Positions 1-64,000 of a stretch of DNA of 64,000 nucleotides are shown piece after piece. The stretch is taken from NCBI RefSeq assembly GCF_017654605.1, contig NZ_CP072113.1, positions 2,480,001 through 2,544,000 of the forward strand, read 5' to 3'. The notes under the pieces are model-generated. The model was not told the origin of the DNA, ran no database searches, and saw nothing but the letters and a program-made list of their open reading frames with translations. This DNA comes from Yimella sp. cx-51 (GTDB lineage Bacteria; Actinomycetota; Actinomycetes; Actinomycetales; Dermatophilaceae). The first letter of the stretch is position 1. The number at the start of each line of letters is the position of its first letter. Position numbers and translations under genes: made by a program.

Positions 1-123
1 CGGCACGGGGCCAACCACCGTTGCGCCGGCACGCGTCACCGTGTCGACAATCTTGCGCGCCGAGCTGTCGATGACCTCGTGGTCATACGACTTAAGCCGG
101 ATGCGGATCTTTTGTCCCGCCAT
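1..123 (-). CDS. rpsJ: 30S ribosomal protein S10, N-terminal part
   Basis: The first 41 codons of S10 are visible, starting at an ATG and reading [20 protein letters not shown], the standard S10 N-terminus. S10 is a head protein of the 30S subunit and a partner of NusB/NusG in antitermination. The gene runs off the left edge, so it is partial. It is normally the first gene of the S10 operon (rplC, rplD and others follow in Actinobacteria), which fits the roughly 390-bp gene-free leader upstream. No strong Shine-Dalgarno is seen; a purine-rich GAGAGAGAG tract lies upstream of the start. Confidence 0.97.
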
Positions 124-143
124 CTTTGTCGCGTCTCTCTCTC

Positions 144-172
144 GCCGTACTTACTTCTATTACTACTGTCAA
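144..172 (-). promoter_or_regulatory. candidate rpsJ-proximal promoter
   Basis: On the minus strand a perfect TTGACA (-35) lies at 172-167, with a weak TACGGC (-10) 17 nt downstream at 149-144. This would give a leader of roughly 20 nt before the rpsJ ATG. The -10 lacks the final T, so the call rests mainly on the -35 box. Confidence 0.35.
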
Positions 173-198
173 TGGCCGTCCCTTTCGGGTTCCGGCTC

Positions 199-222
199 CG
201 ACCCCCGCGGTCGGGTGTGTCG
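199..222 (-). promoter_or_regulatory. conserved 24-bp leader element shared with rpsL
   Basis: This 24-bp block matches positions 16058-16081 upstream of rpsL in 22 of 24 bases, including the exact 14-mer ggtcgggtgtgtcg (plus strand). Its gene-proximal edge is 76 nt upstream of the rpsJ start; the rpsL copy is 85 nt upstream. On the minus strand it contains a short dyad (CGACC...GGTCG). The function is not known; a common regulatory or leader role for the two ribosomal operons is inferred. Confidence 0.5.
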
Positions 223-489
223 CACCTGCTTCGCAGCACAGTGCGCACCTTTTCACCAGTGGCGGGGTGGGGCCGGTCCGTACGGGCCGGGGCTCGCGCG
301 TGCCGTTCACGTCCGACTCGGCCCGGAATTCCGGTCCTTTTCGCCTTGACGTGGCCGACGGTGGTGCCGCACTTCGTCCGGAGAACCGGCCGAACAGATG
401 CGCCATCACGCGACGAGCAACTTGTCTAGTGTGCCACGCACGGCGGATCACGACAAATCCGCTGGAGGTGTGCTGTCTCACGGCTCATT
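223..489. other. gene-free S10-operon upstream region
   Basis: There is no convincing coding signal between the leader element and the palindrome at 492. The short ORFs on both strands lack the GC-rich third-position pattern of neighbouring genes. It probably holds the distal promoter region of the S10 operon, but I see no clear -10/-35 pair here. Confidence 0.5.
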
Positions 490-491
490 CG

Positions 492-549
492 CGCGGGTTA
501 TCGAGAAACGCCCACGTCATGAGGCGGGCGTTTCTCGATAACCGGCGCG
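492..549. repeat. long palindrome, copy A
   Basis: Inverted repeat with arms of about 20 bp: ggttatcgagaaacgccc at 496-513 and its complement at 526-543, separated by a 12-nt spacer that contains gtcatgag. A near-identical copy lies at 1521-1578. The minus-strand stop codon (TGA, 519-517) of the nuclease-like gene lies in the spacer, so the last residues of that protein are encoded by one palindrome arm. Confidence 0.85.
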
Positions 550-1419
550 TTTGTACGCGACGGCCTCCCGCACCATGCTCGCGAGGCGGCCGACACCGAG
601 CAGGTCGCGCCAGATCGGTCGGACGAACCCCCAGTCGAGGCTGCGGATGCGATCCTCGCGCTGCTTCTCCTGCCAGACGTCTACACCGCGGCCGTATTTG
701 CTCCGGCCGTCGAACTCGATCAAGACGCGTTCCCCCTTGACGCGGAAGTCGGCTCGGTAGCCGTGGCGCGACTGCGTCCACCGCTCCGTACCCGGGATGA
801 CGAATTGCGGCTCCACTTCTATACCGGCGAGCCTGAGCTGAAATGCGGTCAGCGTCTCCCCCGGTGATTCATGTCGTCCGTCTGCCTGGCTCACCACCTG
901 TCGAATGCTCTCGACGGAGCGACAGCGCCCCATTACCGACTCGGCGCGATGCAGCTGCTCCGAATCGACGAGTCCCCTGCGTAACGCCTCATCGACGGCG
1001 ACCAGTCCCGCTTCGAACGAGAGCGAGGCCAGTTGAAGGGTCGCGATAGCGGGGTGCTCCGCATTGTCGACAGGTTCGAACGCGCGGCGCGGGCAGGCGT
1101 GCATATGGAGTCGAGTGCGGCGCTTGGAGCGGCGGTCAGACTTCCGAAAGGTCACGTGGACGGTGGACAGGTCGACGTCGTGCATCGGCAGCCCCCAATG
1201 CAAGGCTGCTGACGAATGGCTCGCGACCAGCCGGCTTCCATTGGCCCGTAAGACGGCGGTGAGGCGCATTAGATGCAGGTCCTTCTCATCCTGAGGCGCA
1301 CGCATCGCGTACCAGCCGCGCATGAGCGGTACCCAGTCGCCGGCAGCCACGCGAGTGCGGACGTCATGCTCGCTGAAGCCGGCCCTGAGCGCTTGGTTCC
1401 ATTCGATGAGGTCATCCAC
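517..1419 (-). CDS. AbiEi-type winged-helix protein with DUF559/Vsr-like nuclease domain
   Basis: 300 aa, GTG start. Residues about 1-100 resemble the AbiEi antitoxin N-terminal winged-helix region (AGDWVPLMRGWYAMR). Residues about 185-270 look like the DUF559/Vsr-like endonuclease fold: E188 in SPGET, D224 in ADF, E235 and D237 in EFDG, K241, then an EKxRED block at 251-256. All residues expected for metal binding appear present. No partner toxin gene (AbiEii) is adjacent, so a classical AbiE toxin-antitoxin role is not supported. The gene is bracketed by two copies of one palindrome, and the final KRAGYRETPAS is read from copy A. Its biological role is unknown; such proteins are common orphans in Actinobacteria. 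Confidence 0.75.
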   Translation of the reverse strand: MDDLIEWNQALRAGFSEHDVRTRVAAGDWVPLMRGWYAMRAPQDEKDLHLMRLTAVLRANGSRLVASHSSAALHWGLPMHDVDLSTVHVTFRKSDRRSKRRTRLHMHACPRRAFEPVDNAEHPAIATLQLASLSFEAGLVAVDEALRRGLVDSEQLHRAESVMGRCRSVESIRQVVSQADGRHESPGETLTAFQLRLAGIEVEPQFVIPGTERWTQSRHGYRADFRVKGERVLIEFDGRSKYGRGVDVWQEKQREDRIRSLDWGFVRPIWRDLLGVGRLASMVREAVAYKRAGYRETPAS

Positions 1420-1520
1420 ACACCGAGGATCCGCACGTGTGCGCTCAAGCGCTCGCTGCCGAGACCGACCTGTGGAGATCGGCGCCGCTAAAGCCTCCTG
1501 TGGAACTCACACTCCGAACG

Positions 1521-1578
1521 CGCGGGTTATCGAGAAACGCCCGCATCATGACGTGGGCGTTTCTCGACAGCCCGCGCG
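1521..1578. repeat. long palindrome, copy A'
   Basis: Second copy of the palindrome at 492-549, with arms at 1525-1542 and 1555-1572. The central spacer (gcatcatgacgt) is the reverse complement of the copy A spacer apart from one base, while the flanking gcgcgtttgt follows both copies in the same orientation. It sits in the divergent intergenic region between the nuclease-like gene and the ABC transporter operon. Confidence 0.85.
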
Positions 1579-1600
1579 TTTGTGCCAAGGACGAACCGAT

Positions 1601-2536
1601 GTGCGACTTACGCTCGACCCCATGGGGGTCGTCGACACACACAACCTGGTCGTCCAATATCCGCGCGTGCGCGCCTTGGACGACCTCACGGTCAGCATCC
1701 CGGACGGCATCACCGGCATCATCGGCGTCAACGGCGCCGGTAAATCGACGTTGATCAAGGTGCTGCTCGGACTGCTGCCGCCCACCAGCGGCCAGGCCCG
1801 CGTCCTGGGGATGGATCCGGCGACGCAGGGCGCGCAGATCCGCGAACTCGTCGGTTACATGCCCGAACACGACTGCCTGCCGGCCGACACAAGCGCTGCC
1901 GATTTCGTGCTGCACATGGCGATGATGTCGGGTCTTCCGCTCACCGCCGCCCGCGAGCGCACCTCGGACGTCCTGCGTCACGTGGGGTTGGCGGAGGAGC
2001 GGCATCGTCCGATGGGCGGCTACTCCACGGGTATGGCGCAGCGGGCCAAGCTCGCCCAAGCGATCGTCCACGATCCGAAGCTGGTGCTGCTCGACGAGCC
2101 GACGAACGGCCTCGATCCGAGCGCACGGGACGACATGCTCGGCCTCATCGACAAGATCGGTCACGACTTCGGCATCTCCGTCGCGGTCACCAGCCACCTG
2201 CTCGGGGAGTTGGAACGCACCGCCGACCACATCGTCGTCATCGACGCCGGCCACCTGTTGCGCTCCTCCAGCACCGCCGAACTCACCCACACCACCGGCG
2301 ATGTATTGGTGGAGGTGCTCGGCCCACCGGGCTCGGATCGTCAGTTCGGCCAACGCCTCATCGATCACGGGCTCAAGGCCTGGCCGCAGGGCGACAAGGT
2401 GCGCGTGCAGGTGCAGACGCCCGAGACGTTGGACGTGATCAGGGACGCCGCGGTCAGCCTCGATCTCGGTCTGGTGCGGGTGCAAGAGGTACACCACACC
2501 CTGGAAGAAGTTTTTGCGCAGGCAGGTGCCCGATGA
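1601..2536 (+). CDS. ABC transporter ATP-binding protein (ABC-2 type), first
   Basis: 311 aa from a GTG at 1601, chosen because AAGGA lies 9 nt upstream; an in-frame ATG at 1622 has no such site. Walker A GVNGAGKST is near residue 42, the signature is YSTGMAQR, Walker B is LVLLDEPTNGLD, and the switch His is in TSHLL. It energises the ABC-2 permease that follows, with which it overlaps by 4 nt (ATGA). The C-terminal 90 residues are the regulatory extension usual in this family. The substrate cannot be read from sequence; relatives export drugs, antibiotics or lipids. Confidence 0.88.
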   Translation: MRLTLDPMGVVDTHNLVVQYPRVRALDDLTVSIPDGITGIIGVNGAGKSTLIKVLLGLLPPTSGQARVLGMDPATQGAQIRELVGYMPEHDCLPADTSAADFVLHMAMMSGLPLTAARERTSDVLRHVGLAEERHRPMGGYSTGMAQRAKLAQAIVHDPKLVLLDEPTNGLDPSARDDMLGLIDKIGHDFGISVAVTSHLLGELERTADHIVVIDAGHLLRSSSTAELTHTTGDVLVEVLGPPGSDRQFGQRLIDHGLKAWPQGDKVRVQVQTPETLDVIRDAAVSLDLGLVRVQEVHHTLEEVFAQAGAR

Positions 2537-3465
2537 GCCAGTCCCCCGTCGAACAGCGACCGCGCCGCGGCGTCATCCACGACATCGGCTATCGGCCGTT
2601 CACCGGGCGGCGCGGGTCGACCGGTGCGATCGCCTGGTCGCTCTACCTGACCTCGTTGAAGAATGTCTTCGGCATCGGACGTACCGGCAAGGCGAAGGTC
2701 GTGCCGATCCTGGTGTTCACCGTTCTCATGGTGCCGGCGCTCGTGCTGGCCGGGATCATCGTGCAGCTCGACCGGATGTCGCTCTCGGAGCAGGCCGATC
2801 TTTTCGGGCCGCTGTCGAGCTATTACGGCTTCCCCTACTGGATGCAGCTGCCGATCACGGTCTTCGTCGCGACGCAAGCCCCGGTGCTCTTCGCCCGCGA
2901 TCTGCGTTACCGCAGCATCGTGCTGTATTTCGCGCGTCCGCTCTCGCGCGGTATGTACGTGCTGATGCGACTGGCGGCACTGGCTACCGCGATCTACGTT
3001 CTCATCCTGACGCCGTTGGCGATCTGGTACGGCGTCGCGCTGACCTCCTCGCTCGACAGCGGTCAGCACACCAAGAACTTCTTCACGGCCGTGGCCGGGG
3101 TCTTCCTGCTCTCGCTCATCCTCACCACGGTCAGCTGTCTGATCAGCGCGCTCACCACTCGGGCGGGGTTGGCGGTCGCCGCCGTGATCGTCGTCCTGAT
3201 GATCTCCTCGGGCGTGGTCACCGCGGTGCTCGGTGTGGCGTACGCCGGCGGCAACCGCGAGGTCACCCTGGTTGCTGCGGCATTCAGTCCGTTCACGGCC
3301 GTGGCCGAGCTCGTCGGGGGCATCTCCGGCCAGCCGATGCCGATCGAACCGCTGGTACGCCCGGGCACGGCAGGCACGATCGCCTATGCCGGCATCTGTC
3401 TGGCGTGGATCATCGTCCCGGCGCTCGCCCTGGTGGCTCGTCTGCGCAAGGCGGTGCAGCTGTGA
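2533..3465 (+). CDS. ABC-2 type transporter permease, first
   Basis: 310 aa integral membrane protein with about six hydrophobic segments (for example VPILVFTVLMVPALVLAGII near residue 55 and AGLAVAAVIVVLMISSGVV near 215). It overlaps both neighbours by 4 nt (ATGA at the start, GTGA at the end), so it is translationally coupled within a four-gene ATPase-permease-ATPase-permease cassette. It probably pairs with the preceding ATPase. Substrate unknown. Confidence 0.85.
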   Translation: MSQSPVEQRPRRGVIHDIGYRPFTGRRGSTGAIAWSLYLTSLKNVFGIGRTGKAKVVPILVFTVLMVPALVLAGIIVQLDRMSLSEQADLFGPLSSYYGFPYWMQLPITVFVATQAPVLFARDLRYRSIVLYFARPLSRGMYVLMRLAALATAIYVLILTPLAIWYGVALTSSLDSGQHTKNFFTAVAGVFLLSLILTTVSCLISALTTRAGLAVAAVIVVLMISSGVVTAVLGVAYAGGNREVTLVAAAFSPFTAVAELVGGISGQPMPIEPLVRPGTAGTIAYAGICLAWIIVPALALVARLRKAVQL

Positions 3466-4376
3466 GTGAGCTGCTGCTCAACGACGTCTCCCGGTGGTAC
3501 GGCAATGTCGTCGCGGTCAACGGCGTCACGATGTCGGTGGGTCCGGGAATCACCGGCCTGCTCGGGCCCAACGGCGCCGGGAAGTCGACACTGCTGTCGA
3601 TGATGGCCGGGCTGCTCGCGCCCTCGGCGGGCACGGTCACCCTCGACGGCGCGGCCGTGCGCGGCGACGTCGAGGTCTACCGTCGCATCGGCCTGGTGCC
3701 GGTGCAGGAGAGCCTCTACGACTTCTTGACCGGGCGGCAGTTCGTGCGGCTCAACGCAGATCTGCACCGACTCACCGACGCCAAGGGTGCGACCGCCCAC
3801 GCGATCGGACTGGTGGATCTGGCCGACGCCGCAGACCGCAAGATCTCCACCTACAGCAAGGGCATGCGGCAGCGCATCAAGGTGGCGTCGGCGTTGGTGC
3901 ACGACCCGCAGGTGCTCCTGCTGGACGAGCCGTTCAACGGTATGGACCCGGTGCAGCGCCGGTCGATGATGTCGCTGCTGGCCGGTTTCGCCGACCAAGG
4001 CCGCACGATCGTCTTCAGCTCGCACATCCTGGAGGAGGTCGAGCAACTGGCCCGCCAGGTGGAAGTGGTCGTCGCCGGACGCCATGCCGCATCGGGTGAT
4101 TTCAGCCAGATCCGCCGGCTCATGACCGACCGTCCGAACAAGTACGTCATCCGTAGTTCGGACGATCGGGCGCTGGCGGCGCTGCTCCTGCGCGACACGT
4201 CCGTGCGCGGCGTACGCCTGCGCATGGCGAACGCACTGGAAGTGGAAGCGGACGACTACGGCACCTTCGCTCGGCTGATCCCCAGACTCGCAGCGAGCAA
4301 CGACATCCGCATCTTCGAACTCACCCCGACCGACGAATCGTTGGAGAGCGTGTTCAGTTACCTGGTGGGCCGATGA
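3462..4376 (+). CDS. ABC transporter ATP-binding protein (ABC-2 type), second
   Basis: 304 aa from a GTG at 3462 that overlaps the preceding permease stop by 4 nt. Walker A GPNGAGKST is at residues 35-43, the signature is YSKGMRQR, Walker B is VLLLDEPFNGMD, and the switch His is in SSHIL. The catalytic residues are intact. It overlaps the next permease by 4 nt and probably forms the second ATPase of the same transporter. Confidence 0.88.
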   Translation: MSELLLNDVSRWYGNVVAVNGVTMSVGPGITGLLGPNGAGKSTLLSMMAGLLAPSAGTVTLDGAAVRGDVEVYRRIGLVPVQESLYDFLTGRQFVRLNADLHRLTDAKGATAHAIGLVDLADAADRKISTYSKGMRQRIKVASALVHDPQVLLLDEPFNGMDPVQRRSMMSLLAGFADQGRTIVFSSHILEEVEQLARQVEVVVAGRHAASGDFSQIRRLMTDRPNKYVIRSSDDRALAALLLRDTSVRGVRLRMANALEVEADDYGTFARLIPRLAASNDIRIFELTPTDESLESVFSYLVGR

Positions 4377-5089
4377 ACGCCCCGATCATCAAACTCGGTC
4401 TGCGCTCGCTGTTCGGGCGCCCTCGCGTGATCGCGCTCCTGGCGCTGCCACTGCTGCTGATCGCGGTGTCCGGGCTGCGACATGTCGCCTCGTCCGACCC
4501 GATCGACACCGCCGAGGCGGGCGACCTCCTGGGGACGCTCGGTATCGGCATCGTGTTACCGATCGTGACCCTGGTGGCGACGAGCACGCTCATCAGCTCC
4601 GAGTTCGACGACGGCTCGATCATCTACCTACTGACCAAACCGGTCTCCCGGCTCGGGGTGGTGATGAGCAAGGCGAGCGTGGTGCTGCTGGCCGTGGTCG
4701 GACTGGTCGTGCTGCCGATGATGATCGCCGCGCTGGTCCTGGTCGGCACGCGTGACAATCTGTGGCTGTCGGCAGGCGCGGGCACGCTGGTGAGCGGGGC
4801 CGCGTACGTCGGGATCTTCGCGGTTCTCGCAACCTTCCTCAAACGCTCGATCGTCGGCTGCCTGCTGTACTGGCTGCTCTGGGAGCTCACGCTTTCCGGG
4901 CTGATTCCGGCCATCAAGTGGACCTCTGCCCAGGCCTGGGGCGCATCGGTGCTGACCCAGTTGGCTGACCTCGAGTTCGCGCTCAAGGTGCCCACCTGGT
5001 TCGCCGCGCTGGCTGGCGTCGTGTGCCTCGTGGGTGGGGTGTTCGCGGCCGGCCGACGGCTCGCGTCCACCACGATCTCCGAGGTCTGA
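4373..5089 (+). CDS. ABC-2 type transporter permease, second
   Basis: 238 aa membrane protein starting MNAPIIKLGLRSLFGRPRVI with about six transmembrane segments, of the ABC-2 (NosY/YhaP-like) permease type. Last gene of the overlapping four-gene cassette. It differs in sequence and length from the first permease, so the complex may contain two different membrane subunits and two different ATPases rather than homodimers (inference). Confidence 0.83.
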   Translation: MNAPIIKLGLRSLFGRPRVIALLALPLLLIAVSGLRHVASSDPIDTAEAGDLLGTLGIGIVLPIVTLVATSTLISSEFDDGSIIYLLTKPVSRLGVVMSKASVVLLAVVGLVVLPMMIAALVLVGTRDNLWLSAGAGTLVSGAAYVGIFAVLATFLKRSIVGCLLYWLLWELTLSGLIPAIKWTSAQAWGASVLTQLADLEFALKVPTWFAALAGVVCLVGGVFAAGRRLASTTISEV

Positions 5090-5140
5090 GAGCCGGACTC
5101 GCTTCTGTGTGACATGCATCTCGGGAGCATGATGGGGTGA

Positions 5141-6352
5141 GTGACTTCCCAGCGCGTTGATCGTCCTCTACCCGCCTCGGCCGCCGGCCTCCTGCTGCTC
5201 GGCGTTGTGCTCTCGGCTTTCTCGCTGCGCACCGCCGTCACCTCGATCACGCCCCTACTGGACGAGGTGTCGGGCGCGATCGGCTTCGGGCCGGCAGTCG
5301 CGGGCGTGCTCGGGATGGTGCCCACGGCGATGTTCGCTGCGTTCGGCATCCTCACGCCCGCCTTGGTGCGACGCTTCGGCCTGGAACACATGGCGCTGGC
5401 ATCGATGGTGCTGGCCACCGCCGGTCTGGTCACGCGCAGCCTCGCCGACAACGTCGCGGTGCTGCTGCTCACCTCTTCGTGCGCGCTGGCCGGGATGGGC
5501 ATCGGTAATGTCGTCATTCCCCCGGTGATCCAACGCTTCTTCCCGGCTCGGGTCGCAACCCTCAGCACTGCGTACATCACCGTGCTGCAGTTGGGGACGC
5601 TGGTGCCGCCGCTGGTCGCAGTGCCTCTGGCGAATGCTCACGGCTGGCGAATCTCGTTGGGAGTCTGGGCGATTGCATCGGCTGCAGCGGTCATCCCGTG
5701 GCTGTTGCTCATTCTGCGCTCCGGCCGCAAAGACCCCCACGACGTGCCGGCGAACGCTGCGACGCCGACCGGCAGGATCTGGCGATCGCCGGTCGCGTGG
5801 TCTCTGGCGCTGATGTTCGCGATGACCTCGCTCAACACCTACGCGCTCTTCACCTGGCTGCCGAAGATCCTCACCTCCGCCGGCCGTGACGCCGCGTACG
5901 GCGGGGTGATGGTGTCACTGTTCGCCGGTATGGGACTGGTGTCGGCGATGATCGCGCCGCAGCTGGCCGCACGACTGCCCAACCCGGCCGTCGTCGTGAT
6001 CGGATCAGTGGCGATGTTCGTCATCGGATATGCCGGACTGCTCTGGGCGCCGCAGACCGCCACGCCGATCTGGGTCATCGCTTGTGGGCTCGGGCCCACC
6101 ACCTTCCCGCTCGCACTCACCCTCATCAACCTGCGGACGCGTACCGCCGCCGGTTCGGCCGCCCTGTCAGGTTTCAGCCAGGGTGTCGGATACACGCTCG
6201 CGTGCCTCGGACCGGTCGTCTTCGGGCTGCTGCATGACGCCTTCGGTGGCTGGACCGCGTCCTTCGGATTCCTGGCCACCACGCTCGTGGTGATGCTGTT
6301 CGCCGGTCTGCAGGCCTCACGTCCGCGGATGCTGGAAGACACCCTGCACTGA
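5141..6352 (+). CDS. MFS transporter, CynX/NimT-like
   Basis: 403 aa with about 12 transmembrane segments, GTG start. The N-terminal LLLLGVVLSAFSLRTAVTSI and the paired six-helix layout fit the cyanate/nitroimidazole (CynX/NimT) branch of the major facilitator superfamily. Members move small anions or drugs; the substrate here is unknown. It follows the ABC cassette by 51 nt on the same strand and may be cotranscribed. It is convergent with ppsA across a bidirectional terminator. Confidence 0.82.
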   Translation: MTSQRVDRPLPASAAGLLLLGVVLSAFSLRTAVTSITPLLDEVSGAIGFGPAVAGVLGMVPTAMFAAFGILTPALVRRFGLEHMALASMVLATAGLVTRSLADNVAVLLLTSSCALAGMGIGNVVIPPVIQRFFPARVATLSTAYITVLQLGTLVPPLVAVPLANAHGWRISLGVWAIASAAAVIPWLLLILRSGRKDPHDVPANAATPTGRIWRSPVAWSLALMFAMTSLNTYALFTWLPKILTSAGRDAAYGGVMVSLFAGMGLVSAMIAPQLAARLPNPAVVVIGSVAMFVIGYAGLLWAPQTATPIWVIACGLGPTTFPLALTLINLRTRTAAGSAALSGFSQGVGYTLACLGPVVFGLLHDAFGGWTASFGFLATTLVVMLFAGLQASRPRMLEDTLH

Positions 6353-6363
6353 CCGGGCCCACG

Positions 6364-6401
6364 ACAATCGCGCCCATCCCGATCAGGATGGGCGCGATTG
6401 T
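6364..6401. terminator. bidirectional hairpin terminator
   Basis: A perfect 16-bp stem (acaatcgcgcccatcc / its complement) with a 6-nt loop lies between the convergent MFS gene and ppsA, 11 nt and 13 nt from their stop codons. Confidence 0.8.
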
Positions 6402-6414
6402 TGGTCGCGGGTGG

Positions 6415-8790
<2,376 letters not shown>

Positions 8791-8825
8791 GGAGGTCCTT
8801 CCGGAAGGGCCGCGGACGGTGCGGA

Positions 8826-9659
8826 TCAGTGTGCTCGGTTCAATTTCAGGGTCTGCATGATCACGGCCGCCATCTCCTCGATCGACATCGCCGAGGAGTT
8901 GATGAACGGGATGCGGTGCTGGCGGAACATAGCCTCCGCCCGCCGCAGTTCGTAGAGGCACTGGGCCTGCGAGGCGTAGGTGCTGCCCGGACGACGCTCG
9001 TTGCGCACCTGGGAAAGGCGGGCCGCCGTCGACACCAGGCCGAAACACTTGTCGGCGTAAGGCGCAATGGGCCTGGGCAGCTTGCTCGACTCGAGATCTT
9101 CGGGCACCAGCGGATAGTTGGCGACGAACACACTGTGCTGCAGGGCGAGGTACATCGTCGTCGGCGTCTTGCCGCACCGCGAGGGGGCCAGCAGGATCAC
9201 CTCGGCCTTCTCTATCGCTCGGAAGCTGGCGCCGTCATCGTGCTCGATGGCGTACTCGACCGCCTGCATGCGGGAGTCGTAGGAGGTCTGGTCGCGCACC
9301 GCGTGGGCCGAACCGCCCTTGTGTGCCGCCTCGCGGTGCAGGGCCTCCTCCACCACGTCCAACTGCGAACCGAAGAGGTCGATGAAAGCGCACTGGGTGC
9401 GCATCAGCTCGGCCCGGATCGCCTCGTCGGCGACGGTGGAGAAAACCAGCGGAGTAACGCTCTCGGTCTTGGCCGCGTCGAGCATCTCGACGACCTCGCG
9501 GGCTCCGTCGACCGAGGTGATGAACGGAATCTTCTGCCGCACGAAACGCACGTCCGGGAACTGCCGCAGGATCATGTTTCCCAGAGTTTCCGCGGAAATG
9601 CCGGTGCCACCGGCGAGAAAGTACGCCGGGGTTGGCTCGGCGCGCTCCGCGAGACTCAT
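8826..9659 (-). CDS. ppsR: PEP synthase regulatory protein (kinase/pyrophosphorylase)
   Basis: 277 aa, DUF299 family. In characterised members this bifunctional enzyme inactivates PEP synthase or pyruvate phosphate dikinase by ADP-dependent phosphorylation of a Thr next to the catalytic His, and reverses it by phosphate-dependent dephosphorylation. The conserved nucleotide-binding region appears as [15 protein letters not shown]. The adjacent target gene ppsA confirms the assignment. The ATG start is chosen from the family N-terminus ([17 protein letters not shown]). Confidence 0.93.
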
Positions 9660-9780
9660 AGGCGCAACTGTCCCACACGCCCTGTTGCGTGGGTCACCCG
9701 GTCTGGGCAACCGCAACCGATGTTCTGACATGGAAAAGGCGGCCGCCCACCGGCGACCACCCTCTCCACAACGCGCGCGA

Positions 9781-11052
9781 TCAGTGGCTGGTGAGGTACT
9801 CCCCCGCAGCCAACAGGACGCAGGTGGCGACGCCGTCCATCGCGACCTCGACCTCCTCCAGCGGCGGCATGGTGGGAGCGAGGCGGATGTTCTCGTCGTC
9901 CGGGTCGTTGCCCAGTGGGTAGCTCGAGCCGGCCGGGGTGAGCGCGATGCCTGCTTCCTTGGCGAGCTCGACGACGCGGGACGCGGTGCCGGGCAGGACG
10001 TCGAGGCTGACGAAGTAGCCGCCGATCGGGGTGGTCCACCGGGCGATGTCGTGCTCGGCGAGACGCTCGGTGAGGATGCGCTCCACAGCGTCGAACTTCG
10101 GCGCAATGATCTGCGCGTGCGCCCGCATGTGCTCGCGCACACCGCCCGCGTCCTTGAAGAACTGCGCGTGCCGCAACTGGTTGACCTTGTCGGGGCCGAT
10201 GGAGCTCAGGCCCAGGTGCTTGAGGTACCAGGTGATGTTCTCGGTCGACGCCGCGAGGAAGGCCACGCCGGCTCCGGCGAAAGTGATCTTGGAGGTCGAG
10301 GCGAACATGATCGGCCGGTGCGGGTTGCCCGAGGACGCCGCAAGCGAGATGACGTCGACCGACTTGGTCTCGACCTGCGTCAGGTGGTGCAGCGCGTAGG
10401 CGTTGTCCCAGAAGATCTTGAAGTCGGGCGCCGCCGTCGGCATCGCCAGCAACTTCGCGGCGACCTCCTCGGTGACGGTGTCGCCGGTCGGGTTCGCATA
10501 CGTCGGCACGACCCACATCCCCTTGATGCTCGGGTCGTCCTTCACCAGCGCGGCGATCTTGTCGGCGTCCGGGCCGTCCTCGTGCATCGGCACGGGGACC
10601 ATCTCGATGCCGAAGGAGTTGAGCAGCGCGAAGTGGCGGTCGTACCCGGGCACCGGGCAGATGAACTTGATCGTGCCTTCCGCCGACCACGGACGCTCAC
10701 TGTCGACAGCACCGTGCAGCAGGCAGCCCACCAGCACCTGCTGCATCAGCGTCAGACTCGAATTGCCCTGCGCCGTGAGCTGGTCGAGATTGACACCGAG
10801 GAGTTCGGCGAAGATCTCACGCAGCTCGGTCAAACCGAGCAGACCGCCGTAGTTGCGGGTGTCGGTGCCGTCCGCGGCGACGAAACCATCGGGAAGGTCA
10901 AGCAGACCGTTGCTGAGGTCGAGCTGCTGCGCCGAGGGCTTGCCGCGGGTGACGTCCAGCTTGAGACCGCGCAGTTTCAGCTCGTCGTAGGCAGCGCGCT
11001 GCAACTGCATGAAGGCTGCGAGTTCTTCGGTGGACAGGTCGGCAAGTGCCAC
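9781..11052 (-). CDS. aspartate aminotransferase, class Ic (PF12897 type)
   Basis: 423 aa from a GTG at 11052, chosen because GGGGAG lies upstream and because the alternative start adds non-family sequence. PLP-binding residues are visible: D216 and Y219 in FWDNAY, and the Schiff-base Lys K255 in ASTSK. This subgroup, long annotated simply as an aminotransferase, includes the aspartate aminotransferase of corynebacteria. It moves amino groups between aspartate/2-oxoglutarate and glutamate/oxaloacetate. The 121-nt gap to ppsR shows no clear signals. Confidence 0.88.
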   Translation of the reverse strand: MALADLSTEELAAFMQLQRAAYDELKLRGLKLDVTRGKPSAQQLDLSNGLLDLPDGFVAADGTDTRNYGGLLGLTELREIFAELLGVNLDQLTAQGNSSLTLMQQVLVGCLLHGAVDSERPWSAEGTIKFICPVPGYDRHFALLNSFGIEMVPVPMHEDGPDADKIAALVKDDPSIKGMWVVPTYANPTGDTVTEEVAAKLLAMPTAAPDFKIFWDNAYALHHLTQVETKSVDVISLAASSGNPHRPIMFASTSKITFAGAGVAFLAASTENITWYLKHLGLSSIGPDKVNQLRHAQFFKDAGGVREHMRAHAQIIAPKFDAVERILTERLAEHDIARWTTPIGGYFVSLDVLPGTASRVVELAKEAGIALTPAGSSYPLGNDPDDENIRLAPTMPPLEEVEVAMDGVATCVLLAAGEYLTSH

Positions 11053-11089
11053 GGCTGGGGCTCCCCGGGTTGTTGTGGTGGACCAGAAC

Positions 11090-11527
11090 GTGCCCATTCT
11101 CGCAGCCTTCTGCCTCAGCAACCGCGAGGGTTCGCGGGGTGAAACGGGCTTCTCGGTCAAGAAGAGCGAGAACATCATCAAGGTGACCCGTGCCAGCGGC
11201 AAGGTGCCCTCGACGGCCAAGAAGGTGCGCCTGACGGTCACCAAGAACACCGCCAACTCCTACGCCACCGAGACCGAGATCAACCCGAAGCTGACGATCA
11301 CACAGGACCCCGCCACCAAGACGCCGGTCGTGAGCGGACGCTACAAGACGGTCGGCAAGGGCACCATCACCACCCTGACCTCTGTCTGCAGCGACGACGC
11401 CGGTGTCGTGCACGCTGCGACCTCGCCGATCCCGAAGATCGACGCACCCGAATCGACCGACTTCAAGGTGAAGTTCCTGATGGCACCGAACGGCTTCAAG
11501 CCCGCCAAGTGCTACGTCGGCGCCTGA
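11090..11527 (+). CDS. hypothetical protein, probably 5'-truncated
   Basis: About 145 aa. The GC-rich third-position pattern is strong from about 11100 to the stop, so it appears to be real coding sequence. I do not recognise the family. It is Lys/Thr/Val rich (beta-sandwich-like) with two Cys, which would suit a secreted protein, yet no signal peptide or ribosome-binding site is present and any longer N-terminus would run into the divergent aminotransferase start. The GTG at 11090 is only the first plausible start. A remnant that lost its 5' end is the best reading. Confidence 0.5.
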   Translation: MPILAAFCLSNREGSRGETGFSVKKSENIIKVTRASGKVPSTAKKVRLTVTKNTANSYATETEINPKLTITQDPATKTPVVSGRYKTVGKGTITTLTSVCSDDAGVVHAATSPIPKIDAPESTDFKVKFLMAPNGFKPAKCYVGA

Positions 11528-11548
11528 CCCGCACCTAGCGAGCATGAC

Positions 11549-11578
11549 GAAGCCCCCAGCCTTTCGGCTGGGGGCTTC
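11549..11578. terminator. bidirectional hairpin terminator (tuf end)
   Basis: A perfect 13-bp stem gaagcccccagcc with a 4-nt loop lies between the convergent hypothetical gene and tuf. Confidence 0.8.
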
Positions 11579-11609
11579 GGTTCACCCTGTGCGCCTCACG
11601 GCGCGGTGA

Positions 11610-12806
<1,197 letters not shown>

Positions 12807-12874
12807 TGCGGGTCCTCCTGTTGGACTTGGTTGCTGACGCCGGGGCGGCGTCGGTGATTACTTGATTCTGTTGG

Positions 12875-12903
12875 AAACTAGCGGGTCAACCGATCAGGGA
12901 CAA
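12875..12903 (-). promoter_or_regulatory. candidate internal tuf promoter
   Basis: On the minus strand TTGTCC (12903-12898) and TAGTTT (12880-12875) are spaced by 17 nt in the fusA-tuf gap, about 70 nt upstream of the tuf start. An extra tuf promoter would fit the need for excess EF-Tu over other str-operon products. The -35 lies in a small dyad (tcagggacaaatccctga). Confidence 0.45.
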
Positions 12904-12912
12904 ATCCCTGAA

Positions 12913-15027
12913 TCACTCGCCCCGGACCTTCTTGATGATCTCTTCCGCGACGTTCCGGGGAACCTCGGCGTACGAGTCGAACTGCATCGTGTAGTTGGCA
13001 CGACCCTGCGTCTTGGAACGAAGGTCACCGACGTACCCGAACATTTCGGACAACGGGACGACGGCCCGAACGACCTTCGCACCGCTGACGTCCTCCATGG
13101 CCTGGATCTGGCCACGGCGGCTGTTGAGGTCGCCGATGACGTCGCCCATGTACTCCTCGGGCGTACGCACCTCGACGGCCATCATCGGCTCGAGCAGGCA
13201 GGGGTCCGCCTTGCGGGCGGCTTCCTTGAATGCCATCGAACCGGCGATCTTGAACGCCATCTCCGAGGAGTCGACGTCGTGGTAGGCGCCGTCGACCAGG
13301 GTGGCCTTGACACCCACAACCGGGTAGCCGGCGAGGATGCCGAGCTGCATGGCGTCCTGGATGCCGTGGTCGACCGACGGGATGTACTCGCGCGGCACGC
13401 GACCACCGGTGACAGCGTTGTCGAACTCGTAGAGCTCGCCCTCGGCGGTGTCCAGGGGTGCGAGCGAGATCTGCACCTTCGCGAACTGACCCGAACCACC
13501 GGTCTGCTTCTTGTGGGTGTAGTCGAACTTCTCGACCGTGCGACGGATGGTCTCGCGGTAGGCAACCTGCGGCGCACCGACATTGGCCTCGACCTTGAAC
13601 TCACGCTTCATGCGGTCGACCAGGATGTCGAGGTGGAGTTCGCCCATACCGCCGATGACGGTCTGGCCGGTCTCCTCGTCGAGGTGCACCGAGAAGGTCG
13701 GGTCTTCCTGCGCCAGCCGCTGGATGGCCGTGCCGAGCTTCTCCTGGTCACCCTTGGTCTTGGGCTCGATGGCCACGTGGATGACCGGCTCGGGGAAGGT
13801 CATCGACTCCAGAACGATCTGCTCGTTCGGGTCGGACAGGGTGTCACCGGTGGTGGTGTCCTTCAGGCCGATCGCGGCGTAGATGTGACCTGCCAGTGCC
13901 TCGTCAACAGGGTTTTCCTTGTTGGCGTGCATCTGGAAGAGCTTGCCGACGCGCTCCTTCTTGCCCTTGGTGGTGTTGACCACCTGCGAGCCTGCCGCGA
14001 TGCGACCGGAGTAGACGCGGATGAAGGTGAGCGAACCGAAGAACGGGTGCGCGGCAACCTTGAACGCCAGGGCCGAGAACGGAGCGTCCTTGGACGGCTC
14101 ACGGGTGATCTCGGTCTCCTCGTCGCCCGGCTTGTGGCCGACCATCGCGTCGACGTCGAGCGGGCTGGGCAGGTAGTCGACGACAGCGTCGAGCATCGGC
14201 TGCACACCGCGGTTCTTGAACGCCGAACCACACAGGATCGGGTAGACCGTGGAGCTGACCGTCAGCTTGCGGATGCCGGCCTTGAGTTCCTCGATCGAGA
14301 TCTCCTCGCCACCGAGGTACTTCTCCATGAGCTCGTCGTCGGACTCGGCGACGCGCTCAACCAGCTTCTCGCGGTACTCCTCGGCCTTGGCCTGGAGGTC
14401 GGCGGGGATCTCCTGCACCTCGTACTTGGCGCCCATGGTGACGTCACCCTTGGCGTCGCCCGGCCACACCAGTGCGCGCATCTGGACGAGGTCGACAACG
14501 CCGACGAAGTCAGCTTCGGCACCGATCGGCAGCTGGAGCACGAGCGGCTCAGCGCCGAGGCGGTCGATGACCGTCTGCACGGTGAAGTAGAAGTCGGCAC
14601 CCATCTTGTCCATCTTGTTGACGAAGCAGACGCGCGGAACGTCGTACTTGTCAGCCTGACGCCAGACGGTTTCGGACTGGGGCTCGACGCCCTCCTTGCC
14701 GTCGAACACCGCGACGGCTCCATCGAGCACGCGCAGCGAACGCTCCACCTCGACGGTGAAGTCGACGTGACCGGGGGTGTCGATGACGTTGATCTGCGTG
14801 CCGTTCCAGAAGGAGGTCACAGCAGCGGAGGTGATCGTGATGCCACGCTCCTTCTCCTGCTCCATCCAGTCGGTGGTCGACGCACCGTCGTGCGTCTCGC
14901 CGATCTTGTGGTTGACGCCGGTGTAGAACAGGATCCGCTCGGTCGTCGTGGTCTTACCGGCGTCGATGTGCGCCATGATGCCGATGTTGCGGACCTTCTT
15001 CAGGTCGGTCAGCACGTCCTGTGCCAC
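12913..15027 (-). CDS. fusA: translation elongation factor G
   Basis: 704 aa, full length, GTG start ([20 protein letters not shown]). Ribosomal translocase GTPase with AHIDAGKTT (P-loop), DTPGHVDF (G3) and NKMDKMG (G4), followed by domains II-V. Third gene of the str operon, 101 nt after rpsG; the gap contains a long hairpin. Confidence 0.98.
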
Positions 15028-15082
15028 GGTGTCTGCCTCGTTCTCTGGGGGCTGTGGTTTGAAAGTTCAGGTGCGGGTGGAC

Positions 15083-15126
15083 GCTCCCGGCGCGCGGAGC
15101 GGATAGCTGTCCGCGCACCGGGGAGC
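15083..15126 (-). promoter_or_regulatory. long intergenic stem-loop between rpsG and fusA
   Basis: An almost perfect 16-bp stem (gctcccggcgcgcgga and complement, one bulge) in the transcribed rpsG-fusA gap. There is no U-tract after it, so it is not a typical terminator. It could be a processing site or a translational control element (inference). Confidence 0.55.
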
Positions 15127-15128
15127 AA

Positions 15129-15599
15129 TCACCAGCGGTAGTGAGCGAACGCGCGGTTCGACTCGGCCATCTTGTGGGTGTCCTCGCGGCGCTTGACCGC
15201 TGCACCCAGGCCGTTCGAGGCGTCCAGGATCTCGTTCATGAGGCGCTCCGTCATCGACTTCTCGCGACGCTGACGGCTGTAGCCGACCAGCCAACGCATC
15301 GAGAGCGTGGTGGCGCGGCCCGGCTTGACCTCGACCGGCACCTGGTAGGTGGCGCCACCGACACGGCGGGACTTCACCTCAAGGCTCGGCTTGATGTTGT
15401 CGAGGGCACGCTTCAACGTGACCACGGGGTCGGTGCCGGTCTTCTCACGGCAGCCTTCGAGAGCGCCGTAGACGATGCGCTCGGCGATGGACTTCTTGCC
15501 GTCGAGCAGGATCTTGTTGACCAGCTGGGTGACGATCGGCGAGCCGTAGACCGGGTCGACGACGAGCGGGCGCTTCGGAGCAGGGCCCTTACGAGGCAT
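15129..15599 (-). CDS. rpsG: 30S ribosomal protein S7
   Basis: 156 aa, standard length, starting [20 protein letters not shown]. It nucleates assembly of the 30S head on 16S rRNA, and in E. coli autoregulates the str operon. It overlaps the rpsL stop by one nucleotide (TAATG), implying translational coupling. Confidence 0.98.
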
Positions 15600-15973
15600 T
15601 ACTTCTTCTCCTTCTTCGCGCCGTAACGGGAACGGGCCTGGTTACGACCCTTGACGCCCTGGGTGTCCAATGCGCCGCGAACGATCTTGTAGCGAACGCC
15701 GGGGAGGTCCTTCACACGGCCGCCACGCACGAGCACGATTGAGTGCTCCTGCAGGTTGTGACCCACACCCGGGATGTACGCGGTGACCTCGATGCCGGAG
15801 GTCAGCTTCACACGAGCGACCTTGCGCAGCGCCGAGTTCGGCTTCTTGGGGGTGGTGGTGTAGACGCGAGTGCACACACCGCGTCGCTGGGGGCTGCCCT
15901 TGAGCGCCGGCGTCGAGACCTTGGTGGTCTTGTCCTGCCGACCCTTGCGGACGAGCTGGTTGATAGTAGGCAA
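15599..15973 (-). CDS. rpsL: 30S ribosomal protein S12
   Basis: 124 aa. The family N-terminus [11 protein letters not shown] requires a TTG start at 15973, which has GGAG 6 nt upstream; ATG starts further upstream add unrelated sequence. S12 sits at the decoding centre. The streptomycin-determinant region reads [12 protein letters not shown] and [10 protein letters not shown] with the usual lysine in TPKKP, so no classical streptomycin-resistance substitution is seen. First gene of the str operon. Confidence 0.96.
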
Positions 15974-16309
15974 CCTGTTCTCCGTACTGGTTGGTTTATT
16001 GTCTGCGCGACGCACGCCGGAACGCGGTCGAACTCCTTGGATTCCGACTCGGCCAAGCGACCCACGGGGTCGGGTGTGTCGAATCGGTGCCCTCCCCCGC
16101 ACTTCCGCGGCGAACCGATCCTTTCGGACCCGACCGACCGGCGACTGCCCGGCGAGAGCGTGTGACGGGCCTGATGAACCCCGGCCCACCGTTTCCGGCG
16201 AACCCGAGGGCAGGGCATAGCCCACGCACGATCGTCAAGACTACCGGCCCTGCCGGGTGTCGACCAAATCAAATCCCTGCACGTTCCGCATCAACCGCAG
16301 CAGCCCAGG
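15974..16309 (-). promoter_or_regulatory. str-operon upstream region
   Basis: 336 bp without a credible gene. It contains the 24-bp element shared with the rpsJ leader at 16058-16081, 85 nt upstream of the rpsL start. A convincing -10/-35 pair is not obvious. A short dyad at 16301-16318 (cagccc/gggctg) spans the stop codon of the amylosucrase gene. Confidence 0.55.
16058..16081 (-). promoter_or_regulatory. conserved 24-bp leader element, rpsL copy
   Basis: 22 of 24 bases match the block at 199-222 upstream of rpsJ, in the same orientation relative to the gene. On the minus strand it can fold as CGACCC-loop-GGGTCG. The conserved part reads cgacacacccgacc. Confidence 0.5.
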
Positions 16310-18166
16310 TCAGGGCTGTGTCGGGTCTGCCAGCCAGGCCGCTTGGTACGGATCGAGCCAGACACCTTCGCCCGTCACGTGCGCCTGCCCGAGGTGGTCG
16401 ACCACGCGCTGGGGGTCGAGCCCGCAGTCGTGCAGAGCGGCAACCGGAACAACCCTGCGCTGCGCGGTGACGTTGTACGCCTGGAGCACCGTTCCGTACG
16501 GGTGCTCCCGCTTCAGCAGCAGGACGCCCGGGTCGTGAGTCATCGCCGGCACCGCCCGGGTGGAAGCGTGCAAGGCTGGCAGCGAGCGCCGTTTTTCGAT
16601 GAGTCGTCGTAACCCTTGGTAGACCGGGTGGGTGGTGTCGGCCGGCCAGGGCATCCGCGGTCGGTGCACCCACCGGTTGTCGGCCTCGTGGCCTGCCTCC
16701 TGCGCCCAGTCGGTGTCGTTGAGCAGCCCGAGCTCGTCGCCCATCCAGATCACCGGGATGCCACCGAAGCCGAGAATGATGCTGTGCGCCAACAGGATCC
16801 GACTCACCGCGAACGGGTCGCCGACCTCGAGGCCTGCAAGCGACGCCAGGGAACCGGAGATGCGGGCATCCCCGGTGTCGGGGTTCTCCTGGAACTTCAG
16901 ACCGCGCGCCCATGAGCCGGGGAACTCCCCTGCGTACCACTGCGACAAGAACTTCCGGTGCTCAAAGCCGCTAAGCCCCAGCGCATTCGCGTCGGCGTCG
17001 TCGATGGCCCAGCCGATGTCGTCGTGGCACCGGGCATAGGTGATCCAGCCGGTGGTCGACGGCGTGGCCGGCAGTTGACTGAGTGCGTGCGCCGTCAGGC
17101 GGGCGTCCCCGGTGGCCAGCGCCGACCAGATCTGCACCATCAACCCGTTGTGGTACGCCAGATCACTGACCTTGCCGGAGCGGCGTCCGGTGCCGAGATA
17201 GGCCACGAGGTCTTGCGGGCCGACGATCGCCTCGGCCTTGAACACTGTTGCCGGACAAGCGATCCGGACGAGCGTGCGCAGCGCCTGGGTGAGCAGGTGC
17301 ACCTCCGGCTGGTTCTGGCAGTTGGTGCCCATGCGCTTCCAGGTGAAGGCGATGGCGTCCAGCCGCAGCACCTCCACGCCGGCGTTGGCGAGGTACATGA
17401 TGGTGTCGGCGTACTCGGCGAGCACATCGGGGTTCGACCAGTCGACGTCCCACTGGTAGTCGTTGAAGGTGGTCCACACCCACCGGCCGAGTGCCTCGTC
17501 GAAGGTGAAGTTGCCCGGCGCGAAGTCGGGGAAGACCTCCGGCAGCGTCTGCTCATACTGATCGGGCACGGCACGGTCGGGGAAGGTGAGGAAGTAGTCG
17601 AGGTACTTCTGCTCGCCCGCCTTGGCCCGCATGGCCCAGTCGTGTTCGGCCGCAACGTGATTCAGCACGAGGTCGAGGCACAGGCTGATGCCGTTGTCGC
17701 GCAGCGTGGCGGTGAGTGCGCGCAGGTCGTCCATCGTGCCCAGGTCGGGGCGCACGGTGCGGTAGTCCATCACCGCGTAGCCGCCGTCGCTGGGCTCCGG
17801 GCGCGGGGTGAGCAACGGCATGAGGTGCAGGTAGGTGACACCGAGGTCGCGCAGGTGGCCCAGGCGCTGCCCGACACCGCGCAGATCGCCGGCGAAACGG
17901 TCGGCGTACGCCGCATAACCCAGCGCATCCGGACGCTGGAACCAATCGGGCTCCAACGACCGCTTCTGGTCGAGGCGATGCAGGTCGTCGCTGCGCTCGG
18001 CGTAGGCGCGCGCGGCGAGTTCGACCAGGCGCTCGACAACGGCATCCGGGTCGTCGAACAATCCGCTGACGGCTTCCTGCAGGTCGGGCAACCAGCGTTC
18101 GAGACGAGCGACGAAGAGCTCCTGACGGCACGCGGGGAGGTCGGTGATCGCCTGCTCGAAAGTCAT
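16310..18166 (-). CDS. amylosucrase (GH13 family)
   Basis: 618 aa. Amylosucrase splits sucrose and transfers glucose onto alpha-1,4-glucan, releasing fructose. GH13 residues are in place: nucleophile D270 in EVLRLDAIAF, acid/base E312 in FKAEAIVG, transition-state Asp in HDD at 381-383. The N-terminal helical region (about 1-85) and the LDLVLNHVAAEHDWA motif fit amylosucrase better than trehalose synthase or sucrose hydrolase, though the related sucrose hydrolase cannot be excluded. It stands alone: no sugar transporter or regulator is adjacent. No signal peptide, so cytoplasmic. Confidence 0.82.
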   Translation of the reverse strand: MTFEQAITDLPACRQELFVARLERWLPDLQEAVSGLFDDPDAVVERLVELAARAYAERSDDLHRLDQKRSLEPDWFQRPDALGYAAYADRFAGDLRGVGQRLGHLRDLGVTYLHLMPLLTPRPEPSDGGYAVMDYRTVRPDLGTMDDLRALTATLRDNGISLCLDLVLNHVAAEHDWAMRAKAGEQKYLDYFLTFPDRAVPDQYEQTLPEVFPDFAPGNFTFDEALGRWVWTTFNDYQWDVDWSNPDVLAEYADTIMYLANAGVEVLRLDAIAFTWKRMGTNCQNQPEVHLLTQALRTLVRIACPATVFKAEAIVGPQDLVAYLGTGRRSGKVSDLAYHNGLMVQIWSALATGDARLTAHALSQLPATPSTTGWITYARCHDDIGWAIDDADANALGLSGFEHRKFLSQWYAGEFPGSWARGLKFQENPDTGDARISGSLASLAGLEVGDPFAVSRILLAHSIILGFGGIPVIWMGDELGLLNDTDWAQEAGHEADNRWVHRPRMPWPADTTHPVYQGLRRLIEKRRSLPALHASTRAVPAMTHDPGVLLLKREHPYGTVLQAYNVTAQRRVVPVAALHDCGLDPQRVVDHLGQAHVTGEGVWLDPYQAAWLADPTQP

Positions 18167-18241
18167 GGCTGCACCCTATGACGCGGCCGCACATCTCTGG
18201 GACGGGTTCGCGCAGTGAGCGACGCTGCGCGAAACGATCGA

Positions 18242-18300
18242 AATCGGCGCGAGTTCGGGTGCCTTCGTCATGCGCACGAAGGCACCGAACTCACGCCGAT
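18242..18300. repeat. long palindrome B
   Basis: Imperfect inverted repeat with arms of about 25 bp (left 18242-18267, right 18276-18300) around a short central region containing gtcatgc. The outer part begins cgcgagttcgggtgc, resembling the palindrome at 63137. It lies downstream of the secreted-repeat gene and upstream of the amylosucrase gene and may act as a terminator. Confidence 0.75.
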
Positions 18301-18318
18301 GCTTGGTGGTGCTGACCC

Positions 18319-18681
18319 TCAGCGACCGCGGACGAGGATGCCCACCGAGAGCGACGGCGAAGCGATGCCGGACGGGTAGGCAGTGGCGTAACCAGCCCCG
18401 GCGGAGTTGATTGCTGTCAGGTTGACGACAACGGCCTGGACGCCGGTAGCGGGGGCGCCGCCCCGGCCCGCAACCTGCAGGGTGATGGTGCCGCCGGCCT
18501 GCAACTTCGCCGCCGGCACACCGCCGTTACCGCTACGGGTGTCGAGAATGCGCGACGGCGTGACGGTCGTGTACTTGCCGGCGGGGTCGGCGGCGGTCGT
18601 GGACGCCGACGACGCGGAACCGACGAAAGCCGAGGTTGCAACTGCAAGCGCCACCACGGCACTGATCTTCTTGAGACCCAT
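18319..18681 (-). CDS. secreted protein with one truncated DTRSG module
   Basis: 120 aa. It has a clear signal peptide (MGLKKISAVVALAVATSAFVGSASS, written here as residues 1-25) and then one copy of the actinobacterial surface-repeat module (SRILDTRSG...ATGVQAVVVNLTA...GYATAYPSG). In other proteins this module occurs many times and continues with an SNLNF-VAGQ segment. Here the protein stops after LVRGR, about 20 bp before palindrome B, so it looks like a shortened remnant of a larger secreted protein. Function unknown. Confidence 0.7.
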   Translation of the reverse strand: MGLKKISAVVALAVATSAFVGSASSASTTAADPAGKYTTVTPSRILDTRSGNGGVPAAKLQAGGTITLQVAGRGGAPATGVQAVVVNLTAINSAGAGYATAYPSGIASPSLSVGILVRGR

Positions 18682-18898
18682 AGCGATTCGCTCTCTAGGA
18701 CGTGGCCGCCGGATGCCTCTGTGCGCCTACCGATCGTTGCCACCTATGCGGCGCTGGGCGTAGAGCCGCGAGGCCCGTGCACGATCAGTACTGGAACAGC
18801 CGTGATCAATCGGTGACCTTCGGCTCCTTCGAGCCCCCGGGTCGGACGTCCGGCGTTGCTACAGTTGGCGCGCTCCGCACCCCACCAGAAGTGTTGTC
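18682..18898. other. divergent intergenic region
   Basis: 217 bp between the divergent secreted-repeat and GtrA genes. No gene or clear promoter motif was identified, but promoters for both must lie here. Confidence 0.4.
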
Positions 18899-19414
18899 TT
18901 GACCTCGACGCCTGCCCCGCCGCACCGGACGCTTTCCCAGCGCGTGCGCGGGCTCATCCCCCAACTGATGCGGTTCGGCGCGGTCGGCATGGTCGGCCTG
19001 ATCGTCGACGTCGGCGGGTTCAACCTGCTTCGGTTCGCCGGGCCGAACGGTGAGGGGCCAATGTACGACTACGTGCTGCTGGCCAAAGTCGCGTCATCGT
19101 TCGCCGCCACGGTCGTGGCCTGGCTCGGCAACCGCTACTGGACTTTCCGCGACTCGCGCCGCGAGACCAAGCGCCACGAATTCCTGTGGTTCGCGATCGT
19201 GGCCGTCATCGGCATGGGCATCGCCCTCGGCTGCCTCTGGATCTCCCACTACGCCCTGGGGTTCCGGTCGGTGCTGGCCGACAACATCGCCGCCAACGGC
19301 GTCGGTCTCGCGCTCGCCACGGGCTTCCGCTTCTACGCCTACCGGCAGCACGTCTTCAACAACCGCAAGACGCCACTCACCACCGGCGACGCGCTGATTG
19401 AGCCGCGGGACTGA
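18899..19414 (+). CDS. GtrA family membrane protein
   Basis: 171 aa from a TTG at 18899; an ATG at 18968 is an alternative. Four transmembrane segments typical of GtrA (LMRFGAVGMVGLIVDVGGFN, ... NRYWTFRD ... NIAANGVGLALATGFRFYAYRQHVF). GtrA proteins are thought to flip or position polyprenyl-linked sugars during cell-surface glycosylation. The neighbouring GT2 polyprenyl-sugar synthase and the rhamnose genes fit that role. Confidence 0.83.
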   Translation: MTSTPAPPHRTLSQRVRGLIPQLMRFGAVGMVGLIVDVGGFNLLRFAGPNGEGPMYDYVLLAKVASSFAATVVAWLGNRYWTFRDSRRETKRHEFLWFAIVAVIGMGIALGCLWISHYALGFRSVLADNIAANGVGLALATGFRFYAYRQHVFNNRKTPLTTGDALIEPRD

Positions 19415-19427
19415 CGAAGGAAGTCCA

Positions 19428-19500
19428 GCATGTCGAAATCCGCCGCAGCCAACCGATCAGCCCTGCCGCGCTGAGCCGTCCCGCATGTCGAAATCCGCCG
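19428..19500. repeat. 18-bp direct repeat pair
   Basis: gcatgtcgaaatccgccg occurs at 19428-19445 and again at 19483-19500, 55 nt apart, in the gap between the convergent GtrA and GT2 genes. Origin unknown. Confidence 0.7.
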
Positions 19501-19542
19501 AACTCAACAGACTGCCCGCCGATCAAGCCGGACGAAGACTCT

Positions 19543-20286
19543 TCACTGAACCGGCCGCTCCACCTGACCGGCCCGGATCTTCTTGCGGTTGAGGCGCATC
19601 TTGGCCGCCAGGCCCATCATCTCGAATCCGAGGTCAAGGGTCTTGCGGAAGTCGCCGGTGACCGACGACTCCCCGACCCGCGGCAGGTAGTTGACCGGCA
19701 CCTGCACGTACTTGTGGCCGCTCATCACCCCGATGAGCAGCATCTCCAGCCCGAAGGCCGAGCCGTCGAGCGTCACCCGTTCGAGCACGTACTCCTTGTG
19801 CTTGCGAGTCATGACCCGGAAGGTGCAGCCCACATCGGAGAGGTAGGAGGAGTTGTACGACACCTCGATGCCCTTGGCGACGGCCCAGTTGCCCCAGCGC
19901 AGGAACCAGCCCATGTTCGAGCCGTCCCAGATGAAGTTCTGCACGGTGCGCGAACCGACCACGAGTTCGCACTCGGGCAGAAAGGCGAGCAACTTGCGGA
20001 GGTCGGCGGGGTCGAACGTGCCGTCCGGTTCGCAGACGGCGACCAGGTCGGTGTCCGCCTCGCGCAGGCCCCGCGTGATGGCCGCGCCGTAACCCTGCCT
20101 GGTCTCGATCACTTCGCGGGCGCCAGTCGTGGCGACCTCCTCCGACGTGCCCTCTGCGGCGTTGTTGTTGACAACGATGATCTCATCGACCTCAGGAATC
20201 GCCTCGAACTGCCGGATGCATTCGGCGATGCTGTCCTTCTCGTTGTACGTCGGGAGGACGACGGCGAGAGTCTGGCCCTTGAACAT
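19543..20286 (-). CDS. GT2 family glycosyltransferase (dolichol-phosphate-mannose-synthase-like)
   Basis: 247 aa. GT-A fold with VVLPTYNEKDSI at the N-terminus, EPDG as the metal-binding DxD equivalent, and the VVGSRT motif; no C-terminal membrane anchor. Such enzymes make polyprenyl-phosphate sugars from nucleotide sugars. It lies 14 nt downstream of the methyltransferase gene on the same strand and faces a GtrA gene, the common partner for this enzyme. Confidence 0.85.
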   Translation of the reverse strand: MFKGQTLAVVLPTYNEKDSIAECIRQFEAIPEVDEIIVVNNNAAEGTSEEVATTGAREVIETRQGYGAAITRGLREADTDLVAVCEPDGTFDPADLRKLLAFLPECELVVGSRTVQNFIWDGSNMGWFLRWGNWAVAKGIEVSYNSSYLSDVGCTFRVMTRKHKEYVLERVTLDGSAFGLEMLLIGVMSGHKYVQVPVNYLPRVGESSVTGDFRKTLDLGFEMMGLAAKMRLNRKKIRAGQVERPVQ

Positions 20287-20300
20287 TACGAAAGTCCTTG

Positions 20301-21005
20301 TCAGTCAGCGGGGTTCGCCACGACCAGCATCTGGCCCGCCAGCGGCTTGATCGGCGAGCGCAGATACCAGGGCACCAGGAAGGTGAGGCCCGATCCGGAC
20401 GACTTCATGGTGAGCGGCATGAACTTCGCGTGCATCTCCTCGACCGCGTAGCCGCGCGACACGAGGTAGTCCGAGAGTGACTGGTCGGTGAAGATCGCGA
20501 CATGGGTGTAGTCGTCGAAGTAACGGCCTGGGTTGAGCCGGAAGTTGGGCTGCATCAGCATCAGCCGGCCTCCGGGACGCAGCACGCGGCGCGCCTCGTC
20601 CAACAGCCTGTCGGACTGTTCGCGGTGCAGGTGCTCGACGAGGTTGGAGGCGAAGACGATGTCGAAGCTGTCGTCCTCGAACCGGGAGAGGTCGGTGCAA
20701 TCGCCCACCTCGGCCTGCACGTGCGGGGCCGCAGCCTTCTGCACGGTGGCGTCGAGGTCCATGGCAACCACGCGGCGCGCAGCGATCTTGTTGGAGAAGT
20801 CGCACCAGCCGGCACCGAGCTCGAGGACGTCCGCATCGGGGTCGATCCAGCGGGCGAAGTGCTTCGCAAGGTGCACCCAGACCTTTTCGCGGTTGGCGTC
20901 CTGCGCCAACCGAGTCTCGAAGTAGCCCTTTTCGTAGACGCCGGCCTGCGTCTGCGATTCGTCTGCGCTGGTCACCAGCTGGTCCCTTGTCTCTTGCGCG
21001 GTCAT
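20301..21005 (-). CDS. class I SAM-dependent methyltransferase
   Basis: 234 aa from the ATG at 21005; a GTG at 21032 would add nine residues and neither has a strong ribosome-binding site. Motif I is VLELGAGWCDFS, and the acidic residue after strand 2 is in AMDLDA. Methyltransferase_11-like. The substrate is unknown, but its position between a GT2 gene and the rhamnose genes suggests modification of a surface sugar or lipid carrier product. Confidence 0.8.
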   Translation of the reverse strand: MTAQETRDQLVTSADESQTQAGVYEKGYFETRLAQDANREKVWVHLAKHFARWIDPDADVLELGAGWCDFSNKIAARRVVAMDLDATVQKAAAPHVQAEVGDCTDLSRFEDDSFDIVFASNLVEHLHREQSDRLLDEARRVLRPGGRLMLMQPNFRLNPGRYFDDYTHVAIFTDQSLSDYLVSRGYAVEEMHAKFMPLTMKSSGSGLTFLVPWYLRSPIKPLAGQMLVVANPAD

Positions 21006-21132
21006 GGGCCGATCAATGAGCGCGGAACGCACATGGCCCTGGCAAGCCGGAGCCTACCGGCGCCGCTTCCATCGAGCTTCCAAGACACTCGCGCGGCGAA
21101 ATGTTCCTGCTCGCGCAACCACCGCCGAGCCG

Positions 21133-22994
<1,862 letters not shown>

Positions 22995-23089
22995 TCACCC
23001 AATCGTTCATCGACAAGCCCCGAAGTTCCGTCCGGAGCTTACCGTCGCCACACGGCTACGCCCGGTGGCAGGCGTCTAGGGTGGCACCC

Positions 23090-23968
23090 GTGAAAGGCAT
23101 CATTCTCGCCGGCGGATCCGGCACCCGGCTGCATCCGATCACGCGTGGGATCAGCAAGCAGCTCATGCCGATCTACGACAAGCCGATGGTCTACTACCCG
23201 CTGTCGACGCTGCTCATGGCAGGCGTGCGCGAGGTGCTCATCATCACCACCCCTCACGACGCCGACCAGTTCCATCGCTTGCTGGGTGACGGATCGCAGT
23301 GGGGCATCGAGATCAGCTACGCAGTGCAGCCTTCACCGGACGGCCTCGCCCAGGCGTTCATCATCGGCGCCGATTTCATCGGTGATGACTCCGTGGCGCT
23401 CGTGCTCGGTGACAACATCTTCCACGGCGCTGGCCTCGGCACCCGCTTGCGTGACAACACCGACCTCACCGGCGGCCGCATCTTCGCCTACCACGTGCCC
23501 AACCCGACGTCGTACGGCGTCGTCGAGTTCGATGATCAGATGCACGCCATCTCCATCGAGGAGAAGCCAGCTGAACCCAAATCGAACTACGCGGTGCCCG
23601 GTCTCTACTTCTACGACAACGACGTCGTCGAGATCGCCAATCAGCTCAAGCCCAGCGCCCGCGGCGAAATCGAGATCACCGGCGTCAACGACGCGTACCT
23701 CAAGAGGGGCGACCTGCAGGTCACCGTGCTTCCGCGGGGCACCGCGTGGTTCGACACCGGGACGTTCGAGGGTCTGATGTCCGCGGCGCAGTTCGTGCAC
23801 GTCGTCGAACAACAGCAAGGCCTCAAGATCGGCTGCGTCGAAGAGATCGCCTGGCGCAACGGTTGGCTCGATGACGACGGGCTGCGCCGGCACGCGGACG
23901 ACCTCACCAAGAGCGGTTACGGCACCTACCTGCACCGCATCCTCGCAGAAGGAAGACGACGCGCATGA
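23090..23968 (+). CDS. rmlA: glucose-1-phosphate thymidylyltransferase
   Basis: 292 aa from the GTG at 23090, which matches the usual family start ([14 protein letters not shown]) and has AGGGTGG upstream; a GTG at 23081 is the alternative. The nucleotidyltransferase signature [20 protein letters not shown] and the KPM motif are present. First step of dTDP-L-rhamnose synthesis, coupled to rmlC by a 4-nt overlap. Confidence 0.94.
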
Positions 23969-24564
23969 ACATCGAACCGCTGACGATCGAAGGCGCGTGG
24001 GTGATCACCCCGCGCCAGTTCCCCGACGACCGCGGCGTCTTCATGGAAGGCTTCCGCGCCGACAAGCTCGCCGAGCACATCGGTCACCAGATGCAGGTCG
24101 TGCAGACCAACATCTCTGTCTCCAGCGCCGGCACCGTCCGCGGCATCCACTACGCCGACGTGCCCCCGTCGCAAGCGAAGTACATCACCGCAGCCAGCGG
24201 CTCACTGATCGACTACATCGTCGACATCAGAGTCGGATCCCCGACCTTCGGCCAGTGGGACAGCGTCGCGCTCGACGGCGAGTCACGCAAGGCCGTCTAC
24301 TTGTCCGAGGGCCTCGGCCACGCCTTCTGCGCGCTCGAGGACGACACCACGGCCGTCTACCTCTGCTCCTCGGCCTACAACCCCGAGCGCGAACACGGCG
24401 TGCATCCGCTCGATCCGGCCATCGGCCTGGTGCTGCCCGACGGAGTGACGCCGACCCTGTCGCCCAAGGACGAAGCAGCCCCCAGCCTTGCCGAGGCTCA
24501 ATCAGCGGGCGCGCTGCCGCGGTACGACGACTGCATCGCCTTTCGTCAGTCGCTGAGCGGCTGA
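23965..24564 (+). CDS. rmlC: dTDP-4-dehydrorhamnose 3,5-epimerase
   Basis: 199 aa cupin enzyme, third step of dTDP-L-rhamnose synthesis. The catalytic His lies in [17 protein letters not shown] and the [13 protein letters not shown] region is present. The ATG overlaps the rmlA stop by 4 nt. Only 19 nt separate its stop from the convergent cysN stop. Confidence 0.93.
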
Positions 24565-24583
24565 TCGTCCATGCGGCGTTGGA

Positions 24584-25822
24584 TCAACCGATGAGACCCG
24601 CGCCTACCGTCACGCCGCTGGCTTCGTCGATCAGGATGAACGACCCGGTCGTGCGGTTGTCGGCGTAGCTGTCGACCACCAGCGGTTGCGCCAACCGGAA
24701 GCTGACCCGCCCGATCTCGTTCAGCTGCAACGATTCCGGCGAACCAACCGATTCGAGCGTGTTGACGTCCAGCTGATGCTCGAGCGCACCCACCACCGCG
24801 CGACCACTGCGCGTGCCGTGCTTGATCGCCAACTTCCGTCCGGGGGTGAGCGGCTGAGTCGCCATCCAACACACTGTCGCATCGAGTGCCTTGGTCGTCG
24901 CCGGCTGATCAGCGACCGCAGCGATCACGTCGCCGCGGGAGACGTCGATGTCATCGGCTAACCGGACGGTCACCGACAGACGCTCCGGGGCCTCGTCCAG
25001 AGAGCGGTCGAACAGATCGATGGCCTCGATCGTCGAGCGCTGACCGCTGGGCAGCACGACCACCTCGTCACCCACCCGGAAGGTGCCGCCCGTGACTCGG
25101 CCGGCGTACCCGCGGTAGTCGTGGTGCTCGTCCGACTTGGGACGAATGACGTATTGCACGGGCAGCCTTGCGGCATCACGGGACTGGTGCCGGGCGTCCA
25201 CCGCTTCGAGGTACTGCAACAAGGTCGGCCCTTCGTACCACGGCAGGTTCGGGGACGACTCGACCACGTTGTCGCCCTGGAGCGCTGACACCGGGATCAC
25301 CCGAATACCCGGCACGTCCAGACGCGCCGCGAAGGCGGTGAACTCCTCATCGATACGGTCGAAAACCGCCTGGTCGAAATCGACGAGATCCATCTTGTTG
25401 ACGGCCAGCACGATGTGCGGCACCCGCAGCAACGACAGCAGCACTGCGTGACGACGCGACTGCTCGGTCAGCCCCTGCCGGGCGTCCACCAACACCAGCC
25501 CGAGGTCGGCCGTCGAGGCGCCGGTGACCATGTTGCGGGTGTACTCGACGTGTCCTGGGGTGTCGGCGATGATGAACTTGCGCCGCGGCGTCGCGAAGTA
25601 TCGGTACGCCACGTCGATCGTGATGCCCTGCTCTCGCTCCGAACGCAGCCCGTCGGTCAGGAGCGCGAGGTCGGTGTAGTCGTATCCCTTCGTGCGAGAG
25701 GTGTTTTCGACGGCCGCCAGTTGATCCTCGAAGATCGCTTTCGAGTCGAGCAGGAGCCGACCGATCAACGTCGACTTGCCGTCGTCCACCGATCCCGCGG
25801 TGGCGAAACGCAGCAGATCCAT
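24584..25822 (-). CDS. cysN: sulfate adenylyltransferase subunit 1 (GTPase)
   Basis: 412 aa. The EF-Tu-like GTPase that drives APS formation by CysD. P-loop GSVDDGKST at residues 10-18, DTPGHVEY (G3) and NKMDLVD (G4) are intact, followed by beta-barrel domains. It has no C-terminal APS-kinase domain; that activity is encoded separately by the divergent cysC. The start overlaps the cysD stop by one nucleotide (TGATG). Confidence 0.94.
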   Translation of the reverse strand: MDLLRFATAGSVDDGKSTLIGRLLLDSKAIFEDQLAAVENTSRTKGYDYTDLALLTDGLRSEREQGITIDVAYRYFATPRRKFIIADTPGHVEYTRNMVTGASTADLGLVLVDARQGLTEQSRRHAVLLSLLRVPHIVLAVNKMDLVDFDQAVFDRIDEEFTAFAARLDVPGIRVIPVSALQGDNVVESSPNLPWYEGPTLLQYLEAVDARHQSRDAARLPVQYVIRPKSDEHHDYRGYAGRVTGGTFRVGDEVVVLPSGQRSTIEAIDLFDRSLDEAPERLSVTVRLADDIDVSRGDVIAAVADQPATTKALDATVCWMATQPLTPGRKLAIKHGTRSGRAVVGALEHQLDVNTLESVGSPESLQLNEIGRVSFRLAQPLVVDSYADNRTTGSFILIDEASGVTVGAGLIG

Positions 25823-26757
25823 CAGAAGTAGCCTTCCTTCTTGCGGTCTTCCATCGCAGCTTCGGAGAACCGGTCGTCGCCGCGAGTAGCGCCGCGCTCC
25901 GTGACCCGTGCGATGGCCACTTCGTCAACGATCTCCTGCAGCGTGGACGCCTCGCTCTCCACACAACCGGTGAGGGTCAGGTCGCCCACCGTGCGGAATC
26001 GGACTGTGCGCTCGGTCGCTTCCTCGCCGGCACGACACGGGTTGAACTCCGACTCGCTCAGCAACATGCCGTCGCGCTCGAAGACGCGGCGACGGTGGCT
26101 GAAATAGATCGAGGGGATCTCGATCTGCTCGCGCAGCAGGTAGTGCCAGATGTCGAGCTCGGTCCAGTTCGAGAGCGGGAAGATGCGCATGTGCTCGCCG
26201 GGGTGAATGCGTCCGTTGTAGAGCGACCAGAGCTCCGGACGCTGGTTCTTCGGGTCCCACTGACCAAAATCATCACGATGCGAGTAGATGCGCTCCTTGG
26301 CCCGCGCCTTCTCCTCGTCGCGCCGCCCACCTCCGAACGCAGCGGTGAAGCCGTGCTCCTCGATCGCGTTCAGCAACGTGCCGGTCTGCAAACGGTTGCG
26401 GCTGGTGCGCCCGTCGTCGACGACCACGCCGTCGGCGATCGCCTGCTCCACCGACGCCACGATCAGCCGCGCGCCCAATCGCTCCACCCAGCGGTCGCGC
26501 GTGGCGAGCACCTCCGGGAAGTCATAACCGGTGTCGACCTGCATCAGCGGAAACGGGATCTTGGCGGGGTGGAAGGCCTTCTGCGCCAAGCGCAGCATGA
26601 CGATGGAGTCTTTCCCACCGGAGAAGAGCAGCACCGGCCGCTCGAACTCGGCGGCCACCTCGCGGATGATGTGGATCGACTCCGCTTCGAGCAGGTCGAG
26701 CTCGTTCAATCGCCCAGCACCCAGGGCGGTGCGCGGCGCCTGTGCGTCGACGGTCAC
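25822..26757 (-). CDS. cysD: sulfate adenylyltransferase subunit 2
   Basis: 311 aa, GTG start with GAGGAG upstream. PP-loop ATP pyrophosphatase (LLFSGGKDSIVMLRLA) that adenylates sulfate to APS together with CysN. The family sequence EKARAKERIYSHRD and the C-terminal VESEASTLQEIVDE are present. It is translationally coupled to cysN. Confidence 0.95.
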   Translation of the reverse strand: MTVDAQAPRTALGAGRLNELDLLEAESIHIIREVAAEFERPVLLFSGGKDSIVMLRLAQKAFHPAKIPFPLMQVDTGYDFPEVLATRDRWVERLGARLIVASVEQAIADGVVVDDGRTSRNRLQTGTLLNAIEEHGFTAAFGGGRRDEEKARAKERIYSHRDDFGQWDPKNQRPELWSLYNGRIHPGEHMRIFPLSNWTELDIWHYLLREQIEIPSIYFSHRRRVFERDGMLLSESEFNPCRAGEEATERTVRFRTVGDLTLTGCVESEASTLQEIVDEVAIARVTERGATRGDDRFSEAAMEDRKKEGYF

Positions 26758-26803
26758 GTCGTCTCACTCCTCGACTCGGGATGGCAGTGCCAAAACTCCG
26801 CGT

Positions 26804-26819
26804 TATGTTATCGGTAACC
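26804..26819. promoter_or_regulatory. candidate promoter/operator between cysD and cysC
   Basis: A GTTA-TCGG-TAAC dyad at 26808-26819 overlaps a possible plus-strand -10 TATGTT (26804-26809) in the divergent cysD-cysC gap. It could serve a regulator controlling both directions. No regulator gene is adjacent. Confidence 0.35.
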
Positions 26820-27914
26820 CAGGCAACTGCTTGGGGCGTCCACATCGCAGACCCGGAAGGCCATCCGTTGACCGATTCCACCGACATGCGTGTGGACCCA
26901 ACTGCGCTCGACGAGCTGCTCCTCCTGCGCGACGGCCTGCTGACTCACGACGAGGTGAGCCCACCCGAAGCGCCCCTGGGTACGACCTTCGTCGACCTCG
27001 AAGGTGTGCCCGTCGCGACAGTGACACAGGACGGCTACGCATGGCACGTCGACGACTCGCGCGCGTTCGCCCGCCTGTACGGCACGCCACAGGCCGGCGG
27101 AGACAGCCGCCACGCGCTGTGGGTCGACCAGCCGTCCACCCGGATCATCGAACTGGCACGCGATGGGTCCGTTCTTTTCGTACCCACCTCGCCGAGCCAT
27201 TTGCTCGGCCACCGGGCCGCGTCTGCTGTGCACTCCGCACTGGCCGCTGCGCGGGCGCGTCCCGACCTGACCGTCATCGCGGTGCCGGTCGACCTCGGCT
27301 CCCACCCGCAGCGGCAGCGCATGATCGACGAGGCCTTCGGTGTCTCACGGTCGGAGCGCGTGAGCGACCTCGAAAAGGCCACTGCGACAGGCACTTTCAT
27401 CCTGCTGACCGGACTCTCCGGATCTGGCAAGTCGACCATCGCGCGGGCCCTGCGCGAAGACCTCGTCGCCCGTGGCGAAACCGTCACCCTCCTGGACGGC
27501 GACCAGGTGCGCCGGGAACTCTCCTCTGGCCTCGGCTTCTCCCCCGCTGATCGCGACACGAATGTGCGCCGCATCGGTTGGGTGGGCGCCGAGATCGCTG
27601 CCCACGGAGGTGTCGTCGTCGCCTGCCCGATCGCGCCGTACGACGCCACCCGCCGACAGGTGCGTCGCATGGTGGAGCAGGCGGGGGCTCGGATGATCCT
27701 GGTGCACGTCGCCACGCCCGTCCAGGAATGCGAGCGCCGTGACCGCAAGGGGCTCTACGCAAAGGCCCGTGCGGGCGAGATCCCCGACTTCACCGGGATC
27801 AGTGCACCGTACGAGGTGCCGACCGATGCCGAACTGGTCATCGACACCACACACGTCTCGGCCGAGAACGCCGTGACCCGCATCATCGACCTGCTCAAGG
27901 GCGCCCGTCGGTGA
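26805..27914 (+). CDS. cysC: adenylylsulfate kinase with N-terminal extension
   Basis: 369 aa from the ATG at 26805; ATGs at 26781 and 26886 are alternatives and none has a clear ribosome-binding site. The C-terminal domain (about 196-366) is APS kinase, with P-loop GLSGSGKST at 203-211, DGDQVRRELSSGLGFSPADR and FTGISAPYEVP; it phosphorylates APS to PAPS. The N-terminal 195 residues look like a degenerate ATP-sulfurylase-type region (ALDELLLLRDGLLT, TVIAVPVD) without the HxxH and QxRN catalytic motifs, so it may be a regulatory or scaffold remnant. It overlaps the next gene by 4 nt. Confidence 0.87.
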   Translation: MLSVTQATAWGVHIADPEGHPLTDSTDMRVDPTALDELLLLRDGLLTHDEVSPPEAPLGTTFVDLEGVPVATVTQDGYAWHVDDSRAFARLYGTPQAGGDSRHALWVDQPSTRIIELARDGSVLFVPTSPSHLLGHRAASAVHSALAAARARPDLTVIAVPVDLGSHPQRQRMIDEAFGVSRSERVSDLEKATATGTFILLTGLSGSGKSTIARALREDLVARGETVTLLDGDQVRRELSSGLGFSPADRDTNVRRIGWVGAEIAAHGGVVVACPIAPYDATRRQVRRMVEQAGARMILVHVATPVQECERRDRKGLYAKARAGEIPDFTGISAPYEVPTDAELVIDTTHVSAENAVTRIIDLLKGARR

Positions 27915-28840
27915 GCGAGCTGTTCGACCTGCTCGGCCAGCAGTTGCCGGGCCTGCTCGCGGTGTCATTCCTGGTGGGTATCGTCGTCGGCCTCACCGGC
28001 ATGGGCGGCGGTGCACTCATGACGCCGGCCCTCATCTTCTTCGGCATCCCACCGACCACCGCCGTCGCGAACGACCTGGTGGCAGCGGCGGTCAACAAGT
28101 CGGTCGGCGCAGCGGTGCACAAGCGGTCGGGCTCCCCTGACCTACGCCTGGTCAGACTACTGGTCATCGGTTCTGTGCCCCCTGCGCTGGCCGGTGGCTG
28201 GATCGTCAGCCTGCTCGGCACGGACGAAGCACAACAGAAGAACCTCAAGCTGATCATCGGCATCACCCTGCTCATCGCGGCGCTCACCTACGCCGGCCGC
28301 ATGTACCTCGACCTCACCGGAGCCATCGGACGACGACAAGGCGCCTCCATCGAGATCCGCACGGTGCCGACGATTCTCGTCGGTGCCATCGGTGGTCTGA
28401 TGGTCGGCATCACCAGCGTGGGCAGCGGCTCGATCATCATGGTGGCGCTCGTGATGCTCCACCCGGCGCTGTCGGCCCGCCGACTGGTCGGCACCGACCT
28501 CGTCCAGGCCGTCCCGCTCGTCTTCGCCGCGGCGCTCAGCCACGTGCTGATCCAGGGAGTCGATTGGGGCGTACTCGTGCCGTTGATCGTCGGCGGCACC
28601 CCCGGCACCTTCCTCGGAGCCCGCCTCTCGCGTGTGGTCGCACCGTCAGTGATCCGCGGCGGCATCGTCATCGTGCTGACCCTCACCGGGCTCACCATGC
28701 TCAAGACGCCGCCGGCCGTGGTCGGGGCGATCGGTTGTGCCGCAGTGATTCTCTGCCCCGTCGTCTGGACGCTGGTGCGCCGCCGCCACGAACACCATGT
28801 GCAGCGCATACTCGAGACCGACGAGTCCTACACGATCTGA
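27911..28840 (+). CDS. TauE/SafE family sulfite/sulfonate-type permease
   Basis: 309 aa, GTG start overlapping cysC (GTGA). About eight transmembrane helices, with the family repeats VGIVVGLTGMGGGALMTPAL and VGITSVGSGSIIMVAL. TauE/SafE proteins move sulfur-containing organic or inorganic anions; the coupling to cysC suggests sulfate or sulfite transport here (inference from context). Confidence 0.85.
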   Translation: MSELFDLLGQQLPGLLAVSFLVGIVVGLTGMGGGALMTPALIFFGIPPTTAVANDLVAAAVNKSVGAAVHKRSGSPDLRLVRLLVIGSVPPALAGGWIVSLLGTDEAQQKNLKLIIGITLLIAALTYAGRMYLDLTGAIGRRQGASIEIRTVPTILVGAIGGLMVGITSVGSGSIIMVALVMLHPALSARRLVGTDLVQAVPLVFAAALSHVLIQGVDWGVLVPLIVGGTPGTFLGARLSRVVAPSVIRGGIVIVLTLTGLTMLKTPPAVVGAIGCAAVILCPVVWTLVRRRHEHHVQRILETDESYTI

Positions 28841-28844
28841 GCCT

Positions 28845-29426
28845 TCAGCTCTCCAGCGTGAGCGCCCGCACCACCGGTGGCATGAGTTCGTTGAGTTGCG
28901 CGGCCATGCGGTCGAACACCTCGGGTGCTCGGCGGTACGGGTCGACCACGTCGGCTTCGTCCTCACCGCGCGGGTGGATCGTGGTGCGCCGCTTGCTGAC
29001 GTCGTCGATGAGACGTCCGACGAAGGAGTCATCCGCCGGGCCGAAGAAGCCACCACTGGCCGGCGGCACAACGTCCATGTCGCGAACCAGGTCGCTGAGG
29101 TCAGCCAGGGCGAAGGTGTACTTCAAACCCTTCGGCTCCATCGTCACCACTTCGGCACGGTGATGCCTGGTGGCCGTGATGACCAGATCTGCCTCGGCGA
29201 TCATCTCCGGGGTGAGCTGACGTGACCGGAAGCCGCCGTCGTCAATCCCCAACTGCTGCAAGCGTTGCAGGCTCTGCGGCTCGATCGGGTAGTCGACCAA
29301 CGCGCGCGTGCCGGCACTCGCCACCGTGTATCCGCGTCCGGCCAACTGGGTGGCGAGCACCCGCTCCATGTAGGGAGAGCGACAGATATTGCCGGTGCAA
29401 ACAGTGAGGATTCGTGCGTCGGTCAC
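28845..29426 (-). CDS. low-molecular-weight protein-tyrosine-phosphatase
   Basis: 193 aa, GTG start. The P-loop CTGNICRS at residues 10-17 gives the catalytic Cys and Arg, and the general acid Asp lies in VVDPYRR near residue 163. Bacterial members often act on tyrosine kinases of surface-polysaccharide export or are arsenate-reductase-like; the nearby sugar genes fit the first, but no kinase gene is present. Confidence 0.87.
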   Translation of the reverse strand: MTDARILTVCTGNICRSPYMERVLATQLAGRGYTVASAGTRALVDYPIEPQSLQRLQQLGIDDGGFRSRQLTPEMIAEADLVITATRHHRAEVVTMEPKGLKYTFALADLSDLVRDMDVVPPASGGFFGPADDSFVGRLIDDVSKRRTTIHPRGEDEADVVDPYRRAPEVFDRMAAQLNELMPPVVRALTLES

Positions 29427-29596
29427 GGGCTGAGCCTACCGACGTTCCGCGGCGTGCGGCTCCCGCCCCGAGGCGCCAGCCGTCGGGACTCGACAGGCAG
29501 GACGGCCCACCCTCAGCCGGCGCATCAGGGGCGGGATGAGCAGGCGTTCGGCGACCCGTAGATTCGAGTGGCCAATCGTTTGGGAAAGAGGTCGGG

Positions 29597-30505
29597 ATGT
29601 CAGGCGGGCACAGCCATTCGCACGGCGCATTGAGTGCAAGCGGTCGTCACCGCTGGCGCCTTGCGGTGTCGTTCGGGCTGATTGCAGCCTTCTTCGTCGT
29701 CGAACTCGTGGCCGCTCTCATCTCCGGCTCGCTTGCCCTGCTTTCGGACGCCGGTCACATGGCCGCCGACGTCGTCACGCTCGGCGCCGCGTTGATCGCG
29801 ACCCGACTGGCCGCGCGGCCCGACACCACCGGCCGACGCACCTTCGGCCATTACCGGGCTGAGGTCTTCGCCTCCGGGCTGGCGGTGCTCATGATGCTCG
29901 GCGTCGCCGTCTACACCGCTGTCGAAGCGCTCTCGCGCATCGGTGAGCCGACCTCGGTCGGTTCGAAGGCGATGATCGGCGTCGGTGCGCTCGGCCTGCT
30001 GGTCAACCTCATCGCGCTCCTGCTGCTGCGCGATGGCGCAGCAGAGAGCCTCAACGTGCGCGGCGCCTACCTCGAAGTCGTGGCCGACACCGTGGGTTCG
30101 CTCGGCGTGCTCGTTGCCGGCGCGCTGATCGCCTTCACCGGCAACGCGTGGTGGGACACCGCCGTCGCACTGGCCATTTCGGTCTTCGTCGCCGTCCGTG
30201 CGGTGATGCTCGGCCGCGAGGTGCTCAGCGTGCTGGGCCAACACGCCCCGGCCGGCGTCGAACCCACCGAGATGCTCGCTGCGCTGGGTGAGGTCGACGG
30301 CGTCACGGACGTGCACGACCTGCACGTCTGGACGCTCACCTCCGGCATGGACGTCGCTACCGCGCACTTGGTGCGCTCGCCCGAAGGCAGCGCCGATGAG
30401 GTGCTCGCTGCAGCCGCTCTCGTCCTGCGTGAACGCTTCGACATCGCGCACGCGACGCTGCAGGTGGAGACAAGGGACGGCGCCTGCACGAGCACCGACT
30501 GGTGA
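29597..30505 (+). CDS. cation diffusion facilitator (zinc/cobalt efflux)
   Basis: 302 aa, six transmembrane helices. It has a His-rich N-terminus (HSHSHG), the metal-site motif DAGHMAADV in helix 2, EVVADTVGSL in helix 5, and a C-terminal cytoplasmic metal-binding domain (VHDLHVWTLTSG). CzcD/ZitB-like proton antiporter exporting Zn and related metals. No metal-responsive regulator is adjacent. Confidence 0.9.
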   Translation: MSGGHSHSHGALSASGRHRWRLAVSFGLIAAFFVVELVAALISGSLALLSDAGHMAADVVTLGAALIATRLAARPDTTGRRTFGHYRAEVFASGLAVLMMLGVAVYTAVEALSRIGEPTSVGSKAMIGVGALGLLVNLIALLLLRDGAAESLNVRGAYLEVVADTVGSLGVLVAGALIAFTGNAWWDTAVALAISVFVAVRAVMLGREVLSVLGQHAPAGVEPTEMLAALGEVDGVTDVHDLHVWTLTSGMDVATAHLVRSPEGSADEVLAAAALVLRERFDIAHATLQVETRDGACTSTDW

Positions 30506-30526
30506 CGGCAGCGCACAGTGTGCCGA

Positions 30527-30574
30527 GGGCGTGTCCTTTTGCCTGCGGTATACCTCGCGCAAAGGGACACTCCC
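30527..30574. repeat. long palindrome C
   Basis: Inverted repeat gtgtccttttgc (30531-30542) and gcaaagggacac (30559-30570) with an outer ggg/ccc extension. The loop contains the self-complementary ggtatacc. It lies 21 nt after the cation-efflux gene stop and 42 nt before the rpoC terminator. Confidence 0.7.
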
Positions 30575-30615
30575 CGCGCAAACGGCATCGCGGGAAATGA
30601 ATGGAAGAACGCGAA

Positions 30616-30645
30616 AGGCCCCGCTCACTCACGTGAGCGGGGCCT
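30616..30645. terminator. rpoBC operon terminator
   Basis: A perfect 13-bp stem aggccccgctcac with a 4-nt loop lies 13 nt beyond the rpoC stop, followed by TTTC on the minus strand. Confidence 0.85.
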
Positions 30646-30658
30646 CTCTTTCCGTAAC

Positions 30659-34567
<3,909 letters not shown>

Positions 34568-34624
34568 TCTGTGCTTCCTTCTTTCGTTCTGTCTGATTCA
34601 GAAAGTTCGTGATGATCGCGCGGG

Positions 34625-34658
34625 GGTTGCGGACGGACGAAAGGGCCCGTCCGCAACC
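34625..34658 (-). promoter_or_regulatory. stem-loop in the rpoB-rpoC gap
   Basis: A perfect 12-bp stem ggttgcggacgg with a 10-nt loop lies within the transcribed spacer. It is not followed by a U-tract, so it is more likely an RNA processing or stability element than a terminator. Confidence 0.6.
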
Positions 34659-34665
34659 TCGCGAA

Positions 34666-38151
<3,486 letters not shown>

Positions 38152-38336
38152 GGAGGGTCCTTCCACAGGCCGGTACGGGCGGTTGGCCGGCTGCCTTCGA
38201 GTCAACCGATCCCGCCTGCCGGTGGGCAGGACAACCGCGGCTTCGCAAATCGAGGGCTTCCACTACGCGAGCGGGAGCACACCATCTGGTCGCCGGGCTG
38301 AAAAAGGGTGGCCAAAAGAGGGCAGCGCAAACATCA
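38152..38336 (-). promoter_or_regulatory. rpoB untranslated leader
   Basis: About 180 nt between the inferred transcription start and the rpoB TTG. It contains a 6-bp hairpin (cctgcc-ggtg-ggcagg, 38215-38230) and an AAGGA ribosome-binding site. No coding signal is seen. Confidence 0.5.
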
Positions 38337-38365
38337 AGAATAACGACCCGATGACGATCTGTCCA
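38337..38365 (-). promoter_or_regulatory. rpoBC promoter
   Basis: On the minus strand TGGACA (38365-38360) and TATTCT (38342-38337) are separated by exactly 17 nt, a good housekeeping sigma-factor promoter. The remaining 144 bp to the next gene show no gene. Confidence 0.65.
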
Positions 38366-38509
38366 GTCCGGGCACAATCTCCCCTACCCCTGGGCGCAGA
38401 TCAACTGCGAAGAGGGTGCACCCAAGAGGGCCTGCGGGTCAAGAGTTGCGCACTGCGTGTCGCATGACATGGTGCGTCAGGTGCGGGGTGTCGGCGGGGA
38501 CGAGGCGAG

Positions 38510-41500
38510 TCAGCCAGCGAGATGACCCCAGTCACCCGCGAGTTCCGCCCAGCTGCCCGAGGCGACGATACGACCGTCGACCAGCACCACCACCCGGTCG
38601 GCCTGCGCCAGCGCAGCCCGCTTGGAGGTGGCCCCGACGACCGTGGCGGAACGGCTGCGCAAGGCCTGCCACAGTTCGATCTCGGTCGCCGCGTCGAGTG
38701 CACTGGAGACGTCATCGGCCAACAGGAGTTCGGCATCGGCGGCGAGTGCCCGGGCCAGGGCCAGGCGCTGCACCTGCCCACCGGAGAGCCGTACGCCGCG
38801 GTGCCCGACCATCGCACCCGGTCCGCCCGCGGTCTCGACGTCCGGGGTGAGCCGGGCATCGGCGACCGGTTGGTCGAATGCGCGGCCGAAACCGAGCTGG
38901 ACGTTGTCGGAGAAGGTGCCGGACAGCACCCGGGGCACCTGCGCAACGTACGCGACCTGGCCGGGCCGCATGAACAACTCCGCGTCGTCGATCTCGCGGC
39001 CGTTCCAGGTGAGCGAACCGTCGTAGTCGATGAGACCGGCGAGCGCCCGCAACAGACTCGACTTACCAGAACCGACCTGCCCCAGCAGCAGGATGAGTTC
39101 GCCTCGGTGGACGTCGAGATCGACATGTTCGACGCCGACGGTGCCGTCCTCGTGGATCGCAGTGAGCCCCCGAACCTTCATCTGCTGCAAGGGAGTTCGC
39201 GGAGCGTCCGGCGCGGGCGGCGCCTCACCGGTGAGCAGATCGACTCCCTCCGGCAGCTGCATGAGGTCACGCCCACCGGCCATCCGGCTGGTGGCGGTCT
39301 GCCATGAACGCGTACCAGGCGCCTCGGTGACAACAGCTCCGGCGACCCGGCCGAACCAGTCGAAACCATTGACCGCGTTGACCACGAGCAATGCTGTTGC
39401 CAGACCCCAGACGTCCCAGAGCACTGCGGCCCAGGCGATGACGGCGCCGGTCTGCACCATCACCATCGGCACGCCGTCGAGGAACGACTGCACCCGGTGC
39501 TCCCGCACGGCCGCCTCGACGCGTCCGGCGTCGACCTCTCGCAGATGGCGGTGGAGTTCGGGGGTGCGGCCGGCGAGCTTGACCGTGCGTGCTGATTCCA
39601 GCGTCGAAACCAACGCTCGGCCGAACCGGGCTCGAGCAGCTGATGCTTGCGTGGCCGAGCGGCCCGCGATGGGACGACCGATCGCGGAGGCGAGCGCGGC
39701 AGCCAGCATCACCGCAGCCAGCACCAGCCCAGCCAGCGGCGTACCCGCTGCGATCGCGGTGACGATCGCGATCGCGAGGCCGTTGACGAAGTCGACCCAA
39801 CGGTCGGCGTAACGGGCGTAGCGATCGGCGTCCATGGCGCGCGCGACCACCTCACCGGCGGGGTCTTTGTGCAGGCGGTGTTGATCGGTCTGCCCGACGA
39901 GCACCGACATGCGCACCCGCAGCAGCACCTCCACCCACCACCGTGGGTAGCGAGCGATCGCCTCGGCAAGCAGCACCGGACCGGCCATGACGCTGATGAC
40001 CACGGCCACCAGCCACGGCCACGACACGAAGCCATCCTTCAGGCGTTCGACGGTGTGACCCCAGGTGAAGCCGGTGAGCGCACCGACCGATCCGGTGAGC
40101 GAGAAGACCAGGAAGAGACCGACCGACAACATGCCCCAGCTCGGGCGCACCCACAGCGCGCTCCACATGCCCTTGGCCAGACTCGGACCCGAGCCCGGGT
40201 CGGGACGTACCGGCGGGTCAGTGCGCCGTCGTTGCGAACCGACCGCCGCGGTGACATCCCGCTCCGGTTGGTCGGCGGCGTCCTGGCTGCTGCCCACGTC
40301 GGCGGCGCTGAGCAGTTCACGGAATCGCCCGTCCTGCTGGGCAAGCGTGTCGCGCGGGCCGAACTGCACCACCTGCCCCTTGTCGAGCACGGCGACGAGA
40401 TCGGCGCGTTCGATCGTGGAAAGACGATGCGCGACAAGGATTCCGGTGCGACCACGCAGCAATCGGTCCGAGGCCGCAACAACGCGTGCCTCGGTGAGTG
40501 GGTCCATCCGGGCGGTCGCTTCATCGAGCACGACCACGTGGACGTCGCGGATCAGCAGCCGGGCAAAGGCGACCAACTGCTCCTCCCCCGCCGACATCAA
40601 TGAGCCGCCGGGACCGAGCAGGGTGTCGAGGCCGTCGTCCAGGCCGGCGACCCAGTCGGTCAGGCCGAGTTCGTCGACGACTTCCTGCACTCGGCTGCGG
40701 GGCAGGTCGGCGAAGAGCGTGATGTTGTCGTGCAGGGTGCCGGCGATGATCTCGGTGCGTTGGGTGACCACGCCCACCTGACGTCGCAGCGCGTGCAGGT
40801 CGAGGTCGAGCACGTCAACACCGCCGATGAGCACTGACCCACGCTCCGGGTCGACCGCGCGAGAGACGAGGGAGGCGAGCGTCGACTTGCCCGAACCCGT
40901 GCGTCCGACCAGGGCGATGGTCTTGCCGGCTGGGATGTGCAGGTCGACGTCCTGCAGCGCGAAGGCACCTTCGGCGTAGGAGAAGTGCAGGTTGCGGAAA
41001 TCGAGATCGGGCGTCTGGTCACCCAGGGTGAGTCCGCCGACCGGCTCCGGCTCGACCGCCAGCATCTGTCGCAGGCGGATCACCGCGCCCATGCCGGCCT
41101 GTAGGTCGGGCAACTGCTGGGCAACGTGACCGATGACGCCGACGAAGGTGCTCGTGATCAGGAACAGCGTGACGATCTGGGCGACCGAGAGCGAGCCTCC
41201 GCCGGCCAGCACGACACCCGCGACCGCGATGACGGCGAGCAAGCCGTGCAGCAACAGCACCGCGCGCAATGTGATGCGACGCTCGAGCACGATGACGTTG
41301 TAGAAGAGCTCGTGGACCTTCGCCGACAACTGGGCGATACGCCGGATCGCGAACGACTGGCCGAGGCTGGTGCGCAGGTCGTCCCGGCCCGCGATGCCCT
41401 CCTCCAGGGCTGCCGCATGGTCGGTCCACGCCATTTCTTCCAGCACTTTGCGTTCGGCGATCTGCCCCATCAACGGACGCATCACCGCAAACGTCATCGC

Positions 41501-42052
41501 TGCGAAGATCGGGAACAGCACCCACGCCGGCCACCAGGTGAACCCGGCGACCAGCCACATCGGCACCACCGACATGACGGCACGCAGCACCATCCACATC
41601 TGCATCCGGGCCAGCGACCCGACCTCGTGCGTGTCGTCGTCCACCCGGTCGAGCACCTCGCCGACCGCCTGCTCGGTGAGCGCGGCGAGCGGCTGGTGCA
41701 GCGCGGCGTCCAAGAGGTCGTCGCGCAGCGTGCCTTCGGCGCGGTCGACCACCGTGGCCCAGAGAATGCGTCCGAGGGTGTCGAGCACGGCTCCCCCGAC
41801 CACACATGCGGCCAGCAACCACACCAACGCAGAGGTCGGACTCTCAGCAAGCTTGCCGGCGATCACCGTGCCGGCCGTCGCACCCAGCGCGGCGAACGCC
41901 AACGCGATCAACGCGGCCACCGACAACGGGTGCCGCAACCGACGCCAATCGACCTGTCGTCGTGGCGAATCGGAGGACTCGATGGTGGGGGTGCGCTGCT
42001 CGCGCGTCAGGGTGCTCATGCCGTCGTTCAGAGTACGGCCCGCCGCTGACAC
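38510..42052 (-). CDS. fused tandem ABC exporter (TMD-NBD-TMD-NBD)
   Basis: 1180 aa from a GTG at 42052 with GAAGG upstream; an ATG at 42019 is the alternative. Two full exporter halves are fused. The first ATPase has Walker A GRTGSGKST (383-391), Walker B with E511 and H542, but an altered signature (LMSAGEEQ). The second has Walker A GQVGSGKSS (991-999) and a perfect LSGGQ (1089-1093), but Asp1114 replaces the catalytic Glu and Ser1143 the switch His. This gives one active and one degenerate ATP site, as in heterodimeric exporters. Substrate unknown; it could export a drug, lipid or peptide. Confidence 0.88.
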   Translation of the reverse strand: MSAAGRTLNDGMSTLTREQRTPTIESSDSPRRQVDWRRLRHPLSVAALIALAFAALGATAGTVIAGKLAESPTSALVWLLAACVVGGAVLDTLGRILWATVVDRAEGTLRDDLLDAALHQPLAALTEQAVGEVLDRVDDDTHEVGSLARMQMWMVLRAVMSVVPMWLVAGFTWWPAWVLFPIFAAMTFAVMRPLMGQIAERKVLEEMAWTDHAAALEEGIAGRDDLRTSLGQSFAIRRIAQLSAKVHELFYNVIVLERRITLRAVLLLHGLLAVIAVAGVVLAGGGSLSVAQIVTLFLITSTFVGVIGHVAQQLPDLQAGMGAVIRLRQMLAVEPEPVGGLTLGDQTPDLDFRNLHFSYAEGAFALQDVDLHIPAGKTIALVGRTGSGKSTLASLVSRAVDPERGSVLIGGVDVLDLDLHALRRQVGVVTQRTEIIAGTLHDNITLFADLPRSRVQEVVDELGLTDWVAGLDDGLDTLLGPGGSLMSAGEEQLVAFARLLIRDVHVVVLDEATARMDPLTEARVVAASDRLLRGRTGILVAHRLSTIERADLVAVLDKGQVVQFGPRDTLAQQDGRFRELLSAADVGSSQDAADQPERDVTAAVGSQRRRTDPPVRPDPGSGPSLAKGMWSALWVRPSWGMLSVGLFLVFSLTGSVGALTGFTWGHTVERLKDGFVSWPWLVAVVISVMAGPVLLAEAIARYPRWWVEVLLRVRMSVLVGQTDQHRLHKDPAGEVVARAMDADRYARYADRWVDFVNGLAIAIVTAIAAGTPLAGLVLAAVMLAAALASAIGRPIAGRSATQASAARARFGRALVSTLESARTVKLAGRTPELHRHLREVDAGRVEAAVREHRVQSFLDGVPMVMVQTGAVIAWAAVLWDVWGLATALLVVNAVNGFDWFGRVAGAVVTEAPGTRSWQTATSRMAGGRDLMQLPEGVDLLTGEAPPAPDAPRTPLQQMKVRGLTAIHEDGTVGVEHVDLDVHRGELILLLGQVGSGKSSLLRALAGLIDYDGSLTWNGREIDDAELFMRPGQVAYVAQVPRVLSGTFSDNVQLGFGRAFDQPVADARLTPDVETAGGPGAMVGHRGVRLSGGQVQRLALARALAADAELLLADDVSSALDAATEIELWQALRSRSATVVGATSKRAALAQADRVVVLVDGRIVASGSWAELAGDWGHLAG

Positions 42053-42226
42053 CCCGCACCTTCATTTCCGGCTCCTCGCGCGCCTCGCCTCGCCGCCCGC
42101 CCGCAAGCACACGCCGCGGATGAACCTCCCACGCTCCCCGGCGGACAAGTCGCGGTCGGACGCCTGCCACAACGGCCAGCCGCACCGTCGCACGACCGAC
42201 CCGCCGCAGGACGAGCCCGGAAACGC

Positions 42227-42262
42227 AACGCGCCCCGCCCGGAAACCCGGGTGGGGCGTGTT
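42227..42262. terminator. rplJL operon terminator
   Basis: A GC-rich hairpin of about 16 bp (aacgcgccccgcccgg with its imperfect complement) lies 29 nt after the rplL stop. The 174 bp from it to the start of the ABC exporter gene contain no recognisable gene. Confidence 0.75.
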
Positions 42263-42290
42263 GACTGGAGTGCTGCTTACGCAGCGGGGC

Positions 42291-42680
<390 letters not shown>

Positions 42681-42742
42681 GATGGCTTCCTTTCGTTAAA
42701 TGCCGTGAGTGGCTGTTTTGTGAACTGAACCGAGCGGGTTGC

Positions 42743-43345
42743 TCAGCTCTCGTCGCCACCCTCGGCGACGTCGGTGGTGCTGTCCGCGTCCGCAGCAGCC
42801 GGAGCCTCGGCGGCCGGGGCAGCAGGGCCCTCGGTCTCGACCTTGGCGCGGAGTGCGTCGACCGCGCGAGCGGCCTGCGACAACGGAGCAGCGAAGAGGT
42901 AGACAGCCTTGCTGAGCGACGCGTTCATCGCGCCTGCCAGCTTGGCCAGCAGCACCTCGCGGGACTCCAAGCTAGCGAGCTTGGTGATCTCCTCGGCCGA
43001 GAGCGGCTTGCCGTCGAGCACGCCACCCTTGATCACGAGGAGCGGGTTTGCCTTGGAGAAGTCGCGCAGCTTCTTGGCCGCTTCGACCGGGTCACCGGTG
43101 ACGAAAGCGATGGCGGAAGGGCCGACCAGCTGACCGTCGAATGCCGTGACTCCGGCTTCGGCGGCAGCACGCTCGGTAAGCGTGTTCTTCACCACGGCGT
43201 AGGTCGCGTGCTCGCGGAGTTCGTTACGCAGGTTGGTCAACTGCGCCACGGTCAGACCGCGGTACTCCGTCAGCACGGCCGCACCCGACTCACGGAACTT
43301 GTCCGTGAGCTCGGCAATGGCGGCGTTCTTGTCGGACTTCGCCAT
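42743..43345 (-). CDS. rplJ: 50S ribosomal protein L10
   Basis: 200 aa. It anchors the L7/L12 stalk to 23S rRNA and autoregulates the operon in bacteria. Conserved start [20 protein letters not shown] and [14 protein letters not shown]. The C-terminal 30 residues are an Ala/Pro/Asp-rich low-complexity tail, as is common in Actinobacteria and longer than in E. coli (165 aa). Confidence 0.97.
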
Positions 43346-43792
43346 GCGGACCTCCTTCGATCGTGTTGCCGATCAGTCCGGTCTCGACGAAAAGAGCCCC
43401 GGCGCAGATGCGCTCGGGGCTCACAGGATCAGACGCACACTCACGGGCGCACATCATGATCTGGAACTGCCTTGCTCACCTGCGCTGGTCGCCCGTTTCG
43501 GCGGGACCTTCGGGCGCTCTCCCTTGCGGGCGCGCGCCAACCGGCGGTCATTGGTGCCTCAAGGCTACGGCCAGGCATGCCTATCGACCAAATCGGTGGT
43601 GCGACTGTCGCCGTGGCGTGCTCCTGGTCGACAACCCCCGGCAAGGAGGTGAGCAAGCAAGGCTCCACACGCCACAGTGCGCCGCAACCCCTTCATCGTG
43701 CGCAGCGCCTTCGTCGACATGTCTTGCCGCACAAGGCTACGCGGCGCAGTGTCGGCACCCGACGACCGGCCACCCGGCCCAAGCGCGAAACC
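43346..43792 (-). promoter_or_regulatory. rplJ leader and upstream gene-free region
   Basis: 447 bp without a credible gene. A hairpin attenuator lies at 43394-43422. A possible promoter on the minus strand is TTGGTC and TAGCCT spaced by 18 nt, ending near 43562, which would give a leader of about 200 nt, the size expected for an L10-binding leader. The rest (43600-43792) shows nothing clear. Confidence 0.45.
43394..43422 (-). terminator. attenuator-like hairpin in the rplJ leader
   Basis: On the minus strand gagccccg(a)gcgca pairs with tgcgc(c)ggggctc, followed directly by TTTT, 45 nt before the rplJ start. The position and U-tract suggest premature termination control or an L10-leader type element. 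Confidence 0.6.
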
Positions 43793-44767
43793 TCAGGCAG
43801 CTGATGACGACGACGCCGAGGAGGACGAGCTGCTCGAACCCATCTGGCGACGCACCTCAGCGAACGACTTGGCGCCCTCGGGGGCCTTGGGATCGACACT
43901 GGCACCGTAGTCGCGGTAGGTCGTCTGATCGCGGGTGCCGCGCTTGGATGCGGCGACGGGGTCTTCGAAGCGGATCAGCCGCCCCTGATCGTCCAGGTAG
44001 ACATCCATCGTGAGCTGCGTCGAACCGTTCTTCGCCTTCGAACGTTCGAGGGAGGTGCGGTTCGAGGGCAGCGAGAGCACATCGCAGCCGTGCGACTTCA
44101 TCGAGTTGACCTGCTTGTCGATCAACGCCGAGAAGCTGGCGGTCACCGCGTAATGCGTCACGGATGCACCGGCGATCAAGGACTTCCCCTTCACCACGGC
44201 GGTTCCGGCGCTCACCATGTCGGCGACCACGCGCGGATCGTTCTGGGCCAGCTGGGCGGTGTAGTTGACCAGGTAGCGGGTCTCCAATTCGTCCGGGCTT
44301 GCCGACTTCTTCACCCACGCGTTCGCCTGCTTGAAGTAGCCATAGGGCTCACCGCCCACGACGATCAGGTCGCGCTTTCCGGAGCCGCTGTCGGTGTACG
44401 TGCCGGTCATCGGGTCGGCGATCTGAAGCTCACCGCTGTCGGAGGAACTGGACGTGGGCGTAGCGGTGGAGCCCTCGACCGGCACCCGGGCGATGGTGAA
44501 CTTCACGCTCTTGGCGGCGGTCAGCGCCTTGTGCATCGAGGCCGACAAAGTGCCACCAGGCACCGAGGTGCCCACCTGCGGCTGCGAGGTGCTGCTCGCG
44601 CTGGACGAGCTCGAGGCGCCGCCGGACGAGCCCGACGTCGAGGAATTGCTCGCACCGGACGAGGTGGAGCCCGGCTGTGAGCCGGACGTGCCGCTCACAG
44701 TCGTACCGCCGCATCCGGCCAGCAGGCCGACCGTTGCCAGAGCCGCTGAAACGCGTACCAGATTCAT
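43793..44767 (-). CDS. putative lipoprotein, LppX/LprG-like
   Basis: 324 aa. A type II signal peptide ends in the lipobox LLAGC, followed by a Ser/Gly/Thr-rich linker (about 20-65). The mature domain (KALTAAKSVKFTIA ... SGKRDLIVVGGEPYGYFKQANAWVKK ... LIRFEDPVAASKRG) resembles the LppX/LprAFG or LolA-like fold that carries lipids in the envelope, and it ends in a poly-Ser tail. The lipid-carrier role is inferred from fold-level resemblance only. Confidence 0.7.
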   Translation of the reverse strand: MNLVRVSAALATVGLLAGCGGTTVSGTSGSQPGSTSSGASNSSTSGSSGGASSSSSASSTSQPQVGTSVPGGTLSASMHKALTAAKSVKFTIARVPVEGSTATPTSSSSDSGELQIADPMTGTYTDSGSGKRDLIVVGGEPYGYFKQANAWVKKSASPDELETRYLVNYTAQLAQNDPRVVADMVSAGTAVVKGKSLIAGASVTHYAVTASFSALIDKQVNSMKSHGCDVLSLPSNRTSLERSKAKNGSTQLTMDVYLDDQGRLIRFEDPVAASKRGTRDQTTYRDYGASVDPKAPEGAKSFAEVRRQMGSSSSSSSASSSSAA

Positions 44768-44896
44768 GGTTGTCCTCCCCAGAACAGTCGCAAGTACCAG
44801 CCTCTGAGCCTAATGATCGGGACGCGCAGCACCGCTCATCGCGCCTGCGCAATTGCGTGATGCCACCGACATCCGCCTCCGCCGGACATGACGAAA

Positions 44897-44924
44897 CGGC
44901 CGCCCACCCGAGGGTGGACGGCCG
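44897..44924. terminator. rplKA operon terminator
   Basis: A 13-bp stem cggccgcccaccc with a short loop and one mismatch lies 19 nt after the rplA stop. Confidence 0.75.
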
Positions 44925-44942
44925 CTCTCGCGATCAGATCGA

Positions 44943-45671
44943 TCAGGCCTCTTCGGAGACCGCGTCCTCGGAGGTGAGGTTGCGGGTCTTGGTGAAGTCC
45001 AGCGGGATGCCGGGGCCCATCGTGGTCGAGAGGGTCGCCTTGGTGATGTAGCGGCCCTTGCTCGCGGCCGGCTTCAGACGAAGGATCTCCTCCAGCGCAG
45101 CGGCGTAGTTCTCCACCAGCGACTTCTCGTCGAAGGACGCCTTGCCGATGATGAAGTGCAGGTTGCTGTGCTTGTCGACGCGGAACTCGATCTTTCCGCC
45201 CTTGATGTCGGAGACAGCCTTGGCGGTGTCCATCGTGACGGTGCCGGTCTTCGGGTTCGGCATCAGGCCACGGGGGCCGAGCACCTTGCCCAGACGTCCG
45301 ACCTTGCCCATGAGGTCGGGGGTGGCGACCACGGCGTCGAAGTCGGTCCAGCCACCGGCCACCTTGGCGATGAGGTCGTCCGAACCGACGAAGTCGGCGC
45401 CGGCGGCCTCAGCAGCAGCGGCCTTGTCACCGTTGGCGAAAACCAGGACGCGGGCGGTCTTACCGGTGCCGTGCGGCAGGTTGACGGTGCCGCGCACCAT
45501 CTGGTCGGCCTTGCGCGGGTCGACACCGAGGCGGAAGGCCACCTCGACGGTCTGGTCGTACTTGGTGTTGCCGGAGGTGTCCTTGGCCAGGCGAACTGCC
45601 TGCAGGGGTGCGTACTGCTTGTCGCGGTCGATCTTCTCCGCAGAGCTGCGGTAGGACTTGCTGCGCTTCAT
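44943..45671 (-). CDS. rplA: 50S ribosomal protein L1
   Basis: 242 aa. It forms the mobile L1 stalk at the E site and in many bacteria represses translation of its own operon. Conserved [20 protein letters not shown] and the PNPKTGTVT signature. 139 nt downstream of rplK, with a strong hairpin in the gap. Confidence 0.98.
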
Positions 45672-45765
45672 GAGTGCTCCTCGTGAATTCGGTTGGGAGT
45701 TGTGGTGATTCGGACCAGCGCTGGCCCTACCACGGTGGACGCGGGATGCGTCCGTGATCTCCTTC

Positions 45766-45794
45766 CGCCGACTCGATCACTGATCGAGCCGGCG
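45766..45794 (-). promoter_or_regulatory. stem-loop in the rplK-rplA gap
   Basis: An inverted repeat of 14 bp (cgccgactcgatca and complement, one G-U pair) with almost no loop, 17 nt after the rplK stop. No U-tract follows, so it could be a processing signal or part of differential rplA regulation. Confidence 0.6.
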
Positions 45795-45810
45795 TCAGGA
45801 GAACGAGTTG

Positions 45811-46239
45811 TTACGGGGTCTCGATGCCCATCGAACGAGCGGTGCCGGCGATGATGCGCTCGGCCATCTCGATGTCGTGTGCGTTGAGGTCCTGCATCTT
45901 CTGCTCGGCGATGGCGCGCACCTGGTCCTTGGTCAGCTTGGCGACCTTGGTCTTGTGCGGCTCACCCGAACCCTTGGCGACGCCAGCAGCCTTCTTGATC
46001 AGCTCGGCAGCCGGGGGCGTCTTGGTGATGAAGGTGAACGAGCGGTCTTCGTAGACCGTGATTTCGACGGGGATGACGTTGCCACGCTGGGATTCGGTCG
46101 CGGCGTTGTACGCCTTGACGAACTCCATGATGTTGACGCCGTGCTGACCCAGGGCCGGACCGACGGGCGGAGCCGGCGTTGCGGCGCCGGCCTGGATCTG
46201 CAGCTTGATGAAGCCGGAGACCTTCTTCTTGGGAGGCAT
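45811..46239 (-). CDS. rplK: 50S ribosomal protein L11
   Basis: 142 aa. It binds 23S rRNA at the GTPase-associated centre and is needed for RelA-type stringent signalling. Conserved [19 protein letters not shown] and [17 protein letters not shown]. 95 nt downstream of nusG. Confidence 0.98.
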
Positions 46240-46284
46240 GGTGCTTCCTGTTCTATTTCGGTGGGCCTACGCCGTGGGCGATGA

Positions 46285-46315
46285 CCCGGTTGCATTTCCT
46301 CACCCGAGGACCGGG
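46285..46315 (-). promoter_or_regulatory. putative L1-binding leader motif before rplK
   Basis: On the minus strand CCCGGT and ACCGGG form an outer stem, CCTC-GGGT-GAGG an inner hairpin, with a one-sided 7-nt bulge AAATGCA. Two helices joined by an asymmetric loop is the layout of L1 regulatory sites in rplKA leaders. The identity is an inference. Confidence 0.4.
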
Positions 46316-46334
46316 CAAGGGATGTGGGCAGGAC

Positions 46335-47219
46335 TCAGATCTTGGAGACCTGGTTGAAGCCCAGCTCGACCGGCGTTTCGCGGCCGAAGATGGAGACCAG
46401 AACCTTGAGCTTCTGGGTGACTGTGTTGATCTCGGAGATCGTGGCCGGAAGGGTCTCGAACGGGCCTTCCATGACGGTGACCGATTCGCCGACGGTGAAG
46501 TCGACCTCGGCCGGAGCGGCGCCCTTCTGTGCACCACCAGCGGCCTTCTTGCCACCGGCTGCTGCGCTCTCCGGCTCCTCGAAGGTCGGGTTGAGCATCG
46601 TGACGACCTCGTCGATCGTCAGCGGCGAGGGCGAGTGGGCATTGCCGACGAAGCCGGTGACCCCGGGGGTGTGACGCACTGCGCCCCAGCTCTCGTCGGT
46701 GAGATCCATGCGCACCAACACGTATCCGGGCATGCGGACGCGGGTGCCGACCTTCTTCTGGCCGTTCTTGATCTCGGTGAAGTCTTCCATCGGCACCTCG
46801 ATCTGGAAGATGAAATCTTCCATCGAGAGGTTCTGGATGCGGTTCTCGAGGTTGGCCTTGACCTTCTTCTCGTAACCGGCGTAGGAGTGGATGACGTACC
46901 AGTCGCCGAACTGGGCGCGCAGGTCAGCGATGAACGCCTCGCGCGGGTCGACCTCGGGTGCGTCGGCCGCAGCCTCGGAGTCTTCGGCGGTCTCGGCGTC
47001 CGTGTCGGTCGCGGCAGCGCCTTCGCCGTCGACGTCGTCCTCCGGAGCGGGCGTGCCCTCGTCCTCGGCGTCGGCCATCTGGAGCTGGTTGGCCGTCGTC
47101 ATCTGGAAGTCGTCCGCGGCAGCGTCGACGTTCTGGGCAGCGTCGGACTGCTCGACGGAGTCGGACGGCTGCTGCGGCTCGTCCATCGCGTCGACGTCGG
47201 TGCTGTGCTGCTCAGTCAT
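46335..47219 (-). CDS. nusG: transcription termination/antitermination factor NusG
   Basis: 294 aa. It has an acidic, low-complexity N-terminal extension (about residues 1-90) typical of actinobacterial NusG, then the NGN domain (from [21 protein letters not shown], here near 107) and the C-terminal KOW domain ([20 protein letters not shown]). It couples RNA polymerase with the ribosome or Rho. 52 nt after secE. Confidence 0.97.
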
Positions 47220-47271
47220 GGACCTGCTTCCTTGTTGGGACTTCTCGTTGTCTACGTGGGCGCGAGGCCGA

Positions 47272-47517
47272 TCAGCTGTCGCCGAAGACCCAGCTGACCC
47301 CGCGGCTGAACACCCAGTCCACGCCGACGACGAACAACATGATGAACACCAGGAACACGAGCACGACCACGGTGTACTGGGTCAGCTCTTCCCGGGTGGG
47401 ACGAACCACCTTGCGGATCTCGTCGATCACCTGCCGGATGAACAGCAGGATGCGACCGAAGAATCCCTTGGAGGGCTGCTCCGTGTCGCGAGCGCTCGCG
47501 GTGCTCGTGTCGGCCAC
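47272..47517 (-). CDS. secE: preprotein translocase subunit SecE
   Basis: 81 aa from a GTG at 47517 with AGAGG upstream; longer frames run into tRNA-Trp. A single C-terminal membrane helix ([20 protein letters not shown]) follows the amphipathic [24 protein letters not shown] segment. Essential clamp subunit of SecYEG. Its place between tRNA-Trp and nusG is conserved in Actinobacteria. Confidence 0.95.
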
Positions 47518-47551
47518 GGTTGCCTCTTCTCCTGATCGATCACGTACGACG

Positions 47552-47624
47552 CAGGGCACGAGGGACTCGAACCCCCAACCCCCGGTTTTGGAGACCGGTG
47601 CTCTACCAATTGAGCTAGTGCCCT
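47552..47624 (-). tRNA. tRNA-Trp (CCA)
   Basis: 73 nt. Acceptor AGGGCAC pairs with GTGCCCT, discriminator G. The anticodon loop CTCCAAA gives anticodon CCA. CCA tail not encoded. It lies immediately upstream of secE. Confidence 0.95.
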
Positions 47625-47763
47625 GTGGCCCGAAGTGTTGGGCTTCGGGCCTTTCGCGGCTGGCTTCGGACACGACTGAGCGTGGCTGTCGACCAACCGA
47701 AGGACGAGTCTACGTCAGGACCCGCCGACGAAGCCAACTCGGCCCGCGCACTAGCGTTCACCC

Positions 47764-48813
47764 ATGACCGGCACAGCCCATGCACGATCGGTGCTGACAC
47801 TGCCCAAGGCACATCTGCACCTGCACTTCACCGGCTCCATGCGCATCGAAACAGTGCGCGAGCTCGCCCACAAGCATGGCCTCCGCTTGCCGAACGCACT
47901 CACCCACGACTACCCCCCGAAGCTCTCCGGCTCGGACGAGCGTGGCTGGTTCCGCTTCCAGCGGTTGTACGACTCCGCCCGCGCCGTTGTGCGCGACGAG
48001 TCGGACATGCGACGGGTGGTGCGCGAGGCCGCGGAGGACGACGCTGCCGAAGGTTCGCGCTGGCTGGAGATCCAGGTCGATCCGACGTCCTACGCGGGCT
48101 TCGTCGGCGGCATCACCCCGATGCTCGAGATCGTGCTCGACGAGGCCGAGCAGGCGTCGGCGGACGAAGGCATCGGCGTGGGCGTGCTAGTCGCGGCGTC
48201 CCGCATCAAGCACCCCTTCGATGCGCGCGCGCTGGCCCGCCTGGCCGCCAAGCACAGCGGCAAGGTGCTCGGGTTCGGCCTGTCGAATGACGAACGTCGC
48301 GGCGTGACTGCGGAATTCGCGCCCGCGTTCCGCATTGCCCACGAGGCCGGGCTGGCGTCTGTGCCCCACGCCGGCGAACTCCTGGGCGCGCAAGCGGTCA
48401 GCGAGACCATCGATTCCCTCGCCCCGCAACGGCTCGGTCACGGTGTGCGCGCCGCCGAATCGGAGGTCGTACTGCAGCGCGTGCTCGACACCGACATCGC
48501 CCTGGAGGTCTGCCCCGGCTCCAACGTCGCGCTCGGGGTCTATCCCTCGGCGCAGGACGTGCCGCTGCGCAAGCTCTTCGACGCGGGCGCCACGATCGCG
48601 CTCGGCGCCGACGACCCGTTGCTGTTCGGCAACCGCTTGGCCGCGCAGTACGACACCGCCCGCGAGGTGCACGGGTTCACCGATGACGAGCTCGCCGAAC
48701 TGGCGCGGCAGTCGGTGCGGGCGTCCTTGGCGCCGGACGAGGCCAAGCGCGCCATGCTCGCCGACGTCGACGCGTGGCTGGAACAGCCTGCGGACGCGAT
48801 CGCGACGAACTGA
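47764..48813 (+). CDS. add: adenosine deaminase family protein
   Basis: 349 aa amidohydrolase-fold enzyme. Zinc and catalytic motifs: KAHLHLHFTGS (HxH), VPHAGE (His and catalytic Glu), GHGVRA, and ALGADDP (zinc Asp pair). It deaminates adenosine or a related purine nucleoside; because the N-terminal motif varies from the usual AELHLHLDGS, another adenine-containing substrate is possible. Plus strand, divergent from tRNA-Trp and convergent with murB (14-nt gap). Confidence 0.85.
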   Translation: MTGTAHARSVLTLPKAHLHLHFTGSMRIETVRELAHKHGLRLPNALTHDYPPKLSGSDERGWFRFQRLYDSARAVVRDESDMRRVVREAAEDDAAEGSRWLEIQVDPTSYAGFVGGITPMLEIVLDEAEQASADEGIGVGVLVAASRIKHPFDARALARLAAKHSGKVLGFGLSNDERRGVTAEFAPAFRIAHEAGLASVPHAGELLGAQAVSETIDSLAPQRLGHGVRAAESEVVLQRVLDTDIALEVCPGSNVALGVYPSAQDVPLRKLFDAGATIALGADDPLLFGNRLAAQYDTAREVHGFTDDELAELARQSVRASLAPDEAKRAMLADVDAWLEQPADAIATN

Positions 48814-48827
48814 GGACGCCGGAGCGC

Positions 48828-49901
48828 TCAGAGCTCGTGGCCGACGAACACCGGTTCGTTGACCAGTTCCACATCGAAGACATCGCGTACGCCGTCGCGC
48901 ACCGTGCGCGCAAGCCCCGCGATCTGGGCGGCGCTGGCACCGCCGCGGTTGGTCACCGCGAGCGTGTGCTTGGTCGACAGCGCCGCCGGGCCGGGCATGC
49001 CGTATCCCTTGCCGAAGCCGCCCTTGTCGATGAGCCATGCGGCACTGGTCTTGACCATTCCGTCGGACGCCGGAAAGCGCGGCGGAGTCGGGCCATCAGC
49101 GCCCAGCCGCTCGGTGGCGCGCTTCTCCAGGGCCTCGAACTTGCTCGGCGACAGGATCGGGTTGGTGAAGAAGGAGCCGCATGACCAGGTGTCGTGGTCA
49201 TCGGCATCCAGCACCATGCCGCGCTTGCGGCGTTGCGCGAGCACGGCTTCGCGAGCGTCAGCCAGCGGAACGCGTCCGCCCTGCTCGACACCGAGCTGCG
49301 TAGCGAGATCGGCGTACGCCACCGGTTGCGAAAGGTCGGCCAGCCGGAGCTGGAAGAGCACGTCGAGCACGACGAACCGATCGGTCGGTTTGAAGATCGA
49401 GTGGCGGTAGGTGAACGCGCAGTCGGCCGAGGCGAAGGTGCGTACTTCCTGGCGGTGCCGGTCGTAGGTGCGCACCTGCGCGATGGTCTGTGCCACCTCC
49501 TGGCCGTAGGCGCCGACGTTCTGCACCGGTGTTGCACCCGAGAGCCCCGGGATGCCGGAAAGGGCTTCGATGCCCGACCAGCCCTCGGCGCAGGCGCGCG
49601 CGACGAAGTCGTCCCAGTTCTCCCCCGCCGCAACGCGCACCATCACCCCGCCGCAGGCGTCCCCGCTCTCAACGGTGATGCCTTCGTTGGCGATGTGCAG
49701 CACCGTGCCGGCGAAACCGTCGTCACTGATCACCAGGTTGGAGCCGCCGGAGACAACCAGTAGCGGCTCGTCGGCGTCGTCCACCTCGCGCACGGCATCG
49801 ACGATGTCGTCGATCGACTCCGCGGTGACCAGGCGGCGCGCCGGACCGCCGACGCGCATGGTGGTGAGTCCCGCGAGCGGGACGTCGTGCTCTTCGCGCA
49901 T
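48828..49901 (-). CDS. murB: UDP-N-acetylenolpyruvoylglucosamine reductase
   Basis: 357 aa. FAD enzyme making UDP-MurNAc for peptidoglycan. FAD-binding TTMRVGGPARRLV, SGGSNLVISDDGF, GLSGATPVQNVGAYGQEV, the proton-donor Ser in SCGSFFTNPI, and the C-terminal Glu in ELVNEPVFVG are all present. The ATG at 49901 overlaps the upstream hadB-like stop (TGATG). Confidence 0.95.
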   Translation of the reverse strand: MREEHDVPLAGLTTMRVGGPARRLVTAESIDDIVDAVREVDDADEPLLVVSGGSNLVISDDGFAGTVLHIANEGITVESGDACGGVMVRVAAGENWDDFVARACAEGWSGIEALSGIPGLSGATPVQNVGAYGQEVAQTIAQVRTYDRHRQEVRTFASADCAFTYRHSIFKPTDRFVVLDVLFQLRLADLSQPVAYADLATQLGVEQGGRVPLADAREAVLAQRRKRGMVLDADDHDTWSCGSFFTNPILSPSKFEALEKRATERLGADGPTPPRFPASDGMVKTSAAWLIDKGGFGKGYGMPGPAALSTKHTLAVTNRGGASAAQIAGLARTVRDGVRDVFDVELVNEPVFVGHEL

Positions 49902-50323
49902 CAGCGTTCGCTGATGTCGACGGTGGCCAGCGCGCGGCTGAGCACCTTCGTCTCGCCCTGGGTGGCGGTGAGCTCGACCGCGACGCGATCGCCCTCGATC
50001 TTCTTGATCACACCACTGACCGACAGCGGCGTAGCGCCGTCGTACTCGACCACCACGGGAGCGCTGAAGCGAACGCCGTACTCGACAACGCGGCCGGCAT
50101 CGCCCACCCACTCGGAGACAAGCGACGAGGCGGCGCCCATCGTCCACATGCCGTGGCCGATCACGCTGGGCAGACCGACGGACATGGCGAACTTCTCGTC
50201 CCAGTGAATGGGGTTGAAATCGCCCGAGGCGCCCGCGTAACGGACGAAGGTGGCGCGATCGACCGGGATCTCGCGGCTGCCGATCGAATCGCCGACGTTC
50301 AGCTCACTGGCCTTCACAGTCAT
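49901..50323 (-). CDS. MaoC-like hydratase/dehydratase, HadB-type
   Basis: 140 aa from the ATG at 50323. Hot-dog fold with the hydratase motif YAGASGDFNPIHWDEKFA (catalytic Asp and His). In mycobacteria the HadAB complex dehydrates 3-hydroxyacyl-ACP in FAS-II. Here it is coupled to the HadA-like partner by TGATG. Since no mycolate genes are seen, the acyl substrate is uncertain. Confidence 0.85.
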   Translation of the reverse strand: MTVKASELNVGDSIGSREIPVDRATFVRYAGASGDFNPIHWDEKFAMSVGLPSVIGHGMWTMGAASSLVSEWVGDAGRVVEYGVRFSAPVVVEYDGATPLSVSGVIKKIEGDRVAVELTATQGETKVLSRALATVDISER

Positions 50324-50769
50324 CACTGCTCACCCCGAATCACCACGACACAGTTGACATCGCACACCGGTTCACCCGCGACGGTGGTGATGGCCGTCTT
50401 CATCGTGACCATCGAGTGGCCCCCGGCCGCACGCACTCGATCGATCGTCGTCGCCGCGGTGATCTCGTCGCCGGCGACCAGCGGGCGGTGATGGGTGAAG
50501 CTCTCCTCGCCGTGCACCAGCCGGCTGAAGTCGATGCCTGCTTCGGGGTCGACGATCGCGGCAGCCTCGGCCTGCTGCGCCGGGATGACCGCGAAGGTCG
50601 GTGGCGCAACGACATCGGCGTAGCCGAGCGACCGGGCGTGCTCGACATCGCTGTGCACCGGGTCAGTGGCGCCCACGGCTTTCGCGAACTCGGCAACCTT
50701 CACACGGGAGACGACATAGGTCGGGATCGCCGGGTACGTCCGGCCTTCGACTTCGGGGTTGACCGCCAT
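50323..50769 (-). CDS. MaoC-like dehydratase, HadA-type (non-catalytic partner)
   Basis: 148 aa. N-terminal MaoC-like fold (YVVSRVKVAEFAKAVGATDP ... VVAPPTFAVI) without the DxxxxH catalytic pattern, as for HadA, which stabilises the catalytic HadB. It shares rpmG-hadA-hadB order with mycobacteria. Overlaps hadB; 10 nt after the frameshifted membrane gene. Confidence 0.83.
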   Translation of the reverse strand: MAVNPEVEGRTYPAIPTYVVSRVKVAEFAKAVGATDPVHSDVEHARSLGYADVVAPPTFAVIPAQQAEAAAIVDPEAGIDFSRLVHGEESFTHHRPLVAGDEITAATTIDRVRAAGGHSMVTMKTAITTVAGEPVCDVNCVVVIRGEQ

Positions 50770-50779
50770 GGGGACGACC

Positions 50780-51309
50780 CTATCCGCCGCGGCCGACAGC
50801 CGCCGCCGACGCCGCCGTTGTCACTTCGCCGCCGCCCGGAGCGGCCGCACCACCGGCGGTGACCTGCGTCGCCTCGGCCCAGGTGTTGATCAGGACGAAC
50901 GTGCCGAGCCGGTAGCACCCACGCGCCCATCGCGTAGGGCCACATCGACCGGTCGGACTCGGCCGCCATCGCCGGTCACGAACCCCAGGAGCCCGGCCAG
51001 CACACCGCTGCCAGCAGACAGGTGGCCGGAGAGCCTGCCGGTCCCACGCCGGTCGTCGTCCAGGGTGCGACCGCTCAGCACTGCACCGACGCAGACCAGC
51101 AGGGCACAGAGGGCGAACTGCCACGCCATCGCGTCGACGTGCGCCGCGGTGGCAGGTGTGAAGCACTCACCGTCGATCGCGCATTCGACGGCTCGGCCGA
51201 AGATCGTGTCGTGCGGCATCCAGCGGTTGGCGCGCTCGGCCAGCCCCACCATGACCAGGGCAGGCAGCCACAACAGCAACCGCGGCCAAGAGCGCCGGAC
51301 GGTATTCAC
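50780..51309 (-). pseudogene. small membrane protein gene with two apparent frameshifts
   Basis: The first 110 codons (MNTVRRSWPRLLLWLPALVM... to SGVLAGLLGFVTGD) have the usual GC-rich third positions. The coding signal then moves to the +1 frame near 50965 (MAAESDRSMWPYAMGAWV) and again near 50915 (YRLGTFVLINTWAEATQV), ending at 50780, 10 nt before hadA. Joined, they give about 175 aa with several membrane helices. Two single-base insertions, by mutation or sequencing error, explain this. Read without correction the protein ends at 50890. The family is not recognised. Confidence 0.65.
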
Positions 51310-51384
51310 GACGCCCTTCCGGAGTCGGCGTCCATCACGTGCAGACAGGGGGGGGCCACACGCACGTGCCGTCCGCGAACGACA

Positions 51385-51419
51385 AAGCCCCGCGGCAGGA
51401 ATTACCTGCCACGGGGCTT
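51385..51419. terminator. hairpin after rpmG
   Basis: A 15-bp stem aagccccgcggcagg with one mismatch and a 5-nt loop lies 26 nt beyond the rpmG stop, followed by TTTG on the minus strand. It may separate rpmG from the downstream membrane gene and hadAB. Confidence 0.75.
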
Positions 51420-51445
51420 GTGCTGCGTAGGAGCCGCAGAGAGAT

Positions 51446-51616
51446 TCAGCGGGTCTCGCGGTGTGCGGTGTGCTTGCCGCAGCGCGAGCAGAACTTCGCC
51501 AGCTCGACCCGGTCGGGGTTGTTGCGGCGGTTCTTCTTGGTGATGTAGTTGCGCTCCTTGCATTCCACGCATGCCAAGGTGATCTTGGGACGGACGTCTG
51601 CGCTCTTGCTAGCCAC
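51446..51616 (-). CDS. rpmG: 50S ribosomal protein L33
   Basis: 56 aa from a GTG at 51616. It keeps the zinc-ribbon cysteines (CVECKERNY and FCSRCGKH), so it is the Zn-binding C+ type. It lies just downstream of tRNA-Thr and tRNA-Met, as in mycobacteria. Confidence 0.96.
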
Positions 51617-51664
51617 GGGGCAACCTGCTCTCGAAAGATGAATGTTCGTACTGCTGTGGGATTT

Positions 51665-51741
51665 TGGTAGCGGGAGCGGGGCTCGATCCCGCGACCTCAC
51701 GATTATGAGTCGTGCGCTCTAACCAGCTGAGCTACCCCGCC
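51665..51741 (-). tRNA. tRNA-Met (CAT)
   Basis: 77 nt including an encoded CCA. Anticodon loop CTCATAA gives CAT. A1-72 is replaced by a G-U pair and there is a normal D arm, consistent with an elongator rather than initiator tRNA. Confidence 0.93.
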
Positions 51742-51792
51742 TTGAGGAACACACCGGGCCGAACATTCATTCCAGCCGCAAACGTGCACCAG

Positions 51793-51865
51793 AGCCCCCA
51801 AACGGAATCGAACCGTTGACCTTCTCCTTACCATGGAGACGCTCTGCCGACTGAGCTATAGGGGC
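51793..51865 (-). tRNA. tRNA-Thr (GGT)
   Basis: 73 nt. Acceptor GCCCCTA pairs with TGGGGGC; the anticodon stem TCTCC/GGAGA carries loop ATGGTAA, anticodon GGT. CCA not encoded. 51 nt before tRNA-Met. Confidence 0.93.
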
Positions 51866-51893
51866 CTGCCTCCACCGGCGGTTTCAAACCGCT

Positions 51894-51918
51894 CGGTAGC
51901 GCAGCGAAGAGGCTACCG
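51894..51918. terminator. possible hairpin terminator after the htdX-like gene
   Basis: A 7-bp stem cggtagc/gctaccg with an 11-nt loop, 15 nt beyond the htdX-like stop. No U-tract. Confidence 0.4.
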
Positions 51919-51932
51919 GAGACCTGCGCAAA

Positions 51933-52796
51933 TCATGAAATCGGACCCGCGAGCACCGTTCCGACGGCGTGCACGGCGCCCTTGCGGTCATCGCGCAGCA
52001 CGAGATTCCAGCCGCCGTCGTCGTCGTTGGCGATGAACCGAACACGCCCCGGGATGAGCACCGGCTTCTTGAATTCGACCTCGATCGTGTACGCCTCGGG
52101 CAGGCGGTTCTCGACCGCTGCGAGCATGCGCGCCTTGCTCCACATGCCGTGCACGATCGTCGTCGGGAAGCCCAACGCCTTGGCCGCGAGCGGATGCATG
52201 TGGATGGGGTTCACGTCACCGGAGACGGCCGCGTACCGGCGCCCGAGGTCTGCGGTGAGCGCCCAGGTGACACCCGCTCCGTCGGCAGGCTCGACCTCTG
52301 CCACCTTCGCCGGCACCTCACCCGGCACCTGCTGGCCACGGAAGAGATAGGTCGACGTCTCTTCGAACACGACCTCCTCGCCCACCCGGATGGTGGCAAC
52401 GAAATCTGCTTGCGCACCCCGGAAGTGCGGACGCAGGTTGCGCACACCCACCTCGATGTCGAGCACCTCCAGGGCACCGACCGGGCGGTGCTGGGTGATG
52501 GTGTTCGTGAGGTGCACGCTGCCCATCAGCGGGAACGGGAACTCCTTGTCGGCCATGAGCGTGACCTGCAACGGGAACACCAGGACGTGCAGGTAGGTCG
52601 ACGGCACGAGGTGGGTGACCGGGAAGCCACACACCTGGTCGTAGGCCGCGAGCGCGCCTTGGTCGATGCGGACGCCGCGCTGCACGACGCGCAGATCCGG
52701 AAGGGCGCGTCCCTTGCGGACGAAGCCCGTCGCCGCCGCCTTGGCCAGCATCGGCCCGAGGGTCGGTGTGGTGGACAGTTCGATCGTGCGGGTCAT
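51933..52796 (-). CDS. double-hot-dog MaoC-type 3-hydroxyacyl dehydratase, HtdX-like
   Basis: 287 aa. Two fused hot-dog domains; the C-terminal one carries the hydratase motif YAAVSGDVNPIHMHPLAAKA (catalytic Asp and His), the N-terminal one is a degenerate partner domain. Length and position match the mycobacterial HtdX dehydratase, next to fabG4 and fadA2. It hydrates or dehydrates acyl-CoA/ACP thioesters. Confidence 0.87.
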   Translation of the reverse strand: MTRTIELSTTPTLGPMLAKAAATGFVRKGRALPDLRVVQRGVRIDQGALAAYDQVCGFPVTHLVPSTYLHVLVFPLQVTLMADKEFPFPLMGSVHLTNTITQHRPVGALEVLDIEVGVRNLRPHFRGAQADFVATIRVGEEVVFEETSTYLFRGQQVPGEVPAKVAEVEPADGAGVTWALTADLGRRYAAVSGDVNPIHMHPLAAKALGFPTTIVHGMWSKARMLAAVENRLPEAYTIEVEFKKPVLIPGRVRFIANDDDGGWNLVLRDDRKGAVHAVGTVLAGPIS

Positions 52797-52890
52797 TGAC
52801 GCACTTTCCCTTCGACGTGCGAGCGCCCCGCCCGGGGCCGGCGCGGCGTTGCGCGACGACCCCGGTAGGAACGACTCGTTGTGCTGATGA

Positions 52891-54249
52891 TCATGCTCCC
52901 AGTTGCGACTGTCCGCAGACGCGCAGCACCTGGCCGGTGACCCCGGCCGACGCAGGCTCGGCGAAGAAGGCGATGGCTTCGCCCACGTCGACCGGCTGTC
53001 CGCCCTGAAGCAGCGAGTTGAGCCGGCGTCCGACCTCGCGGGTGCCCATCGGGATCTTGGCGGTCATCTCGGTCTCGATGAACCCCGGCGCCACCGCGTT
53101 GACGGTGATGTTGCGGTCGGCCAGTTCCTGCGACAACGCGCGCACCATGCCGATCACACCAGCCTTGGACGCGGCGTAGTTCGACTGCCCGCGGTTGCCG
53201 CCGATGCCGCTGATGGAGGCCACCGACACGATGCGTCCGCCGTCCTTCAGCCCGCCCTTCGTGGAGGAGTCGAGCAGCACCTTGTTGATGCGGAACTGCG
53301 ACTGCAGGTTGACGTCGAGCACACTGCCCCAACGGGATTCGTCGGTGTTGACGAACAGTTTGTCGCGGGTGATGCCGGCGTTGTGCACGATGATGTCGAG
53401 CTTGTCACCCTGCTGCGCGACGGCCTTGGCGATGCGCTCACCGGCGTCGGGCGCGGTGATGTCGAGTTGCAGTGCCACGGCATTGATCGAGTTGGCCACC
53501 TTGGCGAGGGCGTCACCCGCTGCCGGGATGTCGACGGCGATCACCTTGGCACCCGCGCGGGCAAAGACCTTGGCGATTTCGGCGCCGATACCGCGAGCTG
53601 CGCCGGTGATGACAGCCACCTCACCCTGCATCGGCACGTGGACGTCGGCCACAGCCGACATCTGGCCAGCACCGATCGTGAGCGGCTGACCCGAGACGTA
53701 TGCCGAACGGCTCGACAGGAAGAACCGCAGCGGGCCGGCAAGAGCCTCATCGGATGCCTGGTCGGAGATCCGCAACAGGTTGGCGGTGCCACCCGCCCGC
53801 ATCTCCTTACCGAGGCTCCGGGTGATGCCTTCCAGCGCCTGCTGGGTGGCAGCCGCTTCGACATCGCTCTCCTCCGACGGCACCGCACCGAGCACGACGA
53901 TGCGACCGTTCTTCCCGAGCGACTTCATCGCTGGGCCGACCACCGCGCGCAACTGCTGCAGGTCGTCGAGCACGCGGGCGGCGGTGGCGTCGAACACGAT
54001 TGCGGCGAGCTTCTCGTCGTACGTCGAATCAGCTTGCGCGTCAACGATCTTGGCGCCTTCTGCGGCAAGGACGGCGCGTACGGCATCGAGCGCCGGAGCG
54101 TCGCCGACGCCGGCGATCGCAGCAGCCCCGGTGAGCAACTCCTGCCCCTTCTCGTAGCGACGCAGAATGGTCGGCTGGGGCAGCCCGACGGTGCCGGCGA
54201 CCTTCTTGCCGAACCCGCCGTTGACGAACTTGGTGAAACCGTCAGTCAT
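52891..54249 (-). CDS. high-molecular-weight 3-oxoacyl reductase (FabG4-like)
   Basis: 452 aa. The C-terminal half (about 210-450) is a classical SDR ketoreductase with TGAARGIG, NAG and YAASK; the N-terminal 200 residues are the flavodoxin-like Rossmann domain that marks the HMw-FabG type. It reduces 3-oxoacyl-CoA/ACP, preferring NADH in characterised homologues. It overlaps the thiolase stop (TGATG) and precedes the htdX-like gene by 94 nt. Confidence 0.9.
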   Translation of the reverse strand: MTDGFTKFVNGGFGKKVAGTVGLPQPTILRRYEKGQELLTGAAAIAGVGDAPALDAVRAVLAAEGAKIVDAQADSTYDEKLAAIVFDATAARVLDDLQQLRAVVGPAMKSLGKNGRIVVLGAVPSEESDVEAAATQQALEGITRSLGKEMRAGGTANLLRISDQASDEALAGPLRFFLSSRSAYVSGQPLTIGAGQMSAVADVHVPMQGEVAVITGAARGIGAEIAKVFARAGAKVIAVDIPAAGDALAKVANSINAVALQLDITAPDAGERIAKAVAQQGDKLDIIVHNAGITRDKLFVNTDESRWGSVLDVNLQSQFRINKVLLDSSTKGGLKDGGRIVSVASISGIGGNRGQSNYAASKAGVIGMVRALSQELADRNITVNAVAPGFIETEMTAKIPMGTREVGRRLNSLLQGGQPVDVGEAIAFFAEPASAGVTGQVLRVCGQSQLGA

Positions 54250-55529
54250 CAGGCACCTTCCAGGATCGCGACGACGCCCTGGCCGCCGGCTGCACAGATC
54301 GAGATGAGACCGCGGCTGCCCGGGCCCTTCTCGTGGAGCATCTTCGCCAGCGAGGCGACGATGCGGGCACCGGTCGCGGCGAAGGGGTGACCGGCTGCCA
54401 AGGAGGAGCCGTTGACGTTGAGCTTGCTGCGGTCGATGGTGCCGAGCGGGGCGTCGAGGCCGAGTTTGTTCTTGCAGAACTCCTCGTCCTCCATCGCTGC
54501 AAGGTGAGCCAGCACGGTGGAGGCGAAGGCCTCATGGATCTCGTAGAAGTCGAAATCCTGCAGCGTGAGGTTGTTGCGCTTCAGCAGGCGCGCGATCGCG
54601 TACGGCGGGGCCATCAGCAGGCCTTCGGCACCGTGCACGTAGTCGACGGCTGCGGTCTCACCGTCGACGAAACGGGCCAACGGGGTGAGCTTGTGCTCGT
54701 CCGCCCACTCCTTGGAACTGAGCAACACGGCCGAGGCGCCGTCACTGAGCGGGGTGGAGTTGCCAGCGGTCATCGTCGCGCCCTCGCCCTTGCCGAAGAC
54801 CGGCTTGAGGGTCGACAGCTTCTCGATGGAGGAATCCGGACGCAGGTTCTGGTCGCGGGTGAGACCGAGATACGGGGTCACCAGGTCGTCGAAGAAGCCG
54901 CGGTCGTACGCAGCGGCGAGGTTCTGGTGGCTCTTGACGGTGAGCTCGTCCTGCGCCTCACGAGTGATGCCCCACTCCTTGGCGGTGATGGCCATGTGGT
55001 CGCCCATCGACAGGCCGGTGCGCGGCTCGCCGTTCTTGGGCTGCTCAGGCGTCAACTGGTTGGGGCGGATCTTCAACAGCGCCTGGATGCGCTGCTGGGG
55101 CGTCTTGGCGTAGTTGGCCTTCATGAGCGTCTTGCGCAGATCGTCGTTGACCGCCAGCGGGGCGTCGGACGTGGTGTCGGTGCCGCCGGCGATGCCGGAA
55201 TCGATCTGACCGAGCGAGATCTTGTTGGCCACCTGGATGACCGCCTGGAGCCCGGTGCCGCACGCCTGTTGGACGTCGTAGGCCGGGGTGGTCGGGTCGA
55301 GGTGTGAGCCGAGCACGCTCTCACGGGCGAGGTTGAAGTCGCGCGAGTGCTTGATGACGGCGCCGGCCGCCACTTCACCCAGGCGCTCGCCACCCAGGCC
55401 GAAACGCGCGACCAGTCCGTCGAGCACTGCGGTGAGCATGTCCTGGTTGGACGCCTTGAGGTACTTGCCGCCCGAGCGGGCGAACGGAATTCGGTTGCCG
55501 CCGATGACGTAGACGTCATGCAGACTCAT
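54249..55529 (-). CDS. acetyl-CoA C-acyltransferase (thiolase, FadA2-like)
   Basis: 426 aa. Nucleophilic Cys in VQQACGTGLQAVIQ, His in EIHEAFAST, and the second Cys region in SICAAGGQGVVAI (the more usual CGGG is CAAG here). It cleaves or forms 3-oxoacyl-CoA. First gene of a coupled thiolase-reductase-dehydratase operon that could run beta-oxidation or chain building. Confidence 0.92.
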   Translation of the reverse strand: MSLHDVYVIGGNRIPFARSGGKYLKASNQDMLTAVLDGLVARFGLGGERLGEVAAGAVIKHSRDFNLARESVLGSHLDPTTPAYDVQQACGTGLQAVIQVANKISLGQIDSGIAGGTDTTSDAPLAVNDDLRKTLMKANYAKTPQQRIQALLKIRPNQLTPEQPKNGEPRTGLSMGDHMAITAKEWGITREAQDELTVKSHQNLAAAYDRGFFDDLVTPYLGLTRDQNLRPDSSIEKLSTLKPVFGKGEGATMTAGNSTPLSDGASAVLLSSKEWADEHKLTPLARFVDGETAAVDYVHGAEGLLMAPPYAIARLLKRNNLTLQDFDFYEIHEAFASTVLAHLAAMEDEEFCKNKLGLDAPLGTIDRSKLNVNGSSLAAGHPFAATGARIVASLAKMLHEKGPGSRGLISICAAGGQGVVAILEGA

Positions 55530-55576
55530 GAAAGGAACTCCCCTGCTTCGATGGAGACGACGTCGAGGTCGCCGAA

Positions 55577-55623
55577 AATTTACCGATACTGACAGTAGCA
55601 GGTACGTCGAGTTTCGGATACTG
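55577..55623. promoter_or_regulatory. divergent promoter with candidate TetR operator
   Basis: A perfect 11-bp palindrome tactgacagta (55587-55597) lies just upstream of a possible minus-strand -10 TAAATT (55582-55577) for the thiolase operon. A second GATACTG (55617-55623) forms a possible -10 for tetR only 11 nt from its ATG, so the tetR mRNA may be nearly leaderless. Confidence 0.5.
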
Positions 55624-55633
55624 TCGAACCATC

Positions 55634-56374
55634 ATGAGTTCGCAGAACCAGCCCCTCGACGGACGCGACACCCGCTGGACCACCCACCGGGTGCAGCGGC
55701 GACGGCAATTGGTCGAAGCCGCGATCAAGGCGATCCGCAAACACGGCGCCACAGTCGGCATGGACGAGATCGCCGCCACCGCAAGCACGTCCAAGACCGT
55801 CATCTACCGCCACCTCGGCGACCGGTTGGGCCTCTACCTCGCGGTCTGCGAGGCGGTCGATTCACTCATCCTCAAGGACTTCGACATCGCGCTCACCAGC
55901 GGCGTCGACCCGCATGACCCGACCGCGCTGCTGTCGACCGATCCGCACGAGGTGCTGGTGGCCGTGATCGACAGCTACCTGTCGTTGGTCGAGGACGACC
56001 CCGAGCTCTACCGCTTCGTGATCCGTCGCCCGCTGGTCGACGTCCCGCCCGAGGCCGACCCCGTGGCAGGCCTGACCGACGCGATCGCCGGGCGCCTCTC
56101 CGACATCTTCGCCGCGGCCCTCAGCGCCGCCGGTCGCGACACCGCACCGGCCACCACATGGGGCCACGCACTGGTCGGTTACGTGCGGGAAGCCGCCGAT
56201 CGGTGGCTGGCCGATCCGCAACGTGCGCCGCGCGCCGCCGTGGTGCAACACCTCGCCGAGTTCGCCTCCGTGGGACTCACCGGAGTGCTCGGCACGCCGG
56301 CCCCTCATCAGTCACGAACCTCAATCACCCACCCGTCCGACCTGCGCACGACCAACGATCGGAGCTCGACATGA
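55634..56374 (+). CDS. TetR family transcriptional regulator
   Basis: 246 aa. N-terminal HTH (RRRQLVEAAIKAIRKHGATV ... IAATASTSKTVIYRHLGDR, about 20-70) and a ligand-binding C-terminal domain. It is divergent from the thiolase operon and coupled by ATGA to the acyl-CoA oxidase gene, so it probably senses an acyl-CoA and controls both. Confidence 0.9.
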   Translation: MSSQNQPLDGRDTRWTTHRVQRRRQLVEAAIKAIRKHGATVGMDEIAATASTSKTVIYRHLGDRLGLYLAVCEAVDSLILKDFDIALTSGVDPHDPTALLSTDPHEVLVAVIDSYLSLVEDDPELYRFVIRRPLVDVPPEADPVAGLTDAIAGRLSDIFAAALSAAGRDTAPATTWGHALVGYVREAADRWLADPQRAPRAAVVQHLAEFASVGLTGVLGTPAPHQSRTSITHPSDLRTTNDRSST

Positions 56375-58308
56375 ACGACCCCGTCGCACTTGAACTGCGA
56401 ACCACCCTCGACGGCCCGTGGGCTGCGGTGCGTGGCGACTTCCGCGAACAGATCGAGCCCTCGATGCTGCTGGGCACACCGGGTGAGTCGATGCAGGCCC
56501 AGCGCGAGCGGGTGACCGACCAGGTGCTGCAGATCGCGTCGATCGGGCACGGCCGGGTCGGCTTCCCGCAGGCCTACGGCGGCACCTACGACTACGGCGC
56601 CTCGTGTGCGCTGTTCGAGATGCAGGGTTACGGAGACCTGTCGCTGCTGGTGAAGCTCGGCGTCCAGTTCGGGCTCTTCGGTGGCGCGGTGAGCCGCCTC
56701 GGCACGCAGCGGCACCACGAGGAGTACCTGCGCGGCATCATGGACGCGCAGATCATGGGCTCGTTCGCGATGACCGAGATCGGGCACGGCTCCAATGTGC
56801 AGCGCCTCGAGACGACCATCACCTACGACCCCGCCACCGATGAACTGGTGGTCAACTCCCCCACTCCGAGCTCGGTCAAGACCTACATCGGCAACGCCGC
56901 CAAGGACGCCCGCATGGCGGTCGTCTTCGGCCAATTGCTCACTCCCGAAGGCGAATTCGGCGTCCACGCCGTGCTGATGGAGGTGCGGGACGCCGAGGGC
57001 AATGTGCTGCCCGGCATCACCATCGAGGACAACGGCGTCAAGGGCGGCCTGCCCGGAGTCGACAACGGCACCTTCGCCTTTGCCGACGTGCGCATCCCCC
57101 GCTCGGCGCTGCTCAACAAGTTCGCCGACATCGACGACGAGGGCCGCTACCAGTCGGACATCGCCAATGAGAACGCCCGCTTCTTCACCATGCTCGGCAC
57201 CCTCGTGCGCGGGCGGGTCTGCGTCGGTGGCGGTGCGGCGAGCGCAGCGAAGAAGGGTCTGGCGATCGCTCTTCGCTATGGCGCACGACGCCGCCAGTTC
57301 GAGGCGCCGGGTGCGGAGCAGGAGATCGTCGTGCTCGACTACCTGGCCCACCAGCGCAAGCTCTTCCCGCGGCTGGCGAAGTCGTACGCCTTGAGCTTCG
57401 CGCAGAACGCGATCACCGAGACGCTCCAGGAGTTGCACGGCACTCCGTTGCCGGACGGTGAGACCCACCCCAAGGAAGCGATTCGCGAGCTGGAGACGCG
57501 GGCAGCCGGCCTGAAGGCTGTGAGCACCTGGCATGCCGTCGACACCCTGCAGGCCTGCCGCGAGGCATGCGGCGGGGCCGGATTCATCGCCGAGAACCAG
57601 CTCACCCAGGCACGCGCCGACGTGGACGTCTTCGCCACTTTCGAGGGCGACAACACCGTGCTGCTGCAGCTCGTGGCCAAGGGCCTGCTGACGGAGTACA
57701 AGGAGATGTTCGGCGACCTGGCGATGGCTGAGCTCGCCGGACTGGTGACCAAGCAGGTGGCCGAGGGACTGGTGGAGCGCACGACCGGCCGGGCGGGTCT
57801 GCAGCGGCTGCGCGACCTCGCAAAGGGCCGCGACCACGAGTCGGCGATGGACGACACCGGCTGGCTGCTGTCGATGTTCGAGCAGCGTGCCGACCACGCC
57901 TTGGAGACGGTCGGCAAGCGCCTGCGCAAGGCCGGCAAGGACAACGGTTTCGAGCTCTTCAACTCGGCGCAGGACCACGTGCTCTTCGCCGCACGCACCC
58001 ACATCGACCGTTGCATCTTGGAGGCAGCGCTGGAGGCGCACGACGATATGGCCGATGGTGAGGCCAAGGAGTTGATGCGCAAGGTGCTCGCGCTCTACGC
58101 GCTCTCCTCCATCGAGGAGGACAAGGCGTGGTTCCTCGAGCACGGCCGCCTCAACAGCGTGCGCTCGCGCCAAGTGACCGCGTCGATCAACGACCTGTGC
58201 CGAGAACTGCGTCCGCGCGTCCACACCCTCGTGGACGGCATGGGCATCCCGGAATCGCTCATCACCGCCCCGATCGCGACCGGCGAACACACGACAACCT
58301 TCGCCTGA
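56371..58308 (+). CDS. acyl-CoA oxidase/dehydrogenase
   Basis: 645 aa from the ATG at 56371 with GGAG upstream. FAD/substrate motif GSFAMTEIGHGSNVQRLETT and the catalytic Glu in ADVDVFATFEGDNTVLLQL are those of acyl-CoA oxidases (peroxisomal ACOX type), with a two-helix-bundle C-terminus; ordinary acyl-CoA dehydrogenases are about 380 aa. It would form the 2-enoyl-CoA, passing electrons to oxygen (giving hydrogen peroxide) or to ETF. Mycobacterial clusters of this layout have fadE5 here instead. Confidence 0.87.
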   Translation: MNDPVALELRTTLDGPWAAVRGDFREQIEPSMLLGTPGESMQAQRERVTDQVLQIASIGHGRVGFPQAYGGTYDYGASCALFEMQGYGDLSLLVKLGVQFGLFGGAVSRLGTQRHHEEYLRGIMDAQIMGSFAMTEIGHGSNVQRLETTITYDPATDELVVNSPTPSSVKTYIGNAAKDARMAVVFGQLLTPEGEFGVHAVLMEVRDAEGNVLPGITIEDNGVKGGLPGVDNGTFAFADVRIPRSALLNKFADIDDEGRYQSDIANENARFFTMLGTLVRGRVCVGGGAASAAKKGLAIALRYGARRRQFEAPGAEQEIVVLDYLAHQRKLFPRLAKSYALSFAQNAITETLQELHGTPLPDGETHPKEAIRELETRAAGLKAVSTWHAVDTLQACREACGGAGFIAENQLTQARADVDVFATFEGDNTVLLQLVAKGLLTEYKEMFGDLAMAELAGLVTKQVAEGLVERTTGRAGLQRLRDLAKGRDHESAMDDTGWLLSMFEQRADHALETVGKRLRKAGKDNGFELFNSAQDHVLFAARTHIDRCILEAALEAHDDMADGEAKELMRKVLALYALSSIEEDKAWFLEHGRLNSVRSRQVTASINDLCRELRPRVHTLVDGMGIPESLITAPIATGEHTTTFA

Positions 58309-58316
58309 TCTGCGCA

Positions 58317-58354
58317 CAAGCCGCGCGTACCGAGTAGTCGGTGCGCGCGGCTTG
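58317..58354. terminator. bidirectional hairpin terminator
   Basis: A 15-bp stem caagccgcgcgtacc with one mismatch and an 8-nt loop lies between the convergent acyl-CoA oxidase and MFS genes. Confidence 0.8.
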
Positions 58355-58365
58355 TTCGTGACCGC

Positions 58366-59748
58366 TCAAGCCCGTTCATCGCGTGGACGCCCAGGCAGGC
58401 CGATGACGGTCAGCGCCGCCCCGGCCAGCACCCAGAGCGCGCACCACCACATCGCGCTGCGATAGGCGTCGGCCACCAGGTGCGGCACCCGGTATTGGTC
58501 TCCGGTGAGACCGACCATGAGCGGCAACGCGGCCACGGCGAGCAGACCGGCGGTGCGCGATACCGCGTTGTTGATGCCGCTGGCGACACCGGAGCGACTG
58601 TCGGGCACCGCCGCAAGCACCGTGCCGGTGAGCGGTGCCACGAGCATCGACAACCCCAGGCCCTGCAGTAGGACGCCCGGCAGGATGTGGACGAGATAGT
58701 CCGGCTGGTCGGGCGCGAGCGCCAGCAGCGCCAGACCGGCGGCGAGTACGAGGCAGCCGGCGAGCATCGGCGTCCGGGCTCCGTGGCGAGTGCCGTAGCC
58801 CCCGAACCATGACGCGAGCAACAACATCACGATCGACACCGGGACGGTTGCCGCGCCGGCTTCCAGAGGCGACCAGCCGGCGCTGACCTGCAGGTAGACC
58901 GCGAGGAAGAACATGCTGCCCGCCAGCGCCGCGTAGACGAACAGCGTGACCACGTTGATCGCGGTGAAGACGCGACTGCCGAACAGGTCGGGCGGGGTCA
59001 TCGGATGCGACCCGCGGCGCTGCGCGATCACGAAGCCGCCGGCGGCGAGCCCGCCGATGATCGCCGCTGCCGGGGTGTGGTCGTCCGGCCAGGCAGTGAG
59101 CGCCCAGGTGATGCCGGCCAGCGCTACCGGAGCGAGGATCAGGCCGGCGTAGTCGTAGCGCCCGGACGCTTCGGAACTCCTGGATTCGGGCGCTGACCGC
59201 AGCAGCCACAGGACGACTGCAGAGAGCGGGAGATTGATCCAGAACGCGATGCGCCAGTCGATGTCGACCAGCCACCCGCCCAGCACCGGACCACCAGCGG
59301 TGGCGATGCCGAGCATGCCGGTCCACGCACCGATCGCCTTCATGCGGTCGTCCGGATGGAAGCTGGCCTGCAGAAGCGCCAGGCTGCCCGGTGTCATGAG
59401 CGCGGCCGCCAGCCCCTGCAGGAGACGTGCGGCGACCAGCGTCTCGATCGTCGGGGCCACCGCCACCATGACGGAGGTCAACGCGAAACCCGCTGTGCCC
59501 CACGCGAAGACGCGTTTACGTCCGAGCCGGTCGCCGAGCGAGCCGCCGACGAGGATGAACGCTGCCAGGGTGAGGGTGTAGCCGTTGATCACCCATTGCA
59601 GTCCAGCCAGGTCGGCATCGAGTTCGTCGCCGATCTTCGGCAGCGCGACATTGGCGACCGTGCCGTCGAGGAAGACCATCCCGGAGCCCGCGACCGCCGT
59701 GACAAGCAGTCGGCGTCCAGCGGGTTCGTTCAGGCGTAGCAAGCTCAC
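58366..59748 (-). CDS. MFS drug transporter, DHA2-like
   Basis: 460 aa, GTG start, 12-14 transmembrane helices. FLDGTVANVALPKIGDEL (motif D1) and GGSLGDRLGRKR (motif A) place it in the EmrB/QacA (DHA2) drug:proton antiporter family. Substrate unknown. Standalone gene. Confidence 0.85.
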   Translation of the reverse strand: MSLLRLNEPAGRRLLVTAVAGSGMVFLDGTVANVALPKIGDELDADLAGLQWVINGYTLTLAAFILVGGSLGDRLGRKRVFAWGTAGFALTSVMVAVAPTIETLVAARLLQGLAAALMTPGSLALLQASFHPDDRMKAIGAWTGMLGIATAGGPVLGGWLVDIDWRIAFWINLPLSAVVLWLLRSAPESRSSEASGRYDYAGLILAPVALAGITWALTAWPDDHTPAAAIIGGLAAGGFVIAQRRGSHPMTPPDLFGSRVFTAINVVTLFVYAALAGSMFFLAVYLQVSAGWSPLEAGAATVPVSIVMLLLASWFGGYGTRHGARTPMLAGCLVLAAGLALLALAPDQPDYLVHILPGVLLQGLGLSMLVAPLTGTVLAAVPDSRSGVASGINNAVSRTAGLLAVAALPLMVGLTGDQYRVPHLVADAYRSAMWWCALWVLAGAALTVIGLPGRPRDERA

Positions 59749-59841
59749 CCGCGCACGGTAGCCCTTGCCGCTGGCATCGCTGGTACGGCAGGCTCAGCAG
59801 CGCGCGGTAGGCGCGAACCCGGTACTCCAAGGAGAGCAGTC

Positions 59842-60219
59842 ATGCCCCACGGCGACATCACCCACATCGACATCCCGGTGTCGGACAACGAGTCGGCCGC
59901 GAAGTTCTACGGCGAGCTCTTCGGCTGGCAGATCTCGGCGCCGCCGGGCTTCGAGGACTACCCGATGTGGCAGGCCCCGAACAAGATCAGCGGCGGCGGT
60001 CTGGCCCCGCGCAGCGAGGGATTCACCCAACCGCGGTCGTACGTCGAGGTCGACTCGATCGAGGAGACGCTGAGGAAGGCGACCGAGAACGGCGCCACTG
60101 TTGTCATGGACAAGTCGCCGATCACCGACACCAGCTGGTGGGCGATCCTCCGCGACCCGGACGGCAATGACATCGGCCTCTACGAGGGCGTCACCGACCC
60201 CGGATCATCGAGCGACTGA
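59842..60219 (+). CDS. VOC family protein (glyoxalase-like)
   Basis: 125 aa with two beta-alpha-beta-beta-beta modules (THIDIPVSDNESAAKFYGEL ... WWAILRDPDGNDIGLYEG). Such proteins are metal-dependent lyases, dioxygenases or binding proteins, and the substrate cannot be told. Its TGA abuts the convergent YigZ-family stop with no gap. Confidence 0.83.
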   Translation: MPHGDITHIDIPVSDNESAAKFYGELFGWQISAPPGFEDYPMWQAPNKISGGGLAPRSEGFTQPRSYVEVDSIEETLRKATENGATVVMDKSPITDTSWWAILRDPDGNDIGLYEGVTDPGSSSD

Positions 60220-60849
60220 TCAGCGCTGACGCAGATCCACCCAGCGCCTTCCAGCCGGCACCAGTTTTCCTGAGCCCGAGGTGATCTCGGCGACGGCCGC
60301 GCCCAAGGCCCCGGCTTCACCCACGAGGTGGAGCACGGCGTGGTCGAGGTAGTCGACCCCGAGCACCTGCACCTGTCGCGCACGCAGATCGGCCTCGACC
60401 TTGCCGGCGTCCGCGTGCGACACGGTGAGATCGAAGAGGCGCTGCTGCGTGCGGCGCACCACCCGTGCGTCGGCCAGGGCCGCGCTCACCGCGTCGCCGT
60501 AGGCACGCACGAGCCCGCCGGTGCCCAGCAGCGTGCCGCCGAACCAGCGCACGACGACAGCGGCGACATCGCTGAGTTCGTGGCCACGCAGGACGTCGAG
60601 CATCGGGGTGCCCGCCGTGCCTGCCGGCTCGCCGTCGTCATTGGAGCGCTCGGTGGCGGGCGTCCGCCCCAGGATGAAGGCACTGCAGTGGTGCCCGGCG
60701 TCGTGGTGTTGCTTGCGTGACTGCGCCACCAACTCGCGGGCGGCGTCCTCGTCGTCCACGCGGCGGATCACCGCCAGGAACCGGGAGCGCTTGACCTCGA
60801 TCTCGGCGCTCAGATCGACGCCGCGCGCGAGGGTCAGGTAGCTGGTCAC
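60220..60849 (-). CDS. YigZ/IMPACT family protein
   Basis: 209 aa, GTG start. N-terminal UPF0029/IMPACT domain (EVKRSRFLAVIRRV ... HHCSAFILG ... DGEPAGTAGTPML, VVVRWFGGTLLGTGGLVRAY) and a C-terminal ferredoxin-like domain. Biochemical role unknown. The start overlaps the stop of the small membrane gene upstream (GTGA). Confidence 0.87.
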   Translation of the reverse strand: MTSYLTLARGVDLSAEIEVKRSRFLAVIRRVDDEDAARELVAQSRKQHHDAGHHCSAFILGRTPATERSNDDGEPAGTAGTPMLDVLRGHELSDVAAVVVRWFGGTLLGTGGLVRAYGDAVSAALADARVVRRTQQRLFDLTVSHADAGKVEADLRARQVQVLGVDYLDHAVLHLVGEAGALGAAVAEITSGSGKLVPAGRRWVDLRQR

Positions 60850-61045
60850 CGGCGGAAGAACGGGATGGCGCCGCGTGCCGCGAACGGGCGGCGTCCGTTG
60901 GCCGCGACCATGCCCACCACCGAGTAGATGAGGTAGACGAGGGTGATCAGCCCCCAGATCACCAGGAAGATCCCGAAGGTACGTGGCCTTGCGGCAGGTG
61001 CGGCGTTACGTGGCTCTGCTGCGGGGACTGGCTGTTGTCACTCAC
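60846..61045 (-). pseudogene. small membrane protein with apparent frameshift
   Basis: The C-terminal frame encodes TFGIFLVIWGLITLVYLIYS and continues to GAIPFFRR, ending in a TGA that overlaps the YigZ GTG start. That frame is blocked upstream by a TGA, while a good start (GTG AGT GAC AAC..., VSDNSQSPQQS) lies in another frame. The GC-rich third-position signal switches near 60985, so one indel, by mutation or sequencing error, probably disrupts a protein of about 65 aa. Family not recognised. Confidence 0.55.
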
Positions 61046-61055
61046 CCATGCAAGG

Positions 61056-62306
61056 CTACGTGGGACGAACCGGCTCAGCCCGCTTGCCCATGATGCGTCC
61101 ACCGGCACCGGGTCGATGGCGCAGGTGACTCACCCAGAAGAGCATCGCCAGGATCTCGGCGACCAGAGCCGTGAGCGCCATCGCCGCGAGTGACCCGGTG
61201 ACGTGCGGCGCGATGAAGCCGGCTGCCAAGCCGTTGAGCACGAGGGTGAAGAAGGTGAAAAGCGACACCGTCGCACCTCGTGTGGCAGGGAACATGTCGA
61301 GCAGGGTGAGCTGGAACGCGGGATAGGACGCGCCCGTGCCGATCGCGATGAGCGCTGGGCCGATCACTGCGTAAGGCAGGCTCTGGGTGCCCGGTAACAC
61401 CCCGAGGAGCAGGTTGACCACGGCGCCGAACAATGCGAAGACCATGGCGCCGGAGACCAGTTGGTTGATCGTGAGGCGTCCGCTCGTCCACGAACTGATG
61501 GCCGAACCGAGCACGACGCCGGTGATCATCGGGACGAAGAACATCCAGAAGTCCTGCTCGCCCTTGCCCAGGAGATCGACCACGAAGATCGGCGCCGCGC
61601 CGATGTAGAGGAACTGTCCGGCGAAGCTCAGCGACGCCGCCCAGGAGACCCGGTGGAAGGCCGGCGAGCGCCCGGCCTGGACGAGACTGCCGAGCAGCGT
61701 GGTGGCGTTGAAAGCGGTGCGCCGCTGGGGCGGATGCGACTCGGGCAGCGCGAAGACGACCAGCGCGGTCAGACCCACTGCAAGCACCACGAGGAAACCG
61801 AAGATGGCGCGCCACGAACCGATGGTGAGCAGCCAGCCACCGACGATCGGCGCCACCGCAGGAGCAACGCCGAAGATCATCGTCACCTTGCTCATCAATC
61901 GCTGTGCCTGCGCACCCTCGAACATGTCACGGATGACCGCACGGGAGACGATCACGCTCCCGCCGGCCGAAAGTCCCTGCAGCACACGGAAGCCCAGGAG
62001 CATCGGCAGGCTCTGCGAGAGCGCGCAGCCGATGGAGGCGAGGGCGTAGACCGAGAGTCCCGCCAGCATCACCGGACGCCTGCCGACGGCGTCCGAGATC
62101 GGACCGTGGAAGGGGCTCATCGCCGCGAACGCGAGCATGTAGGCGGTGACGACGAGTTGCATCTGGTCGGCATCGACCGCGAACTCGTTGCCCATACGGG
62201 TGAACGCCGGGAAAGGGGTGTCGATGCTGAAGGGTCCGAGCATCGACAGGGACGCGAGCACCACCAGCAGTAGCCACAATCGTCCGGCCGCCTGCTTCTC
62301 GGTCAC
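61056..62306 (-). CDS. MFS transporter, Bcr/CflA drug-efflux type
   Basis: 416 aa, GTG start, 12 transmembrane helices. The N-terminus LSMLGPFSIDTPFPAFTRMG and the SDAVGRRPVMLAG loop fit the Bcr/CflA branch (bicyclomycin and related efflux). Second efflux MFS gene within 3 kb, not close in sequence to the first. Confidence 0.86.
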   Translation of the reverse strand: MTEKQAAGRLWLLLVVLASLSMLGPFSIDTPFPAFTRMGNEFAVDADQMQLVVTAYMLAFAAMSPFHGPISDAVGRRPVMLAGLSVYALASIGCALSQSLPMLLGFRVLQGLSAGGSVIVSRAVIRDMFEGAQAQRLMSKVTMIFGVAPAVAPIVGGWLLTIGSWRAIFGFLVVLAVGLTALVVFALPESHPPQRRTAFNATTLLGSLVQAGRSPAFHRVSWAASLSFAGQFLYIGAAPIFVVDLLGKGEQDFWMFFVPMITGVVLGSAISSWTSGRLTINQLVSGAMVFALFGAVVNLLLGVLPGTQSLPYAVIGPALIAIGTGASYPAFQLTLLDMFPATRGATVSLFTFFTLVLNGLAAGFIAPHVTGSLAAMALTALVAEILAMLFWVSHLRHRPGAGGRIMGKRAEPVRPT

Positions 62307-62329
62307 CCTCGTCCTCCCGTCTCAATGGC

Positions 62330-62357
62330 GAAGGCCCCGACCGGAGCCGGGGCCTTC
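62330..62357. terminator. tRNA-Tyr terminator
   Basis: A perfect 10-bp stem gaaggccccg with an 8-nt loop lies 7 nt downstream of tRNA-Tyr. Confidence 0.8.
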
Positions 62358-62363
62358 TGTACA

Positions 62364-62447
62364 TGGTGCCAGGTGAAGGATTCGAACCTTCGAAGCTTTC
62401 GCGACGGATTTACAGTCCGCTCCCATTGGCCGCTCGGGCAACCTGGC
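62364..62447 (-). tRNA. tRNA-Tyr (GTA)
   Basis: 84 nt including an encoded CCA. Acceptor GCCAGGT pairs with ACCTGGC; the long variable arm is as expected for bacterial tRNA-Tyr; the anticodon loop CTGTAAA gives GTA. Confidence 0.93.
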
Positions 62448-62608
62448 ATGAGTGCGCGTGCAAGAGTAGCAATCCAGGTGGCTGCGGGCCAATCGGATGC
62501 CGCTCGTCCCAGCACTACCGTGCGGGCCTTACTGGGCGGCATGGGGTCAGGACCGGTCAGGCATACTCGCTGCCACGTCCAACCGACCCGAAACTCCAGG
62601 GAGCAGCC

Positions 62609-63106
62609 ATGGCCGATTCATCGTTCGACATCGTCAGCAAGGTCGACAAGCAGGAGGTCAGCAACGCGCTGACGCAGGCGGCCAAGGAGATCTCGACCCG
62701 TTACGACTTCAAGAATGTCGACGCCAAGTTGGAGTGGTCTGGCGAGAAGATCCTGATGGAGGCCAACGCCACCGAGCGCTGCCTCGCGGTGCTGGACGTG
62801 TTCCAGACCAAGCTGGTCAAGCGCGGCGTCTCGCTGAAGTCGATCGAGCTCAGCAACGACGGCGAGCCGAAGCTCTTCGGCAAGATCTACCGGCTCGAAG
62901 GCTCCCTTAAGGAGGGTCTGTCGCAGGAGAATGCCAAGAAGATCAGCAAGATCATCCGCGACGAAGGCCCCAAGTCGGTCAAGGCACGCATCGAAGGCGA
63001 CGAACTCAAGGTCAGCTCCAAGTCGCGCGACGACCTGCAGGAAGTGCAACGGCTGCTGAAGGCGTCCGACCTGGACGTCGCGCTGCAGTACACCAACTAC
63101 CGCTGA
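62609..63106 (+). CDS. yajQ: YajQ family nucleotide-binding protein
   Basis: 165 aa from the ATG at 62609 with AGGGAG upstream. Starts SSFDIVSKVDKQEVSNAL, followed by STRYDFKN and KRGVSLKSIELS, the YajQ (UPF0234) signatures. Two RNP-like folds; some members bind nucleotides or cyclic-di-GMP, but the role is unsettled. Confidence 0.92.
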   Translation: MADSSFDIVSKVDKQEVSNALTQAAKEISTRYDFKNVDAKLEWSGEKILMEANATERCLAVLDVFQTKLVKRGVSLKSIELSNDGEPKLFGKIYRLEGSLKEGLSQENAKKISKIIRDEGPKSVKARIEGDELKVSSKSRDDLQEVQRLLKASDLDVALQYTNYR

Positions 63107-63136
63107 CCCCTCGGGGTCAGTTGGGTGTAGCAACGC

Positions 63137-63186
63137 GAGTTGGGGTGCACAGCGGGAGGTAGAGCACCCGCTGCGCACCCAAACTC
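63137..63186. repeat. long palindrome D (probable bidirectional terminator)
   Basis: Arms gagttggggtgcacagcggg (63137-63156) and its near-complement (63167-63186) match at 18 of 20 positions with a 10-nt loop. It lies between the convergent yajQ and permease genes. The outer cgcgagtt and gggtgc resemble palindrome B. Confidence 0.75.
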
Positions 63187-63212
63187 ATGCTCAGGTCCGC
63201 TGAATTCGGACG

Positions 63213-64000
63213 TCAGTGGCGACGCAGGTCTGCCTTCAACGGGTCGATCTTCGGCTGCTTGGTGACCAGCTTGTGACCCCACCAGAGGGCGAGGAAGAGC
63301 GGCAGGCCGATGTACGACGACAGCAGCGCCTTGATGTCGGGGCTGTCGGTGAGCCAGGCGTCGTAGTTCTGGCCGGCGATCACGATCACGCACATGCCGA
63401 GTGCCACCAACGGCCCGAGCGGGAACCACCGCGCCCGGAAGGGCAGGTCGTCCAGTGATTTGCCCTGAGCAACGTAAGCCTGGCGGAACTTGAAGTGGCT
63501 CCAGGCGATGCCGCACCAGGTGATGAATCCAGCCAGGCCGGACGCGTTGACCAACCAGGTGTAGGCCACGCCGTCGCCGGCGAGACTGGTGATGAAGCAC
63601 AGCGCACCGATGGCGGTGGTGGCCACCAGGGCCGGCAGCGGGATGCCGTGCTTGGTCAGCCGGGTGAAGATCGCCGGGGCCTGACCGTTGCGCGCCAGGC
63701 CGTGCAGCATGCGGGTCGAGGCGTAGAGGCCCGAGCTTCCGGCCGAGAGAATCGCGGTGAGGATGACGGCGTTCATGACGGCCGCGGCACCTGCGATACC
63801 GGCCCGCTCGAAGACGAGGGTGAACGGCGCGACGGTGATGTCACCGGTCTCGGCGGACGACAGCAGGCGCTTGTCGGTGTACGGAATCAGGAATCCGATC
63901 ACCGCGATGGCACCGATGTAGAAGAGCAGGATGCGCCAGAAGACCGCGCGGATCGCTTTGGGAATGACGCGCTCGGGGTGCTCGGCCTCGCCGGAGGCGA
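63213..64000 (-). CDS. amino acid permease, APC family, C-terminal part
   Basis: The C-terminal 262 codons are visible; the gene runs off the right edge, so its start is missing. The visible N-terminal end ASGEAEHPERVIPKAIRAVF followed by WRILLFYIGAIAVIGFLIPY is the conserved middle region of AAT-type amino acid permeases (GabP, LysP, AroP-like). Several transmembrane helices follow, with SSGLYASTRMLHGLARNG. Substrate not determined. Confidence 0.9.
   Translation of the reverse strand, partial: ASGEAEHPERVIPKAIRAVFWRILLFYIGAIAVIGFLIPYTDKRLLSSAETGDITVAPFTLVFERAGIAGAAAVMNAVILTAILSAGSSGLYASTRMLHGLARNGQAPAIFTRLTKHGIPLPALVATTAIGALCFITSLAGDGVAYTWLVNASGLAGFITWCGIAWSHFKFRQAYVAQGKSLDDLPFRARWFPLGPLVALGMCVIVIAGQNYDAWLTDSPDIKALLSSYIGLPLFLALWWGHKLVTKQPKIDPLKADLRRH

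Follow-up and report, generated by a model that had tools for sequence, protein, structure and literature searches.

Why should two different ribosomal operons of one actinomycete carry nearly the same 24 bp ahead of their first genes? The question arises from a stretch of 64,000 nt of the Yimella sp. cx-51 genome (the window), for which an earlier note, made from the letters alone, had proposed that the S10 and str operons share a control site. The features concerned are the following.

1-123, minus strand: rpsJ (S10), first codons; the gene continues beyond the window edge
199-222, minus strand: 24-bp bipartite element before rpsJ (S10 operon), a presumed WhiA operator; 44.6 bits with covariance model R1 (described below) at 198-223
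214-221, minus strand: core of the rpsJ copy, GACACACC, in agreement with the published WhiA core GAYACRCY (PMC11701221)
199-207, minus strand: second half of the rpsJ copy, CGGGGGTCG, which repeats the first half imperfectly in inverted form; a presumed auxiliary motif
11610-15599, minus strand: rest of the str operon (rpsG 15129-15599, fusA 12913-15027, tuf 11610-12806)
15599-15973, minus strand: rpsL (S12), TTG start, first gene of the str operon
16058-16081, minus strand: 24-bp element before rpsL (str operon); 32.9 bits with R1 at 16057-16082
16073-16080, minus strand: core of the rpsL copy by sequence, GACACACC
16058-16066, minus strand: second half of the rpsL copy by sequence, CGTGGGTCG

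Two copies of one element

Read on the minus strand, the rpsJ copy (222-199) is CGACACACCCGACCGCGGGGGTCG and the rpsL copy (16081-16058) is CGACACACCCGACCCCGTGGGTCG. On recounting, the two agree at 22 of 24 bases and share their orientation, both being on the minus strand, just as had been claimed. The distances to the start codons, given earlier as 76 and 85 nt, were measured as 75 nt to the rpsJ ATG (123-121) and 84 nt to the rpsL TTG (15973-15971), a matter of counting convention only. The start codons themselves differ, rpsL opening with TTG (window 15973) and rpsJ with ATG. Family leaders also have a small hairpin, CUGC-GAA-GCAG or CCGC-GGA-GCGG, immediately before the rpsJ element (minus strand, window about 224-238).

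GC-rich leaders might resemble each other by chance or composition, and near matches of the short motif are indeed many: a 14-mer allowed up to three mismatches matched 30 times in the 64,000-nt window against 20.4 expected, so that only exact 14-mer matches are meaningful. Across the organism's own genome (3.2 Mb) the 14-mer occurs exactly at two places and with one mismatch at five more (reversed control, 3), while the 24-nt degenerate pattern with up to three mismatches occurs at six places, two with none and four with three (control, 0). The short motif is not rare alone; the full 24-bp element is unique in its own genome to the rpsJ and rpsL leaders. The unrelated genomic copies that, according to the earlier note, would speak against a control site are thus absent in full form from this genome, where the next best places have three mismatches. 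When two 300-nt leaders were shuffled (first-order shuffles, n = 1000), the best ungapped 24-nt match between them was 15-19, the maximum of 19 comparing with 22 observed. Together with these controls, the class-wide conservation described next refutes chance likeness, to which we assign a negligible probability.

Conservation and the layout of the transcription units

Among close relatives, from the own genome to the same order, the element is kept at 26 of 27 rpsJ loci and 19 of 28 rpsL loci, the rpsL copy being unrecognisable in nine of 28. A relative was counted as a carrier if at least 19 of 26 positions matched the consensus GCGACACGCCCGACCGCGGGGGTCGG within the 500 nt that precede the matched domain. 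This search of related leaders, which the earlier note had recommended, therefore did not reveal the absence from the same leaders in close relatives that it had named as evidence to the contrary. Covariance model R1 (26 nt) was built from 44 rpsJ and rpsL rows of relatives; it left out one of 27 rpsJ rows and ten of 28 rpsL rows (nine below 19/26, plus that of genome G015, at -443 with a divergent core).

R1 matched 137 of the 148 class genomes (121 of the 127 good ones), mostly once or twice per genome; the other 11 have no match, though most of these encode WhiA. In a sample of the phylum, 17 of 198 genomes matched, 16 of them class members and the other a weak match at an unrelated place. 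The latter (31.5 bits, genome G150, outside the class) has no ribosomal protein gene downstream and was taken as chance. The element is essentially absent from the phylum outside the class. Nine genomes with three or four R1 matches were rescanned for third host targets; the extra matches were weak (30.3 bits at most), and the twelve examined score 15-21 of 26.

The exact degenerate pattern occurs in at least 119 stretches of named genomes; among the matches listed, 101 stand before rpsJ, 17 before rpsL and one at a contig end, and all 80 with printed titles are Actinomycetes by name. Sought by the first half alone, elements appeared in 52 of 88 rpsJ contexts and 54 of 64 rpsL contexts (reverse complement, 5 and 1; shuffles, 5 and 2). 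A guide-RNA table for Mycobacterium tuberculosis rpsL prints a target ending in GCGACACACCCGG (PMC12915838), and the element core probably lies near that gene too. Conservation across the class at both leaders supports the proposed common control of the two operons.

How the copies are shared out was examined in 40 str-S10 regions, which were selected to represent both states, with and without the rpsJ copy, and which by this selection all have the rpsL copy. The gap between tuf and rpsJ is 85-326 nt in the 20 regions without the rpsJ copy versus 183-915 nt in the 20 with it (Mann-Whitney p ~2e-6, with kinship ignored, the 40 genomes being related). Because the gaps are larger where the rpsJ copy is present, we infer that there is one site per promoter and that the site is copied when the str-S10 cluster splits.

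Two promoter-like stretches precede the copies in the window, both kept in relatives.

428-459, minus strand: rpsJ promoter-like stretch GATTTG ... CACACT; element about 205 nt downstream
16238-16267, minus strand: rpsL promoter-like stretch TTGGTC-18-TAGTCT; element about 156 nt downstream

Their -10-like boxes are at 16243-16238 (rpsL) and 433-428 (rpsJ). Among element-bearing rpsL leaders, 33 of 59 have a strict TTGACN-15-18-TANNNT promoter whose -10 box ends 54-174 nt before GACAC (reverse strand, 0/59; shuffles, 0.2 expected), and the same strict pattern was found within 260 nt in none of 64 rpsJ leaders. In the rpsJ leaders another conserved promoter-like stretch is seen, GATTnnG ... CAnACT ... 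GTTGC, strict in 9 of 64 (reverse strand, 0/64), and alignments show looser forms, in one case only about 20 nt before the element. The distance from promoter to element is accordingly variable (54-174 nt for rpsL and about 20-254 nt for rpsJ), and that from element to start codon also varies among genomes. Since conserved promoter-like stretches stand upstream at varying distance, the element is presumably downstream of the transcription starts, at a distance that is not fixed. After the rpsL -10 box (window 16213-16229, minus strand), many class leaders have at the start a sequence like GUGCCUGGG...CCCAGGC; the arms of this 5'-end hairpin differ between families and seemingly stay complementary.

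DNA site or RNA element

The earlier note had left three options for the control site: a protein-binding site, part of a promoter or an RNA leader. With promoter-like stretches lying upstream of the element, it does not appear to be a promoter part. The RNA-leader reading was the one first pursued, through folds, the covariance model, Rfam, rRNA mimicry and an alternative stem. According to it, a ribosomal protein or another factor recognises a hairpin in the transcript, CGAC-A-C-R-CCCG-ANNN-CGKGGGTCG, and both mRNAs are controlled in this way. The element presumably lies within the transcribed leader, the rpsL -10 box ending 54-174 nt before it in 33 of 59 leaders, which agrees with this, as does the presence of one copy per transcription unit. 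Furthermore, 90.9% of cells pair, a level reached by six of 500 shuffles; this is mild support for pairing, and a DNA inverted repeat gives the same.

The pattern of changes points the other way. The first strand, GACACNCCCGA, is nearly invariant across elements and the second half, CGKGGGTCG, is less so, though conserved 3' of the core in class elements (n = 106). Changes in the second half are uncompensated: A3-T22 becomes A-C in 9 of 106 and G2-C23 becomes G-G in 9 of 106, the first strand being invariant there, and 21 of 106 elements have a C-U mismatch in the inner stem. The inverted repeat is imperfect, with six of nine symmetric positions in 80 of 106 elements. Compensatory stem changes, such as a ribosomal-protein RNA leader would be expected to have, were looked for in the elements and in an alternative stem, and hardly any were seen. 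The leaders and elements of the window fold no better than shuffled sequence, no Rfam family matches the element, and no rRNA look-alike exceeded 7.5 bits in the stretch of the own rRNA operon searched (15/26 at best in an ungapped search). The variable distance to the start codon is a further point against an RNA leader.

Additional evidence came from viruses. An IMG/VR scan with the exact 24-nt pattern gave 17 stretches on 16 contigs (L358-L374), none of them before rpsJ or rpsL. The stretches are AT-rich (35-41% GC), and the named relatives of one neighbouring viral protein (379 records) are chiefly phages of Mycobacterium (270) and Streptomyces (101). We count the contigs as probable actinophage; the hosts of the 16 contigs are a caveat on the WhiA reading developed below. 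The core CGACACGCC occurs in the viral stretches in 50 distinct contexts, compared with a mean of 0.13 and a maximum of 4 for permutations of its letters. TTGAY starts exactly 10 nt after the core in eight contexts and exactly 2 nt after the reversed core in ten, with 0.18 expected per distance in either case. Seventeen distinct cases also have a -10 box, the spacer being 17 in 16 of them and 18 in one. Fixed spacing to a -35 box in two orientations is the behaviour of a DNA-bound regulator; moreover, the viral cores are just upstream of promoters and thus outside the downstream transcript.

It is on the uncompensated stem changes and this fixed spacing that the RNA-leader reading was dropped, and we consider it unlikely. 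The element fits best as a DNA site rather than a conserved RNA stem; thus the protein-binding option is favoured, although the element does lie in the presumed transcribed leader.

Several other observations concern the viral copies. A CRP-like GTG...CAC palindrome is near many of them (39 occurrences, duplicates included). No tRNA or Rfam RNA overlaps them. A tblastn search with a 221-aa WhiA fragment against 261,107 bases of viral loci (fragments) gave nothing meaningful as to a phage-encoded WhiA (best E 7.1). Blastn with one viral flank gave no match to named phages, and the L363 flank gave two weak matches. With the window element itself, blastn returned 28 records, all but the best being short matches at E 1-5. 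That best record, a 4-kb unannotated 'Bacteriophage sp.' scaffold (MT839730.1, 3833-3860), matches the window element at 27 of 28 positions. The att repeat of phage Samy, TCGGGTGTGTCG, equals the core region in reverse (PMC12924846, PMC11302927); the literal motif turned up mostly in unrelated papers, and we regard the likeness as a coincidence.

WhiA as the presumed regulator

Which protein would bind such a site? We consider it very probable, judging from the sequence and published motifs, that the element serves WhiA, an old bacterial regulator of transcription, as a bipartite DNA operator, present once per unit (str from rpsL, S10 from rpsJ). Its GACACRCC core fits the GAYACRCY core published for the rpsJ operon in several phyla, Actinobacteria included (Fisunov et al. 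2024, PMC11701221). The same study reports extra clade-specific motifs downstream of that core. In Streptomyces venezuelae the WhiA motif is GACAC (Bush et al. 2013, PMC3781837); the pentamer and a GAYACRCY-type core are present in both window copies. Among the 106 class elements recovered with the first half as the only query, GACACRCC is present in 101 and GACAC in 105. WhiA binding at rpsJ has been published for S. venezuelae (PMC3781837) and Mycoplasma gallisepticum (PMC11701221) only. In the former, rpsJ is a listed ChIP target with a peak 75 bp before the start, which coincides with the centre of the element, 72-77 bp before the rpsJ start in 7/7 Streptomyces-like leaders, and this favours WhiA.

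The protein itself is at hand. The organism has whiA (HTH_WhiA, G000:C1:1477221-1477469), whose product has all three Pfam WhiA domains and matches the solved WhiA chains 8dy7 and 8dy9, and HTH_WhiA was found in all but eight of the 148 class genomes (140, and 126 of the 127 good ones).

We count several points against this assignment. The bare pentamer GACAC abounds, with some 15,000 occurrences in S. venezuelae of which about 250 are bound (PMC6282962); the R position is T in 4 of 106 elements; rpsL is not among the targets in the main S. venezuelae table (PMC3781837); the Mycoplasma site is at the promoter versus downstream of it here; and there are the nine of 28 relatives with no recognisable rpsL copy and the 11 of 148 genomes with no R1 match. 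Some other DNA-binding protein might share GACAC with WhiA by chance. The conservation of 24 bp, far past GACAC, would suit such a protein, and an imperfect inverted repeat would suit a dimer, whereas WhiA is described as a monomer when bound (PMC3781837). Against it stand the publication of GAYACRCY plus a clade-specific motif for WhiA at the rpsJ operon (PMC11701221) and the coincident ChIP peak (PMC3781837), and we regard another protein as improbable, slightly more so than an RNA leader.

With WhiA as the regulator, the invariant core GACACRCC would be the target of its helix-turn-helix domain, and the second half, CGKGGGTCG, would be contacted by its homing-endonuclease-like domain. Seated shortly downstream of the promoter, WhiA would gate both operons jointly by growth or energy state; a location 20-254 bp into the transcribed region would be well placed for gating promoter escape or early elongation. 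Most likely, WhiA at the element raises or lowers transcription of str and S10 together. The sign differs in print, repression being reported for M. gallisepticum, where WhiA binds the rpsJ site and ATP releases the second contact (PMC11701221), and apparent activation for S. venezuelae, where translation and ribosomal protein targets are lower in the whiA mutant (PMC3781837). For Yimella we infer that WhiA binds at all and that it binds at rpsL, and likewise what the second half does, in which direction control works and that there is a response to ATP.

A wider proposal, which we put forward tentatively and rate slightly below even, is that one WhiA operator serves across Actinomycetes, is copied at str-S10 splits and gates much of the translation machinery, and that actinophages took over the same operator. 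If so, phage transcription would follow the host's ribosome-building signal, or phage sites would drain WhiA from the host; the phage copies suggest a site worth hijacking. Control of ribosomal protein synthesis in Actinobacteria is described as little known (PMC8470358). As WhiA is reported to sense ATP in mycoplasmas and the site is conserved at both operons, a single WhiA-type site at the two large operons would couple the supply of ribosomes to the energy state of the cell in Streptomyces, mycobacteria and their relatives.

Compared with known systems, the rpsJ site is of an already known kind and the rpsL site looks new. The main text of PMC11701221 has no mention of rpsL, rpsG, fusA, tuf or phage, and the literature searched, supplements being outside its scope, yielded no str-operon site, 24-bp bipartite form at two loci or phage sites, so that an earlier description is possible. 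The M. gallisepticum site shares the GAYACRCY core before the S10 operon and has a second motif downstream of it; that motif is GTTGT or -35-like, in a site lying within the promoter. In the present element the corresponding half reads CGKGGGTCG and is found downstream of the promoter, and the site reported at rpsJ has here a counterpart before rpsL (PMC11701221). The S. venezuelae regulon shares GACAC and the rpsJ target with its peak at 75 bp, but there the pentamer alone is over-represented, while here 24 bp are conserved at only two loci per genome (PMC3781837). Finally, Escherichia coli controls these two operons through the L4 site of the S10 leader and the S7 site of str; each operon there has its own RNA site, unlike that of the other, in contrast to the near-identical, DNA-like site at both operons here (PMC10931766).
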